NCBI RefSeq assembly: GCF_017357425.1
Contig: NZ_CP014571.1
Coordinates: forward strand, 4,650,001 to 4,714,000
Reading direction: 5' to 3'
DNA length: 64,000 bases
DNA from: Arthrobacter sp. D5-1
GTDB taxonomy: Bacteria > Actinomycetota > Actinomycetes > Actinomycetales > Micrococcaceae
The position numbers were made by a program, and so were the translations under genes. Positions 1 through 64,000 of this stretch are shown here, piece by piece (within the stretch, counting starts at the first letter, position 1; the number at the start of each line of letters is the position of its first letter). The notes below the pieces were generated by a model. That model was not told the origin of the DNA, did not search any database, and saw nothing but the letters and a program-made list of their open reading frames with translations.

Positions 1-453
1 GACCAGCATGTGGAAGTACTCCAAACTGCCCGGACCTTGGCTGAGCGGCTCGGCGTCCCGCTGGTGTGCGCATATGTGGACGAGGCGAGTTACCTCGTCG
101 AGTGGGACCCGTCCCGGGAGACACACCGGATGTCGCTCCACCCGGAGAAGGAAGATGCCGACGTCGAGGCCGTGCGCGGCGACCTCGGCAGGGTGATCGG
201 GGAGGCGATGGACGGCGGCACGGCAGATTGGACCTTGCGCCTGCTGGCAGGTGACCCAGCGCGGGCATTGGGCAGGCTCGCCGCGGACATCAACGCGTCC
301 ATGATCATTGTGGGAACGCCCGAGCCCGGTTTGGGGCACAGGATTTCCGAGGCACTCAACGGCTCAGTGGCCGCGTGGCTGAGCCATCACCAACGCCGGC
401 CGGTGCTGATTGTCCCCCAGAAAAAACGGCCGGAAGCTGCCCATAGAAACTAA
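1..453 (+). CDS. Universal stress protein (UspA family), 5' end cut by window
   Basis: The reading frame is open from the first base, and residues before the first possible internal start (GTG at 10) read naturally as Usp sequence, so the gene probably begins upstream of the window. The product is a single Usp domain of at least 150 residues. It has the C-terminal nucleotide-binding pattern IIVGTPEPG followed by GSVAAWLSHHQRRPVLIVP, although the usual second glycine cluster is only partly kept. Usp proteins are cytoplasmic ATP-binding or ATP-independent stress proteins; the exact role here is unknown. A strong terminator follows about 90 bases after the stop. The family call is confident, the N-terminus is not visible. 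Confidence 0.85.
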   Translation, partial: DQHVEVLQTARTLAERLGVPLVCAYVDEASYLVEWDPSRETHRMSLHPEKEDADVEAVRGDLGRVIGEAMDGGTADWTLRLLAGDPARALGRLAADINASMIIVGTPEPGLGHRISEALNGSVAAWLSHHQRRPVLIVPQKKRPEAAHRN

Positions 454-544
454 AGCGAAAGTACTTATTCGAGGTGGTGGCGAAGGGGTTGCGCGCAACG
501 TAGAGTGATTACTGCAGGTCAGCGAAAGCGCCTGCTCAAAGACC

Positions 545-593
545 GCTCCGGAGTGCGTATCCCCCAATAACGCACTCCGGAGCTCTTTTGTTT
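545..593 (+). terminator. Rho-independent terminator after the Usp gene
   Basis: A perfect 14-bp inverted repeat (545-558 and 570-583, arm GCTCCGGAGTGCGT) with an 11-nt C-rich loop is followed by TCTTTTGTTT. A smaller hairpin (GCAGG at 514-518 with CCTGC at 531-535) sits just upstream, so the transcript end has two tandem stem-loops. The rest of the 454-811 gap holds a second palindrome (635-666) and a repeat element (about 704-806); no gene is visible in it. Confidence 0.85.
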
Positions 594-634
594 AACCCTG
601 GAACGCTCTCCCACCCCCGCGCCCTTCGGCCCCA

Positions 635-666
635 CGACGGCGGCGCCCAGGTGAGTGCCGCCGTCG
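635..666. repeat. Intergenic CGACG...GTGAG hairpin, copy 1
   Basis: Arms CGACGGCGGC (635-644) and GCCGCCGTCG (657-666) are exact inverted copies, with GTGAGT next to the right arm. It lies between two convergent genes. Related hairpins with the same outer CGACG/CGTCG arms and an inner CTCAC/GTGAG or similar core occur at 8647, 10010, 26972 and 40878. A bidirectional transcript-end signal is likely. Confidence 0.6.
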
Positions 667-703
667 GACCTTAGGGGCAGCCTTCACTGTGTGGCTGGCT
701 TCA

Positions 704-806
704 TGCCCCGTACCTTCACCACTCACTTTGAATCTCCGGGCAGTGCAACACGCCGCATTCACCGGCGTCTCCAGCCGTCAGCGGATTCAAAGTCGGTGGT
801 TGCGGG
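704..806. repeat. REP-like palindromic repeat, copy A
   Basis: A left arm with TCACTTTGAATCT (about 724-736) is mirrored by GATTCAAAGTCGGTGG (about 785-800). Between them is an inner pair around CACGCCG and CGGCGT. The left half (TGCCCCGTACCTTCACCACT and onward) recurs almost unchanged at 1647 in the same orientation, on the other side of the glycosyltransferase gene. I see no open reading frame in it. Confidence 0.55.
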
Positions 807-811
807 ACGGC

Positions 812-1582
812 CTACTTGTGAAAGCGGAGCTTCCACGGCGTAAGCGCCGACTCCAACTGCTCGCGGAGATTCATCTTCGAGGCACCTTCCACGCGTTCTT
901 CAAAGTGGATGGGAATTTCGGCGATTGCCAATCCTCGCCTTGCCGCCCGGTAGTTCATCTCAACCTGGAATGAGTAGCCGTCACTTCGAACCGCCTGGAC
1001 ATCAATCTCGTTCAGTGCAGAGGCGGTCCAAGCCTTGAAACCCGCCGTTGCATCTTTGACTTTCAAGCCCAGGACCACACTCACATAGAAATTCGCCCAA
1101 GCGGAGAGGACCTTGCGATGCCAAGGCCATTCAGCAGCCGTGGAACCCCCGGAGACATACCGTGAGCCGATAACCAGCGCCGCGCCGGAGGTTTGAATCC
1201 GATCAAGCATGGTGGGAATTGCCAGCACGGGATGGGACAGATCTGCGTCCATCTGGATGACGATCCCGGAGCCATCGGCCAGAGCACGGGTCATTCCTGC
1301 CACGTACGCTCTGCCCAACCCATCTTTTTCTTTCCGATGGAGGACTGACACTGTTCCGCTGGATTCCGCTGCCAGTCGATCAGCCACAGCCCCGGTTCCA
1401 TCGGGAGAGTTGTCATCGACAACCAGAACGTTGAGATTGGCAATCCCAAGTGCAACTAGCTGGGAAACAAGAACGGGCAAGTTTTCCCGCTCATTGTAGG
1501 TAGGCACTACAACAGCGATTTTCGGATTCTTGACACTCAAAACGTGGGTCCCCAATTCGGTTTTCGGATCTAGCCTGAGCAT
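812..1582 (-). CDS. Polyprenol-phosphate mannosyltransferase-like glycosyltransferase (GT2, DPM1 type)
   Basis: The product is about 256 residues with the GT-A fold of dolichol/polyprenol phosphate mannose synthases: VVVPTYNE near the N-terminus, VVDDNSPDGTG, the DXD-type QMDADLSHP, and GSRYVSGG. The family transfers mannose or glucose from a nucleotide sugar to polyprenyl phosphate at the cytoplasmic face of the membrane, supplying lipid-linked sugars for lipoglycans or protein O-mannosylation. No C-terminal membrane domain is present, as in the short actinobacterial Ppm1 catalytic unit. The ATG at 1582 was chosen because the upstream extension runs into the repeat at 1647-1735; it has no good ribosome site, so a TTG about 16 codons further in remains possible. 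The gene is flanked on both sides by copies of the same repeat. Confidence 0.85.
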   Translation of the reverse strand: MLRLDPKTELGTHVLSVKNPKIAVVVPTYNERENLPVLVSQLVALGIANLNVLVVDDNSPDGTGAVADRLAAESSGTVSVLHRKEKDGLGRAYVAGMTRALADGSGIVIQMDADLSHPVLAIPTMLDRIQTSGAALVIGSRYVSGGSTAAEWPWHRKVLSAWANFYVSVVLGLKVKDATAGFKAWTASALNEIDVQAVRSDGYSFQVEMNYRAARRGLAIAEIPIHFEERVEGASKMNLREQLESALTPWKLRFHK

Positions 1583-1646
1583 GGTGCATGCGCCAGGCCC
1601 AGCCAGTCTATTCAGTGGATCTTCATGACCTCCGCACGCCCTGCCT

Positions 1647-1735
1647 GCCCCGTGCCTTCGCCACCCACTTTGAATCTGAAACCACCCCGACACGCCACAG
1701 ACGACGGCGTGTCGGACAGAGCCCACGCTCAAAGA
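1647..1735. repeat. REP-like palindromic repeat, copy B
   Basis: The stretch starting TGCCCCGTGCCTTCGCCACC matches copy A (704) over roughly 32 bases with a few changes, including the ACTTTGAATCT core. It carries its own inner palindrome, ACACGCC with GGCGTGT. The right outer arm has decayed (CTCAAAGAAGG in place of GATTCAAAG). It separates the glycosyltransferase from the LssY-like gene. Confidence 0.55.
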
Positions 1736-1738
1736 AGG

Positions 1739-3043
1739 TCAGGAGGACACACGCCGCCCCACCACGGATGCCGGAACGGCCGGGATGCGCTGCCGTTTGG
1801 CGTAGACCCTTGCCCGTTGGCTGGACAACGCCAGCAGGACCAGGATGTCCGAGGCAAGTCCGGAGAGACCCGCTTCGAGAGTGAGATTCGCGGTCCCGGT
1901 GGAGTAGTCGACGGCCTGCACCAGGATCGAGATGGAGCTCAGGGCCATTGCGATTACCCGGGCGCCGTTGCTGCCAAGGAAAATCCGCCATGCCAGGAAC
2001 ACCTCACCGAGCCCGAAGAGCAGGACGATGACCGCCATGGTGACAATCGCCGTCGTCGTGGTTTCCGGGTCCAGGGCGACGTCTTCGAGTCCGATGTCGC
2101 TACCGGAGCCCAGCAGTGTCATCGCCAAGGTAAAAGCGGCAATCGCCCGGATACCAACCAGGACAGCGCCGGTCACGATAGGTGCCGGGCGCCGGTCACG
2201 GCTGTCGGTCCGGCTGGGCGGCTGGTCGGCGGGGACCTGGACACGGCTGGCGTCGATGATGGGAAGGTCGCCGTCGGTGGAGATGGAGTCACCGCCGCCG
2301 TTGCGGGTGTGATATCCGGTGGAGAAGTCCTCGATCACCTGCACCGTGACGGCAGGCTCGGCAGCGCAAACGGTGGAAACGATGTGGTCCCGCTCCACGT
2401 CCGTGTTCTGCTCGATTTTGTGCGTGATCTGCAGGGTGAAGAGCGAGAAGCCGACGCTGCGGTCGTACGTGCCTGCCGCGAGCCAATCCACTTTGTGCCC
2501 ACCGGGGAGGAGCCACCCCTCAGGGCAACGCCAGAAGCGGACGTGGTGGCGTTTTCCTGGGGTGTTGTTGACCTCTTGTTGGTAAGCGAAATCCTGTTGC
2601 CGGTCGAAGAGATACAAGGGGCTGACCGGCGCTTCGGTGTAGCTCTGCCGGAAAATGGTGGAGCTTATGATGCGGCGGCTGCTGGCGAAAGTGACGTCGT
2701 CGGCCATGGTCCATCCTGCGGACCTCATGATCGCATGGACCTGGGGTTCGGCTCCCAGTAACGCAACATTGACGGGATCGCCCAGCAGCCCATCGCTGGT
2801 GCGTGCGCGGCCTATGAAATAGCCCGGAACGTAAATGGTGGTCAGGATCCGGTGCAGCCGCGGCAAAAGCAGGTAGGCAAGGAAGGCCCAGAAGACAACG
2901 GAGAACCACAGCTGGCCCCACCCCAGGTGGAAGCTTTCCCCCACCAGCAGGAAGGCCAGCCACACCGCGGCAACTCCACCCAGGACGAAGAACCCGTGAT
3001 CGAGCCGGCTGTCCGTGACGCCGTTGTTCGGCACTTTATCCAT
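1739..3043 (-). CDS. Membrane protein with LssY C-terminal-type domain
   Basis: About 434 residues. An N-terminal pair of membrane segments is followed by a soluble domain with the LssY_C signature: GWTMADDVTFAS, SYTEAPVSPLYLFDRQQDFAYQ, RHHVRFWRC, GTYDRSVG and THKIEQNTDVERD. The C-terminal third has four more hydrophobic segments and a basic tail. LssY_C domains occur alone or fused to PAP2 phosphatases, and their biochemical role is not established. Here there is no phosphatase, but extra membrane helices. The start at 3043 has AGGGGGAG upstream; an in-frame extension further upstream lacks support. The adjacent epimerase points the same way but is separated by about 60 bases. Confidence 0.75.
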   Translation of the reverse strand: MDKVPNNGVTDSRLDHGFFVLGGVAAVWLAFLLVGESFHLGWGQLWFSVVFWAFLAYLLLPRLHRILTTIYVPGYFIGRARTSDGLLGDPVNVALLGAEPQVHAIMRSAGWTMADDVTFASSRRIISSTIFRQSYTEAPVSPLYLFDRQQDFAYQQEVNNTPGKRHHVRFWRCPEGWLLPGGHKVDWLAAGTYDRSVGFSLFTLQITHKIEQNTDVERDHIVSTVCAAEPAVTVQVIEDFSTGYHTRNGGGDSISTDGDLPIIDASRVQVPADQPPSRTDSRDRRPAPIVTGAVLVGIRAIAAFTLAMTLLGSGSDIGLEDVALDPETTTTAIVTMAVIVLLFGLGEVFLAWRIFLGSNGARVIAMALSSISILVQAVDYSTGTANLTLEAGLSGLASDILVLLALSSQRARVYAKRQRIPAVPASVVGRRVSS

Positions 3044-3099
3044 GAAACTCCCCCTGTGGCCCCTTAAGCTTCGGGCCTCGGGTGGGCAGTTGTACAGGT

Positions 3100-4074
3100 T
3101 TATGTCAGCAGTTTCGGGACGTCGAGTTGTCCGTTGCCGATGAGCCACTGCACAGATTCCAGCACTGCCTGCTCGGGTTCGTAGCGCGGCGTATACCCGA
3201 TCAGCGAGGTTGCCTTGTGGATACTCACGCAGTGATTGCGGGAGAGGTGGGCCCAGCTGATATCGGCAGATTCCTTGGTGGTGGTCCGCCGGAACTCCTC
3301 CCAGCCCACGGTTTCCATGCGGGGCACCTGCCCAAACCAGGAAGCAGCGACGCTCACGTAACCGCGCACCGTCAGTGCGCTCGGAGCAACAATATTGAAG
3401 TCCTCCCCGGCCGCAGCGTCCCGATTCAGGATGGCTTTCTCGAAGGCCTGCGCGACGTCGTCGGCATGCACATGGTGCATCAGTTCATTACCGATTCCGG
3501 GAATCCGGAGTGGCTGCCCTGAGGCAATCGTCTGCCACACTCCAGGATCGAGGTTGCCCAAGGGCCCGATCGGCTGCCATCCAGGACCCACGATGTGCCC
3601 AGGATGAACCGATGTTGTGGCCAACCCTCCGGAAGCAGTCTCCTCCTTGAGCATGCGCGCGATGTCACGCTTCTGGATCCCGTACTCATCCACCGGCTCT
3701 TCGGCGAAGTCCGCTCCTTCGGCAAGGGGCAACTTCAGGCTGACGCCGTATCGCCAGATGGAGCCACAGTGCAGCAGATGGCCTGTTTCGCCGCGCAAGC
3801 GATCCACCAGCGCAGTGGCCGACCCAACGGTGAAGCACATGAGGTCAACCACGACGTCGGCGCCCAGTTGAGCTATACGGTCACCAAAGATACCCTCGCG
3901 GTCCTCGAGCTCACGGTCCGCGGTGACCTGGCGGACCTGCTCCCACTCGGGGAAATCGGCATAGGGCAGGCGGCTTCCGCGGCTGATGTTGACGACCTCG
4001 TGTCCGGCGCGCACAAGCCTGGGGACAAGGAAGGACCCAATATGGCCGCTGCCACCGATAAGTACGATTTTCAT
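3100..4074 (-). CDS. NAD(P)-dependent epimerase/dehydratase family protein
   Basis: About 324 residues with an extended-SDR Rossmann start MKIVLIGGSGHIGSFL (GxxGxxG). The usual catalytic YxxxK appears as YGIQK (in DEYGIQKRDI), preceded by HCGSIWRYG, and substrate-domain sequence follows (HPGHIVGPGW, HHVHADDVAQAF). Such enzymes act on nucleotide sugars or other keto/hydroxy substrates in the cytoplasm, and the substrate here cannot be read from sequence. The start at 4074 was chosen over a GTG six codons upstream because GGAGAACCC gives a proper ribosome site and the Rossmann motif then begins at residue 1. There is no clear partner pathway among the neighbours. Confidence 0.8.
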   Translation of the reverse strand: MKIVLIGGSGHIGSFLVPRLVRAGHEVVNISRGSRLPYADFPEWEQVRQVTADRELEDREGIFGDRIAQLGADVVVDLMCFTVGSATALVDRLRGETGHLLHCGSIWRYGVSLKLPLAEGADFAEEPVDEYGIQKRDIARMLKEETASGGLATTSVHPGHIVGPGWQPIGPLGNLDPGVWQTIASGQPLRIPGIGNELMHHVHADDVAQAFEKAILNRDAAAGEDFNIVAPSALTVRGYVSVAASWFGQVPRMETVGWEEFRRTTTKESADISWAHLSRNHCVSIHKATSLIGYTPRYEPEQAVLESVQWLIGNGQLDVPKLLT

Positions 4075-4181
4075 GGGTTCTCCGATCTCCACGAGTCACG
4101 GTACTGGCTTGTGGGAGTGATCGGTAGGTCCGCACGAGTTCCGGGGACCGCGGGCGGCTTCCACGTCTCCGGTCAAATCTC

Positions 4182-5099
4182 CTAAGCGTCGAAGTGGGTC
4201 CGGACCTTCGGGTCCTTGGTCAGGGAGGAGACTACCGAGGAGGCAAGGTCCCGGAGTTTGACGTTGCGTGTGCTGGAAGCGACCTGCAGGATCTTCATTG
4301 CCGCTTCCTGGCTGCAACGGTTTTGGGCCATGATGGCGCCGGTTGCCAGGTCAATGGTGGTCCGGGATTCCAAGGTGGCGAGGAGATGCTTCTTTGTTTC
4401 GGCCAACTGGCTGAGACGAACCGCCACGCGAAGTGCCTTGGACGCGTGATACGTGTACGCCTGGACCACATCAATGTCCACCTCGGTGAATCCGCGGGCC
4501 TTTGTGGAGTACAGATTCAGGCCGGCTTCGGCCTCCCCCTCAAGGGCCAGGGGAACGGACAGGCTGGATCCCACCCCCACCTGGACCGCGGCCGACGAGA
4601 AGGAGGGCCAGCGGTCATCGTTTGCCAAGTCAGGCACATGCACGACGACCTGTTCCCTGATCGCCGAAAGGCAAGGCCCAGCACCTATCGTGTATTGCGT
4701 TTGGTCGAGGCGCATTGCCCGTTCTTCACTACTTGCTACTGTCACGGGCTTCTTCCGACGCATGAGTGTGATGCTGCAGAAGGCGAGCGCAGGGTCGGTC
4801 AAAGTGACCGCTGAGAAATCGGCAAGTTCATCCAGCATTTCCTTCACATCCTGTGTCTTCAGGACAAGATCTTGCATGCGGTCAACGACGTAACTCGCGG
4901 GCAGAAGGGTTTGTTGCGCCACGATTGGCCTCGTTCCTGGATATTGGGGCGGTGTAAGAGTTTTGCTCAAGGAGTCCACAGGCCGGGCAGCTTCCCGGGG
5001 GCAGTCACTGCTGCGGCTTTCTCTGGTGCGGTAAGCGCCAGATGCCGCTGCCATGGGTGGGGATTCGTCGTAGAACTGGTGTTGCCCGGAACGTGCCAT
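4182..5099 (-). CDS. GAF-ANTAR transcription antitermination regulator
   Basis: About 305 residues. Residues roughly 75-215 form a GAF-type sensor (ITLMRRKKPVTVASS, TIGAGPCLSAI, SLSVPLAL). The C-terminal 60-70 residues are an ANTAR domain (LESRTTIDLATGAIMAQNRC, then EAAMKILQVASSTRNVKLRDLA), the RNA-binding helical bundle that grips paired hairpins to prevent termination. GAF-ANTAR proteins are common in actinobacteria and often act on nearby or stress-related transcripts. The start is uncertain: ATG at 5099 has GGAAAG upstream, and a start at 5056 (MAAASG) would also give a full protein. The gene is divergent from a TetR gene and shares the intergenic region with that regulator's candidate operators. 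Confidence 0.82.
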   Translation of the reverse strand: MARSGQHQFYDESPPMAAASGAYRTRESRSSDCPREAARPVDSLSKTLTPPQYPGTRPIVAQQTLLPASYVVDRMQDLVLKTQDVKEMLDELADFSAVTLTDPALAFCSITLMRRKKPVTVASSEERAMRLDQTQYTIGAGPCLSAIREQVVVHVPDLANDDRWPSFSSAAVQVGVGSSLSVPLALEGEAEAGLNLYSTKARGFTEVDIDVVQAYTYHASKALRVAVRLSQLAETKKHLLATLESRTTIDLATGAIMAQNRCSQEAAMKILQVASSTRNVKLRDLASSVVSSLTKDPKVRTHFDA

Positions 5100-5277
5100 G
5101 CGCGGCTCTTTCCGCTCAAGTGACCTTGGTTCCGCCGTAGGGCAACGGCGGCTGGGCCTCCAGACCTTGCACAGGGGATCTGGAGGGGGCCGGAAGGGAG
5201 CTCTCGCGAATCCGGCAGGAAACATCATGGCCGGTTCCCCTGGGCTCTGGGGCCTCATACTGAACCGTCTACATCAT

Positions 5278-5347
5278 CTGACTACATTGTAGACAGTACA
5301 CGTAGACTACTGAATAGACAATGCATATTCACTACAATGTAGACTGT
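5278..5347. promoter_or_regulatory. Twin inverted operator sites between the ANTAR and TetR genes
   Basis: CTACATTGTAGAC at 5282-5294 and CTACAATGTAGAC at 5332-5344 have cores that are reverse complements of each other. Each is itself nearly palindromic (CTACAwTGTAG), and they are about 50 bp apart, roughly five helical turns. A related GTAGACTAC sits between them. Two palindromic sites beside a tetR gene are the usual autoregulation arrangement; binding is inferred. Confidence 0.6.
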
Positions 5348-5422
5348 TTCTGTAGTGGCTGATAGCCGCTGCTTCCCTCCTCAAGGAGGTCTCGTCTCAA
5401 AGCATCCAACAGGAGGAAAACC

Positions 5423-6136
5423 ATGGCTCCGGCAACGAAACCCCTGGCCGAGGCGGTACCGGGCAGGAAGCAGGCGCTCAGCCGGGAGTTGGTTTTATCC
5501 ACCGCACTGGCCTTGGTGGACGCTGAAGGACTCGACGCTCTCACCATGCGACGGCTCGGGCAGGAACTCGGCAGGGACCCCATGGGCCTGTACCGCTACG
5601 CCAAGAGCCGGACGGAACTGCTGGACGGAGTCACCGAACTGGTCTTGAACGAACGGACCATCTTTCCGGACGACCCGGACTGGCAGGGCCAACTCCGCCG
5701 GATCGCCCACGACCTGCGCCTGATAGCACTCCGACACCCCAATGTCGTCCCCCTCCTGGTCACGCGCCCCCTATCCACCCCCATGGGACTTCGCCCGGTC
5801 GGCACCCTGCGCCCCCTCGAACAGATCCTGGACTTACTCATTGAGGCCGGGTTCGCCCCCTCGGACGCCCTGCACGTCTATCGCGCCTACTACGGTTTCC
5901 TCTACGGCCACATCCTGAACGAGCTGCAGGAATTCATCGTCGACCCTGACGAGGACGAAGCTCTCCTGCGCCTCGGCCTCCACCGCCTGCCCGCCAAGGA
6001 ATTCCCGCGCCTCCGCGCGATCGCCCCGCTCCTGGCCGACTATGACGGTGAAGACGAGCTCGATGAAGGCATCACCATCCTCCTTGCCGGCCTCTCCGCA
6101 CGCCTCACGGAACCCACCCACCAAACCCAGGCGTGA
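5423..6136 (+). CDS. TetR family transcriptional regulator (TetR_C type)
   Basis: 237 residues. An N-terminal helix-turn-helix spans about residues 20-65 (ALALVDAEGLDALTMRRLGQ, then ELGRDPMGLYRYAKSRTELL), with the GRDPMGLYRY recognition region typical of TetR/TetR_C regulators. The remainder is an all-helical ligand-binding domain with an acidic patch (VDPDEDEAL). AGGAGG is well placed before the ATG. The gene is divergent from the ANTAR regulator, with twin palindromes in between. No obvious drug exporter follows: the next gene in this direction is a GH13 enzyme about 210 bases away with its own start region. Ligand and targets other than its own promoter are unknown. Confidence 0.88.
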   Translation: MAPATKPLAEAVPGRKQALSRELVLSTALALVDAEGLDALTMRRLGQELGRDPMGLYRYAKSRTELLDGVTELVLNERTIFPDDPDWQGQLRRIAHDLRLIALRHPNVVPLLVTRPLSTPMGLRPVGTLRPLEQILDLLIEAGFAPSDALHVYRAYYGFLYGHILNELQEFIVDPDEDEALLRLGLHRLPAKEFPRLRAIAPLLADYDGEDELDEGITILLAGLSARLTEPTHQTQA

Positions 6137-6347
6137 GCCCTGTCCGGGAACCGGAACTCTATACGTCCGCGCCAGGGCGGCGCGTCAAACCGTCACCTCA
6201 TCACGAGACTTACTTGTTCCAGGGTTAGACAAACGGCAGGCTCCCCCGACTAGCATGAATAGTCCGGGCAAGCCCGGGTACGTGACCTCTTGAACGACCC
6301 CCCTCGGACGGTCGGCGTTGACGCGGCGACCACGTAAGGAGACAACT

Positions 6348-8639
6348 GTGCGGGAGCCTGCAGTCAACACGAGCGTGTCAGAAATCAGCGAAACTCCAGA
6401 AGAAAATCCGGAGGAGACGCCACAGGAAACGCCCGATGAAATCGCAAGCGAACCGGCGGAAATCACCTTTGACGAGCAGTTCTACCCGGCCCGGCCCAAG
6501 GCGCTCCGGCCAATCGCCCGAAGGCGCCAGTTCTTTGCCGCCCGGCCTTCCTTGGAATTCGACGGCCTGAACTCAACCTATGTGGACTGGCTCAGGAACC
6601 AATCCATGCTGGGTGATGCCAACACCATGGCCCGCCAGTTGTCCGGGCAGGCCAGCATGTGGCAGAACTCGTACGCCAGGCCCAACCCGCGCGCAGCCGT
6701 TGAGCGTTCACCTGTCTGGTTCACCGCCTACCCGCTGTCCTTCATCACCAAGGATGGCCAGTCCTTCCTTTCGGCGCTGGGTGATCCCGAGCTCTGGGAT
6801 GCGTTCAGCAAGATTGGCATCCGTGGGTTGCACACTGGCCCTGTGAAGCTGGCTGGCGGCATCCGTGGCTGGTCGCAGACACCCAGCGTGGACGGCCATT
6901 TTGACCGCATTTCCATGGCGATCGATCCGGCGTTCGGGACGGAAGAGGAGTTCCGTCAGATGTGCGAGGTCGCCAACGAGCACGGCGGCACCATCATTGA
7001 CGACATCGTCCCCGGGCACACAGGCAAGGGCGCGGACTTCCGGCTGGCTGAGATGAACTTCCGGGACTACCCCGGCATCTATCACATGGTGGACATCCCC
7101 GAGGAGGACTGGCACCTTTTGCCGGACGTTCCCGAGGGCGAGGACTCGGTGAACATCAGCCCGGCCGCTGAGGAAGCCCTGCAAAAGGCGGGCTACATCA
7201 TTGGGCGGCTGCAGCGGGTCATTTTCTACGAACCCGGTGTCAAGGAAACCAATTGGAGCGCCACCAAGCCCATTATCGACACCACGGGCAAGACCCGACG
7301 CTGGGTGTACCTCCACTACTTCAAGTCCGGCCAGCCGTCCATCAACTGGCTGGACCCAACGTTCGCCGGCATGCGCCTGGTGGTAGGTGACGCACTGCAT
7401 TCACTGTTGGACCTCGGCACCGGTGCGTTGCGGCTTGATGCCAACGGCTTCCTGGGCGTCGAAAAGAGCGCGGAAGAGGAGCCGGGATGGTCGGAGGGCC
7501 ACCCGTTGTCCGAGGCGGCAAACCAGCTGATCGGCTCCATGATCCGCAAGGTGGGCGGGTTCTCCTTCCAGGAACTCAACCTCACTATCGACGACATCAA
7601 GGCCCAGTCAGAATCGGGTCCCGACCTCTCATACGACTTCATTACCCGGCCCGCATACCACTACGCATTCGTCACAGGCGATACCGAATTCCTGCGCCTG
7701 ACCCTGCGCCTCTCCATGGAGATCGGGGTGGACCAGGCTTCTTTGGTCCACGCCCTCCAGAACCACGACGAACTGACCTATGAGTTGCTGCACTTTGCCG
7801 CCGGGCACAGGGACGACGTTTTCGAGCTTGGCGGTGAAGAACTGACCGGAGCCGAAGTTGCGGAGAAGGTGCAGGAGACCCTGCGGGAACGTCTCACGGG
7901 CGAGAATGGGCCCTACAACGCACTGTTCACCACCAACGGCATCGCTTGCACCACGGTCAGCTTCATCATGGCCGCGCTGGGTATCAAGGACCAGGACGCC
8001 ATCACCCCTGAGCAGGAAGCCCAGGTACTGGACGCCCACGTGCTGTTGTCCATGTACAACGCGCTGCAGCCGGGCGTCTTCGCACTCTCGGGCTGGGACC
8101 TCACCGGCATCACGGCCCTGGACCGCGAAACCGTCAAGGAACTCACGTCGCAGGGTGACACACGCTGGATCAACCGTGGAGCCCACGACCTCATGGGCAC
8201 CAGCCCGGACGCGAAGACCTCGCTGGCCGGCATGGCCCGTGCCCGCAGCCTCTACGGTTCCCTGCCCGAGCAGCTCAAGGATTCACGCTCCTACGCTCGC
8301 CGCCTCCAGCAGATCCTCACAGTGCGGGAGGAGTCGGGCATTGCCACCAGCACCTTGCTGGACGTGCCGGACGTTTCCAACCGGGGACTGCTGGTGATGG
8401 TCAACCAGCTGGCCGACGGAGCACTGCAGGTAACGGTCCTGAACTTCTCGGACCAGGACATTGCAGGCAGCATCCAGTCCTCACACCTCGTGCCCGGAGC
8501 TACCGTGCATGACTTGTTCAGCGGCGAGGACGTCGGCCAGGTGGACGACCTCCACAGCTTCTATCTCGAGCTGCCGGCCTTCCAGGGCACGGCCCTGCTG
8601 TTGAAGGACCCGGTTGTTGAGGAAGAGACCGCCGAATAG
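6348..8639 (+). CDS. GH13 alpha-amylase family protein, trehalose synthase/maltose glucosyltransferase-like
   Basis: 763 residues starting at GTG 6348, chosen because AAGGAG lies six bases upstream; an in-frame TTG at 6318 lacks a site. An acidic, Glu/Pro-rich N-terminal tail precedes a GH13 barrel. The three catalytic carboxylates are recognisable: Asp364 in RLDANGF (nucleophile), Glu409 in SFQELNL (acid/base) and Asp474 in LQNHDELT (transition-state stabiliser). A small C-terminal beta domain ends in [13 protein letters not shown]. Proteins of this shape are commonly annotated as trehalose synthase or maltose alpha-D-glucosyltransferase. It is longer and more divergent than classical TreS, so hydrolase or transferase activity on another alpha-glucan cannot be excluded. 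It is monocistronic and ends at a hairpin shared with a convergent gene. Confidence 0.8.
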
Positions 8640-8646
8640 GAAGGCA

Positions 8647-8679
8647 CGACGTCGGCGCTCACGGTGAGTGCCGACGTCG
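8647..8679. repeat. Intergenic CGACG...GTGAG hairpin, copy 2
   Basis: A 16-bp inverted repeat (8647-8662 and 8664-8679) with one G-U-tolerated mismatch and a single-base centre. It lies between convergent genes and nearly matches the copy at 10010. No T-run follows on either side, so if it terminates transcription it does so by stem strength alone. Confidence 0.65.
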
Positions 8680-8686
8680 CGGTGGT

Positions 8687-9424
8687 TCAGGCGCCCGGGA
8701 TGCCATGAGGGTAGGGACGCACATCCTCGACGAAGATGAGCGGCCGGCCATCGGCGCAGGCCCCCACGTCTTTGGAGTTCACCTCCAGGCCCCCATAGGA
8801 AATGACATCGCCGATGCTGAAGAATGCTCCATCGGGCATCAGCAAACCGGCGTCGGTGACCTTGGTTCCCGTGGGAAACAGGAGGCCGTTGCCGATACAC
8901 CCGTTCTGGTCTGCCTCAAGTTTCTCCGTTCGGAGGACGTCCGGGCGCATGTAGATGCCACCGGCTATGAGGTTATCGATCCCGGTGGTGGAAGCGGCCA
9001 GCTTTCCTGCCCCGCCTGTGACGATCTCCGGTTCCACTGTGGGCGTCGGGGAGCCGGTAATCTCGGGCAGCGGCGAAACACCCGGCGGGTTGGACGCACT
9101 GTTGTGCGGCTCGGCGGCAGGCTGCGTCCCAACGGGCACATCCTCCAGGAGGGTATTCGTGGGCAGGGATGCGGTCACAACGACCCCCATCATCACCGCA
9201 GCGGCCGCTGCCGCCAGCCCATACCGTGCCAGCACGGGAAGAGGCCGCCTGACGGGCCGTTGATGGGAATCTCCGATGGACCCACCCACGGCAAGCTGCT
9301 CGGCGTCGGTAGCCATCACCGCCAAACTCATTTCCCGGCTGCGGGCCAGTTCATCTTCCGTCACCGCAAGGGCGGGATCGGCCGCGGTCAGGCGATCCAG
9401 GGTGGACATCTCGTTGTTACGCAT
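8687..9424 (-). CDS. Membrane-anchored anti-sigma factor-like protein
   Basis: About 245 residues. The cytoplasmic N-terminus (to about residue 75) is followed by one hydrophobic segment (YGLAAAAAAVMMGVVVTASL), then a Pro/Ser/Thr-rich linker and an extracellular domain. It overlaps the ECF sigma gene by 8 bases (ATGCGTAA), so translation is probably coupled. This layout is standard for an anti-sigma factor that holds its sigma at the membrane until an outside signal. No zinc-binding HxxxCxxC motif is visible, so it is not a classical ZAS anti-sigma. The role is inferred from gene order and topology; the outer domain is not recognised. A second in-frame ATG lies five codons in. Confidence 0.7.
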   Translation of the reverse strand: MRNNEMSTLDRLTAADPALAVTEDELARSREMSLAVMATDAEQLAVGGSIGDSHQRPVRRPLPVLARYGLAAAAAAVMMGVVVTASLPTNTLLEDVPVGTQPAAEPHNSASNPPGVSPLPEITGSPTPTVEPEIVTGGAGKLAASTTGIDNLIAGGIYMRPDVLRTEKLEADQNGCIGNGLLFPTGTKVTDAGLLMPDGAFFSIGDVISYGGLEVNSKDVGACADGRPLIFVEDVRPYPHGIPGA

Positions 9425-9947
9425 TTCTGGGATCCTCCGTGATGTGGTCTGTACGAAGCAGGGTGCCGAGTTCCTTCCGTGCCCGGTGCAGACGCATCCT
9501 GACGGCCGTAGCGGTGACATCGAGCAGGTTTGAGACCTCGGCGGAACTGAATCCGTCCCAGTACGTCAGGAGAAGGACCTCGCGTTCCTCGGGCTTGAGA
9601 CGGTCCAGCGCTTCCCTCACCAGTCCGTCGTCGGATCCCAACTCAGCCGTCCGCTGCCGCTCCAACTGCTGCGTGAGGTTCTGCGAGCGGACGGTCGAAC
9701 GGTAATGATTCCGGAGGACGTTGCGGGCAATGCCAAACACCACAAGCACAGAGAGTTCCTGGTCCTGTCGGGACTTTTCCCACGCAATCCGGAACACGTC
9801 TGCGGTGAGGTCCTCGGCCGTGGACGCACCCTCCGTTCGGCGCCGGAAATAGCGGTATACCTTGTCATGGCACGCGGCGTGGGCCGCCAGAAAATGCTTC
9901 TGCCTGGCCAACTCCACGCGATCCCCCTGCTCCGTTTGCAAGCTCAT
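9417..9947 (-). CDS. ECF RNA polymerase sigma factor
   Basis: 176 residues with sigma region 2 (AACHDKVYRYFRRRTEG, TAEDLTADVFRIAWEK) and region 4 (LKPEEREVLLLTYWDGFSSA, then EVSNLLDVTATAVRMRLHRA). The region 4 helix-turn-helix is typical of ECF sigmas. It directs RNA polymerase to a dedicated set of promoters, normally including its own. The stop codon overlaps the start of the downstream anti-sigma gene. The short upstream region carries the 10010-10042 hairpin belonging to the PPK2 transcript end. The stimulus cannot be read from sequence. Confidence 0.9.
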   Translation of the reverse strand: MSLQTEQGDRVELARQKHFLAAHAACHDKVYRYFRRRTEGASTAEDLTADVFRIAWEKSRQDQELSVLVVFGIARNVLRNHYRSTVRSQNLTQQLERQRTAELGSDDGLVREALDRLKPEEREVLLLTYWDGFSSAEVSNLLDVTATAVRMRLHRARKELGTLLRTDHITEDPRNA

Positions 9948-10009
9948 ACCCCGTTAATGTCCGGCAATCGGAAAAGTGTAACGAGCCCTGGGAAAAGACA
10001 CGGAAAGCA

Positions 10010-10042
10010 CGACGTCGGCACTCACGGTGAGTGCCGACGTCG
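10010..10042. repeat. Intergenic CGACG...GTGAG hairpin, copy 3
   Basis: A perfect 16-bp inverted repeat (10010-10025 and 10027-10042, arm CGACGTCGGCACTCAC) around a single central base. It lies just downstream of ppk2 and upstream of the sigma gene on the same strand, the only copy of the five not between convergent genes. It probably ends the ppk2 transcript. Confidence 0.65.
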
Positions 10043-10068
10043 CGGTTTGGCGTTGATCGCCTGCAGCG

Positions 10069-11004
10069 TTAGTCGCCTACGGCGTCGCGGCCACGGCGGA
10101 GGATCAGAGGATCGGCGTCGTAAACCACCGAGGTGTCCTTGTCCTCATAGTCGAATTGGTTCAGGAAGTAGCGCATGGCGTTGATGCGGGCGCGCTTCTT
10201 GTCATTGGACTTGATGGTGATCCACGGCGCATGGTCGGAGTCCGTGTGCAGGAACGTCTGTTCCTTCGCGTCGGTGTACTCCTCCCAGCGGTCCAGGGAT
10301 GCAAGGTCCATGGGCGAGAGCTTCCAGCGGCGGACGGGGTCGATCTGGCGGATGGCGAAGCGGGTCCGTTGCTCCTGCCGGGTGACGGAGAACCAGAACT
10401 TGGTCACGTGGATCCCGGCGTCCACCAGCATCTTTTCGAAGACCGGCGCCTGCCCCATGAAGGTGTCGTATTCGTCGTCTGTGCAGAAGCCCATGACTTT
10501 CTCCACGTTGGCCCGGTTGTACCAAGAGCGGTCGAACATGACGATCTCGCCGGCTGTCGGAAGGTGCTGGATGTAGCGCTGGAAATACCACTGGCCCTGC
10601 TCCCGGTCCGAGGGTTTGGCCAGCGCAACTGTCCTGGCGGACCGGGGATCCAAGTGCTCCGTGAAGCGCTTGATGGTGCCGCCCTTGCCGGCGGCGTCCC
10701 TGCCTTCGAAGACAATCACGTGCTTGAGTCCGCGGTCCTGGCCCCAGTACTGGAATTTCAACAACTCAATCTGGAGTCGGTACTTCTCCACCTCGTACTC
10801 ATCGCGGGTCATCCGCTCTTGGTACGGATAGTCCTCGTTCCACGTTTCAACAGCGGATCCACCGGGATCGATCAGGTCGGGGTCCTCCCCTTGCCCGCCG
10901 CTGATGGTGTAGCCCAACTCCACCAGGTGATCGATGGTCTCCCGAAGGTTGTCCCTGACCCACCAATCGTCCAGTGATGTGGATAGTGAGTTTGCCTCCG
11001 TCAT
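10069..11004 (-). CDS. ppk2: Polyphosphate kinase 2 family protein
   Basis: 311 residues forming one PPK2 domain. The Walker A is EGRDAAGKGGTIKRF (Lys107), the Walker B is IVMFDRSWYNR (Asp158), and the lid region has REQGQWYFQRYIQHLP. The enzyme moves phosphate between inorganic polyphosphate and nucleotides. Single-domain members usually make nucleoside triphosphates from diphosphates, though the preferred direction and nucleotide are not decided by these motifs. AGGAGG precedes the ATG. A hairpin follows the stop. The neighbours are not obviously related. Confidence 0.92.
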   Translation of the reverse strand: MTEANSLSTSLDDWWVRDNLRETIDHLVELGYTISGGQGEDPDLIDPGGSAVETWNEDYPYQERMTRDEYEVEKYRLQIELLKFQYWGQDRGLKHVIVFEGRDAAGKGGTIKRFTEHLDPRSARTVALAKPSDREQGQWYFQRYIQHLPTAGEIVMFDRSWYNRANVEKVMGFCTDDEYDTFMGQAPVFEKMLVDAGIHVTKFWFSVTRQEQRTRFAIRQIDPVRRWKLSPMDLASLDRWEEYTDAKEQTFLHTDSDHAPWITIKSNDKKRARINAMRYFLNQFDYEDKDTSVVYDADPLILRRGRDAVGD

Positions 11005-11083
11005 GCGGTCCTCCTGGTCAGCCGTGTGGTGCGCGGCAGCCTAGCAACGGATGGTGACGGGAATATGAACAGGGTTTCGGCCA

Positions 11084-11761
11084 TCAGCCGTGATTGCGGC
11101 GGTCCTCTGTTGTGGTGAACAGCAGCCAGGCCAACCAGACGCCCACAAGGATTGCGGCGCCAGGCAGCAGGTCCAGTGGTTCGATATCCCGCCCTTCAGG
11201 GAGGAAGCCGAAGCCGATCCATACAGCGGCAACCACCACCACCAAGCTGATGGCGTGGGACACCAGTTCCAGGGACCTGCGGCGAACCAGCTTGATCACC
11301 AGCTCTCCTGCCATGATCAGAGCGATGGCAGACCCCATTCCCAGCGGATAGGCGCTGAACCCCGGAACCAAATCCTGCGATGCAGTCCACGCCATGAAGA
11401 TCAGCAGACCCGCTAAGAGTGCGAGCGAGGTGATGAGGGACGCCGTGATGGTCATCCCCGCCATGCGCCGGTCCTTGTCGTGGCGCTTCCCCGGAATGTA
11501 GTCCCACGCGCCGCGCGTGAGCTTCACACTGATCCACCCGGCAATCACCACCAGGACCAGTGGGTCCAGCACGGGCGTGACGTAGTTGTTGCTGACGGCC
11601 CAGAAGACGGCCAGAAGCGCTGTGTAGACCTGGGGCGTTGCGAAGACTCCCAACCACCAGCCCAGCAGGAATTCCTTTCGGGCTCCGGGAAGGTCAAGGG
11701 GATGGACAAGAAAGTGGGTTTTCGGGTCCGGTAGCTGGACCTTCTCTTCGATGGGATTCAC
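11084..11761 (-). CDS. Membrane protein of unknown function, coupled to upstream regulator-like gene
   Basis: 225 residues with about six hydrophobic segments (for example GVFATPQVYTALLAVFWAV, MTITASLITSLALLAGLLIF, AILVGVWLAWLLF) and a charged loop DYIPGKRHDKDRRM. I do not recognise the family. GTG at 11761 was chosen because it overlaps the TGA of the preceding gene by four bases (GTGA) and GGAGG lies 6 bases upstream. The tight coupling means it is co-expressed with the helix-turn-helix gene before it and probably shares its operator-controlled promoter. Confidence 0.7.
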   Translation of the reverse strand: MNPIEEKVQLPDPKTHFLVHPLDLPGARKEFLLGWWLGVFATPQVYTALLAVFWAVSNNYVTPVLDPLVLVVIAGWISVKLTRGAWDYIPGKRHDKDRRMAGMTITASLITSLALLAGLLIFMAWTASQDLVPGFSAYPLGMGSAIALIMAGELVIKLVRRRSLELVSHAISLVVVVAAVWIGFGFLPEGRDIEPLDLLPGAAILVGVWLAWLLFTTTEDRRNHG

Positions 11762-12216
11762 GATGTCCTCCAAGGGACCTGCTCAATGTAGGGCGGACGA
11801 AGACCTGCCCGTGCAATGTCGTATACCTTCTGGCGCGCCACTCCGAGCTCTGCGGCCACCGTCACGGCGCTGTACTCGTCCAGGAGTTCAGCGACAGCCA
11901 CTGACCTGATTCCGGATGCCCTGGAATTGAGATGTGCGGCAAAGACACTGACCTCCGCGGACAGCAGGGCCACGGCCAACGGTCCGCCAAACGGTTCTGC
12001 CCAGCCCTGCCCGCCCGCTGCGGCTGCCGCGTAGAGGGCATCCCCGCCATCGGTCAGGACGGCGTGGAGCTGTTCCGGGGTGATCCCGCGGTCCACAAAC
12101 CTCTTGGCTGCGGTGTCGCGGGAACCGTCGTCGGCCCGACGATGGGTGAGCACGTGCTGCCACTGCGGATCAAGGGTTTGGGAAGCTGCATTGTCACCCC
12201 CGGGTTGACTTGTCAT
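11758..12216 (-). CDS. Probable DNA-binding protein with C-terminal helix-turn-helix
   Basis: 152 residues. The body (LTHRRADDGSRDTAAKRFVD, ITPEQLHAVLTDGGDALY) is not a family I recognise. Residues about 115-140 (LLDEYSAVTVAAELGVARQK, then VYDIARAG) look like a helix-turn-helix. The start at 12216 fits a leaderless promoter: TTGACA, 17 bases, GACTAT, then six bases to the ATG. Two 17-bp palindromes flank the start, one over the -35 box and one inside codons 3-8, as expected for an autorepressor. It overlaps the next membrane-protein gene by GTGA. DNA binding is inferred from the predicted helix-turn-helix and the palindromes. Confidence 0.65.
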   Translation of the reverse strand: MTSQPGGDNAASQTLDPQWQHVLTHRRADDGSRDTAAKRFVDRGITPEQLHAVLTDGGDALYAAAAAGGQGWAEPFGGPLAVALLSAEVSVFAAHLNSRASGIRSVAVAELLDEYSAVTVAAELGVARQKVYDIARAGLRPPYIEQVPWRTS

Positions 12217-12263
12217 GAGTCCATAGTCCTCACACGGCAGTGAGGTGTCAACCCCCGGGTGAC
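12193..12263 (-). promoter_or_regulatory. Leaderless promoter with two CCCGGGGG palindromic operators
   Basis: On the minus strand, TTGACA (12251-12246) and GACTAT (12228-12223) are 17 bp apart, and the ATG at 12216 follows the -10 box by six bases, so transcription should start at the ATG. GTCACCCGGGGGTTGAC (12263-12247) overlaps the -35. GTCAACCCGGGGGTGAC (12209-12193) lies in the first codons. The two are inverted copies of each other, 54 bp centre to centre. The outer one extends into GTGAGGTGTCA/TGACACCTCAC and may double as the terminator of the upstream acetyltransferase gene. Confidence 0.7.
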
Positions 12264-12266
12264 ACC

Positions 12267-12806
12267 TCACTCACCTGCGGGGGCGGCAAGCTCAATCCAG
12301 TAGCGGCGGAAGGCCTTGCCCTCGCCGTCCAGGCGCACATCTTCCAGCACGCCGCCGCTTCGCTCAATGGTCCTCGCAGAAGCCGCATTGTTGTCATCAC
12401 AGGTCAGGAGTACCCGCTCAGGCCCTCCCCCTGCAGCCAGGCTGGAGCACATCTCCCGCAGGGCCCAGGTTGCCACACCGCGGCCGCGATCCGAAGGGCG
12501 GACGCCGTATCCAATATGGCCGCCGGAGTTCAGGAGGGAAGGCGTGAGGTAGTGGCGGAAGGCAATCGAGCCCACGTATCGCGAATCCTCTGTTATCCAG
12601 CGAAAGGTGCAGGGGACGATGCCGTTCACTTCCTGGGCATGCTCAGCGTCCGCCAACTTTCGGACCCACGCGGCAAAGCCTTCGGCTGTGCTGACGTCAT
12701 CGCCGGCGAACAGCCCGGCGCCGTCCTGGTGGGCGCCGTCCCATTCGCGGTGCGACTCGATGAATGACTCGTAGAGGGACACGTCAGGAGCGGTAAGAGT
12801 AAACAT
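12267..12806 (-). CDS. GNAT family N-acetyltransferase
   Basis: 179 residues with the acetyl-CoA-binding core GYGVRPSDRGRGVATWALRE (R/Q-x-x-G-x-G/A) and the later LTCDDNNAASARTIERSGG typical of GNATs that act on small molecules or protein N-termini. The substrate is unknown. A TAGAGT box seven bases before the ATG suggests a leaderless message. It is followed immediately by the operator/hairpin of the next gene. Confidence 0.82.
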   Translation of the reverse strand: MFTLTAPDVSLYESFIESHREWDGAHQDGAGLFAGDDVSTAEGFAAWVRKLADAEHAQEVNGIVPCTFRWITEDSRYVGSIAFRHYLTPSLLNSGGHIGYGVRPSDRGRGVATWALREMCSSLAAGGGPERVLLTCDDNNAASARTIERSGGVLEDVRLDGEGKAFRRYWIELAAPAGE

Positions 12807-12843
12807 GGTGACGACTCTAGGCCCCGCTGATCCGAACTTCTTG

Positions 12844-13734
12844 TCAAGCCAATTTACGGCCCTGGACCGCTGCGTGCGTCTTCTTCAGCGCAGAGACGGA
12901 CGCATCGTAGGAATGCTGGGCCACTCCAACAAAGAGGCAGTCAACCACCATCATCTGGGCGATGCGGCTACCCATGGCCCCGGACCTGAAGGGCGTCTCC
13001 CGCGCGGCGGTATTCAGCACAATGTCGGCGGTCCGCCCCAGCGCCGAATCGGCATGATTGGTGACCGCGATGGTGGTTGCTCCTGCCGCCTTCGCCGCCA
13101 ACAGGAAGTCGACCGTATCCACGGTTGTGCCCGAGTGGGAGACGGCGACAGCAACGCCGTCGCCGTCCAGAAGGGCCGCAGATGCCAGCGCCGCATGGGG
13201 GTCCGCCCAGCTGAAGGACGTCAGGCCAATCCTGTGCAGCTTCTGCTGCAGGTCCTCGCCCACCAAGCCACCCGCCCCAACGCCGAAGATATCGGTCTTC
13301 CGCGAGGTGGAGATGACCTCCACCGCCTGGGCGAGTTTGTCGACGTCGAGCACTTGGGCCGTGTCCGCTATGGACATGGTCTCGTTGAAGGCAATTTTGG
13401 AGACGATGTCGCGCAGCGAATCGGACGTGTTGATGTCCTCATAGACTCCCGCCGGCACATTGTTGGCAAGGCTCTCGCGCGCGGTCTCCCGGGCCAGGTC
13501 CAGACGCAGATCCGAGTACCCGGTGTAGCCCACCTTCTTGTAGAAACGGACAACCGACGTGGTGGACGTCCCGCCCTGCTCGGCAAGATCCCCGATGGAC
13601 ATCATGGCCGCACGGGAAGGATCCGCCAGGACGAGCTCGGCAATGGCGCGCTCTGAGGGGCGCAACGTCGGCAGTGCCGAACGTATCCGCACTAAGACGG
13701 TCCGTGACAACTGCCCGCTCAGTGCCTCTTCCAT
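12844..13734 (-). CDS. MurR/RpiR family transcriptional regulator (RpiR HTH + SIS)
   Basis: About 296 residues. The N-terminal RpiR helix-turn-helix (LRPSERAIAELVLADPSRAA, IGDLAEQGGTSTTSVVRFYK) is followed by a SIS sugar-phosphate-binding domain (DIFGVGAGG, VAVSHSGTTVDT, GATTIAVTNHADS). Regulators of this type sense sugar phosphates such as MurNAc 6-phosphate. It is divergent from namZ-nagZ, which release MurNAc and GlcNAc from peptidoglycan, so a MurR-like role over that pair and itself is likely. GGAAGG precedes the ATG at 13734. A longer in-frame start exists but is poorly supported. No MurNAc-6-P etherase gene is visible in the window. Confidence 0.85.
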   Translation of the reverse strand: MEEALSGQLSRTVLVRIRSALPTLRPSERAIAELVLADPSRAAMMSIGDLAEQGGTSTTSVVRFYKKVGYTGYSDLRLDLARETARESLANNVPAGVYEDINTSDSLRDIVSKIAFNETMSIADTAQVLDVDKLAQAVEVISTSRKTDIFGVGAGGLVGEDLQQKLHRIGLTSFSWADPHAALASAALLDGDGVAVAVSHSGTTVDTVDFLLAAKAAGATTIAVTNHADSALGRTADIVLNTAARETPFRSGAMGSRIAQMMVVDCLFVGVAQHSYDASVSALKKTHAAVQGRKLA

Positions 13735-13783
13735 GGTGTTTCCTTCCAGCCGACCCAGCCAATCCACGGTAGCGGCAGGCCCA

Positions 13784-13867
13784 TGTAAGTAATTTACCCA
13801 AGGGCGGCGTCGGAGGTAAACGATTGACGCAGATCATCCCAGCGAATACGGTCGATGTAAGCGACAT
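13784..13867 (+). promoter_or_regulatory. namZ promoter and candidate RpiR operator
   Basis: TTGACG (13824-13829), 17 bp, TACGGT (13847-13852) form a reasonable promoter reading toward namZ. Upstream, GTAAGTAATTTAC (13785-13797) is a near-palindrome close to the regulator's own start. GATGT-AAGCG-ACATC (13853-13867) is an exact short inverted repeat at the expected transcription start. Either could be the operator; this is inference. Confidence 0.45.
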
Positions 13868-13908
13868 CACAAAAGTTGTCATGCCCTGCTCATCCGGAAA
13901 GGCTCCCC

Positions 13909-15204
13909 ATGACACTCAACCGCCGAAAACTCATCCACGCGTCGGGACTGGCGGCAGCGGCCGCCGTCGTGTCGCCCTTTGCCCCGAGCGCCAGTGCAGC
14001 CACCGGACTGGCCACCCGCCCCGGAAAGCCTGGAACAGTTACCACCGGCGCCGACGTTGCCGCCGCCGACAACTGGGGCATTTTCGCCGACCGCCGGGTG
14101 GGAGTCATCACCAACCCCACCGGAGTCCTGGCGAACTTCCACTCGATCGTTGACGACATGGCGGAAAAGGGCGTCGACGTGAGGGCAGTCTTCGGTCCCG
14201 AACACGGCTTCCGGGGCACGGCCCAAGACGGCGCCAGTGAAGGGACCTCCGTGGATCCCCGCACCGGCATCACGGTCTACGACTCCTACGGCGCCGATGT
14301 GGACCACTACGTGGGCTTTTACGAAAAGTCCGGCGTCGACACCATCTGCTTCGACATCCAAGACGTGGGGGCGCGGTTCTACACCTACATCTGGACCATG
14401 TGGGGTGCCATGCAGGCCGCCTCCCGGACGGGTGCCAGGTTTGTCGTCCTGGACCGTCCCAACCCGATCGGCGGGCAGGCAAGGGGGCCGGTCCTGCAGC
14501 GCGGATTCGAGTCCGGAGTGGGAAAACTGGGCATCGCACTCCAGCACGGCATGACCGTGGGTGAGCTCGCCAAGTACTTCAACGCGGTGCATTTGCCGGC
14601 CGTGGGCCTCGCTCCCCTTCAAGACCTCCACGTGGTTGAAGTACAGGGGTGGCGCCGCGAGATGACCGGCCCGGAGAACCGGGCATCGTGGATCCTGCCG
14701 AGCCCCAATATGCCCACCCCGGAGACCGCCCTCTTGTACCCGGGCACGGCACTTTTCGAGGCCACCAATATGTCCGAAGGCCGCGGAACCACCAGGCCGT
14801 TCGAACTGATCGGCGCCCCCTACGTGGATTACCGCTGGGCCGAGGCGCTCAACGGCAAGGGCCTCGCCGGCGTCACCTTCCGCGAGGCCTACTTCCAGCC
14901 CACGCTCTCCAAGAACCAGGGGGTCATCTGCGGCGGAGTCCAGGTGCACATCACCGATCCTGCCCGCGTTGAGGCCCTGGAAGTCGGCACCCACATGCTG
15001 GTGGAAGCCAAACGGTTGTACCCGGGCTTCGCGTGGCGCGGCGACGCCGGACGCTGGATGGGGCTGTTGAGCGGGTCCGCCCGCTTTGCCGAACAGCTCG
15101 ACGCCGGTGCTGACGCCCGCACCATCACGGACAGCTGGCGGGCGGAACTGGGTCAGTTCGTCCGGGATACCCGCCAATACCTCCTCTACAACGGGCCACG
15201 CTAG
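13909..15204 (+). CDS. namZ: Exo-beta-N-acetylmuramidase NamZ-like (DUF1343), exported
   Basis: 431 residues. The start carries a twin-arginine-like signal (NRRKLIHASGLAAAAAVVSP) ending near ASAA, so it is probably exported. The mature part has the DUF1343/NamZ pattern: VGVITNPTGV, VFGPEHGFRG, VYDSYG, CFDIQDVGARFYTYIWTM, DRPNPIGG, EGRGTTRPFE. Characterised NamZ releases terminal MurNAc from the non-reducing ends of peptidoglycan fragments. It is followed by a GH3 NagZ 40 bases later and divergent from a MurR/RpiR regulator, matching muropeptide recycling loci elsewhere. GGAAAGG precedes the chosen ATG; a start 33 bases earlier has no site. Confidence 0.85.
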   Translation: MTLNRRKLIHASGLAAAAAVVSPFAPSASAATGLATRPGKPGTVTTGADVAAADNWGIFADRRVGVITNPTGVLANFHSIVDDMAEKGVDVRAVFGPEHGFRGTAQDGASEGTSVDPRTGITVYDSYGADVDHYVGFYEKSGVDTICFDIQDVGARFYTYIWTMWGAMQAASRTGARFVVLDRPNPIGGQARGPVLQRGFESGVGKLGIALQHGMTVGELAKYFNAVHLPAVGLAPLQDLHVVEVQGWRREMTGPENRASWILPSPNMPTPETALLYPGTALFEATNMSEGRGTTRPFELIGAPYVDYRWAEALNGKGLAGVTFREAYFQPTLSKNQGVICGGVQVHITDPARVEALEVGTHMLVEAKRLYPGFAWRGDAGRWMGLLSGSARFAEQLDAGADARTITDSWRAELGQFVRDTRQYLLYNGPR

Positions 15205-15244
15205 GCCAGCCGGAAATACTGTGACGATTGGGATGGGAATTCAC

Positions 15245-17287
15245 ATGCTCAGAAAAGGAACTACCTTGATGACGGCCGCCGCCACGGCGCTGCTCATGAC
15301 GGGCGCGGGGGTGGTGACGGGCGCCGGCGCTGCAGTGGCGGACGTCCCCACCACGGCACGCACGACGACGGTCACCGCCTCACCGGACATCGAGGCAATG
15401 ATCTCCGGCATGTCGCTGGACGAAAAGATCGGCCAAATGACCTGGACCCACGTTTACGGATCCTCGGCCGATGACACGTCCATGGCGGCAAGCAACCAAG
15501 CACGTTACGGCGTCAATACTCCGGCGGAAGTCGTAGCCAAGTACAACCTTGGCGGCGTCCTCTACTTCGCGTGGTCCGGGAACACCAACAACCCCCGGCA
15601 GGTTGCCGGGCTGTCCAACGGCCTGCAGGAAGCCGCGGTGGGCCAGGACGGAACCGGCATTCCGCTGGCGGTCACCATCGACCAGGAAGGCGGCCTGGTT
15701 GCCCGCATCGGACCGCCGGCCACCGTCCTCCCGGGAAATATGGCGTTGGGAGCTACGGCAGACGCGGAACTTGCGAGGGCGCAGGGCGAAATCCTGGGCT
15801 CTGAGATGCGTGCCATGGGCATCAACGTGGACTTCGCGCCGGTGCTGGACCTCAACTCCAACCCGGACAACCCCGTGATCGGCATCCGCTCCATGGGCGA
15901 AGATCCCGCGTTGGTCAGCGCGCTCGGTGTGGCGCAAATCGACGGCATCCAGGAACACAACGTCGGCGCGGCAGCCAAACACTTCCCCGGCCACGGCGAT
16001 ACCTCGGTGGATTCCCACTACGGGCTCCCCACCGTCACCTACGACCGGGAGACCCTGAACCAGCACCTGAAACCCTTCAAAGCCGCCATTGACGGTGGCG
16101 TGGACATGGTCATGACAGCGCACATCATTGTGGAGGCCATCGACGCAGAGATGCCCGGCACCCTGTCCCACAAGGTCCTCACAGGATTGCTTCGGGATGA
16201 GCTGGGCTTCAAGGGCCTGGTCACCACCGACGCCTTGGATATGGCCGCGATGGCCGCAGAATGGCCCCAGGAAGAAATAGCCGTCAAGGCCATCCAGGCC
16301 GGCTCTGACATCCTGCTTAACTCCCCCGATGTGGACGCCTCGTTCGCAGGTGTCCGTGCCGCCGTCGAGTCCGGAGAGCTCGCCGAGAGCCGCCTTGATG
16401 AGTCCGTCCGGCGCATCCTTGAGTGGAAGGTCAAGCGGGGAGTCTTCGAACAACCGATGGCAGATCCCAACGCTGTGGACACCCTTGTTGGAAGCGCAGA
16501 GAACCTGGCCACGGCCAAGCTGATCTCGGACCGGGCAGTGACCCTGCTCCGCAACGAGGACAAGGTCTTGCCCCTCGCATCCGGCAGCTCGGTACTCATG
16601 GTGGGGGCCGGTTCAGCCTGGCCGGAGCTCGCGGGACCGATGCTCAAGGAGCAGGGATTTACGGTCACTGAAGACTACGAGGATGGGGCATCCCCCTCCG
16701 CGGCGTACCGCGCGCGTGCGGTAGCCGCAGCCGGCACCGTGGATGCCGTGGTCTTCGCTTCGTACAACGCAACCGGCAATGCTGCGCAGCAGCAGATGGT
16801 GGCGGAGCTGGCAGCCACTGGGACCCCCGTCATCGTTGTGGCCACACGCAACCCCTACGACATCAGCGTCTTCCCCGGCGCCGACGCCGTGCTCAACAGT
16901 TACGGGGTCAAAGACGTCAATTTCCACGGTGCCGTCCGTGCCATTTCAGGGGCTGTAAACCCCGGCGGCAAGCTTCCGGTCAACATACCGGAAGCAGACG
17001 GCGACGGCGTCCTGTTGCCTTTGGGCTTCGGCCTCCACTACGACACCGCGACGCCGGCAACGGTCACCTTCACGGACAAGCCGGGCCGCGGGCAGGACTC
17101 GTACACCGTCCCGGCGGTGGACGGCGTGGTCTACCTGGTTGACGGCAAGGAAATCGCGGCCGGGACGTACAAGAAGCCTGAGGGCACCGTGACAGTCACT
17201 GCAGTCCGCGGCAAGGGGTACGTCTTTACCGAAGGTGCCGTCACCGAATGGAGCCACACGTTCACCACGGGGGTCCCCAAGCCGTAG
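15245..17287 (+). CDS. nagZ: Exported GH3 beta-N-acetylhexosaminidase NagZ-like, with C-terminal GH3_C domain
   Basis: 680 residues. A Sec-type signal (LMTAAATALLMTGAGVVTGA) precedes a GH3 barrel with LGGVLYFAW, TIDQEGGLVARI, and the NagZ-specific loop KHFPGHGDTSVDSHYGLP that supplies the Asp-His catalytic pair. The nucleophile is Asp329 in TTDALDMAA. Residues about 420-600 form the second alpha/beta domain found in two-domain Gram-positive NagZ, and a C-terminal stretch may be a short beta module. It removes terminal GlcNAc from muropeptides outside the cell and should alternate with NamZ. ATG 15245 was chosen because a GGGA site lies 8 bases upstream; ATG 15233 is an alternative. Confidence 0.85.
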   Translation: MLRKGTTLMTAAATALLMTGAGVVTGAGAAVADVPTTARTTTVTASPDIEAMISGMSLDEKIGQMTWTHVYGSSADDTSMAASNQARYGVNTPAEVVAKYNLGGVLYFAWSGNTNNPRQVAGLSNGLQEAAVGQDGTGIPLAVTIDQEGGLVARIGPPATVLPGNMALGATADAELARAQGEILGSEMRAMGINVDFAPVLDLNSNPDNPVIGIRSMGEDPALVSALGVAQIDGIQEHNVGAAAKHFPGHGDTSVDSHYGLPTVTYDRETLNQHLKPFKAAIDGGVDMVMTAHIIVEAIDAEMPGTLSHKVLTGLLRDELGFKGLVTTDALDMAAMAAEWPQEEIAVKAIQAGSDILLNSPDVDASFAGVRAAVESGELAESRLDESVRRILEWKVKRGVFEQPMADPNAVDTLVGSAENLATAKLISDRAVTLLRNEDKVLPLASGSSVLMVGAGSAWPELAGPMLKEQGFTVTEDYEDGASPSAAYRARAVAAAGTVDAVVFASYNATGNAAQQQMVAELAATGTPVIVVATRNPYDISVFPGADAVLNSYGVKDVNFHGAVRAISGAVNPGGKLPVNIPEADGDGVLLPLGFGLHYDTATPATVTFTDKPGRGQDSYTVPAVDGVVYLVDGKEIAAGTYKKPEGTVTVTAVRGKGYVFTEGAVTEWSHTFTTGVPKP

Positions 17288-17303
17288 GGCCAGGTTAAAG
17301 GGC

Positions 17304-18314
17304 TCACACCACCGACGAGTTCATCAGTGCGACCGTGATGAGCAGGGCAACCCCGAACATCGGCAGGCAAAGGACCATGTTGGTCAGGCGGTTGTCCCTC
17401 ATCACGGCCACGAACTCGCGAAGGAAAGCGCTGGGCACAAAGTACCTGGCGGTCGGAGCACCCACTACCTCCGCGTTGATCTTCTGGCGTCGGGACAGGA
17501 GGGCAGCGCGGAGTACGTGGTAGTTGTTGGTGCACACCAGCAAGGGCCCTTGGATTCCCTTTTCAGCCAAAAGGGCTACGGAATAGGCAAGGTTCTCGCG
17601 GGTGGTGGTGGCCTGGTTTTCTTCCAGCACGTCGCCGGAGGCAGCGCCCTTTGCCACCAGATACTCCTTCATTGCCGTGGACTCGGGCCGGGGTTCATCC
17701 GGGCCTTGACCCCCGGAAGGCACCAGGACCGGCCTTGCCGGTGCGCCGCCGTCGTAAATTTCCAAAGCCTTGTTCAGGCGCGCGGCGAGCAACGGCGGGA
17801 CTTTGCCGTCGATCAAACCGGAACCCAGGACAATGACGGCCGCCGGATTCGCGCTGAACCGCATCCTTGAATACACCAAGGCATACCCGAGAAACACCAC
17901 AAAGGCGCAGCCCAGGTAAGCGCAGAGGAAGAAGGCCAACGCAGCGAGGCCTGCCAGGACGGGCTGCCCGCTCAGGACGAAGAGGAACGCGACCACCGGG
18001 GCGAGGAACACCGCCAGCCCCACCGCAATAGGCAGAAAGCTGCTGATGCCGGGGCCTTCCCTGCGGACCATGGTGATCCCGTTGGCGATCAGGAAGCCGG
18101 CGAACACGAAGATGCTCACCACCGGAACCACCACTACCACCAGGTTCAGCCATTCGAACCACGGGTTCAGGTCGATCAGCAAGTCCAGGATGGCCTGCAA
18201 CAGGAGCCATACCGCCACCAGGAGCAGCACCCCGTTGCGGAGCCTGCGCCGATCGGACTGGTAGGAGGCAAGGAAGAGCCCCGCGAAGAGAAGTCCAAGG
18301 ACCAGGTTCAGCAT
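17304..18314 (-). CDS. YdcF/DUF218 family membrane protein
   Basis: 336 residues: about five N-terminal membrane segments, then a DUF218 domain (AAVIVLGSGLIDGKVPPLLA, VPSGGQGPDEPRPESTAMKE, ENLAYSV, VCTNNYHVLRAALL) and a final hydrophobic helix. DUF218 proteins include SanA and YdcF, linked to envelope integrity or cofactor binding; the reaction is not known. A TAGGCT box six bases before the ATG suggests a leaderless transcript. Its end is only 16 bases from that of nagZ. Confidence 0.8.
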   Translation of the reverse strand: MLNLVLGLLFAGLFLASYQSDRRRLRNGVLLLVAVWLLLQAILDLLIDLNPWFEWLNLVVVVVPVVSIFVFAGFLIANGITMVRREGPGISSFLPIAVGLAVFLAPVVAFLFVLSGQPVLAGLAALAFFLCAYLGCAFVVFLGYALVYSRMRFSANPAAVIVLGSGLIDGKVPPLLAARLNKALEIYDGGAPARPVLVPSGGQGPDEPRPESTAMKEYLVAKGAASGDVLEENQATTTRENLAYSVALLAEKGIQGPLLVCTNNYHVLRAALLSRRQKINAEVVGAPTARYFVPSAFLREFVAVMRDNRLTNMVLCLPMFGVALLITVALMNSSVV

Positions 18315-18359
18315 GGTCCAAGCCTATGCGCTGGGGACTGGTGCCTCGCGGTGCCCGGC

Positions 18360-19376
18360 TCAGGCCGATTCGCGGATGACCAGCTCGGTGGGGATGGTGA
18401 CGGCGGCGGGGCGCTTGCCGCTGATCACGTCCAGCAGGAGCCGCACCATTTCCTCGCTGATCCGGTCAAAGGGCTGGCGAACGGTGGTCAGTGGTGGCGC
18501 TGCCTCCTGGGAGACTTTGATGTCATCAAATCCGACGACGGCCACATCACCTGGCGTTGTCAGCCCGGCGTCCCGGAGGACGTCCATTGCGCCGAGTGCC
18601 ATGAGGTCGTTCGCGGCGAAGACGGCGTCAATGTCCTGGGTGCGGTTCAGGAGTTCCCGCATGGCCCTGGCCCCGCTGTCGCGGCTGTAATCTCCGTGCG
18701 CGATGAGGGTTTCATCGATGTCCGCCCCTTGATGGTCCCGGTACGCTTCGAGCCGGCGCGTGCCTCCCGAGGTGTCAGCAGGGCCGGCGATGGTGGCAAT
18801 CCGCTGCCTCCCGCCGTCGTGCAGGTACCGCAAAACATCCCGGGCGCCCTCGTAATCGTCGGCCGCGACGTAGCCCATCTTCTTCTCGAAGCCCAACGGG
18901 ACGCCACAGGCAATGGCCGGGACACCCGCGGCAATAATGTCCGCGATGATGCCCTTCCGGCTGCCGTGGGACGAGATCAGCAGGACCCCGTCGACGTGGC
19001 CGGCGGTGAGGAAGTCGGTGGCGCGCCGCTGCTCGTCATCCGTGCCGGCCATGATCAGCACCAACGGGATGTCGTGAACGGCCAAGGCGTCTGCAGCACC
19101 ACGCATAAGCACGGCGAAGTTGGGGTCCTCGAACAGCCTCTCCTGCGTTTCCGTGAGCAGGAACGCCACGGAGTTGGCCCGGTTGGTAGCGAGGTTCCTC
19201 GCGTGCGGATTGACGCGGTACCCGGTCTTCTTGATGGCTGCGTTGACGGCTGCCAACGCAGACGGGCTGACCCAGTGGCCTCCGTTGAGAACCCGGGAAA
19301 CCGTACCTCGTGAGACGCCTGCCTCTGCGGCCACGTCGTCGATTTTGGGCCTTGGCCGATGGGTGGGTTGCGTCAT
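18360..19376 (-). CDS. LacI family transcriptional regulator
   Basis: About 338 residues. The N-terminal LacI helix-turn-helix (KIDDVAAEAGVSRGTVSRVL) is followed by a periplasmic-binding-protein-like sensor (VDGVLLISSHG, YVAADDYEGARDVLRYL, DIDAVFAANDLMALGAMDVL). The start at 19376 is supported by TAGGCT six bases upstream, indicating leaderless mRNA. It lies 3' of a sugar ABC importer and near GH42 and GH53 genes, so it probably represses galactan/galactooligosaccharide use through TGTGAGCGCTCACA-like sites at 22751-22882. It has its own promoter as well as possible read-through from the importer operon. Confidence 0.88.
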   Translation of the reverse strand: MTQPTHRPRPKIDDVAAEAGVSRGTVSRVLNGGHWVSPSALAAVNAAIKKTGYRVNPHARNLATNRANSVAFLLTETQERLFEDPNFAVLMRGAADALAVHDIPLVLIMAGTDDEQRRATDFLTAGHVDGVLLISSHGSRKGIIADIIAAGVPAIACGVPLGFEKKMGYVAADDYEGARDVLRYLHDGGRQRIATIAGPADTSGGTRRLEAYRDHQGADIDETLIAHGDYSRDSGARAMRELLNRTQDIDAVFAANDLMALGAMDVLRDAGLTTPGDVAVVGFDDIKVSQEAAPPLTTVRQPFDRISEEMVRLLLDVISGKRPAAVTIPTELVIRESA

Positions 19377-19395
19377 GACCAAAGCCTACCTAGGA

Positions 19396-20304
19396 CTAGG
19401 CTTTGACGGCGCCCGCGGCCAGGTCGACCCGCCAATAGCGTTGCAGCAGAAGGAACATGATGACCAGCGGGACGATCGACAGCAGAGCACCGGCGAGTAC
19501 CAGGGTGTAAAGAGCCGGCGCGGAGGCTCCCTGGTTCAGCAGGCCGTTGAGCCCCACGGTGATGGGGAACAGATGGTCATCGCCCAGCATGATGTACGGC
19601 AGCATGAAGTTGTTCCAGATGGCGACGAACTGGAACAGGAAGATGGTCACCAAGCCCGGCAGCATCATGGGCGCGGCGATGCGGTTGAAGATGTACATCT
19701 CCTTGGCACCCTCAGTGCGGGCGGCCTCAATGACGTCGCCGGGAACTGAAGCCGCAGCATAGATGCGGGCCAGGTAAATGCCGTAGGGGCTGATGATCTG
19801 GGGCAACAGCACGGACCAGTAGGTGTTGGTGAGTCCGGCCTGGGCCAGCATCAGGTACTGCGGAATGGCGAGGATGACGCCGGGCACCAGCACGCCCATC
19901 AGCAGGACCTTGAAGACTCCGGACTTACCCGGGAAGTCGAACTTCGCCAGGACATAGCCGGAAAGGGCTGACACCCAGGTGGACACGATCGCGCCGACAC
20001 CCGCGTAGAGGGCCGTGTTGAGCATCCAGCGCCAGAACAGGCCATCTCGGTATTCGGTGAGCTCAACAATGTTGTCCCACAGGTGTGTGCTGGGCGCCAA
20101 GGTAAAGGTGGAGAACAGCTCGGTTCCGTCCTTGCTCGCGGCAGCTACCACCCAGACCACCGGGAACAGGCAGTAGAGCGCCCCGAGGATCAGGATGCCT
20201 GTGGACAGATAGCTGGGCTTTTCCTTGACATACTCCGGCTTGGTGGCCTTGCTTGGCTTGGGGTTGGCGCGGCGGCTTTTGGGTGGCGTGGCGAGGGCAG
20301 TCAC
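19396..20304 (-). CDS. Sugar ABC transporter permease (MalG/GanQ type)
   Basis: 302 residues with six predicted membrane segments and the EAA loop EAARTEGAKEMYIFNRIAAP that contacts the ATPase. A long polar N-terminus (KSRRANPKPSKATKPEYVKE) precedes the first helix. It works with the adjacent MalF-type permease and the lipoprotein binding protein to import a sugar. No ATPase gene is present here, so a shared MsiK-type ATPase encoded elsewhere is likely, as is usual in actinobacteria. The start GTG overlaps the ribosome-site region at the end of the preceding gene. Confidence 0.88.
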   Translation of the reverse strand: MTALATPPKSRRANPKPSKATKPEYVKEKPSYLSTGILILGALYCLFPVVWVVAAASKDGTELFSTFTLAPSTHLWDNIVELTEYRDGLFWRWMLNTALYAGVGAIVSTWVSALSGYVLAKFDFPGKSGVFKVLLMGVLVPGVILAIPQYLMLAQAGLTNTYWSVLLPQIISPYGIYLARIYAAASVPGDVIEAARTEGAKEMYIFNRIAAPMMLPGLVTIFLFQFVAIWNNFMLPYIMLGDDHLFPITVGLNGLLNQGASAPALYTLVLAGALLSIVPLVIMFLLLQRYWRVDLAAGAVKA

Positions 20305-20306
20305 GG

Positions 20307-21278
20307 TCAGTTCTCCTGTCCGAAGGCCCGCTTCTGCACGATGCGCAGGAACAGGAAGGAAATGATGAAGGTAGCCAGGGCAATCACGATGCTGGTGGCG
20401 GCCGCGGAGAAGACGTCATTGCGCGTGAAGGCATCGCGATACACGAGCATGAGCGGGGACCAACTGGTGGAAAGGCTGTTGGCCAGCGGACGCAGCGTGG
20501 TGGGCTCGGCGAAGACCTGCAGCGTTGCGATCATCGAGAACAGCGCGGTCATCACCAGGGAAGGGGCAATGATGGGGATCTTGATCCTGATGGCGGTCTG
20601 GATTTCAGAGCACCCATCCAGCTTGGCTGCCTCGTAGATTTCGCTGGGAACAGCCTTGAGCGAGGTGTACATGACAATCATGTTGAAGCCCACGCCGCCC
20701 CACAGGGCGATGTTGCAGATGGCGAACGTGACCAGGTTGGGATCCAGCAGCGAGGGCAGTTCCATGCCGAATTGACGGGCCAGGAAGTGGAACGGGCTGA
20801 CACCCGGCAGGTAAAGGAAACCCCAGAGGAGTGAGCTGATCACTGCCGGGACTGCGTATGGCAGGAAGATCGCGGTGCGGGAGAAGCTTCCGGCCCGTGT
20901 ACGCCGCGAATCCAGCAGCAGCGCGAACAGCAGGGCGAAGCCGAGCATCAGGGGAATCAGGATGAGTCCATAGGTCAGGACCCGGAGGACGCTGCCCAGA
21001 AATTCAGGATCCGTCAGTGCGCTGACGTAGTTGTCCAAGCCAGCGAACCCGGTGCTTTGCGAGCCCTTGCCGAGACCCAACCCGCTGACCTTCTTCTTCT
21101 GGAAGCTGAGAACCAGCGTGTAGATGATGGGCGCTGCCATGAAGACGAGGAACAGGAGGATGCCAGGGGCCAGCATTGTGTAAGGGATGAGCACCCGGGA
21201 CTTGAAGTTCTTGGCCCGCCTGGGGGTTTCGGCTGTTCTGCCGGCCGCCGGACCGGGCCTGGTTGCGGTCATTGCCAC
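20307..21278 (-). CDS. Sugar ABC transporter permease (MalF/GanP type)
   Basis: 323 residues, six membrane segments, EAA loop EAAKLDGCSEIQTAIRIKIP. GTG at 21278 is preceded by GGAAG. It is nearly contiguous with the second permease (two bases between stop and start). Together with the binding protein it forms the membrane channel of a carbohydrate importer, here probably for galactooligosaccharides cut from galactan by the GH53 enzyme. Confidence 0.88.
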   Translation of the reverse strand: MAMTATRPGPAAGRTAETPRRAKNFKSRVLIPYTMLAPGILLFLVFMAAPIIYTLVLSFQKKKVSGLGLGKGSQSTGFAGLDNYVSALTDPEFLGSVLRVLTYGLILIPLMLGFALLFALLLDSRRTRAGSFSRTAIFLPYAVPAVISSLLWGFLYLPGVSPFHFLARQFGMELPSLLDPNLVTFAICNIALWGGVGFNMIVMYTSLKAVPSEIYEAAKLDGCSEIQTAIRIKIPIIAPSLVMTALFSMIATLQVFAEPTTLRPLANSLSTSWSPLMLVYRDAFTRNDVFSAAATSIVIALATFIISFLFLRIVQKRAFGQEN

Positions 21279-21381
21279 GGGTGCACTTCCTTGTGGTGGT
21301 TCGAAGGTAAGACTCTGGGTGGAGACGCTGCGGGAGGGCGGGGCACCACCCTCCCGCAGCTGGTGCGGTTGCTTGGAACGG

Positions 21382-22707
21382 CTACTTGACCGTGAAGCCG
21401 GTCTTCTTCAGGTCATCAACAGTGACCTGTTGCATGCTGTTGACCGCGTCCAGGAAGGCACTCTTCTGCTTGGACTGGGCGGCCTTGGCGAACTGATCGT
21501 TGTAGGCGTTGTAGGCAACGTTGACGTTGGGGCCGTACGTGAAGGAACCCACATTCTGTGCAGCCTCACCCACAACCTTGTAGAAATCGGGCTGGTTGGA
21601 GAAGAACGCGGGAGCCTCTGTGAGGGCGGATTCAGCGCCGGCGGAGTCGGCCGGGTAGATGCCGGTTTCCTTAACCAAGGCCTTGACAGCTTCAGGGTCC
21701 GTGTTGAGCCATGTGGCGAACTTGGCGGCGGCGTCGAGGTTCTTGGACTGGGAGGTGACCGCGGTGGATGAGCCACCCCAGTTACCTGTGGACGGCTTGG
21801 ACGCATCCCACTGCGGCATGGGTGCTACCTTCCACATGCCTGCTGTCGCTCCGGCGTTGCCCTCGAGAACGCCCGGGCCCCAGGCCGCGCTGAGCCAGCC
21901 AACCTGCTTGCCGGTATTGAGCGCAGTGTTCCATTCAGGGGTGTACATGGGCTTGTTGTCGATGATGCCCTTTTCGACGAGGCCACCCCAGTAGCCGGCC
22001 ACTTTCTCGGTGGGCTCCTCGGCAATCTTGACGTTCCAGGCATCACCATCAACACCCCACCAGGAAGCTCCCGCTTGCTGTGCCATGCCCGTAAACCAAC
22101 CAGCATCGTTGGAGGAGAACGTTCCGAGGTAGGCTTCAGGATCAGCGGCATGCACGGCCTCGGCGGCGGCCGCGTATTCATCCCAGGTGGTGGGTACAGC
22201 AATGCCGAGCTTCTCGAAGATGTCGGCGCGGTAATAGAAGACCATGGGGCCGGTATCCTGCGGGACCGAGTACAGGGCTTCGCTGCCCAGCGTCACGGAG
22301 TTCCAGACGCCTTCGGGGAAGTGGTCTTTGGTGTCATTGGCTGCGGTGCCCGACAGATCGGCGAGCGCATCGGCGGCCACCAAAGTGGGGATCTTCTGGT
22401 ACTCGGCCTGGATCAGGTCCGGCGCGCCGCTGCCTGCCTTGACGGCGGTGAGAAGCTTGGTGACCGCGGGGTCACCGCCGTCCTGCTTGTTGACCGTGAC
22501 GTGGATGGTGGGGTTCTTCTCGTTCCACAGTTCCACCACCTTGTCCAGGTTCGGGGCCCATGCCCAGTAGGTCAATTCCACCTTCTGGTTGGGGTCGCTG
22601 GCTGCAGCATTCTGGCTGCCGGCAGTGGGGCCTGCGGAACATCCTGCGGCGAGCATAGTGGCCGCTGCGAGCATGGCTACGGCGCCTGCACGAAATGACG
22701 TGCGCAT
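21382..22707 (-). CDS. Lipoprotein sugar-binding protein of ABC importer
   Basis: About 441 residues. The signal peptide ends in a lipobox (LAAGC), followed by the family-1 extracellular solute-binding fold (LTYWAWAPNLDKVVELWNEK, DLIQAEYQKIPTLVAADAL, YPADSAGAE). AAGGAGG sits before ATG 22707; an upstream in-frame start would bury the signal peptide. It is the first gene of the importer operon, divergent from the GH42 beta-galactosidase. Oligosaccharide specificity for beta-1,4-galactan fragments is inferred from neighbours. Confidence 0.88.
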   Translation of the reverse strand: MRTSFRAGAVAMLAAATMLAAGCSAGPTAGSQNAAASDPNQKVELTYWAWAPNLDKVVELWNEKNPTIHVTVNKQDGGDPAVTKLLTAVKAGSGAPDLIQAEYQKIPTLVAADALADLSGTAANDTKDHFPEGVWNSVTLGSEALYSVPQDTGPMVFYYRADIFEKLGIAVPTTWDEYAAAAEAVHAADPEAYLGTFSSNDAGWFTGMAQQAGASWWGVDGDAWNVKIAEEPTEKVAGYWGGLVEKGIIDNKPMYTPEWNTALNTGKQVGWLSAAWGPGVLEGNAGATAGMWKVAPMPQWDASKPSTGNWGGSSTAVTSQSKNLDAAAKFATWLNTDPEAVKALVKETGIYPADSAGAESALTEAPAFFSNQPDFYKVVGEAAQNVGSFTYGPNVNVAYNAYNDQFAKAAQSKQKSAFLDAVNSMQQVTVDDLKKTGFTVK

Positions 22708-22750
22708 TTCGTCCTCCTTGTCGAAAAGCTGAATGGGTCTGTCTGGGGTT

Positions 22751-22882
22751 TCACCGCTCATCCGAACTGGAGTCGCATGACTGTGAGCGGTTCCAGTTAT
22801 TCACAGCACTGTGATCCATGTCAACCCTCAAATTGATCTAGCCAGCGTAATTGGAGCTGTGATACTACTGGGAGCGCACACA
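22751..22882. promoter_or_regulatory. Divergent control region with LacI-type operator-like sites
   Basis: TGTGAGCGGTTCCA (22782-22795) and TGGGAGCGCACACA (22869-22882) each resemble the palindrome TGTGAGCGCTCACA used by many LacI-family galactoside repressors. TCACCGCTCA (22751-22760) is a third, partial match. CACAG-CA-CTGTG (22802-22813) is a separate short palindrome. One site lies on each side of the divergent start region, fitting joint repression of importer and GH42 by the nearby LacI protein. Inferred. Confidence 0.5.
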
Positions 22883-22898
22883 GTTCTTAGGAGATTTG

Positions 22899-24941
22899 AT
22901 GACAGACGTCCTGCAGGCCCCCGCCACCCAACCCGCACAGGCGCCCTGGGTACAGCGACCGGCCGGCCTTTGCTACGGCGGGGATTACAACCCCGAGCAA
23001 TGGCCCCGCGAGGTCTGGGTGGAGGACATCGCGCTGATGAAGGAGGCCGGGATCAACCTGGTCAGCATCGGCATCTTCTCCTGGGTGTTGCTGGAGCCGC
23101 GTGAAGGCGAATACGACTTCGAATGGCTGGACCACCTCATGGACCTGCTGGCCGACGCCGGCATCAGCGTGGACCTTGGAACTCCCACCGCCGCACCGCC
23201 TGCCTGGTTCTGGAAGAAGTACCCGCATGCGCGTCCCGTGACCCGCGATGGGGTCACGCTGGGCATCGGATCCCGCGGCATGGCCAGCCCCAGCTCACCG
23301 GAATACCGCCGTGCGGCCACCAACATTACGGAGCAGCTGGCACGCCGCTACGCGTCCCACCCCGCCCTGGTTCTTTGGCATGTGCACAACGAGTACGGCG
23401 CACCTGTCAGCGATTCATATGACGAGAATTCCGTGTTGGCGTTCCGCGACTGGCTCCGTCACCGCTACGTCACCCTGGATGCGCTCAACCAAGCGTGGGG
23501 AACGCTGTTCTGGGGACAGAAGTACGGCGAATGGGACGAGATCGACGCTCCGCGGGCCTCGGCCAGTGTCAGCAACCAAGGCCAGCGCCTGGACTTCCAC
23601 CGGTTCACCTCCGACGCCATGCTCCAGTGCTTCATTGCCGAGCGCGACGTCATCAAGAAGTACACGCCCCACTTACCGGTGACCACCAACTTCATGGCCA
23701 CCAACTGCCTGTCCCCTGACTACTGGGCCTGGGCCAAAGAGGTGGACATCGTTGCGAACGACCATTACCTTGTGGCCCAACGAACGGACAACCACGTCCT
23801 GCTCTCCATGGACGCCGACCTCACCCGATCCCTGGCAGGCAAGCGTCCCTGGATGCTGATGGAACACTCCACCGGGGCCGTGAACTGGCAAGGCCGCAAC
23901 ATCGCCAAACGCCCCGGCGAACTGGCCCGCAACAGCCTGTCCCACGTGGCCCGCGGTGCCGACGCCGTGATGTTCTTCCAGTTCCGGGCTTCCCGCTATG
24001 GAGCGGAAAAGTTCCACTCGGCCATGCTTCCGCACGCCGGCACAGGGACCCGTATCTGGCGTGAAGTCCTGGACCTCGGCGACGACTTGGGGAAGCTCTC
24101 CCCCGTCAAAGGCTCCACCGTTTCATCACGCGTAGCCATCCTCTGGGACGTGGAATCGTTCTGGGCGCAGGACCTGGAATGGCGCCCCAGCAGCGATCTT
24201 GACCACCGCGAGCGCATCGAATCCTTCTACTCCGTCCTGTGGAACCACGGCATCAGCGTGGACTTCGCCCATCCCGAAGCCGACCTTTCCGGCTATGATC
24301 TGGTCCTGGCCCCGGCTCTCTACCTGGTAGGTGATAAGGCGTCCGCGAACTTGGGCCGCTACGTCCACGACGGCGGCCACCTGATGGTGTCCTACTTCTC
24401 CGGCATTGTGGACAACAACGATACTGTCCCGGCTGGAGCCTCCCCCGGTGGCCTCCGTGACGTTCTTGGCCTGGAGATCCACGAATTCCTTCCCCTGCGC
24501 GAGGAAGAAATCGTCACCCTCGGCAACGGCGCCACCGGCACGGTCTGGTCCGAGGAAATCCACCCCGGAACCGCAACAGTCCTCAGCCGTTACACCAGTG
24601 GACCTGCGGCCACCGGCCCCGCCATCACGCGCAACGACTTCGGCAGCGGCACCGCTTGGTACGTTTCCACCAAGCTCGACGGCGCACACCTCGCCGACGT
24701 TGTCCTGGACGCTGTCCGGAATGCCGGAATCAATATCGGGATCCGGCCCCCGGCCGGGCTGGAAGTGGCTTCACGTAACTCCGAGGACGGCACGTTCACC
24801 TTCCTCATCAACCACACCGATGCGGACGCACAATACCCGGCAACAGGCCTCAACCTGCTTTCCGGGGAAGTCGTCGGCGGAATCGCCCACGTTCCCGCCG
24901 GGACGATTTGTGTCATCCACTCTCCAGCAGAACACTCCTGA
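22899..24941 (+). CDS. GH42 beta-galactosidase
   Basis: 680 residues with no signal peptide. A GH42 barrel starts at CYGGDYNPEQWP. The acid/base is Glu165 in HVHNEYG and the nucleophile Glu322 in LMEHSTG; the trimerisation domain (ILWDVESFWAQDLEWRPSSD) and a C-terminal beta domain follow. It hydrolyses terminal beta-galactose from imported galactooligosaccharides in the cytoplasm. AGGAG precedes the ATG; a TTG directly before it is not needed. It heads an operon with a 69-residue protein and the secreted GH53 galactanase and is divergent from the importer. Confidence 0.92.
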   Translation: MTDVLQAPATQPAQAPWVQRPAGLCYGGDYNPEQWPREVWVEDIALMKEAGINLVSIGIFSWVLLEPREGEYDFEWLDHLMDLLADAGISVDLGTPTAAPPAWFWKKYPHARPVTRDGVTLGIGSRGMASPSSPEYRRAATNITEQLARRYASHPALVLWHVHNEYGAPVSDSYDENSVLAFRDWLRHRYVTLDALNQAWGTLFWGQKYGEWDEIDAPRASASVSNQGQRLDFHRFTSDAMLQCFIAERDVIKKYTPHLPVTTNFMATNCLSPDYWAWAKEVDIVANDHYLVAQRTDNHVLLSMDADLTRSLAGKRPWMLMEHSTGAVNWQGRNIAKRPGELARNSLSHVARGADAVMFFQFRASRYGAEKFHSAMLPHAGTGTRIWREVLDLGDDLGKLSPVKGSTVSSRVAILWDVESFWAQDLEWRPSSDLDHRERIESFYSVLWNHGISVDFAHPEADLSGYDLVLAPALYLVGDKASANLGRYVHDGGHLMVSYFSGIVDNNDTVPAGASPGGLRDVLGLEIHEFLPLREEEIVTLGNGATGTVWSEEIHPGTATVLSRYTSGPAATGPAITRNDFGSGTAWYVSTKLDGAHLADVVLDAVRNAGINIGIRPPAGLEVASRNSEDGTFTFLINHTDADAQYPATGLNLLSGEVVGGIAHVPAGTICVIHSPAEHS

Positions 24942-24959
24942 CCCGCTGGACCCAGGCCA

Positions 24960-24989
24960 CCGGCCCGGACCCACCGCGGTCCGGGCCGG
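24960..24989 (+). terminator. Strong hairpin between GH42 and small gene
   Basis: A perfect 12-bp inverted repeat (CCGGCCCGGACC at 24960-24971, GGTCCGGGCCGG at 24978-24989) with a six-base loop. No T-run follows, so it may be a partial terminator or an mRNA-stabilising end that lowers downstream expression within the operon. Confidence 0.5.
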
Positions 24990-25041
24990 TATTCCAATCG
25001 CCCACTCCCTGCTTGATCCGACGTGATCCGAAAGGTGCCCC

Positions 25042-25251
25042 ATGAACACTGCCACCGACGCCTCAGTGGAAGTCCGGGTGGAAACCGCCGCCCAAATCGA
25101 GGACCGGCTCAACGCCGCCATCCAGCACCTGCAGCCGCAGGCTGCCCGCAGCGGGCACGGCATCCTGGTGACCCGGCTCAACGCCGGGCACTTCAGCATC
25201 TCCGTCAGCGACGAGGTCCCCTTCGGCCTCACCCGCGAGCGCAGCCACTAA
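25042..25251 (+). CDS. Small conserved-looking protein of unknown function
   Basis: 69 residues (ASVEVRVETAAQIEDRLNAA, GHGILVTRLNAGHFSISVSD, ending VPFGLTRERSH). There is no signal peptide or membrane segment. It is preceded by a GAAAGG site and lies between GH42 and GH53 in the same direction, so it is probably co-transcribed with the galactan genes. I do not recognise the family; the mixed helix-strand pattern and high-GC codon use suggest a real gene. Confidence 0.65.
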   Translation: MNTATDASVEVRVETAAQIEDRLNAAIQHLQPQAARSGHGILVTRLNAGHFSISVSDEVPFGLTRERSH

Positions 25252-25310
25252 CCGCAAACAGTCCCACTTCCAGGTAAGACCCCGGCAGCATCCGTCAAGG
25301 AGGACGAACC

Positions 25311-26948
25311 ATGAACCACCCCGCTCTGATGACCCCAGGAAAACTGAAACAGCGACGGCGGCTGCTACCCGCCGTCGTACTCGCTTTTGCCTTGGCAGGA
25401 GCAGGCCTGCTGACCCCTGGCGCGGCAACAGCTGCCGGAACCGTCACCAATGCAGGTTTCGAGGCTGGACTGAACGGCTGGACTGTTAACGGACACGAAG
25501 ATGCGGCCAGGGTGGAGTCCGATGGGTTTCAATCCGCCAGCCGCTTGACGCACTGGCTTCCAGGCGATGGGACGGTCACTACGTCACAAACCCTCAGCGG
25601 TCTCGCAAAAGGCTGGTGGACGTTCCGGGCGAACATCAAATCCGGCGGTCCCGTGGACTCGTCCCGATTGACCCTCACCGGTTGCGGGGCGCACGGGACA
25701 ACAGTTCTGCCCTCCACCGAAACGGACGACCAATGGTTGTCGATGGCCGTAAGCGCCAACGTCACAAGCGGCAAGTGCACTCTGAAGCTGACCACCAGCG
25801 GCGCAGGCGCCTGGGCGAGCATGGACAACGTCACCTTCACCCCGGGCAAGGTCGATCGTAAGGTCCGCGGAGCCGACCTCTCCGGCATTCCCAAGAACGA
25901 AACACACGGCGCCGTATACGCCGACGCGAACGGCAACTCCGTGGATCCCGTCGAGGCGTTCGCAGACGCAGGAACCAACCTTGTCCGATTGAAAGTCTGG
26001 GTCAATTCGGCGGACGGCTTCAACATGAAGGAACAGGTCGCCTCCATGGCCCGGCGCGCCGATGCCCAGGGCATGCGGGTGCTCATCGATTTCCACTACT
26101 CGGACCGGTGGACGGATCCCGGCGCCCAGGGAGTTCCGGCTGCCTGGCAGGGGCTCTCTCCCATGGGGCTCGCGGACGCTGTGTACAGCCACACCCGTGA
26201 CGTCTTGGCCGCGGTTCAAGCTGCTGGTGTCACCCCATACGCCGCCCAGATCGGCAACGAAATCAACCCGGGCATGCTGTGGCCCTACGGCCAGTCCTAC
26301 GATGTGGACCCCGACGATTCCGTGGCAGGCGCCCAGTGGGACAATCTAGCCTCCTTCCTGAAAGCAGGGGCACGCGCAGTCAGCGACGTCAGTCCCGGCA
26401 CCAAGAAGATCCTCCACCTGACAAACCTGAACAACGGGATTGACGGGATCAACTGGTGGTACGACCAAGCCACCGCCCGCTCCGTACCGTTCGACATCAT
26501 CGGCTTGTCCTACTACGGCTACTGGCACGGCACACTCGCCACTCTGCAAAGCTCCGTGACCTCGCTGTCCGCCCGCTACAACAAGGACGTGATCGTGGTG
26601 GAAACCTCGTACCCGTTCACCCTCGCTGACAACCCGAATGCCCCATGGGAGAACGTCATCGCCACTCCGGGCCAGCTGGTGAAGGGCTATCCGGCCACAC
26701 CTTCCGGGCAGGCCGCGAACTTCCGCGCAGTCCAGGATGTTGTGGCCTCCGCCCCGGGCGGCCGCGGTCTCGGTGCTGTCTACTGGGAGCCAGCCTGGAC
26801 GTCCGTCCCCGGAAACGGCTGGGACCCGGCCGATCCCTCCTCCGGCAATGCGTGGGAAAACCAGGCGATGTTCGACTACAACAACCGCGCGCTCCCGGCT
26901 TTGGATGAGTTCCGGCCGGACGCAGGATCGACGCCGACGCTTCGGTAG
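25311..26948 (+). CDS. Secreted arabinogalactan endo-beta-1,4-galactanase (GH53) with N-terminal carbohydrate-binding-like module
   Basis: 545 residues. A signal peptide (LAFALAGAGLLTPGAATAAG) is followed by a jelly-roll module at about 45-180 beginning TNAGFEAGLNGW, like sugar-binding CBMs. The GH53 barrel follows: VRGADLSGIP, VRLKVWV, LIDFHYSDRWTDPG, acid/base Glu317 in QIGNEINPG, nucleophile Glu431 in VVETSYP, and GLGAVYWEPAW near the end. It cleaves beta-1,4-galactan of plant pectin outside the cell; products would enter by the adjacent importer and be finished by GH42. GGAGG precedes the ATG. The gene ends at a hairpin shared with a convergent gene. Confidence 0.92.
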   Translation: MNHPALMTPGKLKQRRRLLPAVVLAFALAGAGLLTPGAATAAGTVTNAGFEAGLNGWTVNGHEDAARVESDGFQSASRLTHWLPGDGTVTTSQTLSGLAKGWWTFRANIKSGGPVDSSRLTLTGCGAHGTTVLPSTETDDQWLSMAVSANVTSGKCTLKLTTSGAGAWASMDNVTFTPGKVDRKVRGADLSGIPKNETHGAVYADANGNSVDPVEAFADAGTNLVRLKVWVNSADGFNMKEQVASMARRADAQGMRVLIDFHYSDRWTDPGAQGVPAAWQGLSPMGLADAVYSHTRDVLAAVQAAGVTPYAAQIGNEINPGMLWPYGQSYDVDPDDSVAGAQWDNLASFLKAGARAVSDVSPGTKKILHLTNLNNGIDGINWWYDQATARSVPFDIIGLSYYGYWHGTLATLQSSVTSLSARYNKDVIVVETSYPFTLADNPNAPWENVIATPGQLVKGYPATPSGQAANFRAVQDVVASAPGGRGLGAVYWEPAWTSVPGNGWDPADPSSGNAWENQAMFDYNNRALPALDEFRPDAGSTPTLR

Positions 26949-26971
26949 GTGGTCACCACATGAGTAAGGTT

Positions 26972-27003
26972 CGACGGCGGCACCCGGGTGGGTGCCGCAG
27001 TCG
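26972..27003. repeat. Intergenic CGACG...GGGTG hairpin, copy 4
   Basis: CGACGGCGGCACCC (26972-26985) pairs with GGGTGCCGCAGTCG (26990-27003) with one mismatch and a four-base loop, followed on the plus strand by GGGCTTTC. It sits between convergent genes. Same outer arms as the hairpins at 635, 8647, 10010 and 40878. Confidence 0.6.
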
Positions 27004-27008
27004 GGCTT

Positions 27009-27665
27009 TCACGCTGGTCTCGTCCCTGCAATCTGTTGGGCGAACTGGTTCAACGCCGCCGCCACAGCGCCCGGGTGGCTCAGCGTGGCGTAATGGCCGC
27101 CCGGGATTTCCACCGGTTCGATTCCCAGCCGATCCTGTACTTGGCGCCGCATGAAGGGCGCTGGAAAGAACAGGTCGTCCCGGCACAGAATGGCCAGTGT
27201 GGGCACGTCCGGATGCTGGCCAGGCCAAGGCCCTGACATCCAGGCACCTTGCTGATCGCGCTCCTTGTCCCGGGCTTGCTGTGCAAGATCGTCAGGAACC
27301 AGGTTGAAGAACGACTCTTCGGGGATGGTCTCGCGGTCATGCCCGGTATTGGTCCACCAGTCGCCGAAGGTCTCGCCAGGCATGGGAATCATGGCCGTGA
27401 GATACACCAGGCCGTCGGACGTGAGTTCATTGCTGACCAAGGGTGCCGTAAAGCCACCCAGCGAGTGGCCCACAACTATGGTGTGCCGCGCGCCGTCGAC
27501 CGCCCTGGTTGCCGCGCGGGTGTAGTCCTCAAGCATCGCGCCGTCGTCTTCAATAGGGAGGTCGACCGCGATGACCTCATGGCCCGCCGATTCGAGCAAG
27601 GGCTTGACCAAGTGCCAGTCCCACGCCGTGGAACCGCCGCCATGAATCAGTACGAAAACCGCCAT
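27009..27665 (-). CDS. Alpha/beta hydrolase (esterase/salicylate-esterase-like)
   Basis: 218 residues, a minimal alpha/beta hydrolase: oxyanion LIHGGGSTAWDW, nucleophile Ser in VGHSLGGF, acid region LCRDDLFF, and His in GGHYATLSHP. The AWMSGPWPGQHPDVP lid resembles small plant-type methylesterases and MhpC-like proteins; the substrate is unknown. A GGGGAGGGG ribosome site precedes the ATG. A short open frame on the same strand overlaps its first codons (see 27647-27820). Confidence 0.85.
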   Translation of the reverse strand: MAVFVLIHGGGSTAWDWHLVKPLLESAGHEVIAVDLPIEDDGAMLEDYTRAATRAVDGARHTIVVGHSLGGFTAPLVSNELTSDGLVYLTAMIPMPGETFGDWWTNTGHDRETIPEESFFNLVPDDLAQQARDKERDQQGAWMSGPWPGQHPDVPTLAILCRDDLFFPAPFMRRQVQDRLGIEPVEIPGGHYATLSHPGAVAAALNQFAQQIAGTRPA

Positions 27666-27820
27666 TTCCCCTCCCCGTCCCAGTTCACCGTGTGCGTCAC
27701 CAACGGGTCCGCAAAGCCACGTGTGGCCGGTGGGTTGATCAGAAATTCATCGTAGTGCCGGCCCTTCGGCAAAGGCCAGAACACCTGGGTGCTGCCTGAG
27801 GCGCGTCTGGTGCGTCCCGC
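27647..27820 (-). pseudogene. Protein-coding remnant upstream of the hydrolase
   Basis: In this frame the minus strand reads STQVFWPLPKGRHYDEFLIN and then PPATRGFADPLVTHTVNWDG, ending WRFSY-stop inside the first codons of the hydrolase. It looks like genuine protein sequence but is cut by an in-frame stop at about 27821. No good start is visible, although a GTG in the QVFW stretch is possible. A neighbouring frame carries another protein-like piece (ALDGGTHQTRLRQHPG), so a frameshifted older gene is one explanation. Family not recognised. Confidence 0.35.
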
Positions 27821-27906
27821 CGTCGAGGGCTATTCCGCGGCCCAAGTGCGGGGTAGACTCCGGCCCAGGCGCGGGGGAAGCGTCTTGGCACTTTGGGGGG
27901 ATTGCA

Positions 27907-29826
27907 GTGGGAACTGTTGTCAGTGTTTCAGGAACGCCTGTGCGCCGCTTTGCTGACCGGGGGCGGTCCCGCTGGGGCACTTTGGTTGCGGCAGCCGGAG
28001 TGGCGTCGTTGTTGATTTCCGGGATCCCAACTTCTCCTGCTGCGGCAGACATCGTCGCGGACATCATCGACGTGGGGCCCGAAGCCAGCGACGTAGCGGT
28101 CAACCCCGTCACCAATACTGTGTATGTCACTACCCGCGATGGGCTGACCGTCATTAATGGAAAAACACAGGCCACAGTCAAAATAGCAACGGGGAGCACC
28201 CCGGTGGCTGTCGCGGTTAACACTGCGACCAACAAGATCTACCTCAGCCTCAAAAGTGACCCATCCGCGCCGGGATCCGTCGCTATTGTCAACGGTGCCA
28301 CTCATGCCGTCGCCAAAGTTACGGTGGGCGCCGCTCCCGGAGAGCTGGTCATCGACCAGAAGACCAACAAGATCTACGCGGGCACCCTTGACGGCGTTTC
28401 CGTCATTAACGGAAGCACCAACGCCAGCTCCATCATCAACTCCGGATCGGTCAGTACGCTGGCCATCAATCAGGTGACCCATCGGCTGTATACCCTGGGT
28501 GGAGGTGGCCTCAATGTCATCGACACTTCAACCAACGCCGTGACTCGCATTGACCTGGGCACCAATGCAATTCCGAGTTACTTGGCCGTCAATCAGGTGA
28601 CCAACAAGGTATACGTCGCCGTACGGGCGCGGCAGTATGCAGCGCTGGAAGTTGTTGATGGAGCCACAAACCAAGCAGGCGGGATGTTCTCCGATCTCAA
28701 CGCCAGCCCCACGTCCCTCTCCGTGGACGAAAAGAACAATCGGGTCTACTTCGGCCGGACTTCGCTGGGGGATGGCACCATTTCATCGCGGACCGGGCTG
28801 CTGGCGATATTCGACGACGGCGGACCGGGGCGGGTCGATATCAGAACCGGTGCGGCGCCAGGAGCGATTGCCGTCAACGGAACCACCAACAAGGTGTATT
28901 TTGAGGCCGGTTACAGGGGCACCACGGTGGTCGATGGTAAAAGCTTTGCTCTCTCCACACTGTCACACCCCTTTACGGGCACCCTGGCCGTCAATGAGGC
29001 CACCAACAAAATCTACGCAAGCAACTGGCAAGGGTCCGTAACGATCATTGACGGGAACAGCCCCACACCCCTGAAAAACGACTTCAGGGGTGATCGAAAG
29101 ACGGACCTGTTGGCCCGCGACGCTTCGGGTGTCTTGTGGCTCTACCCGGGAAACGGGGCCGCCGGATGGCTCCCCCGCACCCAAGTGGGTTCGGCGTGGA
29201 ACTCCATGACCGCCGTCGTCAGTCCCGGCGACTTTAACGGCGACAAGAAACCGGACGTTCTTGCCCGCGATGGTGCCGGCCACCTGTGGATGTACCCGGG
29301 AAACGGGGCGGGTGGTTGGCTGGCGCGGGTTCACGTCGGGTCGGGCTGGAATGCCATCACGGCCATCGTCACGCCAGGGGACTTCAATGGGGACGGCACC
29401 GCCGACATCCTCGCCCGCGATACTTCCGGGACCCTCTGGCTGTACCCCGGCGACGGTCGGGGAGATTGGTTGCCCAGGACCAACCTAGGGACCGGCTGGA
29501 ACGCGCTGACGGCAATTGTTGGCTCAGGTGACTTCAACAGCGATGGCACCCCCGATGTCCTTGCCCGTGACGGATCCGGTGTTCTCTGGCTCTACAACGG
29601 GAACGGCACCGGAGGCTGGGCATGGGACCGCCAGAAGGTCGGTGAGGGTTGGAACAGCATGACATCCATCGTCGCCCCAGGAGATTTCAACGGTGACGGG
29701 CGGCCGGACATTGTGGCCCGCGATGGCAGCGGCTCACTCTTCTTGTACCCGAGCGCCAGCGGTGGAGCGTGGCTGCCTACCGTCCGGATCGGACAGGGCT
29801 GGAATGGCATGACCGCCCTGCTCTAG
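27907..29826 (+). CDS. Secreted YVTN-type beta-propeller plus VCBS/FG-GAP repeat protein
   Basis: 639 residues from a GTG with a G-rich site upstream. A signal region (VAAAGVASLLISGIPTSPAA) is followed by about eight propeller blades each carrying an NxxTNxxY motif (NPVTNTVY, NTATNKIY, DQKTNKIY, NQVTNKVY, NEATNKIY and others). From about residue 392, five repeats of roughly 50 residues have PGDFNGDGxxDxLARDxSGxLWLYPG, the FG-GAP/VCBS calcium-loop pattern. Both modules are cell-surface or secreted scaffolds that bind partners rather than catalyse. No peptidase or lectin domain is visible. It stands alone: the copper operon begins directly after it but has its own operators. Confidence 0.8.
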   Translation: MGTVVSVSGTPVRRFADRGRSRWGTLVAAAGVASLLISGIPTSPAAADIVADIIDVGPEASDVAVNPVTNTVYVTTRDGLTVINGKTQATVKIATGSTPVAVAVNTATNKIYLSLKSDPSAPGSVAIVNGATHAVAKVTVGAAPGELVIDQKTNKIYAGTLDGVSVINGSTNASSIINSGSVSTLAINQVTHRLYTLGGGGLNVIDTSTNAVTRIDLGTNAIPSYLAVNQVTNKVYVAVRARQYAALEVVDGATNQAGGMFSDLNASPTSLSVDEKNNRVYFGRTSLGDGTISSRTGLLAIFDDGGPGRVDIRTGAAPGAIAVNGTTNKVYFEAGYRGTTVVDGKSFALSTLSHPFTGTLAVNEATNKIYASNWQGSVTIIDGNSPTPLKNDFRGDRKTDLLARDASGVLWLYPGNGAAGWLPRTQVGSAWNSMTAVVSPGDFNGDKKPDVLARDGAGHLWMYPGNGAGGWLARVHVGSGWNAITAIVTPGDFNGDGTADILARDTSGTLWLYPGDGRGDWLPRTNLGTGWNALTAIVGSGDFNSDGTPDVLARDGSGVLWLYNGNGTGGWAWDRQKVGEGWNSMTSIVAPGDFNGDGRPDIVARDGSGSLFLYPSASGGAWLPTVRIGQGWNGMTALL

Positions 29827-29837
29827 AAACAGTCAAG

Positions 29838-29883
29838 TTATACCCCTAGGGGGTACTTGCTTTATACCCCCATGGGGTATAAT
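29838..29883 (+). promoter_or_regulatory. Two CsoR operators over the copper operon promoter
   Basis: TTATACCCCTAGGGGGTA (29838-29855) and TTATACCCCCATGGGGTATA (29862-29881) are G/C-tract palindromes of the CsoR type (TATACCCnnnGGGTATA). The second ends in the -10 box TATAAT (29878-29883). The csoR ATG follows eight bases later with no ribosome site, so the message is probably leaderless. CsoR bound here would block RNA polymerase until Cu(I) binds. Confidence 0.85.
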
Positions 29884-29891
29884 TTTGTGTC

Positions 29892-30257
29892 ATGAGCACG
29901 CCAGATCTGAGCATTGGCCAACCTGATGCACCCACCATCAACGTGGAACCGGAGCACGCCGCACCCCACGGGTACACCAGCAACAAGGATGCCTACATCA
30001 AACGATTGAAACGGATCGAGGGGCAAGTCCGCGGAATCGCGCGGATGGTGGAGGACGACAAGTACTGCATCGACATCCTGACCCAAGTGGCCGCCGCCAC
30101 CAAGGCCCTCCATGCCGTCAGCCTTGGACTCGTAGAGGAGCACATCGGCCACTGTGTGGTCGGTGCTGCCTCCGAGCCCAACCCGGAAGCCCGCGCCGAA
30201 CAGATCGACGCCAAAGTGAAGGAGGCCACCGATGCCATCGGGCGCCTGCTGCGGTAA
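29892..30257 (+). CDS. csoR: Copper-sensing repressor CsoR
   Basis: 121 residues. After a variable, His-containing N-terminus comes the all-helical CsoR domain (YIKRLKRIEGQVRGIARMVE). The Cu(I) ligands are Cys59, His84 and Cys88, with exactly the 25- and 4-residue spacing of characterised CsoR, which separates it from formaldehyde and nickel members of the family. It represses its own operon through the two palindromes just upstream and lets go when Cu(I) binds. copZ and copA follow in the same direction. Confidence 0.93.
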   Translation: MSTPDLSIGQPDAPTINVEPEHAAPHGYTSNKDAYIKRLKRIEGQVRGIARMVEDDKYCIDILTQVAAATKALHAVSLGLVEEHIGHCVVGAASEPNPEARAEQIDAKVKEATDAIGRLLR

Positions 30258-30306
30258 TTCCGCCAACAACCACCACACCATTCAACTCACCACCAAGGAG
30301 CGCTCC

Positions 30307-30540
30307 ATGAGCCAGACCATCCAGACCAACGTCAACGTTTCCGGCATGACCTGCGGCCACTGCGTCTCCAGCGTGAGCGAAGAACTTGAGTCTCTCACCG
30401 GCGTCGAAAACGTGGCCGTAGACCTCAACCCCGGTGGGCTGTCCACCGTAACCATCACCTCAACCAAGGAGCTCTCGCCGTCTGAAATTGGCGAAGCCGT
30501 GGCAGAAGCCGGCTACCTGGTGGTAGCCAACGAAGCTTAG
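30307..30540 (+). CDS. copZ: Copper chaperone CopZ (HMA domain)
   Basis: 77 residues, one heavy-metal-associated domain with the Cu(I)-binding loop GMTCGHC at residues 13-19 and GVENVAVDLNPGG. It carries Cu(I) in the cytoplasm to the CopA pump. AAGGAG precedes the ATG; a longer in-frame start upstream would fuse csoR-overlapping sequence and is rejected. Its stop is joined to the ribosome site of copA. Confidence 0.92.
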   Translation: MSQTIQTNVNVSGMTCGHCVSSVSEELESLTGVENVAVDLNPGGLSTVTITSTKELSPSEIGEAVAEAGYLVVANEA

Positions 30541-30548
30541 GAGTCCTC

Positions 30549-32873
30549 TTGAGTACCCAGGAGACTTTCAACCAACCTGCACACAGGGTCATTGAACTGG
30601 ACATCGAGGGCATGACCTGCGCCTCGTGCGTCAATCGAGTGGAACGGAAACTGGGCAAACTTGAAGGCGTCGAGGCAAGCGTCAACCTGCCCCTCGAATC
30701 AGCCCATGTCACCGTCCCGGCAACCGTGACGGACCAGCAGATCGTCGACACGGTCAACGCCACAGGCTACAAAGCCACCGTCCGCCAAGCCCCAACGCCC
30801 CACGCCCGCGATCCCCGCCCCCATGAGCACCACCACGGCAACGAGGCTCCGGAATCAGAGCATGATGCCGGGCACGAAAATCACATGGAGCACGGCCCCT
30901 CCGCATCGACGCTCCGGCCCCGCCTGATTGTCGCCGCCCTCCTGACCGTTCCAGTCTTCGCCATCTCGATGATCCCCGCCCTCCAGTTCGCAAACTGGGG
31001 TTGGGTTGTCGGGGCGTTGGCCCTGCCGGTGGTGAGTTGGGCTGCCTGGCCGTTCCACAGGGCTGCTGCCGTCAACGCCCGCCACTTCGCCTCCACCATG
31101 GACACGCTGGTGTCCATCGGTGTGATCGCCGCGTACCTCTACTCTGCGTGGCAGTTGTTCGCGGACCCCCGGATGACTGAACACCCCGGCATGGAGAGCA
31201 TGTCCGGCGGCGGGCTGTACTTCGAGGTCGCCGCCGTGGTCACCACGTTCCTGCTGCTGGGGCGCTACCTTGAGGCGAACGCGAAGGCCAAGGCCGGCAA
31301 TGCACTCAAGGCCCTGCTGAATCTGGGTGCCAAGGATGCCACGATCCTGGTGGACGGCGTGGAGCAGAAGATTCCGGCCGATCAACTCCTGGTGGACGAC
31401 CTCATTGTGGTCCGCCCGGGCGAGAAGATCGCCACTGACGGCGTGGTCACTGATGGTGCTTCCGCCGTCGACGCTTCACTGGTGACGGGCGAATCGGTGC
31501 CGGTCGAGGTTGGACCCGGGAGCGCGGTGACAGGCGCTACCATCAACACGTCCGGCCGCCTGCTGGTGCGTGCAACCCGTGTTGGTTCTGACACGACGCT
31601 CGCCCAGATGGGTCGCCTGGTCAGCCAGGCACAAACCGGGAAAGCACCTATTGCCCGGCTCGCGGACAGGATCAGTTCGGTCTTTGTGCCGATCGTTTTG
31701 GTGATTGCCCTGGTCACGTTCCTGTTGTGGCTGTTCTTCTCGGGTGACCTCAACGCAGCCTTCACGGCCGCGGTCGCTGTCCTGGTTATCGCTTGCCCCT
31801 GCGCCTTGGGCCTGGCCACTCCTGTGGGTCTGCTGACGGGAACGGGCCGCGGCGCTCAGCTGGGCATTCTCATCAAGGGCCCACAGGTCCTTGAGGACAC
31901 CCGGCACGTGGACACCATCCTGCTGGACAAGACGGGCACCGTAACCAGCGGCAAGCTCGCAGTCGACCACACTGTCGCACTGAACGGCCATTCAGCGGCC
32001 ACCGTCCTGACATTGGCAGGAGCCGTGGAAGCCGCTTCCGAGCACCCGATCGCCCACGCGATTGCCGCCTCGGCGCAAGAAGCACTGCACGACGCCGGCA
32101 GCCTGCCTCGCGTTGAGGGCTTCAGTTCCGCTCCGGGCGGCGGCGTCCGGGGAACCGTTGGGCTGGACGGGGTGACCAGGACTGTCGTCGTCGGGCGCTC
32201 CGGCTGGCTCGAGGAGAACGGCGTTACGCTCGACTCAAGTCACCGTGAAGCACTTACCGCGGAGGAAAACGGTGGTGCCACGGCGATCTGGGTTGCCGTC
32301 GACGGCCAGCCTGCCGGCATTATCAGCCTGAGCGATACCATCAAGCCCGGTTCGGCAGCAGCAATCCAGAAGTTGAAGGACCTGGGCATCCGTCCCATCC
32401 TGTTGACCGGCGACAACGCTGCCGTGGCCGCCCAGGTGGCTGCCGCCGTCGGGATTTCGCCTGAGGACGTATTCGCCGGTGTTCTGCCGGAGGGCAAGGT
32501 CGAGGCTGTCAGGAAGCTGCAGGCTTCCGGCGCTACGGTGGCCATGGCCGGTGACGGCGTCAACGACGCTGCAGCCTTGGCACAGTCGGACCTTGGCATC
32601 GCCATGGGCTCGGGCACGGATGTCGCCATCGAAGCCTCAGACCTCACGGTGATGGGCAGCGACCTTGGTCAGCTGGTGCAGGCGATTCAGTTGTCCCGCA
32701 AGACCCTGTCCACCATCAAGACCAACCTGTTCTGGGCATTCTTCTACAACGCGATCGGCATCCCGGTGGCAGCCCTCGGATTCCTGAACCCGATGATCGC
32801 CGGCGCAGCGATGGCAGCGAGCTCAGTGCTGGTGGTAGGGAACTCGCTGAGACTGCGGTCGTTCGGGAAATAG
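30549..32873 (+). CDS. copA: Cu(I)-exporting P1B-type ATPase
   Basis: 774 residues beginning at TTG with AGGAG five bases upstream. N-terminal HMA domain with GMTCASC at 21-27, then a His-rich stretch (about 80-115, with HEHHHG and HENHMEH), eight predicted membrane segments, actuator TGES, the Cu(I) motif CPC in IACPCALG (near 415), phosphorylation site DKTGT (near 460), HP motif SEHPIAHAI and hinge GDGVND (near 668). It pumps Cu(I) out of the cytoplasm. The His-rich insert after the HMA domain is longer than usual and may buffer metal. A short hairpin lies after the stop. Confidence 0.94.
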   Translation: MSTQETFNQPAHRVIELDIEGMTCASCVNRVERKLGKLEGVEASVNLPLESAHVTVPATVTDQQIVDTVNATGYKATVRQAPTPHARDPRPHEHHHGNEAPESEHDAGHENHMEHGPSASTLRPRLIVAALLTVPVFAISMIPALQFANWGWVVGALALPVVSWAAWPFHRAAAVNARHFASTMDTLVSIGVIAAYLYSAWQLFADPRMTEHPGMESMSGGGLYFEVAAVVTTFLLLGRYLEANAKAKAGNALKALLNLGAKDATILVDGVEQKIPADQLLVDDLIVVRPGEKIATDGVVTDGASAVDASLVTGESVPVEVGPGSAVTGATINTSGRLLVRATRVGSDTTLAQMGRLVSQAQTGKAPIARLADRISSVFVPIVLVIALVTFLLWLFFSGDLNAAFTAAVAVLVIACPCALGLATPVGLLTGTGRGAQLGILIKGPQVLEDTRHVDTILLDKTGTVTSGKLAVDHTVALNGHSAATVLTLAGAVEAASEHPIAHAIAASAQEALHDAGSLPRVEGFSSAPGGGVRGTVGLDGVTRTVVVGRSGWLEENGVTLDSSHREALTAEENGGATAIWVAVDGQPAGIISLSDTIKPGSAAAIQKLKDLGIRPILLTGDNAAVAAQVAAAVGISPEDVFAGVLPEGKVEAVRKLQASGATVAMAGDGVNDAAALAQSDLGIAMGSGTDVAIEASDLTVMGSDLGQLVQAIQLSRKTLSTIKTNLFWAFFYNAIGIPVAALGFLNPMIAGAAMAASSVLVVGNSLRLRSFGK

Positions 32874-32898
32874 ACCCGGAAAGCGAACAGGGGCCTGG

Positions 32899-33171
32899 TT
32901 AGGCCGTCCCGAAACGGACGGCCGACCGGGCCTTTGCTTTTGCTGCTTCCTCTTCCCGGTTCTTCGCCGGAGCGTGGCTCACCAGGGAGTCCAGGAGATG
33001 TTGCGTAATGTGGGCAATCTCGTGGACCGCCTCGGCGAAGGCTTCCTCGTTGGCTTTGGAAGGCTTGGTGGATCCGCTGATCTTGCGTACGTATTGCAGC
33101 GCTGCGGCCTCCACTTCGGCGTTCGTAGCATGCGGTTCGAAGTTATGCAGGGTCCTGATATTGCGGCACAT
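32899..33171 (-). CDS. DUF2277 family protein
   Basis: 90 residues. It begins MCRNIRTLHNFEPHATNAEV and continues AAALQYVRKISGSTKPSKAN with a HEIAHITQHLLDSL helix, the DUF2277 pattern. This small helical family has no assigned function. TAGCAT six bases before the ATG suggests a leaderless transcript. It converges on copA with a GGCCGTCC/GGACGGCC hairpin (32902-32923) inside its last codons. Confidence 0.8.
   Translation of the reverse strand: MCRNIRTLHNFEPHATNAEVEAAALQYVRKISGSTKPSKANEEAFAEAVHEIAHITQHLLDSLVSHAPAKNREEEAAKAKARSAVRFGTA
32902..32923. terminator. Hairpin between convergent copA and DUF2277 genes
   Basis: An 8-bp perfect stem (GGCCGTCC and GGACGGCC) with a six-base loop starts about 30 bases after the copA stop and overlaps the 3' end of the opposite gene. 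The CCTTTGCTTTT further on gives a weak T-run for the plus strand. Confidence 0.5.
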
Positions 33172-33329
33172 AACCCCATGCTAACTATGGGCAGTGCTGT
33201 ATGGGGAGGGGTGCCCATCGACGGTTTTTGGATTCCCGGGATAGGTTTTAGTTATTGGATCTTCCGGATGAGCCGGAGGCCGCTGGGGATGCCGAAGAGC
33301 TCGGGTCCGAACAAATGAAGGAGAATCTC

Positions 33330-33593
33330 ATGGCTATTTGGGGTGCAGATGTTGATCAGCTTCGTCAGCTCGGTAACAAGCTGAAGGCAGGTGCCGAGAA
33401 CATCGAGCAGCAGCGTTCACAGCTCAAGGGTGCACTTGACGGCACCGACTGGAAGGGCCCGGACGCTGACAAGTTCCGCGGCGAGTGGGACAGCCAGCAC
33501 GCTTCGAACCTGAAGAAGGTTGCCGACGCACTTCGCGAAGCCGGCGATCGCGCTCAGAAGAACGCTGAGCAGCAGCAGCAGGCCTCCAACTAA
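33330..33593 (+). CDS. WXG100 family protein (ESX/type VII substrate-like), orphan
   Basis: 87 residues, two predicted helices joined by the turn TDWKGPDADKFRGEW, where Trp41-Lys-Gly43 is the WXG motif; the C-terminal helix ends in a Gln-rich QQQQASN. ATG 33330 was chosen because AAGGAG lies six bases before it and the 87-residue length is standard. WXG100 proteins form helical hairpin dimers and are usually exported by type VII systems. No EccC/EssC ATPase, partner WXG protein or LXG toxin is in the window, so this is an orphan. A strong terminator follows. Confidence 0.88.
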   Translation: MAIWGADVDQLRQLGNKLKAGAENIEQQRSQLKGALDGTDWKGPDADKFRGEWDSQHASNLKKVADALREAGDRAQKNAEQQQQASN

Positions 33594-33604
33594 GACAGTT
33601 GGGA

Positions 33605-33642
33605 AGAACCCGGACGCGCAAGCGTCCGGGTTCTTTGCTTTT
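33605..33642 (+). terminator. Rho-independent terminator after the WXG100 gene
   Basis: A perfect 13-bp inverted repeat (AGAACCCGGACGC at 33605-33617, GCGTCCGGGTTCT at 33622-33634) with a GCAA tetraloop is followed by TTGCTTTT. Confidence 0.9.
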
Positions 33643-33655
33643 AAGGTCCGCCGGC

Positions 33656-34702
33656 TTAGCTGCGGGGCGCTTTGGTGACGGACCCTGACGGGACGGGTTC
33701 GACGTCGTTCGGGTGGTCCAGGACCCGGGCCGCAACCTCAGCGGGCTGGCCTTTAGCGGCGCGTCGGTCTCCCCGGAGCTCATCGACGCGGACCAGGACT
33801 ACGCCGCCCACAATGAAGAGTCCGCCCAGCAACTGGATGGGGCCAGGGAGTTCGCCCAGCAGCAACCATGCCCAGATCACCGCGAACAGAACTTCGGTCA
33901 GGGACACGAACGATGCCACTTTGGAACCCAGGCTCCGCGCGGCCATGATCCCGGAAACATAGGCAAGGACAGTGGCCAGGATGATGAGTCCGACGGCGGA
34001 CACCCACCACGGCGTTGTCCAAGGTCCGAGGGTTGTATCGGCGGTGCTGAACGTCATGGGCAGCAAACCCAGCAGGCCGACCAGCCACATCACCAGCGCA
34101 CCCACCATAAGCCCGCCGGACGCGAGCACCAGCGGAGGCAGGGTGTCGTTCTCCTTGGCGGTGATGAAGAAGTAGATCACCAGGCACACGGCCGCGGCCA
34201 TGCCCCAAAGAACACCGATGAAGTCCACCTTTACGGCACCGGTCAGGTCGAGCACCAGGACCAGGCCACCCAGTGACAGGAGTGCGCCCACGGAGGTAAG
34301 TGCCCGGGGCCGGCGGCGGCTTGCGATCCACAGCCACAATACGATCATCACCGGGGCCAGGTATTCCAGCAACAAGGCGACACCCACGGACAACCGCGCG
34401 ACGGCGTTGAAGTAGAACAGTTGGCATCCTGCGACGCCGATCAAGCCGAACAACAGGATGGTCAGCCAGTTGTCCTTGAGTTGGTGCCAGCGGCCGCGGA
34501 GGACCACGACGGCGGGAATCAACAGAATCAGCGCGGCACCGGTGAGGCGCACGGCAACAGCAGCTCCGGGTGACCACCCGGTTTCCAGCATCGATTTGGC
34601 GAACGAGCCGGACGTGCCAAAGACAGCGGAAGAAAAGAGTGCGATGCCGAGTCCTGATGCCAGGAAACCTTGTGCATCAGCCTTCGTCGTTGGAGCTGAC
34701 AC
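33656..34702 (-). CDS. EamA/DMT family transporter
   Basis: 348 residues with ten hydrophobic segments in two EamA halves (SSAVFGTSGSFAKSMLETGW in the first, MAAAVCLVIYFFITAKENDT and LTEVLFAVIWAWLLLGELPG in the second). DMT-family members export amino acids, nucleosides or metabolites. A hydrophilic C-terminal tail of about 40 residues is unusual but not unique. GTG at 34702 has AGGAGG five bases upstream. It is divergent from a CGNR-type regulator, which may control it. Confidence 0.85.
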   Translation of the reverse strand: MSAPTTKADAQGFLASGLGIALFSSAVFGTSGSFAKSMLETGWSPGAAVAVRLTGAALILLIPAVVVLRGRWHQLKDNWLTILLFGLIGVAGCQLFYFNAVARLSVGVALLLEYLAPVMIVLWLWIASRRRPRALTSVGALLSLGGLVLVLDLTGAVKVDFIGVLWGMAAAVCLVIYFFITAKENDTLPPLVLASGGLMVGALVMWLVGLLGLLPMTFSTADTTLGPWTTPWWVSAVGLIILATVLAYVSGIMAARSLGSKVASFVSLTEVLFAVIWAWLLLGELPGPIQLLGGLFIVGGVVLVRVDELRGDRRAAKGQPAEVAARVLDHPNDVEPVPSGSVTKAPRS

Positions 34703-34773
34703 AGCAGCCTCCTGTCAGGAGTAAAGTGGGCTTATGGTCATGACAGTACTCCCGGAACTTGTAAGGAGTCAAA

Positions 34774-35322
34774 GTGCTTTTTGCGCCTGACACCGAAATT
34801 GCCCTTCGCAGCGTCGTCAATCTCATCAACACTGCCGCCAACGGAGAGGAATCGCTCGCAACGCTGGAGGACCTCAACGCCTTTCTGGACGCCGAAGAGT
34901 TCACGGGTTCCAGGGTTAACTCCCCTGCGGAACTGACCAGTATCAAGCGTCTCCGCAGCGAACTCGCAGCGCTCTGGAGTGCCGACGAGGATACGGCGGC
35001 CAAGTCCGTCAACAAGCTGCTGATCGATGCCAAGGCGCTCCCCCAACTGGTGAAGCATGACCACTGGGACTGGCACCTCCACGCCACCACGCCTGATGCT
35101 CCCCTGGCAGACCGGATGGGCACCGAGGCAGCCATGGCCATCGTCGACGTCATCCGCGGCAAGGAAATGGACCGCATGCGCGTGTGCGCGGCCGAGGACT
35201 GCGACGCCGTTGTGCTGGACCTCAGCCGCAACCGGTCCAAGCTCTACTGCGACACCGGTAATTGCGCCAACCGAGTCCACGTTGCCGCCTACCGGGCAAG
35301 GAAGGCAGCCGAGGGCGAGTAA
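34774..35322 (+). CDS. CGNR zinc-finger (ABATE-type) putative regulator
   Basis: 182 residues. An N-terminal ABATE-like helical domain (LRSVVNLINTAANGEESLAT) leads to a C-terminal CGNR-type finger with Cys138, Cys143, Cys159 and Cys164. The hallmark CGNR is CANR here (CDTGNCANRVHVAAYRAR). These are thought to be stress-linked transcription regulators. AAGGAG precedes the GTG start. It is divergent from the EamA transporter, a common regulator-exporter arrangement. Confidence 0.82.
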   Translation: MLFAPDTEIALRSVVNLINTAANGEESLATLEDLNAFLDAEEFTGSRVNSPAELTSIKRLRSELAALWSADEDTAAKSVNKLLIDAKALPQLVKHDHWDWHLHATTPDAPLADRMGTEAAMAIVDVIRGKEMDRMRVCAAEDCDAVVLDLSRNRSKLYCDTGNCANRVHVAAYRARKAAEGE

Positions 35323-35370
35323 AAGGGCATAATGGCGCTATCCATGCGGTCGATATAGAGGACATCCACC

Positions 35371-35730
35371 ATGACAGCGAGTTCCATCAGCGAGTACATC
35401 GACCAGTACGACGGCGATGTACAGCAACGATTGCTGACCGTGTACCAGATGATCAAGTCGGCCGTACCGGCTGAAGCGGTGGAATCGATCAGCTGGCGCA
35501 TGCCCACTTTCAAAATTGGCGTCGAGCCGTTGTTCTTCTTCACCGGAACAAAGCGCCACGTCGGGTTCTACCCCACACCGCAGGCGATCACGCACTTCTC
35601 AACGGCTTTGAGCGACTACGGAACCACCGAGCACGCCATCCAACTGCCCCACAACGTCCCGCTCCCCATCGCGCTCCTTCAGGAGATCATCGATTGGCGG
35701 CTGCAGCAATTGCCTTCAGACGAGGCATGA
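35371..35730 (+). CDS. DUF1801 family protein (YdhG-like)
   Basis: 119 residues with the DUF1801 pattern SISEYIDQYDGDVQQRLLTV, SISWRMPTFKI, LFFFTGTKRHVGFYPTP. The fold is a small alpha/beta domain seen in many soil bacteria; the function is unknown. GAGGACATCCACC gives the ribosome site. It follows the CGNR gene by 48 bases and may be co-transcribed. Confidence 0.82.
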   Translation: MTASSISEYIDQYDGDVQQRLLTVYQMIKSAVPAEAVESISWRMPTFKIGVEPLFFFTGTKRHVGFYPTPQAITHFSTALSDYGTTEHAIQLPHNVPLPIALLQEIIDWRLQQLPSDEA

Positions 35731-35819
35731 CCGTTTCGCTGGAGCCACCCTCTCCGGCCACGTCACACGATCGCCGGAGACCATCGACCTCGGGACTGCC
35801 AGCGGAATGCCACACGCGC

Positions 35820-35855
35820 AAAAAAGCGCTCCCCCACCACGGTGGGGAAGCGCTG
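35820..35855 (-). terminator. Terminator for the minus-strand membrane-protein operon
   Basis: AGCGCTCCCCCACC (35826-35839) pairs with GGTGGGGAAGCGCT (35842-35855) with one mismatch. On the minus strand the stem is followed by TTTTTTGCG, a good T-run. It sits six bases after the stop at 35861. Confidence 0.8.
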
Positions 35856-35860
35856 GAAGG

Positions 35861-36199
35861 TTAGCGGCCGGCGTCGGGCGTTTCAGTCTGGTTGTCCGGA
35901 GCAGCCGGGCCGCCGTGGCCGGGACGCTTGGAGCTGAGGTTGACCCCGGAGCCCTTGCCGAGGTGATCGGCGTTCTCCTTGTGGCTCATGGAAAGCATGG
36001 CCGCCACAACAAGGCTCACGATGAACGCGATGCCGGCGCCGGTGAAGGCGAGGTCGAACCGCGGGGCCTTTGCACTGCCGCCCGAAGCGAAGATGAGCAC
36101 GGCCACGAAGGCCAGTACTGCAAAGAACGCGGAGAACATGAGGGGTCCCTTGACCGAGGTCCGCATCTTGCGCGGTTCTCCTGGTGTCTGGTCAGCCAC
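35861..36199 (-). CDS. Small two-helix membrane protein, unknown function
   Basis: 112 residues. A polar N-terminus, then two membrane segments (MFSAFFAVLAFVAVLIFASG and FTGAGIAFIVSLVVAAMLSM), and a polar glycine-rich tail (SSKRPGHGGPAAPDNQTETP). GTG 36199 was chosen because GGAGG is seven bases upstream; an ATG six bases earlier almost touches the ribosome site. I do not recognise a family. It may be co-transcribed with the preceding gene at 36274. Confidence 0.7.
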   Translation of the reverse strand: MADQTPGEPRKMRTSVKGPLMFSAFFAVLAFVAVLIFASGGSAKAPRFDLAFTGAGIAFIVSLVVAAMLSMSHKENADHLGKGSGVNLSSKRPGHGGPAAPDNQTETPDAGR

Positions 36200-36273
36200 G
36201 GTCATTCCTCCAATGATGGCGGTTCGTGTCCGCCGGTCTGCAAAAGTTCTACAACGAGTAGAACGTCCAGCTA

Positions 36274-36858
36274 CTAGTTTACGGCCTCGGGCGAAGCGCC
36301 GGGAGCAGTGGCCTGGGCCGTACCGTCGGAGGTTGCCTTGGCGTCGTGCCGCAAGGTCAGCCCGGACAGAATCCAGAGCACGCCGGAAATGATGGCCCCG
36401 CCGCCGGTGACACCCAGCAGCGCATGGGCCCCGAGCGAGGTGAAGAACGGCAGCAAAACAGCCGTGCCCACGGAAATGACGCCGGAAACAAGCCAGTCGC
36501 GCGCCAGGGAATCGCGCTTCCGGATGCCGTGCACCACCTCCAGGAGGCCCAGCACCAGCAGCGCCAGCATGGCCGAAAGGGCGACGCCCGCATCAGACTG
36601 GGTGACCAGGGCGCCAATTCCGCCGAGCGCCATCACGGCAGGCACCGCCACCGGCAAAGCCCGGGACATCCACACGGCCCCGGCAGTCGCAAGCAAATAG
36701 AGGCCTACAGCCCATGCCAGGACGTGCACAGACGGGGAGGCCCAGAAGATGGTGACCGCACCAAACAGCAGTGCCACCGTGGCACGGATCAGCACGGGTT
36801 TCCAGAGTCCGGCCGCGGAGGCAGAAGGAGTCTGGGCAGGAGTCGCTGGGAGAGTCAC
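36274..36858 (-). CDS. Multi-spanning membrane protein, HdeD/DUF308-like
   Basis: 194 residues with about six hydrophobic segments (LLFGAVTIFWASPSVHVLAW, MALGGIGALV, MLALLVLGLLEVVHGI, AIISGVLWILSGLTL), resembling HdeD/DUF308 proteins, whose role is membrane or acid-stress related in some bacteria. GTG at 36858 is ten bases after the MATE stop. TAAACT overlaps that stop codon six bases before the GTG, so it may have its own leaderless start. Confidence 0.65.
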   Translation of the reverse strand: MTLPATPAQTPSASAAGLWKPVLIRATVALLFGAVTIFWASPSVHVLAWAVGLYLLATAGAVWMSRALPVAVPAVMALGGIGALVTQSDAGVALSAMLALLVLGLLEVVHGIRKRDSLARDWLVSGVISVGTAVLLPFFTSLGAHALLGVTGGGAIISGVLWILSGLTLRHDAKATSDGTAQATAPGASPEAVN

Positions 36859-36867
36859 CCGTCCAGT

Positions 36868-38208
36868 TTAGTGGGAACCCAGCACCATCCATCGATCAGT
36901 GCGTGCGCGAAGCCCCAAAGTCACGCCGCGGGCAAGCATGTAGCCCAGAGCAAACGCGGCCCACAGCCACAGGAGCCCCGCCTCGCCGTCGGGCCTTAAC
37001 TGGTGGATGGCCACCAGCAGCGGCAGGTAGACCACCAGATTGACGACGCCGGCAATCGCCAGGTAGCGCGCGTCGCCGGCACCGATGAGGACTCCGTCCA
37101 GGACGAAGACATAGCCTGCCAGCGGCTGCCCGACCGCCAGGACCCAAAGAGCGACGGTGAGGGCGGAGCGGACACCGGCGTCGGGAGTGAAGAGGTAACC
37201 GGCCCAGGGTGCCGCAATGGCAAGGAGCACACCGGTGATCACGCCGAATCCCAGGCCCCAGCGGATCATGGTGCGGGTCAGCTCACGGACGCGTTGGGCG
37301 TTCCTGGCGCCGAGTTCCTTGCCGATCAAGGCTTGCGCGGCAATCGCCAGGGCATCCAGGGCGAACGCGAGGAACGAGAAAATGGTCATGGCCAACTGGT
37401 GTGCCGCGAGATTCACGGCACCTTGGGCGGTGACCACCAAAACCGTGGCGAGGATGGCAAGGCGGAGACTCAGGGTGCGCAGCATGAGCCACGAACCCAC
37501 CTTGGTCATGGCGCGGACGCCATGCCAGTCGGGCTTCAAGGACACGCCGTGTTGCCGGGCATTCCGGCTCACCATCACCAGATAAACCGCCGCCATGGCC
37601 CACTGCGCAATGCTGGTGCCGATCGCCGAGCCAGCTACCGAGAGGTTCAGTCCGTAGACCAGGAACAGGTTGAGGGCGATGTTCAATGCAAAACCAGCAG
37701 TGGCCACCAGCAAGGGAGTCCGGGTGTCCTGGAGCCCACGGAGGACGCCGGTACCGGCGAATATGAGCAGCATCGCGGCCAGGCCAGGCATGGACCAGCG
37801 CAAATAGTCGACGGCGAACTGCCTCACGTCTCCAGTTGCTCCCATGAAGCCAACCAGCGGTTCAGCCGCCACAAAGCCAACCACCGCGAGGACCAGGCCC
37901 AGCAGCAGCGCCAGCCACACGCCGTCGCGCCCTGCCGCCAAAGCCTTGCCCAACTTGCCGTCGCCGATCGCCCGGGCCACTGCCGGCGTCGTCGAATACG
38001 CCAGGAAAACCATCAGCCCCACTGCGGTATGCAGAATAGTGGACGCGAGCCCTACACCGGCCAGTTGGTCGACGCCCAGGTGCCCAACGATTGCGGAGTC
38101 GGCCAGCAGGAACAGCGGCTCGGCTATGAGCGCGCCGAACGCGGGGACGGCCAGGCGGAGGATCTCGCGGGCGTTGGAGCGCGTGGGGGTAATTGTGGTT
38201 TGTGGCAC
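36868..38208 (-). CDS. MATE family efflux transporter (DinF-like)
   Basis: 446 residues, twelve predicted helices in two MATE halves (LRLAVPAFGALIAEPLFLLA, FAGTGVLRGLQDTRTPLLVA, ALDALAIAAQALIGKELGAR). MATE pumps expel drugs or metabolites using sodium or proton gradients; DinF-like members are linked to DNA-damage or oxidative stress. The start is GTG 38208 with TAGGCT six bases before it, a leaderless signature. An IS481-type element is inserted within a 6-bp target that overlaps this -10 box, leaving the box intact on the gene side but replacing everything further upstream. Confidence 0.87.
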   Translation of the reverse strand: MPQTTITPTRSNAREILRLAVPAFGALIAEPLFLLADSAIVGHLGVDQLAGVGLASTILHTAVGLMVFLAYSTTPAVARAIGDGKLGKALAAGRDGVWLALLLGLVLAVVGFVAAEPLVGFMGATGDVRQFAVDYLRWSMPGLAAMLLIFAGTGVLRGLQDTRTPLLVATAGFALNIALNLFLVYGLNLSVAGSAIGTSIAQWAMAAVYLVMVSRNARQHGVSLKPDWHGVRAMTKVGSWLMLRTLSLRLAILATVLVVTAQGAVNLAAHQLAMTIFSFLAFALDALAIAAQALIGKELGARNAQRVRELTRTMIRWGLGFGVITGVLLAIAAPWAGYLFTPDAGVRSALTVALWVLAVGQPLAGYVFVLDGVLIGAGDARYLAIAGVVNLVVYLPLLVAIHQLRPDGEAGLLWLWAAFALGYMLARGVTLGLRARTDRWMVLGSH

Positions 38209-38216
38209 TAAACAAG

Positions 38217-39300
38217 CCTAGTTGTACTGAGTCAGGACGTTGGTTACATCGTGAATGGGTGAAGACCTCTTAGGTTGGTGGTTACCACACACAGCCAACG
38301 ACTAAGAGGTCTTCATGTCCCACCGTAATGCCCGTCTGACTCCGAACGGTAGGCGGATCCTTATCGAGCGCGTCCTCGCCGGCCGTCCCGTTGCCCATGT
38401 CGCGAAGGAAATGGGCATCTCGAGGACCTGCGCACACCGCTGGCTCAGCAGGTACAGGACGCACGGCTGGGACGGTCTTGAAGACCGCAGCTCCCGCCCA
38501 AGGTCGTGCCCGCACGCGACCTCCGCGGAAGTCGTATCTGATGTTCTGACCCAGCGCGTTGAGCACCGCGAAGGGCCAGCGGGCCTGGCCTTGCGCTGCG
38601 GGACGAGCGCACGGACGGTCTCTCGGATCCTGACCCGCGCGGGCATGCCCCGACTGTGGGACCTGGACCCGGTGACCGGGGTACGGATCCGGGCATCCCG
38701 TGCCACGGACCGCCGCTATGAGCGTGACGCTCCCGGAGATATGATCCACATCGACGTCAAGAAACTGGGGCGGATTCCCGACGGCGGAGGCTGGCGGGCC
38801 GACCCGAAGCAATCCGCCCGCAACCACTCAACAGGCCATACAAGGGTCGGTTTCGACTACGTCCACGTGGCCGTCGATGACCACACCCGTCTGGCCTACG
38901 CCGAGGTCCTGCCCGACGAGAAAGGCCCGACCTGCGCCGGGTTCCTCACCCGGGCCGCAGCGGCCATGGCAGCCAACGGCGCACCCGTCCGCAGAGTCAT
39001 GACCGACAACGCGTTCGCCTACCGGCTATCGAAAGACTTCCAGGACGCACTGGCTGCACTGGGCGCCAAACACATCCTGATCAAACCCCGCCATCCCTGG
39101 CAGAACGGCAAAGCAGAACGCTTCAACCGCACCCTCCAAGAAGGCTGGGCCTACCGGCAACCCTTCACGTCCAACCAAGCCCGGACCGACGCCCTGCAGC
39201 CCTGGCTAGACTTCTACAACAACCACCGGCCCCACGGCAGCCTCGGAGGCAAACCACCCATCAGCAGGTGCAACCAACCTACTGACTGAGTACACCTAGT
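38217..39300. mobile_element. IS481-family insertion sequence with target duplication
   Basis: The element itself spans 38223-39294 (1072 bp). The left end TGTACTGAGTCAGGACGTTGG and the right end read inward, TGTACTCAGTCAGTAGGTTGG, match at most positions, and both start TGTAC as is usual for IS481. The six bases CCTAGT flank it on both sides (38217-38222 and 39295-39300), an exact target-site duplication. It carries one intact transposase gene. It lies between the divergent MATE and monooxygenase-like genes. Confidence 0.93.
38315..39289 (+). CDS. IS481 family transposase
   Basis: 324 residues. N-terminal helix-turn-helix regions (VAHVAKEMGISRTCAHRWLS) are followed by an integrase-type DDE core: Asp147 in MIHIDVKKLG, Asp231 in RVMTDNAFAY and Glu268 in NGKAERFNRT, then FYNNHRPHGSLGGKPP at the end. 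All three catalytic residues and both terminal repeats are present, so the element may still be active. AGAGG precedes the ATG. Confidence 0.93.
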   Translation: MSHRNARLTPNGRRILIERVLAGRPVAHVAKEMGISRTCAHRWLSRYRTHGWDGLEDRSSRPRSCPHATSAEVVSDVLTQRVEHREGPAGLALRCGTSARTVSRILTRAGMPRLWDLDPVTGVRIRASRATDRRYERDAPGDMIHIDVKKLGRIPDGGGWRADPKQSARNHSTGHTRVGFDYVHVAVDDHTRLAYAEVLPDEKGPTCAGFLTRAAAAMAANGAPVRRVMTDNAFAYRLSKDFQDALAALGAKHILIKPRHPWQNGKAERFNRTLQEGWAYRQPFTSNQARTDALQPWLDFYNNHRPHGSLGGKPPISRCNQPTD

Positions 39301-39327
39301 CCGCCGATGGCCGGGTACATTTGGGCC

Positions 39328-39927
39328 GTGTCACACGAGCATCCCGTCACCGTTTCCGTCGCCCGCACCATCCTGCCGGGCTATACCCGCCAAGCCAACG
39401 CGTGGGCCCACGCCGGCCAGGAACTCGCCCGCGAATGGCCGGGATACCTGGGGTCGGGGTGGGTTCGCAACGGGGTGGACTCCACCGAATGGCACATGCT
39501 CTATCGCTTTGCTGACGCCGAGTCGCTGCAGGAGTGGGAAGACTCCGAGGAACGGCGCTGGTGGATCGACAGCGCCAGGGACATGATGGAGACCACCCGC
39601 GTGGAGCGTCACACGGGAATTGAGGGCTGGTTTTCGCGGCCTGGCGACGTCTCGGTGGTGGTACCCGAAACAGTGGTGCCGCCGCGTTGGAAGCAGGCCA
39701 TCAGCATCTTCCTGCCGTTCTTCCCGTTGAGTCTGCTGGCCAACTTCCTGCTGCATCCGTTGACCCAGGACTGGCCGTTGGTGTTCGCGGTCCTCTTGAA
39801 CATCGTGATCCTCACGCCGTTGATGACGTACATCTTCCTGCCGATCACCACCCGGCTGCTGCAGCCATGGCTTCAGGCGAAGCCCCGCGGCAGCCGTCCC
39901 GTTCGGACCAAGGGGGCTGCGCGATGA
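39328..39927 (+). CDS. Antibiotic biosynthesis monooxygenase (ABM)-domain membrane protein
   Basis: 199 residues from GTG 39328, chosen because TACATT lies six bases upstream and no ribosome site is seen. The first 100 residues form an ABM-like ferredoxin fold (WVRNGVDSTEWHMLYRFADA, WEDSEERRWWIDSA); the C-terminal part has two membrane helices (FLPFFPLSLLANFLLHPL, VFAVLLNIVILTPLMTYIFL). ABM domains include heme- and quinol-oxidising monooxygenases, but catalytic residues vary and function is unknown. It overlaps the next gene by ATGA. The IS lies just upstream and must have displaced any element beyond the -10 region. Confidence 0.72.
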   Translation: MSHEHPVTVSVARTILPGYTRQANAWAHAGQELAREWPGYLGSGWVRNGVDSTEWHMLYRFADAESLQEWEDSEERRWWIDSARDMMETTRVERHTGIEGWFSRPGDVSVVVPETVVPPRWKQAISIFLPFFPLSLLANFLLHPLTQDWPLVFAVLLNIVILTPLMTYIFLPITTRLLQPWLQAKPRGSRPVRTKGAAR

Positions 39928-40334
39928 CCTACGTTCTTTCCGCAGACAAGGACCGCGTTGATCGCGATTGGCTCTGGAATGAACTCTCCACCAACGTCTA
40001 CTGGGGGAGGTGGCGCACTCGCGCCGATGTTGAAGCACAGCTGGACAACGCTTGGCGGATCGTGGGTGCCTACGATTCCCGCACCGGCGCCATGGTGGGC
40101 TACGCCCGGGCGTTCTCCGACGGAGTCGCCATCGCTTACCTGGCCGACGTTTACGTCCACGAATCCGCGCGCGGCCAGTCGCTGGGCAAGGCCATTGTCC
40201 GGGAAATGATCGACGCCGGGCCGGGGGCAAACTTCCGCTGGATGCTCCACACCAGCGATGCACATGGGCTGTACCAGCAGTTCGGTTTTGCAGAACCGGA
40301 TGCCCGCTACCTTGAGCGTCGCGAAGTCAGGTAG
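39924..40334 (+). CDS. GNAT family N-acetyltransferase
   Basis: 136 residues. Compact GNAT with AYLADVYVHESARGQSLGKA (acetyl-CoA loop) and TSDAHGLYQQFGF. The DWLWNELSTNVYWGRWRTRA start is typical of a small GNAT group common in bacteria. The start overlaps the stop of the ABM gene (ATGA), so translation is coupled. Substrate unknown. Confidence 0.85.
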   Translation: MTYVLSADKDRVDRDWLWNELSTNVYWGRWRTRADVEAQLDNAWRIVGAYDSRTGAMVGYARAFSDGVAIAYLADVYVHESARGQSLGKAIVREMIDAGPGANFRWMLHTSDAHGLYQQFGFAEPDARYLERREVR

Positions 40335-40371
40335 CTGGGAGTTTGGTCATAAAAAGCCACGATTAGTTGAC

Positions 40372-40401
40372 ACTTCAACTTAACTCCTGAAGGGTTGAAG
40401 T
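40372..40401. promoter_or_regulatory. Inverted repeat at the DoxX gene start
   Basis: ACTTCAAC (40372-40379) and GTTGAAGT (40394-40401) are exact inverted copies 14 bases apart, the second touching the ATG. TTGACA overlaps the left arm. The spacing fits a MarR/HxlR-type dimer site, or a hairpin that hides the start codon. Confidence 0.45.
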
Positions 40402-40836
40402 ATGAACAAGTCCAGCTTGACCACCACAGCCCTGACCATCCTGCGCGTTATTGCAGGATTTCTCTTCGCCGCGCACGGTTGGCAGAAGTTCAACGAATTC
40501 ACCATTGCAGGCACCCAGGCCTCCTTCGCCCAGATGGGCGTGCCCGGCGCCTCGGCCGTGGCGCCGATTGTTGCAACCCTGGAGCTCGTGGGCGGCATCG
40601 CGCTGATCATCGGGCTCCTTACCCGCGTGTTCGCAGCGCTCCTGGCCGTCAACATGCTCGGCGCACTCTTCCTGGTGCACGCGCCGGCCGGCGTCTTTGT
40701 CGGCAACGGCGGGTACGAGCTGGTGCTGCTCTTCGCCGGAGCCGCCTTGGCCCTCGCACTGGCCGGTGCAGGCAAAATCTCCGCCGACGCCGCACTGTTC
40801 GGCCGTTCAGGATCCAAGCTCCGCGTCCTCGCATAA
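40402..40836 (+). CDS. DoxX family membrane protein
   Basis: 144 residues with four hydrophobic helices, the DoxX pattern LRVIAGFLFAAHGWQKF, VAPIVATLELVGGIALIIGL, VNMLGALFLVHAPAGVFV. DoxX-like proteins are small membrane proteins, some tied to thiol or quinone redox complexes; the specific role is unknown. A perfect inverted repeat covers the start region. The gene ends before a long hairpin shared with the convergent aztD-like gene. Confidence 0.85.
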   Translation: MNKSSLTTTALTILRVIAGFLFAAHGWQKFNEFTIAGTQASFAQMGVPGASAVAPIVATLELVGGIALIIGLLTRVFAALLAVNMLGALFLVHAPAGVFVGNGGYELVLLFAGAALALALAGAGKISADAALFGRSGSKLRVLA

Positions 40837-40877
40837 ACCACCCACCGACGCTCTCTCACATAACAGCCCCTATACAG

Positions 40878-40918
40878 CGACGGTCTCTCACTTTCTTGAG
40901 AAAAGTGAGAGACCGTCG
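40878..40918. repeat. Intergenic CGACG...GTGAG hairpin, copy 5
   Basis: A perfect 17-bp inverted repeat (CGACGGTCTCTCACTTT at 40878-40894, AAAGTGAGAGACCGTCG at 40902-40918) with a seven-base loop. A partial copy, CGACGCTCTCTCAC, stands at about 40846. It lies between convergent genes and shares the CGACG...CTCAC/GTGAG...CGTCG plan of copies 2 and 3. Confidence 0.7.
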
Positions 40919-40964
40919 GCGTTTAAGCACCGGGATGTGAGAGAGGATCGGGGATGTGAGGGGA

Positions 40965-42278
40965 CTAGCCCTTGACGCCGGTCAGCTCGTTCGGGACATG
41001 CTCCACCTGCGCCGACTTCGCCACCTTGCCGGTCTTCAAGTCCACCGCGTGGATGGTGCGAGTCGCCGGCTCGGTGACGAACGCCGTCGAGCCCTGGACA
41101 AAGAGCGTTGGCCGTGGGTCCTGCCAGGTTGTGGATTCTTCCCAAGCCCCAACCACCGGGATCGTCGACGTAACGGTACCGGTCAGGGGATCGATCACAC
41201 GCAGGCCGCCATCCGTGCCAAGTACCAGCGCCTCACCGGCGGGCCCGCGGCCGAGCGAACGGAAGGAGTAGCTGGTGCCGATATCCACCAACTGCAGGCT
41301 GGCCGTCTCAGTATTAACCAGGGAGATCCGCGTGGGCCGCTCGAGCTCGGCAGCCTTGTCCACCTTGTAGTCACCGAGAATGACCGGCGACTTTTCGGAC
41401 CCCGCCTGGTTTCCCATCCGGCCGTAGGCATCAGGGCTGGCAACCTTGGTAATGGCGCCATCTTTGTAGATGAGCATCCCGTTTTCGCAGCCAACCACTA
41501 CAGCTTCGTTGGCGGCTACGGCCTCGCCGTGAACTCCCGGGCAATCTTCGTTGCGCACTACTTCCTTGCGTTCCTGGCCCTTGCCCGCCGACAGCACCGC
41601 GATGCCCGAGCGCCCCTCCTCGTTGCCGAGTGTCACCAGGAGCTTGCCGTCTTCCAGCTCCACAGCCACACCGTGATGTGCCTCGGGCGTTGTATAGACG
41701 TCAGTCGCGGGCAACTTCCCATCCTCTACTGCAGCGGCCAGCGCAGAGGTTTGGAAGCTCTCCACCTTCCCGGAACCGTCGCTGAAGAGCACGGTCTTGT
41801 CTCCGTGCAGCACCACGTGACCGGCCTTGTCTGCCGCAAACGCCAACTCAGTCAGCTTGGGCTCGGCCACATAGTGGTGGCTGTGGTCGCCGTGCGGCTC
41901 CGTCCAGGCGCCTGCGTCGAAGAGGCGGAAGGAGTCGCCCGTGGAGACGAAGACGTGCCGGCCATCGCCGGCCGGGTTGAGCCGGCTGAAACCGGAAATT
42001 TCCGCACTTCCCACCTGCTCAAGCGAGGTAGCGTCCAGAACTGAAATGCCGGCGTCGTGGGTGTAAACGAGCCGCGGAGTCGGCGCCCCAGCCTCCTTTG
42101 CGCTGGGTGCGGAGGTGGCTTGGGGCGCTGCGTCGACTGCGTTGCCGGCTGAGCCGCCAGGGGCGGCGCACGCTGTCAGCAAGAGGGCAGAGAGCCCGAC
42201 GGCGGCAATCGGCTGTGCGCGAAGTCGGCTTTTGCGCGTACTGCGGACAGGGGACATGGGAGTGGGGTGATGAGGCAT
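40965..42278 (-). CDS. AztD-like zinc metallochaperone (beta-propeller lipoprotein)
   Basis: 437 residues. A basic N-terminus and signal peptide end in a lipobox (LLLTAC, Cys37). A propeller-like body follows with repeated DGxLxVxD segments and candidate Zn ligands in a His cluster PHGDHSHHY (His129-His135) and EAHHGVAVEL. AztD proteins bind zinc outside the cell and hand it to the AztABC importer. No aztABC genes are visible here. A Zur/Fur-like box sits five bases before the ATG, and TATCAT seven bases before it suggests leaderless mRNA. The family assignment rests on the His pattern, propeller repeats and the box. Confidence 0.75.
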   Translation of the reverse strand: MPHHPTPMSPVRSTRKSRLRAQPIAAVGLSALLLTACAAPGGSAGNAVDAAPQATSAPSAKEAGAPTPRLVYTHDAGISVLDATSLEQVGSAEISGFSRLNPAGDGRHVFVSTGDSFRLFDAGAWTEPHGDHSHHYVAEPKLTELAFAADKAGHVVLHGDKTVLFSDGSGKVESFQTSALAAAVEDGKLPATDVYTTPEAHHGVAVELEDGKLLVTLGNEEGRSGIAVLSAGKGQERKEVVRNEDCPGVHGEAVAANEAVVVGCENGMLIYKDGAITKVASPDAYGRMGNQAGSEKSPVILGDYKVDKAAELERPTRISLVNTETASLQLVDIGTSYSFRSLGRGPAGEALVLGTDGGLRVIDPLTGTVTSTIPVVGAWEESTTWQDPRPTLFVQGSTAFVTEPATRTIHAVDLKTGKVAKSAQVEHVPNELTGVKG

Positions 42279-42283
42279 GACTT

Positions 42284-42304
42284 AAATGATATTGATTCTC
42301 ATTT
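42284..42304 (-). promoter_or_regulatory. Zur-like operator upstream of aztD-like gene
   Basis: AAATGATATTGATTCTCATTT is an imperfect palindrome that matches 12 of 15 central positions of the actinobacterial Zur box TGAAAATGATTTTCA. It overlaps the probable -10 box of the minus-strand gene. Zinc control is inferred. Confidence 0.6.
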
Positions 42305-42414
42305 ATGGTGCAACTCGAGCCGCCGATCGGGTGCACTTGAGGTGTCTGTCCACGCGGACAGCCGGGCCTGACTTACTCACGTAACAGAAACCTGCCGACA
42401 GTAAGATTCCAAGC

Positions 42415-43389
42415 ATGAGCGAAGACGCCGCCAATTCAGTGACCCTCCGTTTCCTCGCGGCTCCCATGGACATCGGACACAGCGGGTCAGTCGACGCCGG
42501 CACGGTCCTTGAGTGGGTGGACAAGGCAGCCTACGCAGCAGCAGTGGGCTGGTCGAAGTCGTATTGTGTCACCGCTTATGTGGGCAACATCCACTTCACG
42601 GATCCGGTCAACAGCGGCGACATGGTGGAGGTGACGTCCACCATCGTCTACACCGGCCGCTCTTCCATGCACATCCACACCGTGGTCAGCTCGCGTGATC
42701 CCAAGGGCGGCCCTGAGACGATGCACAGCCAGTGCATGGTGATCTTTGTGGCAGTGGGGCCCGACGGCAAGCCGATTCCCGTCCCCCAGTTTGAGCCGTC
42801 TACGCCTGGAGAGATCGAGCAACGAGACCATGCCTTGGCGCGCATCGAGGTCCGCGAGGAGATCGTCAATGCGATGAACGCCCAGGAATATACCGACGCC
42901 GGCACCGCCGAGCGCGTTGTCCTGCGGTTCATGGCGTCCCCCACAGATGTGAACTGGGGCGGCAAGGTCCACGGCGGCATCGTCATGAAATGGATCGACG
43001 AAGCCGCGTACGTTTGCGCCTCCCGGTACGCCGGGAAGGACACAGTGGCCGTATTCTCCGGTGGTGTGCGTTTCTACCGGCCACTGCTGATCGGTCACGT
43101 CGTAGAGGTGGAAGCACGTCTCGTCTACACCGGCGCCAAGGGCATGCACATTGCAGTCCACGTCCGCTCCGGAGATCCCAAGACCCGCGAAATGAACCTG
43201 ACCACGTATTGCCTCACGGTGATGGTGGCGCGCGATGAAACGGGCACTGCCGTGCCGATTCCGTCCTGGGTACCAGTCTCCGAGGAGGACAAGAAGCTGC
43301 ACGCCCATGCCCGCGAACTGCTGGAAATCCGTGGGCGGGCACCCGGAAACCGGCTGCCGGATCACCTGTTGAAGGCTTCGGGCCACTAA
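42415..43389 (+). CDS. Tandem-hotdog acyl-CoA thioesterase
   Basis: 324 residues made of two hotdog domains: RFLAAPMDIGHSGSVDAGTV with VGNIHFTDPVNSGDMVEVTS, and RFMASPTDVNWGGKVHGGIV with SGGVRFYRPLLIGHVVEVEA. This is the layout of two-domain cytosolic acyl-CoA hydrolases. The second domain keeps a fuller active-site pattern (HGGIVMKWIDEAA) while the first has DAGTVLEWVDKAA, so one half may be structural. TAAGAT seven bases before the ATG points to a leaderless message. Physiological acyl-CoA unknown. Confidence 0.85.
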   Translation: MSEDAANSVTLRFLAAPMDIGHSGSVDAGTVLEWVDKAAYAAAVGWSKSYCVTAYVGNIHFTDPVNSGDMVEVTSTIVYTGRSSMHIHTVVSSRDPKGGPETMHSQCMVIFVAVGPDGKPIPVPQFEPSTPGEIEQRDHALARIEVREEIVNAMNAQEYTDAGTAERVVLRFMASPTDVNWGGKVHGGIVMKWIDEAAYVCASRYAGKDTVAVFSGGVRFYRPLLIGHVVEVEARLVYTGAKGMHIAVHVRSGDPKTREMNLTTYCLTVMVARDETGTAVPIPSWVPVSEEDKKLHAHARELLEIRGRAPGNRLPDHLLKASGH

Positions 43390-43479
43390 CGTTGGGCAAC
43401 TAAGGGAGCCGGCTCACCCTGAGTATCGAAGCGCGCGTGAGCTGTCCGTCATCGGTGAAGGCCCACCGTCGGCCGGGTT

Positions 43480-43780
43480 GGCCCCGGCTGCAGCCATGCC
43501 ATCGCTGCCGCCTCCCATGAACTGCGCACGCCCCTGACATCGCTGCGGACCAACGCAGCAATGCTCCGGAACTCCGAACTTCCCCAGGTCAGCAAGGAAC
43601 GCATTACCGGGGCCCTGGAGCATGAACTGATAGCCATGCAGTCCTTCATCGAGGACCTGATCGATCTGGCCCGAAACAAGGAGTCCCTTCCTTCATCGAA
43701 GAAGTTGATCTCAACGAACTTGTTCCTTACGCTGCCGCTGGCCGAAGGCAGCTAGGCATCTCGCCTGTTCGTCAGCCTGG
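43480..43780 (+). pseudogene. Histidine kinase remnant (HisKA domain, frameshifted)
   Basis: In frame with 43501 the sequence reads IAAASHELRTPLTSLRTNAA followed by a long helix (EHELIAMQSFIEDLIDLARN), a clear HisKA dimerisation/phosphoacceptor domain with its H-box. It then runs out after ARNKES. The continuation typical of these kinases (FIEEVDLNELV) appears two bases out of frame from about 43692. No sensor region, HAMP domain or ATPase domain remains, and no start codon fits. It is a decayed fragment, partly overrun by the convergent VOC gene. Confidence 0.75.
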
Positions 43781-44509
43781 CCGCAGTACACAGAACTCGT
43801 TGCCCTCGGGGTCCGCGAGGCAACGCCATGACACGTCGCCCTGGCCGACGTCAGCGTCAACGGCACCCAGGGTATGCAAACGGTCCACTTCTGCCGCTTG
43901 ATCGTCAGCGGAGTAGGGCATCAGGTCGAGGTGTATTCGGTTCTGCAATGAGTCAGGGTCCGCCGTCCGGAGCAACTCCAGATATGGCCCGACCCCCGCG
44001 GACGAACGCAGCCTAGCGTGTTCATCCGTCACCTCGTGGAGGGTCCAGTCCATGGCACGGCTCCAGAAGGTGGCCATGGCCCGTGGATCTGCGCAATTGA
44101 CCACCACAGTGGCAATAGGTCCGGTGTCTTGGTAGATCGGGCGGGGTTCCAACACGCAGAACAGGTTGCCCTCGGGATCTGCCAGCACCGTCCATGGCGC
44201 CTCTCCCTGCCCTATATCGGCCGGAGTCGCGCCGAGCTCCTTGAGCCGCGCAATAAGTTCCGCCTGGTGGGCAGCAGAGGTGGTAGCGAGATCAAGATGC
44301 ACCCGGTATTGCACCGTCTCCGGGTCCGGAACTGTCACGACGTCAACGCAGACGGCTGAAGGGTCAGGCCACGTGAAACCCACGGGTTCAACGTTGGTCA
44401 CACCGGGTCCCTCACTGGAAGTACCCCATCCGAGGGCGTCAGCCCAAAACTTCCCGAGAGCAGAGTCATCCCGGGCTTTGAAGTTCACTTGAACAAGTCG
44501 CAGTCCCAT
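43772..44509 (-). CDS. Two-domain VOC/glyoxalase-like protein
   Basis: 245 residues, two repeats of the glyoxalase/bleomycin-resistance fold: VQVNFKARDDSALGKFWADA with WTVLADPEGNLFCVL, and VVNCADPRAMATFWSRAMDW with RCLADPEGNEFCVLRPG. Such tandem VOC proteins are usually annotated as glyoxalase-like domain proteins; ligand unknown. The ATG is preceded by TATAGGGTAGTGCGGC, which lacks a ribosome site, so a leaderless start is possible. The 188-base gap beyond it shows no gene. Confidence 0.82.
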   Translation of the reverse strand: MGLRLVQVNFKARDDSALGKFWADALGWGTSSEGPGVTNVEPVGFTWPDPSAVCVDVVTVPDPETVQYRVHLDLATTSAAHQAELIARLKELGATPADIGQGEAPWTVLADPEGNLFCVLEPRPIYQDTGPIATVVVNCADPRAMATFWSRAMDWTLHEVTDEHARLRSSAGVGPYLELLRTADPDSLQNRIHLDLMPYSADDQAAEVDRLHTLGAVDADVGQGDVSWRCLADPEGNEFCVLRPG

Positions 44510-44697
44510 GCCGCACTACCCTATACCTGACCCGAGCCAGATACCGGAGCATCACGACTGTCCGCAGGCTCTGCCCTCTCGAGAGCGGCCACCAGATGTC
44601 CTTCGCTGCGTAGCGCCTGCTGCTCAGCAACGGGGACCCTATCGGAGGTATAACCGGTTACGGCCATCGGCAATGTCGGCCAGCCGAGGCTGTAGCA

Positions 44698-45351
44698 CTA
44701 CCCCACCAAGTTCTCCGCAGCACCGTCCATGTGCGCGATGATCGTCTCCCTCGCTTTGGCCGCGTTCCCGGTCTCAATGGCGGCAACAATGTCGTGATGC
44801 CGCCCGACACTCATGTTCCGCGTGGCTCGTTCCAGGCCGGCGAACATGATGGACATCCGGATGGAGCCCTCCAGTGATTCCCACGAATGCAGCAAGGTTT
44901 CGTTCCCGGACAGGCGGCAGAGCGTGCGGTGGAACTCGAGGTCGGATTCGATCCGCTCCTCCAGTGAGGACTTGGCGGCTTTGTCCATATTATCGACGGC
45001 GGCACGCAGCTCTGCGAGCGCGGCTTCCTTATCGGACATGTCACTAAGGGTCCGTGCAGCCAATGATTCCAGAACGCCGCGGACGGCGAAGATGTCACGG
45101 ATTTCCTTGACGTCCAGGTGCCGCACGGACATGCGGCCTCGCGCTCCGGCTGAGATCAGGCCTTCCTGCTCCAGCTGGCGCAGGGCTTCGCGGAGGGTGC
45201 CGCGGCTGATCTGCAGCATCTCGGAAAGTTCGGTTTCCACGAGGTGCCGCCCGGGTTCGAGTTCACCACTGGTGATGGCGGTGCGCAGTGCTGCGAGCGC
45301 CTGTTCGCGCAGGCTCTTCTTCTCAAGTCCCAGCAGGGATGCGGTGGCCAT
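44698..45351 (-). CDS. GntR family regulator (FadR/FCD type)
   Basis: 217 residues. A winged helix (LREQALAALRTAITSGELEP, LQISRGTLREALRQLEQEGL) is followed by an FCD ligand domain with the metal-site residues expected of the family (DLEFHRTLCRLSGN, VGRHHDIVAAIETG). It lies 3' of the split transketolase on the same strand. Motifs related to TGTCAACAGTCAAC occur just upstream of it and in the divergent promoter at 48815-48897, so it probably controls the whole sugar locus and itself. GAGGACACACC supports the ATG. Confidence 0.9.
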   Translation of the reverse strand: MATASLLGLEKKSLREQALAALRTAITSGELEPGRHLVETELSEMLQISRGTLREALRQLEQEGLISAGARGRMSVRHLDVKEIRDIFAVRGVLESLAARTLSDMSDKEAALAELRAAVDNMDKAAKSSLEERIESDLEFHRTLCRLSGNETLLHSWESLEGSIRMSIMFAGLERATRNMSVGRHHDIVAAIETGNAAKARETIIAHMDGAAENLVG

Positions 45352-45391
45352 GGTGTGTCCTCGGTTCTTTGGGCAACTGCTGACAGTCCGG

Positions 45392-45405
45392 TGTTAACAG
45401 TTGAT
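45392..45405. promoter_or_regulatory. Candidate GntR site upstream of the regulator gene
   Basis: TGTTAACAGTTGAT matches 10 of 14 positions of the TGTCAACAGTCAAC arm seen at 48863. It lies 40 bases upstream of the gntR start, in the gap after the transketolase gene, suggesting autoregulation. Confidence 0.4.
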
Positions 45406-45470
45406 ACTACGGGCAGGAGTGCGGGACGGGCAGTCATGGCCGTCCCTCACTCCTGCTCGATAACAACAAC

Positions 45471-46463
45471 TCAGCCGAGCTCTGCCAGCACCTTCGACAC
45501 GATCCGGTCCACAGACAGTCCGTACCGTTCGTGCAGCGTCGGCAGCGCACCGGCGTCGAGGAACTGGTCCGGAAGCGCGATGGGAACCACGCGCTTGCCG
45601 AGACCGGCCGTCACGACGGCGGATGCAACAGTTTCGAACAGACCGCCAACAACGGTGTGGTTCTCCAGCGTGACGGCGAGCCGGTCGGTGTTGAGTTCTG
45701 CCAGGACGGTTGCGGAGTCGAACGGCTTGATGGTGGGCGTGTGCACCACAGCCACATCCACGTTATGGGCAGCCAACGCATCTGCTGCCTGCAGCGCACG
45801 CATGGTCATCAGGCCGGAGGACACGAACACCACGTCGTTGCCGCCGCGCAGGACCTTCGCCTTGCCGAGCTCGAACGTGTAGTCATACTCATCCAGGACC
45901 GTGGGGACGTTGCCGCGCAGCAGGCGCAGGTACGTGGGCCCTTCGGATGAAGCGAGCTGGGGCACAGCCTGCTCGATGTCCACGGAGTCGCAAGGGTCCA
46001 CGATGGTCAGGTTGGGCATGCCGCGGAAGATCGCCATGTCCTCGGTGGCCTGGTGGCTGGGTCCGTAGCCGGTGGTCAGGCCCGGGAGGCCGCCGACGAT
46101 GTTCACGTTAAGGTTCGGTTCGGCGATGTCCAGGCAGAGGAAGTCGTAAGCACGGCGGGCTGCGAACACGGAGTAGGTGGAAGCGAACGGGATCAGTCCC
46201 GTTTCGGCCATGCCCGCGGCGGCGCCGAAGAGGAGCTGCTCGGCCATGCCCATCTGGAAGAACCGTTCCGGAAACGCCTTGGCGAAGATATGCATATCGG
46301 TGTACTTACCGAGGTCTGCCGTAAGACCGACAATGCGGGAGTCAGCCTCAGCGGCCTTGACCAGCGCGTGTCCGAACGGAGCGGAGGTGGTTATCTGGCC
46401 CGGGTCCGCGAAGGACGCGATCATGGCGGAGGTCTTGAGCTTCGGTTTGGTCACTGTGCTCAT
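45471..46463 (-). CDS. Transketolase C-terminal subunit
   Basis: 330 residues holding the pyrimidine-binding and C-terminal transketolase domains (TADLGKYTDMHIFAKAFPER, FQMGMAEQLLFGAAAGMAET, and VVHTPTIKPFDSATV in the C-domain). It pairs with the N-terminal subunit just upstream, whose stop overlaps this start (ATGA). Split transketolases of about 300+330 residues are found in dedicated sugar pathways and act on ketose phosphates, moving a two-carbon unit. The genes around it suggest erythrose 4-phosphate or a branched-sugar phosphate is the partner. Confidence 0.9.
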   Translation of the reverse strand: MSTVTKPKLKTSAMIASFADPGQITTSAPFGHALVKAAEADSRIVGLTADLGKYTDMHIFAKAFPERFFQMGMAEQLLFGAAAGMAETGLIPFASTYSVFAARRAYDFLCLDIAEPNLNVNIVGGLPGLTTGYGPSHQATEDMAIFRGMPNLTIVDPCDSVDIEQAVPQLASSEGPTYLRLLRGNVPTVLDEYDYTFELGKAKVLRGGNDVVFVSSGLMTMRALQAADALAAHNVDVAVVHTPTIKPFDSATVLAELNTDRLAVTLENHTVVGGLFETVASAVVTAGLGKRVVPIALPDQFLDAGALPTLHERYGLSVDRIVSKVLAELG

Positions 46464-47365
46464 GCTGAAACCGTCCCTTCGTATCCAGCGGTCAGCTGTT
46501 CGCGGCAGATCTGCCACTCGTGTTCTTCGATGCGCATGAAGTGCGCCTTTTCACGGGTCTCCAACAAAGGCACACCGCGGCCCACCTTGGTGTCGCACAG
46601 GATCACGGACGGCTGCCCTGAAGCAGACTTTCCCGCAACCGCCCTGCGGCTGGCGATGTTGTCGAACGCTGCCAGCAGCGCACCGACGTCGTTCCCGTCC
46701 ACGCGCTGGGTGTACCAGCCGAACGATTCCCACTTCTCGGTGACCGGCTCGGTACGGAGCACGGTGTCGGTGGCGCCGTCAGCCTGGAGGGCGTTGATGT
46801 CCACCATGGCCGTCAGGTTTCCGAGCTGGTGGTGGTGCGCGCCCATGGCGGCTTCCCACGTCGAGCCTTCGTCGAGTTCGCCATCGGAAAGGAAGTTGAT
46901 CACCCGCGACGGGGAGCTTTGCAGGCGCAGCCCAAGAGCCATGCCGACGGCGATCGTCAGGCCATGGCCCAACGAACCGCCGGAGATTTCCATGCCCGGG
47001 GTGTAGGTGGACATACCGGACATCGGCAGGCGTGAATCGTCGGAACCGTACGTTTCGAGCTCAGCGACCGGAACGATCCCGGCCTCGGCCAGCGCGGCGT
47101 AGTGCCCGATTGCGTAGTGCCCCGTGGAGAGCAGGAACCTGTCGCGGCCTTCCCAGTGCGGGTCTTCGGCCCGGTAGCTGAGCTGGTCGGCGTAAACGGC
47201 GGCCAGCATGTCAGCGGCGCCGAGCGCCTGGCCAACGTAGCCCTGGCCCTGGACCTCGCCCATGGTCAGGGCGTGGTGGCGGATGCGGTACGCGGCGGCA
47301 CGGATGCGGTCAACGCGGTCGGCCGCAGGGGCGGCCGGAGCCGCTTCAACTGAGGAGAGAGTCAC
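46460..47365 (-). CDS. Transketolase N-terminal (TPP-binding) subunit
   Basis: 301 residues with the thiamine diphosphate fold: GHYAIGHYAALAEAG, GSLGHGLTIAVGMALGLRLQ, and the metal/TPP motif SDGELDEGSTWEAAMGAHHH, then TAMVDINALQADG. It forms the active enzyme with the C-terminal subunit, to which it is translationally coupled. AAGGAAACCA precedes the GTG start. It lies immediately after the MHS transporter gene, in the same operon. Confidence 0.9.
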   Translation of the reverse strand: MTLSSVEAAPAAPAADRVDRIRAAAYRIRHHALTMGEVQGQGYVGQALGAADMLAAVYADQLSYRAEDPHWEGRDRFLLSTGHYAIGHYAALAEAGIVPVAELETYGSDDSRLPMSGMSTYTPGMEISGGSLGHGLTIAVGMALGLRLQSSPSRVINFLSDGELDEGSTWEAAMGAHHHQLGNLTAMVDINALQADGATDTVLRTEPVTEKWESFGWYTQRVDGNDVGALLAAFDNIASRRAVAGKSASGQPSVILCDTKVGRGVPLLETREKAHFMRIEEHEWQICREQLTAGYEGTVSA

Positions 47366-47428
47366 TGGTTTCCTTCCGGAGTCGGGCGCATACCGATGGG
47401 GAGAACGCGCACGACGTCAATGGGTGCT

Positions 47429-48766
47429 TTAGGCGTTTACCTTCTGGGGAGTTTTGCTGGCGGCTTCTTCGGCGAGCTCACGCTCACGCTTGCCCCAGGT
47501 TTCCCGGGTGATCAGTGCTGCCCACAGGCCGATGGCTGCGTAGAAGCTGAACAGCAGCGCCGGTCCCATCCAGCCCATGCTGACGAACAGCAGGGTGGTG
47601 ATGAAGGGGGTGAAGCCGGAGACCATGGCGGAGATCTGGTAGGACAGCGACGCGCCGGACGACCGTGTCTTGGCTTGGAAGAGCTCCGGGAACCATGCAC
47701 CCTGGGCGCCGGCGAGGGAGTTCTGGCAGACAGCGTAGGCGATGACGATGGTGGCGATGATCAGGAGGAACAGGCCGGTGTTGACCAGCATGAACATCGG
47801 GATGCCGAAGACCACTGCGAAAGCCGTTGACCAGATGTAGACGGGACGGCGGCCCACCTTGTCGGTCAGTTTGCCCCAGAAGTAGGTGGCGAAGATGCCG
47901 ATGCCGGCAGCGACACAGAGGGCAACGAGGGTTTGGGTTTTGTCTGCCAGCTGGTTGGTGTGCAGGTAGGAGATCATGTACGTCACGGAGACGGCGTAGC
48001 CTGCGGTTTCGGCGATACGGAGGCCGATGCCCCGGACGATGTTGCGCCAGTCGGTCTTGATGACCTCAACGATGGGGGACTTCACGATGTCGCCCTTGGC
48101 CTTGACGTCTTCGAACACCGGGGACTCGGGAACCTTGGAGCGGATGATGAGGCCCACGGCCACCAGGACGATGCTCGCAAGGAACGGTACACGCCAGGCC
48201 CATTCGCTGCCGAGTCCTACGCTGCCGAGGAAGACGAGGTTCGCGAGGAGGAGTCCCACGGGGAAGCCGGCCTGCACGATGCCTGTGAACTGGCCCTTTT
48301 TCCGCCAGGGTGCGTGTTCGTAGCTCATCAGGATGGCGCCACCCCATTCAGCACCGAAGGCCAGGCCTTGGATGATGCGGACAAGGACAAGGAGCGCAGG
48401 AGCCAGCAGCCCCACCTGCGAGTAGGTCGGCAGGAGGCCAATGGCGAAGGTTGCCAGGCCCATGAGGATGAGCGAGGCCACGAGGACCGGCTTGCGGCCA
48501 AGCTTGTCGCCGAGGTGGCCGCCGATGATGCCACCCAACGGACGGGCAGCGAAGCCGACGCCGAGGGTCGCGAAGGAGGCCAGGGTGCCGGTCACCGGGT
48601 CGGCGCCCGGGAAGAATGCCGTACCGAAGTAAAGTGCAGCGGCGGTGCCGAAACCGATGAAGTCGTAGGTTTCGATGACTGCGCCAACGCCGGAACCGAC
48701 GGCGACGCGCTTTGCTTCCTTGGTTCCATGAACCGGACCACGCATGGTCAGAGCTTCATTGCTCAT
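47429..48766 (-). CDS. MFS transporter of the metabolite:H+ symporter (MHS) family
   Basis: About 445 residues, twelve helices. MHS hallmarks are GAVIETYDFIGFGTAAALYF, GGIIGGHLGDKLGRKPVLVA and GAEWGGAILMSYEHAP. Such symporters bring in organic acids, polyols or betaines with protons. First gene of the minus-strand arm; ATG 48766 has AGGGAAAAAGACAG upstream. It probably imports the substrate of the surrounding pathway. The specific ligand cannot be read from sequence. Confidence 0.9.
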   Translation of the reverse strand: MSNEALTMRGPVHGTKEAKRVAVGSGVGAVIETYDFIGFGTAAALYFGTAFFPGADPVTGTLASFATLGVGFAARPLGGIIGGHLGDKLGRKPVLVASLILMGLATFAIGLLPTYSQVGLLAPALLVLVRIIQGLAFGAEWGGAILMSYEHAPWRKKGQFTGIVQAGFPVGLLLANLVFLGSVGLGSEWAWRVPFLASIVLVAVGLIIRSKVPESPVFEDVKAKGDIVKSPIVEVIKTDWRNIVRGIGLRIAETAGYAVSVTYMISYLHTNQLADKTQTLVALCVAAGIGIFATYFWGKLTDKVGRRPVYIWSTAFAVVFGIPMFMLVNTGLFLLIIATIVIAYAVCQNSLAGAQGAWFPELFQAKTRSSGASLSYQISAMVSGFTPFITTLLFVSMGWMGPALLFSFYAAIGLWAALITRETWGKRERELAEEAASKTPQKVNA

Positions 48767-48814
48767 CTGTCTTTTTCCCTTTCGAAGAGTGCGGCGCTTC
48801 TTCGGCAACCCCAC

Positions 48815-48914
48815 TGTCGACAGTCAACATAATACGACAACTGTGACGCAGGGCACCAGCAATGTCAACAGTCAACTCTCAAGGTTGACTGTTGACAGTT
48901 AACGCAGCTAACGT
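48815..48914. promoter_or_regulatory. Divergent promoter with large FadR-type operator repeats
   Basis: TGTCAACAGTCAAC (48863-48876) and GTTGACTGTTGACA (48884-48897) are perfect inverted 14-mers around seven bases. A near copy, TGTCGACAGTCAAC, is at 48815-48828 beside a TATTAT -10 box (48834-48829) for the transporter arm. For the plus arm, TTGACT (48885-48890) and TAACGT (48909-48914) are 18 bp apart, so the right operator arm covers the -35. Both arms should be repressed together. Confidence 0.7.
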
Positions 48915-48971
48915 GGCTTGCATCACTAAGGCACCTCGCCGATGAGGGCCCCAACATGAGGATCGACGACG

Positions 48972-49814
48972 ATGTTCCATTCACGACTGGGCTGTTCTTC
49001 CATCAGCTTCCGCCACCAGGATTTGGCAACAGCCCTCCGCACCATGCGCGGTCTCGGATTCGAAGAGATCGACCTCGGCGCACTACCGGGCGTCTGCGAC
49101 CATGTGCCGTACGTACTGGACGTGGAGGCAGTCGAAGCGGTCGCCGCCGTCGTCAATAGCTCGGGACTGCGCGTCCGCTCGGTCAACGGCGACGTCGGGT
49201 GCCTGAACGCAGCGCTCGACGCCGCTGCGCAGCAAGAGCGCGAACGGCACCTTGGGATGCTTCTCGCCCTGGCCTCCAAGACCGGCGCGAAGGCGCTCGT
49301 CCTGCCGTGCGGTGCCATCGACCGCGACCCCTTGCGGAGCCTCGAAGAAGACATCGACGTTGTAGCAACCCAACTGATCCACGCCTCACAGCGGGCGGCA
49401 GAGTTCGGCGTCGAGCTGTGGACGGAATCCCTGCACTACTACCGGCTCTGCTGGAACACCGAACGCGCCCAACTGCTCGCGGACCGCCTGGCCGGGTCCG
49501 ACGTCGGCATCGTCATGGACTTCAGCCACATCGTTGCCTCCGGAGGCGATCCCGTGGATTTCATCCGCCGCGTCGGCTCGCGGATCAGGCATGTCCATCT
49601 GAGGGACGCCGTACCCGCAACGGAGACCGGGCCGGGCAACATCAACCTCAGCATCGGCCACGGCAAGGCCGACTTCGCAACCGGACTCGCAACGCTGCGG
49701 GACGCCGGCTACGACGGCCACTTCTCACTGGAGCTCGAAACCCGTGATGTCACGCACGACGAACGTCCGGCGGCTGCGGCGAAAGCGGCCAGCTTCATTA
49801 CAGACCTCATCTAA
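48972..49814 (+). CDS. Sugar phosphate isomerase/epimerase (AP-endonuclease-2-like TIM barrel)
   Basis: 280 residues in the xylose-isomerase-like TIM-barrel superfamily: GFEEIDLGALPG, LVLPCGAIDRDP, VELWTESLHYYRLCWNTERA, VGIVMDFSHIVASGGDP, RHVHLRDAVP, HFSLELETRD. The metal ligands expected in the family (Glu of WTES, Asp/His of MDFSH, His of HVHLRD, Glu of LELE) are all present. It probably isomerises or epimerises the pathway sugar or its phosphate. It heads the plus-strand operon. ATG 48972 has GAGG about nine bases upstream; an out-of-frame ATG precedes it. Confidence 0.8.
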   Translation: MFHSRLGCSSISFRHQDLATALRTMRGLGFEEIDLGALPGVCDHVPYVLDVEAVEAVAAVVNSSGLRVRSVNGDVGCLNAALDAAAQQERERHLGMLLALASKTGAKALVLPCGAIDRDPLRSLEEDIDVVATQLIHASQRAAEFGVELWTESLHYYRLCWNTERAQLLADRLAGSDVGIVMDFSHIVASGGDPVDFIRRVGSRIRHVHLRDAVPATETGPGNINLSIGHGKADFATGLATLRDAGYDGHFSLELETRDVTHDERPAAAAKAASFITDLI

Positions 49815-49843
49815 ACCGCGCCATCTCATATTCAAGGAGCACC

Positions 49844-50617
49844 ATGACCACCATCCAGCGCACCGCAGTCCTCACCGGAGCTACCTCCGATCGCGGCATT
49901 GGCCTCACCACGGCCCGCCGCTACGCCAACCAGGGCTGGGGCATCGTCATCCTGGACCTCGACGGCGAGAAGTCCGCCAAGGTTGCAGCCGAGATCGCCA
50001 ACGAATTCAACGTTCCGGCGTTCGGCTACGAAATCGACGTCGCCAACGAAGCTTCAGTCACCGCAGCGCAGGCCGCCGTCGCCGCTGAAGTTGCCGCCGG
50101 AAACCTCCCGGCTGTAGGAGCCCTCGCCAACATCGCCGGCATCACCTCGCCGGTCCCGTTCCTGGAGACCACGCTTGAGCTGTGGCACAAGGTCATGGAC
50201 GTCAACGCCACCGGTACGTACCTGGTCACCAAGGCGTTCCTCCCGGACATGATCGCCAATGGATGGGGCCGCATCGTGAACATGTCCTCGGTGTCCGCCC
50301 AGCGCGGCGGCGGCGTGTTCGGCAAGGTTCCCTACTCCGCAGCCAAGGCCGCCATCCTGGGCTTCACCAAGGCACTCGCCCGTGAAATCGGCGAGACCGG
50401 AGTGACCGTCAACGCCATCACCCCAGGCGCCGTGGACACCAACATCCGCGTCGGCAGCACCGAAGAGCAGGAAGCCGCCATCAACGCCGGCATCCCCCTG
50501 GGCCGCAACGCCACCACCGAGGAAGTCGCCGCCGTGATCACGTTCCTCTCCTCCGAGGAAGCCGCCTACCTCACCGGCACCACCATCGATATCAACGGCG
50601 GCAGCCACATCCACTAA
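49844..50617 (+). CDS. Short-chain dehydrogenase/reductase (polyol/ketose dehydrogenase candidate)
   Basis: 257 residues, a classical SDR: cofactor motif TGATSDRGIGLTTARRY, NIAGI, catalytic Ser in NMSSVSAQRG and YxxxK in VPYSAAKAAI, C-terminal GGSHIH. The Asp at the end of strand 2 (ILDLDGE) suggests NAD(H). In this operon it likely oxidises a sugar alcohol to the ketose that the following kinase phosphorylates, as the SDR D-threitol dehydrogenase does in mycobacterial tetritol pathways. AAGGAG precedes the ATG. Confidence 0.85.
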   Translation: MTTIQRTAVLTGATSDRGIGLTTARRYANQGWGIVILDLDGEKSAKVAAEIANEFNVPAFGYEIDVANEASVTAAQAAVAAEVAAGNLPAVGALANIAGITSPVPFLETTLELWHKVMDVNATGTYLVTKAFLPDMIANGWGRIVNMSSVSAQRGGGVFGKVPYSAAKAAILGFTKALAREIGETGVTVNAITPGAVDTNIRVGSTEEQEAAINAGIPLGRNATTEEVAAVITFLSSEEAAYLTGTTIDINGGSHIH

Positions 50618-50650
50618 TTCGAGCCGCTCGAAGGAAACCCAGGACCCACC

Positions 50651-52387
50651 ATGACCCGAATCTTCAACGATCCCGCAGACTTTGCCGATGAAGCCCTCGC
50701 CGGTTTCTGCGACGCTCACTCAGACCTCGTCCGCCAGGTTGAAGGCGGCGCAATCCGCCGCGGCCGTCCGGCAACTCCAAAGGTCGCCGTCATCACCGGC
50801 GGCGGATCCGGACATTATCCGGCCTTTGCGGGCATCATCGGACCAGGCTTCGCTGACGGCGCCGTGGTGGGCAACATCTTCACCTCGCCATCAACCCAGC
50901 AGGCCTACTCGGTAGCCAAGGCCGCAAATTCAGGGGCAGGCGTGGTCTTCACCTACGGCAACTACGCAGGCGATGTGATGAACTTCGGCATGGCCAGCGA
51001 GCGCCTCAATGCTGAGGGAATCGCGACGGAGAACGTGCTGGTCACGGACGACATCGCCAGTGCCCCTTCGGACGAGGTAGAGAAGCGTCGCGGTATTGCA
51101 GGCGACTTCGTGGTCTTCAAGGTCATGGGTGCGGCGGCCGAAGCAGGGCTGGACCTCGAGTCCGTGGTTCGCGTGGGGCGCAAGGCCAACGAGTTGACGC
51201 GGACAATTGGCACGGCCTTCAGCAGCTGTACCTTCCCCGGCGCCGACCAACCCCTGTTCCGCCTTCCTGAAGGACAGATGGGCCTGGGCCTGGGTATCCA
51301 CGGTGAGCCCGGACTGTTCGATACCGAGCTGCCATCCGCCGTCGAACTTGGCCAGGAACTGGTGCGGCGCGTTCTGGCCGAAACGCCGGCTACCGGTTCT
51401 ACACGACTGGCTGTGATCCTCAATGGCCTCGGATCCACCAAACACGAGGAGTTGTTCGTTCTCTGGCGCACCGTGGCTCCCCTCCTCCGCGAAGCCGGCT
51501 ACACCTTGGTCATGCCCGAGGTTGGGGAGCTGGTGACCAGCCTCGATATGGCAGGCGCTTCGTTGACGCTCACCTGGCTGGACGGCGAGCTCGAACAGTA
51601 CTGGATCGCGCCAGCACTGACTCCGGCGTACCGTCGCGGTGCTGTGGGGTTCGACGTCGCTGCCGCGGACCCCGTTGAAGCCGAACTGGACGCGGTGCCT
51701 GCAGCCGACTATTCCTCCACAGTTGAGTCCCGCGAATATGCAGCCCAATGCCTTGCGGCCCTCAACACAACCGCCACACTGCTGCGGGATTCCGAGGCGA
51801 TGCTGGGCGCCATGGACGCCATCGCAGGCGACGGCGACCACGGCCGCGGCATGGTCCGCGGATCCGCGGCAGCTCTGGATGCGGCGGCCGTTGCGTTTGA
51901 ACGCGGTGCCGGAGCTGGGTCGCTGCTGGCGGCGGCGGGAGACGCCTGGGCTGACAAAGCCGGCGGAACATCGGGCGTCCTGTGGGGTGCCGGACTGCGC
52001 GCCCTTGGCGAGCGGTTGGGTGACTCTGAGAACCCGACCCCGGACGTCCTCACCCAGTCCGTTCGAGCCTTCGCGGACCGCATCGCGAGCCTCGGAAAGG
52101 CCGAGATCGGCGATAAGACCATGATGGACGCGCTGCTGCCGTTCGTATCCTCCCTTGAGAAGCGCATCGCTGCCGGTACCTACGCGGAGCAAGCGTGGTC
52201 CGCCGCGGCAGCCGACGCCACGCGGGCCGCCGAGTCCACCGCGGAACTTCGCCCCTTGAAGGGGCGTGCCCGGCCCCTGGCCGAGAAGAGCATTGGTACG
52301 CCGGACCCCGGGGCGACGTCGCTCGCCATGGTGTTTGCCGCCGTCGGGTCGCATTTCACCGCCATTCCCCTTGCAGCAACCACCTAG
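50651..52387 (+). CDS. Dihydroxyacetone/ketotetrose kinase (DhaK-DhaL fusion)
   Basis: 578 residues. N-terminal DhaK domain with ITGGGSGHYPAFAGIIGPGF and the substrate-anchoring His217 in LGIHGEPG; C-terminal DhaL domain from about 350 with the Mg-ATP loop IAGDGDHGRGMVRG and GTSGVLWGAGLR. Single-chain ATP-dependent Dak kinases phosphorylate dihydroxyacetone or, in polyol loci, D- or L-erythrulose. Its place between an SDR and an RpiB homologue favours a ketose longer than three carbons. A very long open frame on the opposite strand is a codon-bias shadow. Confidence 0.88.
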   Translation: MTRIFNDPADFADEALAGFCDAHSDLVRQVEGGAIRRGRPATPKVAVITGGGSGHYPAFAGIIGPGFADGAVVGNIFTSPSTQQAYSVAKAANSGAGVVFTYGNYAGDVMNFGMASERLNAEGIATENVLVTDDIASAPSDEVEKRRGIAGDFVVFKVMGAAAEAGLDLESVVRVGRKANELTRTIGTAFSSCTFPGADQPLFRLPEGQMGLGLGIHGEPGLFDTELPSAVELGQELVRRVLAETPATGSTRLAVILNGLGSTKHEELFVLWRTVAPLLREAGYTLVMPEVGELVTSLDMAGASLTLTWLDGELEQYWIAPALTPAYRRGAVGFDVAAADPVEAELDAVPAADYSSTVESREYAAQCLAALNTTATLLRDSEAMLGAMDAIAGDGDHGRGMVRGSAAALDAAAVAFERGAGAGSLLAAAGDAWADKAGGTSGVLWGAGLRALGERLGDSENPTPDVLTQSVRAFADRIASLGKAEIGDKTMMDALLPFVSSLEKRIAAGTYAEQAWSAAAADATRAAESTAELRPLKGRARPLAEKSIGTPDPGATSLAMVFAAVGSHFTAIPLAATT

Positions 52388-52396
52388 GAGATTCAC

Positions 52397-52855
52397 ATGC
52401 GCATCATTGTGGGCGCCGATGAAGCCGGCGTTGAGTACAAAGACCGAATCCTGGCCGACCTTGAGGCCGACTCCCGGATCGCTGAAGTGATCGACATCGG
52501 AGTAAACCGAGCCGACGAGGACTTCACCAGGCCCTACCCCTACGTGGGCATCGCGGCCGGCGAGATGATCCGCGACGGCAAGGCCGACCGGGCCATCCTG
52601 TTCTGCGGCACGGGAATTGGGGTGGCTATCGCTGCCAACAAGGTTCCAGGCATCAGGGCCACAGCTGCCCATGATTCGTTCTCCGTTGAGCGCTCCATCC
52701 TCTCCAATGACTGCCAGATCCTCACCATGGGCCAGCGGGTTGTAGGCGTGGAGTTGGCCCGCCGGTTGGCCAGGGAGTGGATCGGCTACGCGTTCGATCC
52801 TTCGTCCGGTTCAGCCGCCAAGGTAAAGGTCCTCAGCGACTTCGAGGGCTGCTGA
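52397..52855 (+). CDS. RpiB/LacAB family sugar-phosphate isomerase
   Basis: 152 residues, RpiB fold: IIVGADEAGVEYKDRI, catalytic Cys70 in LFCGTGIGVAIAANKVPGIR, and NDCQILTMGQRVVG. In tetritol pathways RpiB homologues turn erythrulose 4-phosphate into erythrose 4-phosphate; elsewhere the family isomerises ribose or allose phosphates. Last gene of the plus-strand operon. TAGGAG before the ATG overlaps the kinase stop region, and a strong terminator follows. Confidence 0.88.
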   Translation: MRIIVGADEAGVEYKDRILADLEADSRIAEVIDIGVNRADEDFTRPYPYVGIAAGEMIRDGKADRAILFCGTGIGVAIAANKVPGIRATAAHDSFSVERSILSNDCQILTMGQRVVGVELARRLAREWIGYAFDPSSGSAAKVKVLSDFEGC

Positions 52856-52878
52856 AAACCTCTTCAGGGCGTGAAAAA

Positions 52879-52913
52879 GCCGCACAGGCGGGGAAAGCTC
52901 CCGCCTGTGCGGC
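52879..52913. terminator. Bidirectional terminator after the sugar operon
   Basis: A perfect 14-bp inverted repeat (GCCGCACAGGCGGG at 52879-52892, CCCGCCTGTGCGGC at 52900-52913) with a seven-base loop, between convergent genes. AAAAA just left of the stem supplies a T-run for the minus strand. Confidence 0.8.
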
Positions 52914-52928
52914 CCGGACATTCAAGAA

Positions 52929-53660
52929 TTACTTGATCAGCGCTGCTGCCTGGTCCATGAGGGCGCCCGCTGCTTCCGGCCCACCGGCCACACCATCTTC
53001 GGCAGTTGCCGAGGCGGAGATCAAGACACCATCCTTAATCGCGTGCGCAATAAAGATGGCGCCTTTTCTTCCATCAGGGAGCACCATTACGGTCTTGAAA
53101 CCCTCGGTTCCGGGCACGTTGCCCACGCCTTCGACCTTCTGAGTAGAGGTGGTGAGCGTTTGCCCTTCAGCGGAGTAGGACACCTTTTTACACTCTTCCG
53201 CCTGGGATTTGCTCTTCTCCAAATCGTCTTGGAGACGGGCAGCATCGACGCCGGAGGTCATTGACACACTGCTGATGAAACCGTTGGCTTTGGTCCGGGT
53301 CGTGCCGGCCGCCGTGGAACCGTCGATGGTGCGCGGCGCCCCCAGCAAGAAAGGATCCTTACAGGCGGCGGGTTCGATGGTGGCTCCTGCGAATCCCTTA
53401 ACCATCGAGTCATACTGCGCCAGCAGCTCGTCGCCGGAGAGTACGGCGGGGCTGGTGCCATCCGCCAGTTTGACCTGCCCGACCAATCCGATGAGCTCTT
53501 CCTTGGTGTACTGCTTCACGGGCGTCGGCGTCGAAGTAGCAGCCTCGCTGGCCGGGGCCGACGTTGATTCCTGTGCGGCCGTGGTACCACCACCACACGC
53601 CGTGAGAGCCAAAATTACCAGTGCCGATGCCCCGAATCCGAGCAGCGAATTTTTCTTCAT
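52929..53660 (-). CDS. Lipoprotein of unknown function
   Basis: 243 residues. The signal peptide ends in a lipobox (ILALTAC), followed by a Ser/Thr/Pro-rich linker (TSAPASEAATSTPTPVK) and a globular domain with two cysteines (AACKDPF, EECKKVS) that could form a disulfide. The fold resembles sensor-like secreted domains of actinobacteria but I do not recognise the family. GGGGAAACAC supports ATG 53660 (MKKNSLLGFG). It is anchored outside the cell. It is separated from dnaB by about 90 bases and probably transcribed independently. Confidence 0.75.
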   Translation of the reverse strand: MKKNSLLGFGASALVILALTACGGGTTAAQESTSAPASEAATSTPTPVKQYTKEELIGLVGQVKLADGTSPAVLSGDELLAQYDSMVKGFAGATIEPAACKDPFLLGAPRTIDGSTAAGTTRTKANGFISSVSMTSGVDAARLQDDLEKSKSQAEECKKVSYSAEGQTLTTSTQKVEGVGNVPGTEGFKTVMVLPDGRKGAIFIAHAIKDGVLISASATAEDGVAGGPEAAGALMDQAAALIK

Positions 53661-53754
53661 GTGTTTCCCCAATAATTCTTAGTATGCGCCCGCAGTCACG
53701 GAGTCCACTTAGACTACTGGCCCTCATTGGTCGCCCCGGACCATGCCGTGGAGG

Positions 53755-55143
53755 CTAGAAGCCGCCGCCGCCAGCGCCTGCATCGCCTGCCATATTGGCA
53801 AAACGCGAGTAGTGGCCCTGGAAAGCAACAACGATGTCCTTGGTGGGACCGTTACGGTGCTTGGCAATGAGGATGTCCGCTTCGCCGGCGCGGGGCGATT
53901 CTTTGTCGTAGACATCTTCACGGTGCAACAGGATGACCATGTCGGCGTCCTGCTCGATGGAGCCGGATTCACGGAGGTCGGACACCATGGGGCGCTTGTC
54001 CTGGCGCTGCTCGGAACCACGGTTCAGCTGTGACAGGGCGATGACGGGAACCTGGAGCTCCTTGGCAAGCAGCTTAAGCGCACGCGAGAACTCGGAAACT
54101 TCCTGCTGGCGGGATTCCACCTTTTTGCCGGAGCTCATGAGCTGGAGGTAGTCGAGAATCACCAGTTTGAGGTCGTGCTGCTGCTTCAGGCGGCGGCACT
54201 TGGCCCGGATCTCCATCAGGGACATGTTGGGGCTGTCATCGATGAACAGCGGAGCATCGTTCATGCGACCCATGGTGGTGGCGATCTTGGACCATTGCTC
54301 GTCCTTGATGGTGCCCTTACGGAGGTCTTGCAGACCAATAGTGGCCTCTGCGGACAGAAGACGCATGGCGATCTCGTTCCGGCCCATTTCCAAGGAGAAC
54401 ATGACTGTAGCCAGGTTGTTCTTGATGGCGGCAGAACGGGCGAAGTCCAGCGCGAACGTGGACTTACCTACGGCAGGACGAGCTGCAATGACGATCATCT
54501 GGCCGGGGTGGAGCCCGTGAGTCAGTTCGTCCAGCTCGTAGAAGCCAGTGGGAACACCGGTCATGCCTTCGCCGCGGTGACCGGAAGCTTCGATCTCGTC
54601 CACGGTGGATTCCATGACGTCCTTCAACGCCACGTAGTCCTCTGCAGTGCGCTTTTCCGCCACAGCGTAGACCTCGGCCTGGGCCTGGTTGACAAGGTCT
54701 TCCACTTCGCCGTCCTGGCCGTAGCCCATCTGGACGATCTTGGTGCCGGCGTTAACAAGGCGGCGAAGGACAGCACGCTCGGCAACAATCTCGGCGTAGT
54801 AGCCAGCGTTTGCCGCGGTGGGCACTGTCTGGATGAGCTCGTGGAGGTAGGCGGGGCCGCCAATCCTGTTGATCTCACCGCGCTTGGTCAGTTCGTCCGA
54901 GACGGTCACGGCGTCGGCCGGCTCGCCACGACCGTAGAGGTCAATGATGGACTCATAGATGGTCTCGTGGGCCGGACGGTAGAAATCATGCCCACGGACG
55001 ATCTCGACGACATCCGCGATCGCATCCTTGGACAGCATCATGCCGCCAAGTACCGACTGTTCTGCAGGGATGTCCTGGGGAGGTTTCCGGCTCGAGTCCG
55101 AAGCGCGTGTGCCCTCGATTGAGTCCAAGTGCGTAACTGACAA
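53755..55143 (-). CDS. dnaB: Replicative DNA helicase DnaB
   Basis: 462 residues. N-terminal primase-interacting domain (PAEQSVLGGMMLSKDAIADV), linker, and RecA-type helicase domain with Walker A AARPAVGKST, IDDSPNMSLMEIRAKCRRLK, LVILDYLQLM, and DLRESGSIEQDADMVILLHR. It unwinds DNA at the fork as a hexamer. The start is TTG with GGAGG six bases upstream, an uncommon start for such a gene. The length is that of an uninterrupted helicase, so there is no intein. The 588-base region upstream carries a cluster of DnaA-box-like sites. Confidence 0.97.
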   Translation of the reverse strand: MSVTHLDSIEGTRASDSSRKPPQDIPAEQSVLGGMMLSKDAIADVVEIVRGHDFYRPAHETIYESIIDLYGRGEPADAVTVSDELTKRGEINRIGGPAYLHELIQTVPTAANAGYYAEIVAERAVLRRLVNAGTKIVQMGYGQDGEVEDLVNQAQAEVYAVAEKRTAEDYVALKDVMESTVDEIEASGHRGEGMTGVPTGFYELDELTHGLHPGQMIVIAARPAVGKSTFALDFARSAAIKNNLATVMFSLEMGRNEIAMRLLSAEATIGLQDLRKGTIKDEQWSKIATTMGRMNDAPLFIDDSPNMSLMEIRAKCRRLKQQHDLKLVILDYLQLMSSGKKVESRQQEVSEFSRALKLLAKELQVPVIALSQLNRGSEQRQDKRPMVSDLRESGSIEQDADMVILLHREDVYDKESPRAGEADILIAKHRNGPTKDIVVAFQGHYSRFANMAGDAGAGGGGF

Positions 55144-55269
55144 AGCCGTCCTCCATTTGTGTACCGCTGCAGAGATTTACTCCCCGGCGGCCCGTAAAGC
55201 GCAGTGTGTGGTGACTAAGTCCGCCGGTGTCTCTGACGATGTCAGGCAGGGCCGACAAAATAGCATTCC

Positions 55270-55706
55270 GTATCCACAAGTTATCCACAGCCGATTCCCC
55301 AAGCCCGCTGCCAATGGTGGTTGGAGCAGCGTCCGGGGAACTCAACAAGGGATATTCGCATCCAAAATGGACACTCCAGACACGTTACAGCAGGCGCCTG
55401 ACACCCCCTGTGGAAAACCTGTGGAATACCAGCCCCTCGTTGTGCACAGACTGTGCGTTACCCTGTGGATAGAGAAATTCTTTTACAGGAAAATAGCGTC
55501 TGACCTGCGGAAACAGTCATCACAAGCTGTGGACTAAAGAAAGATTTGGGGCAATTTCATCCACAGACGCTCCGCCACTCTGAGCCTCATGAAGGGCGGA
55601 AAGCACCCCAAACATGCCGCAAATGTGATGCATCTTACAAACCGGCCCTAAATTTGACACCACCGTCTCAGAAGCCTATGCCGGAAGTGGAATGTGCTGT
55701 GGATAA
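55270..55706. promoter_or_regulatory. Cluster of eight DnaA-box-like sequences
   Basis: The 588-base gap between dnaB and the next gene has no convincing gene. It contains exact DnaA boxes TTATCCACA (55281-55289) and, inverted, TGTGGATAA (55698-55706). One-mismatch boxes are at 55270 (GTATCCACA), 55409 (TGTGGAAAA), 55464 (TGTGGATAG) and 55557 (TCATCCACA); two-mismatch boxes at 55420 and 55528. An A/T-rich run (about 55471-55500) lies among them. This could be a DnaA-titrating or dnaB-regulating site. It is not the usual oriC position, because dnaA and dnaN are absent. Confidence 0.7.
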
Positions 55707-55731
55707 CCAAGTTCTGGCATAAGCTCTAAGC

Positions 55732-56211
55732 ATGGGGATGAACTTTGGTGACGTGTTGACGCTTGCCCTTCCGCTTCTAGTCCTCGTTGGCCTGTTGTGG
55801 GCACTCACGGCGGCCTTCAAACCGCGTGATACCGGCGTCTCGGACGCGGAGAGGTATCAACGTGAACTGGCAGCCCGTTCGGCTGCGCACCAAGCGTCCC
55901 AAGTGCAGGAGGCGCTGGCCCTGCGCGCCCGGATTGAAGCCACCACCAAGCCGAGCCAGAATGAGGCAAGCCACCGGGAACAGGCGGAGAACACCAGGTC
56001 CGCTATTCAGGCCCAGGCCGCCCGTTCACACGCTGCCGGCCAGACCGGACACCAGCCTGCCGTCCTTCCCAATGGCCAACTGAACCCGCAGCTGGCGCTC
56101 GAGCTCCAAAACCTGGTCCGCAGCGGCAAGAAAATCGAGGCCATCAAGGTTCTGCGCCAAGCCACCCACTCGGACCTGCTTACCGCCAAGAACTACGTAG
56201 ATCGGCTCTGA
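55732..56211 (+). CDS. Membrane-anchored protein with L7/L12 C-terminal-like motif
   Basis: 159 residues: an N-terminal membrane helix (VLTLALPLLVLVGLLWALTA), a charged helical linker (YQRELAARSAAHQASQVQEA), and a C-terminal segment LVRSGKKIEAIKVLRQATHS plus LLTAKNYVDRL that resembles the KIxVIKxVRxxTxLxLxEAKxxVD pattern of the ribosomal L7/L12 C-terminal domain. L7/L12 itself recruits translation factors; what this domain does on a membrane anchor is unknown. TAAGCT six bases before the ATG indicates a leaderless start. The partner gene follows after seven bases. Confidence 0.75.
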   Translation: MGMNFGDVLTLALPLLVLVGLLWALTAAFKPRDTGVSDAERYQRELAARSAAHQASQVQEALALRARIEATTKPSQNEASHREQAENTRSAIQAQAARSHAAGQTGHQPAVLPNGQLNPQLALELQNLVRSGKKIEAIKVLRQATHSDLLTAKNYVDRL

Positions 56212-56218
56212 CAACGCC

Positions 56219-56794
56219 ATGGATTCCATCCTCATCCCGCTCCTGATCCTCATTGCGGTCATTGCGGGCGTGCTCCTGCTCATTCGCTCTTTCACCAAGC
56301 GTTCTGCTGAAACCTCAGCGGATGTGGCAGCCGCGAACGCCCCGAAGGATCCCGTCGAGCTAGCCAGGGAATCTGCCGCCAAGCTCAACCAGGAGCAGCA
56401 CCGCCAGCTCTACTCCCTGATCGCCCGCGGACAGGGCATGGCAGCGATCAAGCTCTACTTACAGGCCACTGGCGAAGGCCTGCGTGCCTCGCGTGAAGCG
56501 GTTGGCGCCTTGGCTGCCCACCCGCAGCCTTTCACGCCGGAGCCGGCCGCCAAGGACCTGCTGGCTGAGGACGATGACGAGCCCGAGCGCTTTCCTTACC
56601 GTTACAGGGCGATCGTCAGCAAAGGCGAGGTGACGCGGGAAGTGAGCAGCAACATGCTCAACGATGAGATCTACGGACGAATCCGGACGCTCGCCAAAAG
56701 TGGAGATGTTGAGGGCGCAGCCATAGCGTTGACGCGCCACTCAGACATCACCATCAAACAAGCCCGCGAGTTTATTGAGCTGTTGGACGACTAG
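56219..56794 (+). CDS. Membrane-anchored protein with two L7/L12-CTD-like segments
   Basis: 191 residues: an N-terminal helix (LIPLLILIAVIAGVLLLIRS), then QLYSLIARGQGMAAIKLYLQ with ATGEGLRASREAV, an acidic middle (LAEDDDEPERFPYRYRAIVS), and a second copy at the end, RIRTLAKSGDVEGAAIALTR with SDITIKQAREFIELL. Both copies share the short helix-turn-helix L7/L12-CTD-like pattern of the upstream gene. There is no ribosome site; the seven-base gap suggests translational coupling. Family function unknown. Confidence 0.72.
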   Translation: MDSILIPLLILIAVIAGVLLLIRSFTKRSAETSADVAAANAPKDPVELARESAAKLNQEQHRQLYSLIARGQGMAAIKLYLQATGEGLRASREAVGALAAHPQPFTPEPAAKDLLAEDDDEPERFPYRYRAIVSKGEVTREVSSNMLNDEIYGRIRTLAKSGDVEGAAIALTRHSDITIKQAREFIELLDD

Positions 56795-56800
56795 GAAAAC

Positions 56801-57169
56801 CTAGAAGTCGAAGAGGTCTCCAAGGAAGCCTTCTTTTTTCTTGCGCTTACGGCCGTACCCATCGCGATCGTAGCCTTCGCGCCGATCGCCATCCCGTCGG
56901 TCGTAGTCGCGCCTGTCCCTGTCGTCATAGCGCGGCTGCTGCGGACGGGACTCAAACGGATTGTAGAGGGGCGGCGGCGCGACGGGGGGCTGGGACGGCG
57001 CGGCCGCAGGCCGGGCAGGGGCAGGGATGGTTTCTGCTGCGACGCGATCAATGATCTTGTCCAGCTCCCCACGGTCCAACCACACACCCCTGCATTGCGG
57101 GCAGTAGTCAATCTCCACGCCGCTTCGTTCGCTCATCACCAGGTCAATGGAATCCACAGGACACTTCAT
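56801..57169 (-). CDS. zf-TFIIB domain protein with basic/acidic repeat tail
   Basis: 122 residues. An N-terminal zinc ribbon CPVDSIDLVMSERSGVEIDY followed by CPQCRGVWLDRGELDKII (TFIIB-type, PF13453 pattern), a Pro/Ala-rich linker, then a low-complexity Arg-Asp tail (YDDRDRRDYDRRDGDRREGY) and KRKKKEGFLGDLFDF at the end. The zinc-ribbon family is widespread, with no firm function. The end is six bases from the convergent membrane-protein gene. ATG 57169 is taken because MKCPVD is the conserved start. Confidence 0.8.
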   Translation of the reverse strand: MKCPVDSIDLVMSERSGVEIDYCPQCRGVWLDRGELDKIIDRVAAETIPAPARPAAAPSQPPVAPPPLYNPFESRPQQPRYDDRDRRDYDRRDGDRREGYDRDGYGRKRKKKEGFLGDLFDF

Positions 57170-57260
57170 GGTTGCCCCAACGATCAGCCGCGTGAAAAAG
57201 TTCGGGCCAACCAAGGGGTGGGATTCACCAAGCACCCAGCACCACGTGCATACTGATCCG

Positions 57261-57743
57261 ATGGTTCATCCCGATGTCCTCCAAGCGCACCGGCTTATGA
57301 ACCTCCTGGGGAAGACGTGCTCCCTCCCCGTTCCCGAGCCTGACAACTCTGAGTACGGCGCCGCAACGTCCACCTGTGGGCATGCAGTGATCCGTTTCAG
57401 GGTGGGCAAGGTTACGCCGACCAAGGTGGGACTCTTCGTTGCGGTGTGGCGGCGGTCAGCTGCCGGAGGTACGGAACCGTTCCCGGCCGACCACCCGGAT
57501 GCCAACGACGCCGACACTTTGGTGATCTCCGTCCGGGAAGGGGAAAACACCGGTCACTTCGTCTTTCCCCGGTCCGCCGTGGTCACTCACGGCATCAGTT
57601 CCCTCAGCGGAAGAGGCGGGAAGCGCGGGTTCCGTGTCTATCCTCCGTGGTCCGTCACTATCAACCCCCAGGCACGGAAGACCCAGGCGTGGCAGGTCGG
57701 GTACTTCCACTACTCCCCTGATGGCGGGCTACCGACCCGCTGA
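57261..57743 (+). CDS. MepB family protein
   Basis: 160 residues with the MepB pattern: SEYGAATSTCGHAVIRFRVG, KVTPTKVGLFVAVWRR, HFVFPRSAVVTHGISS, GKRGFRVYPPW, then QAWQVGYF. MepB accompanies drug-efflux MepA in staphylococci, but its activity is unknown. CATACT six bases before the ATG suggests a leaderless transcript. Its last 15 bases overlap the end of the convergent FMN reductase gene. Confidence 0.82.
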   Translation: MVHPDVLQAHRLMNLLGKTCSLPVPEPDNSEYGAATSTCGHAVIRFRVGKVTPTKVGLFVAVWRRSAAGGTEPFPADHPDANDADTLVISVREGENTGHFVFPRSAVVTHGISSLSGRGGKRGFRVYPPWSVTINPQARKTQAWQVGYFHYSPDGGLPTR

Positions 57744-58355
57744 AATACCTGCCAACAGCTGTTCGAACGGCAGTGATTCAAGGGCGTCGGGCTTGCGGTT
57801 CGGCTGCGGGCCGCTGAGCAACTGCACCAGTTCTCCCGCAGCGCGGTCCACGCGCGCCGAAAGGGGCGAGCCGCCGTCGTCGGTGTTTCCCCAGTCCTGG
57901 GGTCCCGCGAACACGCCCGTAGCGGCAATCCTGGTGCGCAAGTAGGTGAACAGTGGGCGCATAGCGTAATCGAGGACCATCTGGTGGCGATCGGTGCCGC
58001 CTGTGGCGCCGAGCAGAACAGCCTTGCCATCCAGCGACTTCGGGTCCAGCACGTCGATGAACGACTTGAACAAACCACTGTAGGAGGCGCTGAAGACGGG
58101 GCTGACGGCGATGATGGCGTCGGAATCATCGACGCCGGCAATCACCTCAGCGAGGCGTGGCGCGGCATAGCCGGTGACGAAGTTGTTGGCGATATCCACG
58201 GCAAGGTCACGCAGTTCAACGGTGTCGATCTTCACGTCATACCCTGCAGCCCGCAACTGTCGCTCGGCGGAGGCGGCCAGCTGATCGGCCAGCAGGCGGC
58301 TCGACGACGGGACACCGAGTCCGGCGGAAAGGACGGTGATGCGGCGGGTTTCCAT
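57729..58355 (-). CDS. NAD(P)H-dependent FMN reductase family protein
   Basis: 208 residues with a flavodoxin-like fold: VLSAGLGVPSSSRLLADQLA (phosphate loop), ADSDAIIAVSPVFSAS-like region and LDPKSLDGKAVLLGATGG. It likely reduces FMN or a quinone-type acceptor with NAD(P)H in the cytoplasm, and resembles the CE1759/MsuE-type group. AGGAGAATGCC precedes ATG 58355. A palindrome (58385-58404) lies 30 bases upstream and may be its operator. Its end overlaps that of mepB. Confidence 0.85.
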   Translation of the reverse strand: METRRITVLSAGLGVPSSSRLLADQLAASAERQLRAAGYDVKIDTVELRDLAVDIANNFVTGYAAPRLAEVIAGVDDSDAIIAVSPVFSASYSGLFKSFIDVLDPKSLDGKAVLLGATGGTDRHQMVLDYAMRPLFTYLRTRIAATGVFAGPQDWGNTDDGGSPLSARVDRAAGELVQLLSGPQPNRKPDALESLPFEQLLAGISAGR

Positions 58356-58384
58356 GGCATTCTCCTGTTGCTTGTTCATCCAGC

Positions 58385-58404
58385 TTACATGCGTTTGCAT
58401 CTAA
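58385..58404. promoter_or_regulatory. Palindrome upstream of the FMN reductase gene
   Basis: TTACATGCGTTTGCATCTAA is an imperfect 20-bp palindrome (TTAnATGC-GTTT-GCATnTAA) in an A/T-richer patch just upstream of the gene start, the kind of site bound by MarR or HxlR redox regulators. Inferred. Confidence 0.45.
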
Positions 58405-58446
58405 ATCAATGAACAGGCGCATGCCCGAAACTATTCCCGGGAGGCC

Positions 58447-59406
58447 CTAGCCGCCCTCGATCCCCGTCAGGAACGCAACCGTGGCCGCCGTAATCTGCCC
58501 CTGGGCAACGTCGCGACCCACGCCGGGTTCGCCGTCGCCGGGCTGCGGCCCGTAGTCCCCGAAGAACGCATGGTTACCGCCCTGGACTTCCACAAAGGCG
58601 GCGTCACGGGGCAGCAGCTCGCGGGAGGCGTCGATCTTCCCAGGCGTACTGAGTCCGTCTTCGGAGCCCGAGATGGACAGGACCCTCAGCCCCGTGCGGT
58701 CGCACATGGAGTCCAGCGGGTAGGAGGCGTAGAGCAGCAGGCCGTCCACGTCCTGGTTGGACAGGGCAAATGAACCCGCGCTGACCCCGCCCAGCGAATG
58801 ACCTCCAACAGTCCACGTGGAGATTTCCGGATGGGCAACCATGGCGCCACGGGCCTGGTTTCCGTCCAACAAGCTGAGATTGAGGGGCGTCTTGAGGATC
58901 ACCACCAGGACCCCGGCATCCACTGCCGGCTTGAGGATGTCCACATACGCCCGAGCCTCTACGCGGGCGCCGGGGTAAAAGACGAGCCCCTTGGTGGCCG
59001 GCGCCCCTTCGGGCCTCATGACAATCGCCGTCAGCTCGTCAGCCACCGAGGCCTTGGGAGACGATCCCGTCGCTACGGCGCCCTGCTGGTAGGCGAAGGG
59101 ATTCAGCCAAACGAGCATGGCCACCAAGGCCAGCACAGCCACGCGCCCGGCCCACGCGCCTGCAGCCCTTAGTGCCGAACGCTTGCGGGACGCGCGGCGG
59201 CGGCGCCACAGCAGAACAGCCCAAAGAAGTCCGACGACGACGGCAGTCACCAACAGCGCGGGCAGCAACGGGTGTCCGCGCAGGACAGCGGGATTCCCGA
59301 GCAACATCCACAGGGGCACCAAAACCAAGGCGCCAACACACAGGACAGAGGCCCAAAAGAGCGCCGGCCTGCGTGTGGCGGGTGGGACTTTAAGGGAGGT
59401 GGTCAT
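58447..59406 (-). CDS. Membrane-anchored alpha/beta hydrolase
   Basis: 319 residues: three N-terminal hydrophobic segments (FWASVLCVGALVLVPLWMLL, PALLVTAVVVGLLWAVLLW, VAVLALVAMLVWLNPFAY), then an alpha/beta hydrolase domain facing outside with GLVFYPGARVEARAYVDILK, nucleophile Ser in GGHSLGGVSAG, acid in SISGSEDGLS and His in GGNHAFFGDYG. The family has no fixed substrate. TATTAT six bases before the ATG suggests a leaderless message. Confidence 0.82.
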   Translation of the reverse strand: MTTSLKVPPATRRPALFWASVLCVGALVLVPLWMLLGNPAVLRGHPLLPALLVTAVVVGLLWAVLLWRRRRASRKRSALRAAGAWAGRVAVLALVAMLVWLNPFAYQQGAVATGSSPKASVADELTAIVMRPEGAPATKGLVFYPGARVEARAYVDILKPAVDAGVLVVILKTPLNLSLLDGNQARGAMVAHPEISTWTVGGHSLGGVSAGSFALSNQDVDGLLLYASYPLDSMCDRTGLRVLSISGSEDGLSTPGKIDASRELLPRDAAFVEVQGGNHAFFGDYGPQPGDGEPGVGRDVAQGQITAATVAFLTGIEGG

Positions 59407-59462
59407 ACTCCAATAATAGTTCCATCATGGAGATACTTTGAACTTTTCCAGGAACCGGACGA

Positions 59463-60539
59463 TCAGCGCCGCGGGGCGTGGGTGGACAGGAAAGCGAACG
59501 TCTTGTCCCGCGCCTCCCTCGCCTCATCGAAGTTCAGGTGGAACTGGTACTCATGCGGCAGCTCCGGCTCATGGGTGGCTGGCCAGAACAGCTCGGTCAC
59601 CGGAACGCCGGCATCCTTGAGGCGGTTGCTGTAGGGCACGGACTGGAGCCATGTGAGCCCGTCACCGTTGCCCCCGCTGATGAACGTAGGCGGGAAGTCG
59701 TCGGTGACGAAGTCGATAGTGGACATGGTGGCCCCGGCGTAGGTCGCGGACCAGTCCTTGGTGCCTGTGTAGGCCCAAAGGGAGGTCTTGAACCCCCAGG
59801 CAACGATGCCGTTGAGGTCAGCCATGGCCCGGAGATCGTACACACCGCAATGGAGGATGGTGGCGGCCAACTCCGACTTCTGGAGGGCAGGCTGGATCCC
59901 CATCAGATTGGCGTACTCGGGGTTTACGGTGAGCGTGGTCATCTGGCTGGCAAGCTGGGCCCCGGCAGAGTCACCGGCGAGCACAATGCGGCTGGTGTCC
60001 ACATTCAGTTCGGCCGCATGGTCCTTGATGTAGGCGAGGGCGTCGTTGATGTCACGCACGGCAGTGGGATAGGTGGCTTCGGGAGCGATCGGATAGCTCA
60101 TGCCGATGGTGGTGTAACCCTCGGCGGCGATGATCTGGAGATACGGATTCACGTCGCGCTGCGCTCCGGAAATCCAGGCACCCCCATGAATCCACACCAC
60201 GGTCGGCAGCGGCGCGGTGGTCCCTTCCGGGCTGAAAACATCAAAGGTGGACCCGGGCTTGTACACCACGCCGGCCTGGGATTGCAGAGGCGTATCCGGC
60301 ACGTAAGGGGTCATCTCATCAATGGTCGCCTGCGCCCCACGCTCAAAAACACTGCGGATCAGCATCGCGGACGGCCACGGGGTAGCCGACAGTGCCAGAA
60401 GGACGATCAGGACCAGCAGAATCGCAACGTCCAGCTTCTTCAGCCGCGATGACCGTACCCGCGGAGGCCGCGAACGTGGTCCCGCTCCTGCTGATCGGCT
60501 CTCATCTGTACTTCTTTGGATCGATTCCAACGGTCCCAT
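59463..60539 (-). CDS. Membrane-anchored HSL-type esterase/lipase
   Basis: 358 residues. After a basic N-terminus (RSRPPRVRSSRLKK) comes one membrane helix (VAILLVLIVLLALSATPWPS), then a hormone-sensitive-lipase-type domain: oxyanion VVWIHGGAWISG, nucleophile Ser in VLAGDSAGAQLA, Asp near ISGGNGDGL, His in PATHEPELPHEYQF. It acts on ester substrates outside the cell. GGGGGAG precedes ATG 60539; an earlier GTG is less likely. It lies next to another membrane hydrolase on the same strand. Confidence 0.85.
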   Translation of the reverse strand: MGPLESIQRSTDESRSAGAGPRSRPPRVRSSRLKKLDVAILLVLIVLLALSATPWPSAMLIRSVFERGAQATIDEMTPYVPDTPLQSQAGVVYKPGSTFDVFSPEGTTAPLPTVVWIHGGAWISGAQRDVNPYLQIIAAEGYTTIGMSYPIAPEATYPTAVRDINDALAYIKDHAAELNVDTSRIVLAGDSAGAQLASQMTTLTVNPEYANLMGIQPALQKSELAATILHCGVYDLRAMADLNGIVAWGFKTSLWAYTGTKDWSATYAGATMSTIDFVTDDFPPTFISGGNGDGLTWLQSVPYSNRLKDAGVPVTELFWPATHEPELPHEYQFHLNFDEAREARDKTFAFLSTHAPRR

Positions 60540-60602
60540 CACACACTCCCCCGGTCGGTGCACCTGTGGACCATGCTAAGGCCGCCGCGGCGTTTGCCGA
60601 CG

Positions 60603-61115
60603 TCAGCCCTGCGGCCGTGCCGCCGACAGCAGCACTCCTTCGCCGCCGTCGAACGCTACGGTGTGAAAACGGGCGCCCCGCGCGGCCTCCCAAAATCCCC
60701 ATCTTCGGTGCAACGCCAGAGACGCCTCATTGCGCGCATTGACCACATACCAGGCGAACTCCGCCCGCTCCCACATCCAGTGGAGACGGGCCTCAGTCAG
60801 CTGCGCCGCCAGGCCCATCCGCCGGAATTCAGGCCGCACGGTGACGCCCCCCAGGTAATGCCCGGCCGGCGCGGGGCCGTCCGCGTAGTCCCAGTAATGC
60901 GTTTTCGCCCAACCCACGACGCCGGACCCACCTTCCGCGGTGGTGTCATCACGCGCTTCGGCCACCACGACGAGACGGGTGGGGTCGGCGACCGCGGCGA
61001 GGATGCCATCAGCAAATCGCTCAGTCTCACTGAGAGATGTCCGCCCAGCTGCGATGTCCGCGGCGAGGATGCCATGTACATCGGCTGGGCGGGCTGTCCG
61101 GATAGTGAAGTACAC
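60603..61115 (-). CDS. GNAT family N-acetyltransferase
   Basis: 170 residues with the GNAT core GGVTVRPEFRRMGLAAQLTE and a late NARNEASLALHRRWGF, giving the PAT-like group that acetylates small amines. The start is GTG 61115, six bases after TAGACT, fitting a leaderless message. It is divergent from the CoA-transferase operon. Confidence 0.85.
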   Translation of the reverse strand: MYFTIRTARPADVHGILAADIAAGRTSLSETERFADGILAAVADPTRLVVVAEARDDTTAEGGSGVVGWAKTHYWDYADGPAPAGHYLGGVTVRPEFRRMGLAAQLTEARLHWMWERAEFAWYVVNARNEASLALHRRWGFWEAARGARFHTVAFDGGEGVLLSAARPQG

Positions 61116-61201
61116 CGGCTTAGTCTATTTGAGCAAAAGACTTTCATTATGAGTTGCAGCCCATAATATGGGATAGGCGACGCCCCGCACTAAGGAAGCC
61201 C

Positions 61202-62452
61202 ATGACACATCACACCATCGCCCCACTGGACGGCGTCCGGGTCCTGGAACTCGGCAACTACATTGCCGCACCCACGGCAGGCAGGCTGCTGGCCGACTTC
61301 GGAGCCGAGGTCATCAAGGTGGAGCGGCCCGGCACCGGCGACGAGCTGCGTAACTGGCGCCTGCACAAGGGCACCACGTCCATGCTCTACCGCACACTGA
61401 ACCGCAACAAGAAGTCCGTGGTCCTGGATCTCCGCACCGACGCGGGCAAGCAGGCCGTGCTGGAGCTGGTGGCCAAGTGCGACATTCTCCTGGAAAACTT
61501 CCGGCCCGGCACCTTGGAAAAGTGGGGCCTGGGACCGGAGGTCCTCAACCAGGCCAACCCGAAGCTGATCGTCACGCGCGTTTCTGCCTTCGGGCAGACG
61601 GGGCCGCTGTCCGAGCGGCCCGGTTTTGCCGCCGTCGCCGAAGCGTACGGCGGGTTCCGCAACCTGGTGGGCGACCCGGACCGCGCTCCCGTTCGTGTTG
61701 GTGTCTCGATCGGCGACTCGATCGCGGGCCTGTACGCCGCCTTCGGCTCCGTGATGAGCCTGTACCAGCGTGAAGCACGACGCCGGGACTCGGCCGGTGG
61801 CGTTCCGCTCACCGAGCGCATCATCGACGTTGCGCTGAATGAGGCAATGTTCTCGATGATGGAATCGTTGATCCCTGACTATCAGGCTTACGGCGTGGAC
61901 CGTCAGCGTGTGGGCGGCCGGATGGAGGGCATTGCTCCCTCCAACGCGTACGTGTGCAAGGACGGCGCGAGCATTGTGGTGGCAGGCAACGGTGACTCCA
62001 TTTTTCAGCGGTATATGCAGACCATCGGTCGCCCTGATCTCGCCGAAGACCCTTCGCTGCAAACAAATGCCGGGCGCTGGGCCCAGCGAGAGGAGCTTGA
62101 CCAGGCCATCGGCGAGTGGGCAGCTGCGCTTTCCGGTGCTGAGGCGCTGGCGGCCCTCGAGGCCGCAGGAGTTCCGGCCGGACCGATCTATACCGCCGCG
62201 GACATCAGCACGGATACCCAGTATGCGGCCCGCAACATGATCCAGAAGTTCGACGTGTCCACCGGCGAGGAAATTCTTCCGGGGGTGGGCTTCCCGGGCA
62301 TCGTTCCGGTGATCGGGGACCAGTCCCTGCCCATCAGAAACCTCGGCCCGGACCTGGGCGAAAACACACAGGAAATCCTTGGCGGATTCCTGAAAATGGA
62401 TGCCGCGCAGATCAGTGCGGCCTCCGGCCGCGAGGAGGCCCTCCGACCATGA
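61202..62452 (+). CDS. CaiB/BaiF family (class III) CoA-transferase
   Basis: 416 residues: GVRVLELGNYIAAPTAGRLL, DFGAEVIKVERPGTGDELR, NKKSVVLDLRTDAGKQ, DILLENFRPGTLEKWGLGPE, the catalytic Asp region VGVSIGDSIAGLYAAFG, and a C-terminal helical domain. It moves CoA between carboxylic acids. The next gene, overlapping by ATGA, encodes an HMG-CoA-lyase-type enzyme. The pair suggests activation of 3-hydroxy-3-methylglutarate or citramalate followed by cleavage. AAGGAAGCCC precedes ATG 61202. Confidence 0.9.
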   Translation: MTHHTIAPLDGVRVLELGNYIAAPTAGRLLADFGAEVIKVERPGTGDELRNWRLHKGTTSMLYRTLNRNKKSVVLDLRTDAGKQAVLELVAKCDILLENFRPGTLEKWGLGPEVLNQANPKLIVTRVSAFGQTGPLSERPGFAAVAEAYGGFRNLVGDPDRAPVRVGVSIGDSIAGLYAAFGSVMSLYQREARRRDSAGGVPLTERIIDVALNEAMFSMMESLIPDYQAYGVDRQRVGGRMEGIAPSNAYVCKDGASIVVAGNGDSIFQRYMQTIGRPDLAEDPSLQTNAGRWAQREELDQAIGEWAAALSGAEALAALEAAGVPAGPIYTAADISTDTQYAARNMIQKFDVSTGEEILPGVGFPGIVPVIGDQSLPIRNLGPDLGENTQEILGGFLKMDAAQISAASGREEALRP

Positions 62453-63399
62453 ACAACTTCGAAAGCCCCCTGGCCACCACGCTGGGCAACGCCATTCTTC
62501 GGGACGTCACGCTGCGCGACGGGCTCCAGCTTACCGGGAAGATCCTGCCCACCGAACGGAAGATCGAGACGGTGCGGGAACTGCTGCGGCTGGGAGTGCC
62601 CGCCATTGAGCTGGGTTCCATGGCCCGCGCAGATTTGGTCCCCACCATGGCCAACACACTTGACGTGGTCCGGGCCCTCACCCCCGAGGAACTGGAGAAG
62701 TGCTGGATCTGGGTGGCCACCCCCGGTCACGTCGCGAAAGCATCAGCCGCCGGAGCAAGGAACTTCCAGTACTGCTTGTCGGCCTCCGACTCGCACAACA
62801 AGGCCAATATTGGGCGGACCACTGATGAGAGCTTGGCCGCACTTCCCGAAGCCGTTGAGTACGCGCGGGCGGTGGCTGGCCAGATCCAACTGTGCATTGC
62901 CACCTCCTTCACCTGCCCGTTCGAGGGTTACGTTCCCGAAGAGCGCGTTCTCTCCATCGCCAATGATCCGCGGGCTGAAGGCACCACGGACATAGTCATC
63001 TGCGACACCTTGGGGCAAGCCGTGCCCGCGCAGGTCTCCCGGCTCATCACCCGGGTTCGGGACGAGTCACCTGCACGCAGGATCGTCTATCACGGCCACG
63101 ACACCTGGGGCTTGGGTGTAGCAAACACGCTTGCCGCTCTTCAGGCCGGAGCCGCCATGGTGGACGGCGCCCTTGGTGGACTGGGCGGCTGCCCTTTCGC
63201 ACCCGGCGCCAGTGGCAATACGTCCAGTGAAGACATTCTCTTTGCGACCCGCCCTGAGTGGTTGGGTCCGGACGTCTTCGGGGAACTTGTGGTGCTTTCG
63301 GAGAAACTCCTGGCCGAGTTGGGTGAACCGAACCGCTCCAAGGCAGCCCAGGGAGCGCGGTCCAAGGCTGAGGCTTTTGACTGGGTCAGGCCAGCCTAG
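62449..63399 (+). CDS. HMG-CoA lyase-like (HMGL) aldolase
   Basis: 316 residues, a DRE-TIM aldolase with LRDVTLRDGLQ at the start, VPAIELGSMARADLVPTMAN, VYHGHDTWGLGVAN (metal His ligands) and the HMG-CoA-lyase-type signature GALGGLGGCPFAPGASGN, which contains the mobile-loop Cys. Such lyases cleave HMG-CoA to acetoacetate and acetyl-CoA, or related hydroxyacyl-CoAs such as citramalyl-CoA. Translationally coupled to the CoA-transferase. Its stop codon overlaps that of the convergent SRPBCC gene. Confidence 0.85.
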   Translation: MNNFESPLATTLGNAILRDVTLRDGLQLTGKILPTERKIETVRELLRLGVPAIELGSMARADLVPTMANTLDVVRALTPEELEKCWIWVATPGHVAKASAAGARNFQYCLSASDSHNKANIGRTTDESLAALPEAVEYARAVAGQIQLCIATSFTCPFEGYVPEERVLSIANDPRAEGTTDIVICDTLGQAVPAQVSRLITRVRDESPARRIVYHGHDTWGLGVANTLAALQAGAAMVDGALGGLGGCPFAPGASGNTSSEDILFATRPEWLGPDVFGELVVLSEKLLAELGEPNRSKAAQGARSKAEAFDWVRPA

Positions 63400-63845
63400 C
63401 TCTTCTTGCCCGCTCCGCCCGCAGCCATAAGTTCCAGACGCTTGAGCGTCTCGCGGTTCCGCACTCCTATCACGGGGTCCCGCAGTGCCTTGGGTATCAA
63501 TTTTCCCGGGCCGCGGACGGCGTCTTCTGCAATGGACACCCGGCACTGGGAACCGCCAAGGTCTTCCAAGGTGATCAGGATTCTGGCTTCGCCCAGAGGC
63601 CATCCTCTCGCGAGGATTTCCAGCTTTCTGCCAGGTTCCACAGCAGTGACCCTGCTGCTGTCATCGATGAGGAAGGGCCAAGACCCAACGGAATGATGCA
63701 GCTTGGAACCCACCTGCGGCCACTGATCGTCGACGGCGCGGATCCGTGAAGCACCCACCACCCAGCCGGGATAGAGCCACCCGTCCTCGATGACGTCCCA
63801 GACGTCGGCGGCGGGGGATCTGAACAACTGCGTCACGGTGGACAT
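63396..63845 (-). CDS. SRPBCC (polyketide cyclase/START-like) family protein
   Basis: 149 residues, an SRPBCC barrel: VTQLFRSPAADVWDVIEDGW, YPGWVVGASRIRAV, KLHHSVGSWPF, RKLEILARGWPLGEARILIT, VSIAEDAVRGPGKLIP. These hold hydrophobic ligands and are functionally diverse. AAAGGG before the ATG gives a ribosome site. A 12-bp palindrome (63891-63902) lies about 45 bases upstream. Its stop and that of the convergent lyase overlap. Confidence 0.85.
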   Translation of the reverse strand: MSTVTQLFRSPAADVWDVIEDGWLYPGWVVGASRIRAVDDQWPQVGSKLHHSVGSWPFLIDDSSRVTAVEPGRKLEILARGWPLGEARILITLEDLGGSQCRVSIAEDAVRGPGKLIPKALRDPVIGVRNRETLKRLELMAAGGAGKKS

Positions 63846-63890
63846 GTGGACCCTTTCTCAGCAGATACGGCCACGGCAATGACACTAAGC

Positions 63891-63902
63891 TAAGCATGCT
63901 TA
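63891..63902. promoter_or_regulatory. 12-bp palindrome upstream of the SRPBCC gene
   Basis: TAAGCATGCTTA is an exact palindrome next to a second TAAGC (63885-63890). It could be an operator or a -10/hairpin element; nothing decides between them. Confidence 0.35.
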
Positions 63903-63930
63903 TGGATTGGCCGCCATAGGCCGCTCCCGG

Positions 63931-64000
63931 TCACGGCTGTGGCTTGCTGGCCTTGCCGTCCAGCCAGAGCATGTCCGACTCGTCCCGGTGCGTGCCGTCC
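63931..64000 (-). CDS. C-terminal end of a gene cut by the window edge
   Basis: The minus strand is open from the window edge to a TGA at 63931, reading DGTHRDESDMLWLDGKASKP and two more residues. Codon use is GC-rich and protein-like. Too short to assign a family. Confidence 0.5.
   Translation of the reverse strand, partial: DGTHRDESDMLWLDGKASKPQP

Follow-up and report, generated by a model that had tools for sequence, protein, structure and literature searches.

Five DnaA sites have been mapped in Mycobacterium tuberculosis, and M. smegmatis has regions homologous to them (Hicks et al. 2020, PMC7738170). Binding of DnaA upstream of dnaB was revealed by IDAP-seq in M. tuberculosis and by ChIP-seq in the homologous region of M. 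smegmatis. In the M. tuberculosis dnaA I282T mutant, the altered protein binds less upstream of dnaB and the mutant under-expresses dnaB (PMC7738170). The mycobacterial site, in the Rv0057 region, where DnaA is bound and less binding is accompanied by less dnaB expression, is one of the closest known counterparts of the locus described here. The passages of PMC7738170 dealing with it do not describe the anatomy of its boxes, their spacing from a promoter or how widely the site is conserved; the two loci are likened by description, not by sequence. The DnaA regulon of Caulobacter crescentus includes dnaB, for which DnaA boxes are predicted (Hottes 2005, cited in PMC8203912). Here the likeness lies in the predicted upstream boxes, whereas the organism belongs to another phylum and the relevant passages of PMC8203912 describe no phased array; the same source names nrdAB of E. 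coli as an example of a DnaA-regulated promoter. The mycobacterial data (PMC7738170) and the Caulobacter regulon (PMC8203912) thus make an action of DnaA on dnaB partly known. A phased array of boxes at dnaB was not found described in the literature searched, including the relevant passages of PMC7738170, PMC8203912, PMC3411110, PMC4285127 and PMC6478999. What is known is that DnaA can act on dnaB; what is new here is a class-wide array spaced from the dnaB promoter.

At nrdAB of E. coli, transcription is influenced by DnaA boxes close to the promoter; the present locus shares the promoter-near boxes and differs in the target gene. We know of no class-wide phased array at DnaA-regulated promoters of the nrdAB type. 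The datA and DARS sites of E. coli are likewise clusters of DnaA boxes outside oriC, but they are not dnaB promoters and need IHF or Fis. Among the actinomycetes, the DnaA-box clusters H69, H24 and D78 of Streptomyces coelicolor reportedly lie near oriC and have been interpreted as serving titration or the control of initiation; an oriC-near DnaA cluster in this organism is said to lower the initiation frequency. They resemble the present locus as oriC-near actinomycete clusters but are not known to have been interpreted as dnaB promoter elements; one of the three may correspond to the cluster at dnaB.

The region upstream of dnaB in Arthrobacter sp. D5-1

The window, i.e. the whole 64-kb stretch of DNA analysed, covers C1:4650001-4714000 of a 4,738,058-bp contig (C1) in a genome of 5.12 Mb. 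The best named match to its dnaB is that of Arthrobacter sp. AZCC_0090, with 98% identity. The gene starts with TTG, preceded by the Shine-Dalgarno sequence GGAGG at 55154..55150, and both are conserved in an alignment of the window with eight near relatives. Since dnaA is located at C1:47660-49081 and is followed by a dnaN-like ORF (dnaN named by eye), both genes are absent from the window, as the original prediction had stated; if C1 is circular, the box cluster lies about 82 kb from dnaA-dnaN/oriC. A box was defined as a site with at most one mismatch to TTRTCCACA, i.e. to TTATCCACA or TTGTCCACA. The features are listed below, with gaps in bp to the predicted -10 hexamer.

53755..55143, minus strand: dnaB, replicative DNA helicase (Pfam DnaB, E 6e-36; DnaB_C, E 5e-108)
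55144..55731, no strand: intergenic region with the DnaA-box array, the proposed control region
55270..55289, plus strand: tandem boxes GTATCCACA and TTATCCACA with an 11-bp pitch, in the predicted dnaB 5' leader at about +86 to +105
55382..55387, minus strand: predicted dnaB -10, TAACGT, the conserved TARCGT-like hexamer from which gaps are counted
55409..55417, minus strand: box TTTTCCACA, gap 21, extending into the -35 position
55420..55428, minus strand: weak box TATTCCACA with two mismatches, gap 32
55440..55448, plus strand: box TTGTGCACA, identical in nine of nine aligned sequences, window included
55441..55449, minus strand: weak box CTGTGCACA with two mismatches, overlapping TTGTGCACA, gap 53
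55464..55472, minus strand: box CTATCCACA, gap 76, core TCCACA identical in nine of nine
55528..55536, minus strand: box TAGTCCACA, gap 140, core TCCACA identical in nine of nine
55557..55565, plus strand: box TCATCCACA, gap 169, identical in nine of nine
55698..55706, minus strand: perfect box TTATCCACA, gap 310, the box of the array farthest from dnaB, close to where the divergent gene starts
55732..56211, plus strand: divergent ORF of 159 aa without a Pfam match, outside the proposed mechanism

The 588 bp upstream of dnaB contain eight boxes, compared with a mean of 0.29 and a maximum of three in 2000 shuffles of the region. Two of them are perfect copies of TTATCCACA on opposite strands (55281-55289, plus; 55698-55706, minus). 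Positions 55270-55706 hold two perfect and four one-mismatch TTATCCACA sites, six of the 13 such sites in the window, where 5.15 were expected and none of 100 shuffles reached 13. Elsewhere on the chromosome, 15 stretches of 20 kb were sampled (300 kb, coding and intergenic DNA taken together), and none of their 450-bp windows contained more than three boxes. Across the 5.12 Mb of the genome, perfect TTATCCACA occurs 42 times and the reversed pattern three times; the corresponding numbers of one-mismatch sites are 1587 and 826. Two perfect copies within 600 bp are found at only four places, namely C1:38.9 kb, 49.1 kb (dnaA-dnaN), 67.4-68.0 kb and the dnaB array. The cluster is real and its density is far above chance, and DnaA boxes in excess of chance near the dnaB promoter are a mark of a DnaA-regulated promoter. 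Eight DnaA-box-like sites within about 440 bases, with one perfect box on each strand, had been predicted and are indeed present; the A/T-rich patch predicted among them exists but is mild, with a local GC minimum of 43% at 55450-55549 compared with 55-57% on the dnaB side.

When the window is aligned with eight near relatives, the intergenic DNA is seen to have mostly diverged, with the box cores remaining as unchanged islands. Also kept among them is a -10-like TARCGT-like hexamer, which would place the start of dnaB transcription in the window near 55375. Measured from TAACGT (55387..55382), the dnaB-strand boxes of the window lie at 21, 32, 53, 76, 140 and 310 bp; 21, 32 and 53 are near the register of the relatives (those at 32 and 53 being weak, with two mismatches) and 76 is less so. 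A consensus promoter scan of the window found no promoter. TAACGT matches TATAAT at only three of six positions, CAGGGG makes a poor -35 hexamer, and the window fails the strict promoter test described below. Because of the poor -35 and the first box reaching into it, the dnaB promoter of the window may need DnaA more than those of its relatives do, or another promoter may be used.

On the far side of the array, a promoter-like sequence seen by eye, TTGACA-17-TATGCC at 55654-55682, is directed at the divergent ORF at 55732, although the consensus promoter scan missed it; the perfect box at 55698-55706 lies just downstream of its expected start. A Pfam search gave no match to either of the adjacent small ORFs (55732-56211 and 56219-56794); judged by eye, their C-terminal ends are similar to one another and to the L7/L12 C-terminal domain.

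Conservation of the boxes and their spacing from the predicted dnaB promoter

Upstream DNA was compared at 218 loci: 80 named ones, 50 from genomes of the family and 88 from genomes that represent 34 other families of the class. The family set represents 50 of the 61 genomes with a dnaB match, the 11 others being those whose match was in two pieces or ranked low, and the class set represents 88 other-family genomes out of 148 (two belonged to the own family and four had no match). Outside the class, 64 of 119 phylum genomes were used. The named and the other sets share no identical 200-bp upstream end but may overlap in species; contig ends truncate some flanks, and others start within a gene at a partial match, both of which would tend to lose boxes. 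Within 700 bp upstream of dnaB, box density was 9.17 per kb in the family genomes, 6.22 in the named loci and 4.37 in the other families, compared with 0.12, 0.22 and 0.16 per kb, respectively, at -1500 to -700 and with 0.63, 0.39 and 0.47 for the reversed pattern. At least three boxes within 700 bp were present at 71 of the 80 named loci, in 48 of 50 family genomes and in 56 of 88 other-family genomes; at least two were present in 72 of these 88. Counted by family, two or more boxes occur in some genome of 24 of the 34 other families, and three or more in some genome of 19. Recurrence of boxes upstream of dnaB in related genomes, on which the original prediction depended, thus extends across the class. 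Outside it the signal is weaker (1.12 vs 0.12 boxes per kb in 64 genomes, with at least three boxes in five and none in 35). Nine in-class loci lack a box within 700 bp (L048, L051, L059, L060, L062, G042, G082, G068 and G167). Two of these are from Nesterenkonia (L051, L059), and both have three same-strand boxes about 2.8 kb upstream of dnaB; in L059, other genes intervene.

The divergent neighbour of the array varies, being MatE in L033 and L072 and the ORF without a Pfam match in the window. Pfam searches with ten candidate upstream ORFs from other genomes named three, the two MatE proteins and, in L012, a glucose dehydrogenase at a distance of about 1.6 kb; since the ORFs were chosen mechanically, the seven unmatched ones say little.

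The nearest dnaB-strand box lies 21 bp from the hexamer in the window, 31 bp in L001 and L003, and 42 bp in L004, L005, L010, G009 and G039, while G026 and G054 repeat the gaps 21 and 31; these near-relative gaps differ by about one helical turn. When 12 Streptomyces and 10 Microbacteriaceae loci were each aligned as a group, most though not all rows had a box a few bp upstream of a TTGnnn-like -35, followed after about 17 bp by TANCGT. With TANNNT alone as the reference at the 218 loci, box gaps pile up at 30-31, 42-43, 53-54, 63-64 and 74 on the dnaB strand and at 28-29 and 73 on the opposite strand; one of eight control hexamers, GANCTT, also piled up, with 14 at gap 73. In a shift test, boxes were moved at random within each of the 138 family and other-family loci (35 families, 1000 shifts). 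Families with a box numbered 11 of 35 at +53/54, 10 of 35 at +42/43, eight at +63/64 and seven at +30/31, counts that were never reached in the same bin, and five at -28/29 on the opposite strand, a count reached once. As the shifts, over all bins, gave at most nine families in a bin, only +42/43 and +53/54 stand alone after the choice of bin; +63/64, +30/31 and the opposite-strand class are not above this largest chance bin. R(10.5) was 0.43 compared with at most 0.349 in the shifts, and the best period over families was 11.1. A -35 TTG emerged unselected (T 130, T 107, G 104 of 143), the selection having used only TANNNT and the box gaps.

A strict promoter was then defined as TTGnnn, 16-18 bp and TAnnnT. 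Such promoters are directed toward dnaB at 145 sites in 143 of the 218 loci and away from it at 42 sites. Same-strand boxes 15-90 bp before the strict -10 occur only at 30-32, 42-43, 53-54, 63-65, 73-75 and 85-89. With accepted gaps of 20-22, 30-32, 41-43, 52-54, 62-64 and 73-75 on the same strand and 28-29 on the opposite strand, 136 of 218 loci have a box at an accepted gap, whereas none does when the gaps are moved by 5 bp. Within the 138 family and other-family loci, a 10.6-bp ladder accommodates 111 of 127 gaps against an expected fraction of 0.30; 16 of the 127 miss a ladder of 10.5-10.6 bp, and gaps of 87-89 fit poorly. A strict promoter is absent from 75 of the 218 loci, window included. 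In the family and other-family set the combination of strict promoter and box occurs in 12 of 35 families, 11 of them with same-strand boxes, and is absent from 23. The opposite-strand boxes are clustered at gap 28-29 but form no significant periodic series (Rayleigh p 0.077). Because the gap classes were already known when the strict test was set up, most weight is carried by the shift test and the unselected -35. Relatedness makes the genomes of one family dependent on each other, a caveat on all these counts. The position of the boxes relative to the promoter is conserved in relatives, a further mark of a DnaA-regulated promoter.

Other DnaA-box sites in the genome and in relatives

Several other sites rich in DnaA boxes were seen on C1. 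A cluster of 14 boxes at C1:67353-68037 (L087:3354-4038) lies between ppiA- and rhomboid-like genes, identified by eye, and crgA (C1:71218-71463); the dnaA-dnaN gap has five boxes compared with these 14. Contexts of the rhomboid-like gene, which has a match in 58 of 61 family and 133 of 148 class genomes, were examined at 58 distinct loci (L243-L300) among those listed. Within 1.5 kb downstream, at least four boxes occur at 30 of 30 family loci and at least three at 14 of 28 other-family loci. These 58 loci contain only 10 promoter-like sites, both directions counted, and six box gaps without a pile-up. For crgA (L301-L330) and dnaA (L331-L360), 30 loci each were taken among the 141 and 144 genomes with a match. 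Up to 300 bp downstream of crgA, at least one box is found at 26 of 30 class loci and at least two at 23, two loci giving no crgA reading; in Arthrobacter sp. D5-1 other genes intervene and this 300-bp stretch has no box. We take crgA to be Rv0011c. By its position next to crgA, this cluster may correspond to the mycobacterial Rv0010c-Rv0011c DnaA site, which according to PMC7738170 lacks an obvious counterpart in other species.

At C1:38847-39232 (L086:2848-3233) there are seven boxes, all on one strand, in a stretch of about 5.5 kb on the far side of a gene that by eye is parB-like. The only ORF of at least 130 aa in this stretch is one of 130 aa that looks spurious, and some short ORFs run through parS-like sequence (by eye); an Rfam search of C1:36000-51000 gave no match. 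Upstream of dnaA, an opposite-strand box 26-28 bp before the -10 of a TTG-type promoter was observed in 16 pairs over 30 loci (23 promoters), a gap close to the 28-29 class at dnaB. Same-strand boxes at dnaA occur at gap 15 in three cases, and no same-strand ladder was found at the 30 loci. At 154 kb and at 1.38, 2.54, 3.04, 3.27 and 4.05 Mb, C1 has six matches of identical score, each a 411-aa open frame with weak likeness to the DnaA ATPase family; it is probably a multi-copy insertion element.

Probable control of dnaB by DnaA

The cluster is probably the control region of the dnaB promoter, where DnaA binds the upstream boxes and directly controls, most likely activates, dnaB. Control by DnaA is supported by the boxes following dnaB across the class and by their helix-turn spacing from promoter-like sequences; that DnaA also switches on dnaB is suggested by the boxes lying about one helix turn apart from the likely start signal. 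We infer that DnaA binds the region in Arthrobacter sp. D5-1, that the predicted promoter is used and that the sign is activation. In the proposed mechanism, DnaA would bind boxes upstream of the dnaB -35/-10, about whole helical turns away, and, held on a fixed face of the helix, would contact or recruit RNA polymerase at the dnaB promoter. Helicase supply would thereby be coupled to the active initiator. More speculatively, the two tandem leader boxes (+86 to +105) might hold back dnaB transcription at high DnaA.

The original prediction had offered two roles for a DnaA-responsive locus tied to the helicase gene, control or titration. It withstood two of its own refuting conditions, box density (compared with shuffles and with the 300 kb of sampled chromosome) and conservation in relatives. 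The class-wide boxes and the helix-turn promoter spacing support control; titration may be an additional effect. That the array is essentially a titration or reset site, similar to datA or D78, which binds DnaA soon after oriC is copied and has dnaB as a mere neighbour, seems possible but rather doubtful. An array of eight boxes that, on a circular contig, would lie about 82 kb from oriC suits such a site, as does the initiation-lowering cluster described for S. coelicolor; but a sink needs no spacing from the dnaB promoter, and the rhomboid-side cluster has none. Moreover, the array stays with dnaB despite the differing divergent neighbours, MatE in two loci and an ORF without a Pfam match in the window. 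Unlikely, in our judgement, is the opposite sign of regulation, in which DnaA acts as an autoregulatory brake and, when abundant, blocks RNA polymerase from boxes on and near the promoter and within the leader. DnaA does repress some promoters, its own gene's included, according to passages of PMC8203912, and in the window the predicted leader contains two boxes and the nearest box extends to where the -35 should be. Yet at loci with a strict promoter the counted boxes are upstream of the -35, off the core, and in M. tuberculosis reduced DnaA binding accompanies reduced dnaB expression, as told in PMC7738170.

The number of boxes is like that of oriC and the A/T-rich stretch, though mild, is there, but we regard a second replication origin or a helicase-loading site as highly improbable: the dnaA-dnaN gap has its own boxes, the lowest local GC is only 43%, and promoter spacing would not be expected. 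Identity with oriC itself was rejected on the same GC value and the distance of about 82 kb from dnaA-dnaN. Chance or composition was likewise rejected and can practically be dismissed, because the shuffles (maximum three compared with eight), the reversed-pattern controls and the class-wide conservation all argue against it. Direct control of dnaB by DnaA is the reading retained here, with helical phasing as its simple prediction.

Whether this extends further is, in our view, evenly balanced: across much of the Actinomycetes, DnaA would be a direct, helix-phased activator of dnaB whose boxes slide by about whole turns and which, together with the box at the dnaA promoter and the crgA-side site, would form an oriC-proximal DnaA network that includes the mycobacterial 'cryptic' site. 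The isolated mycobacterial observation of DnaA at dnaB would thus gain an evolutionary and mechanistic frame. If true, the replication initiator would directly set the supply of helicase in a class to which antibiotic producers and major pathogens belong.
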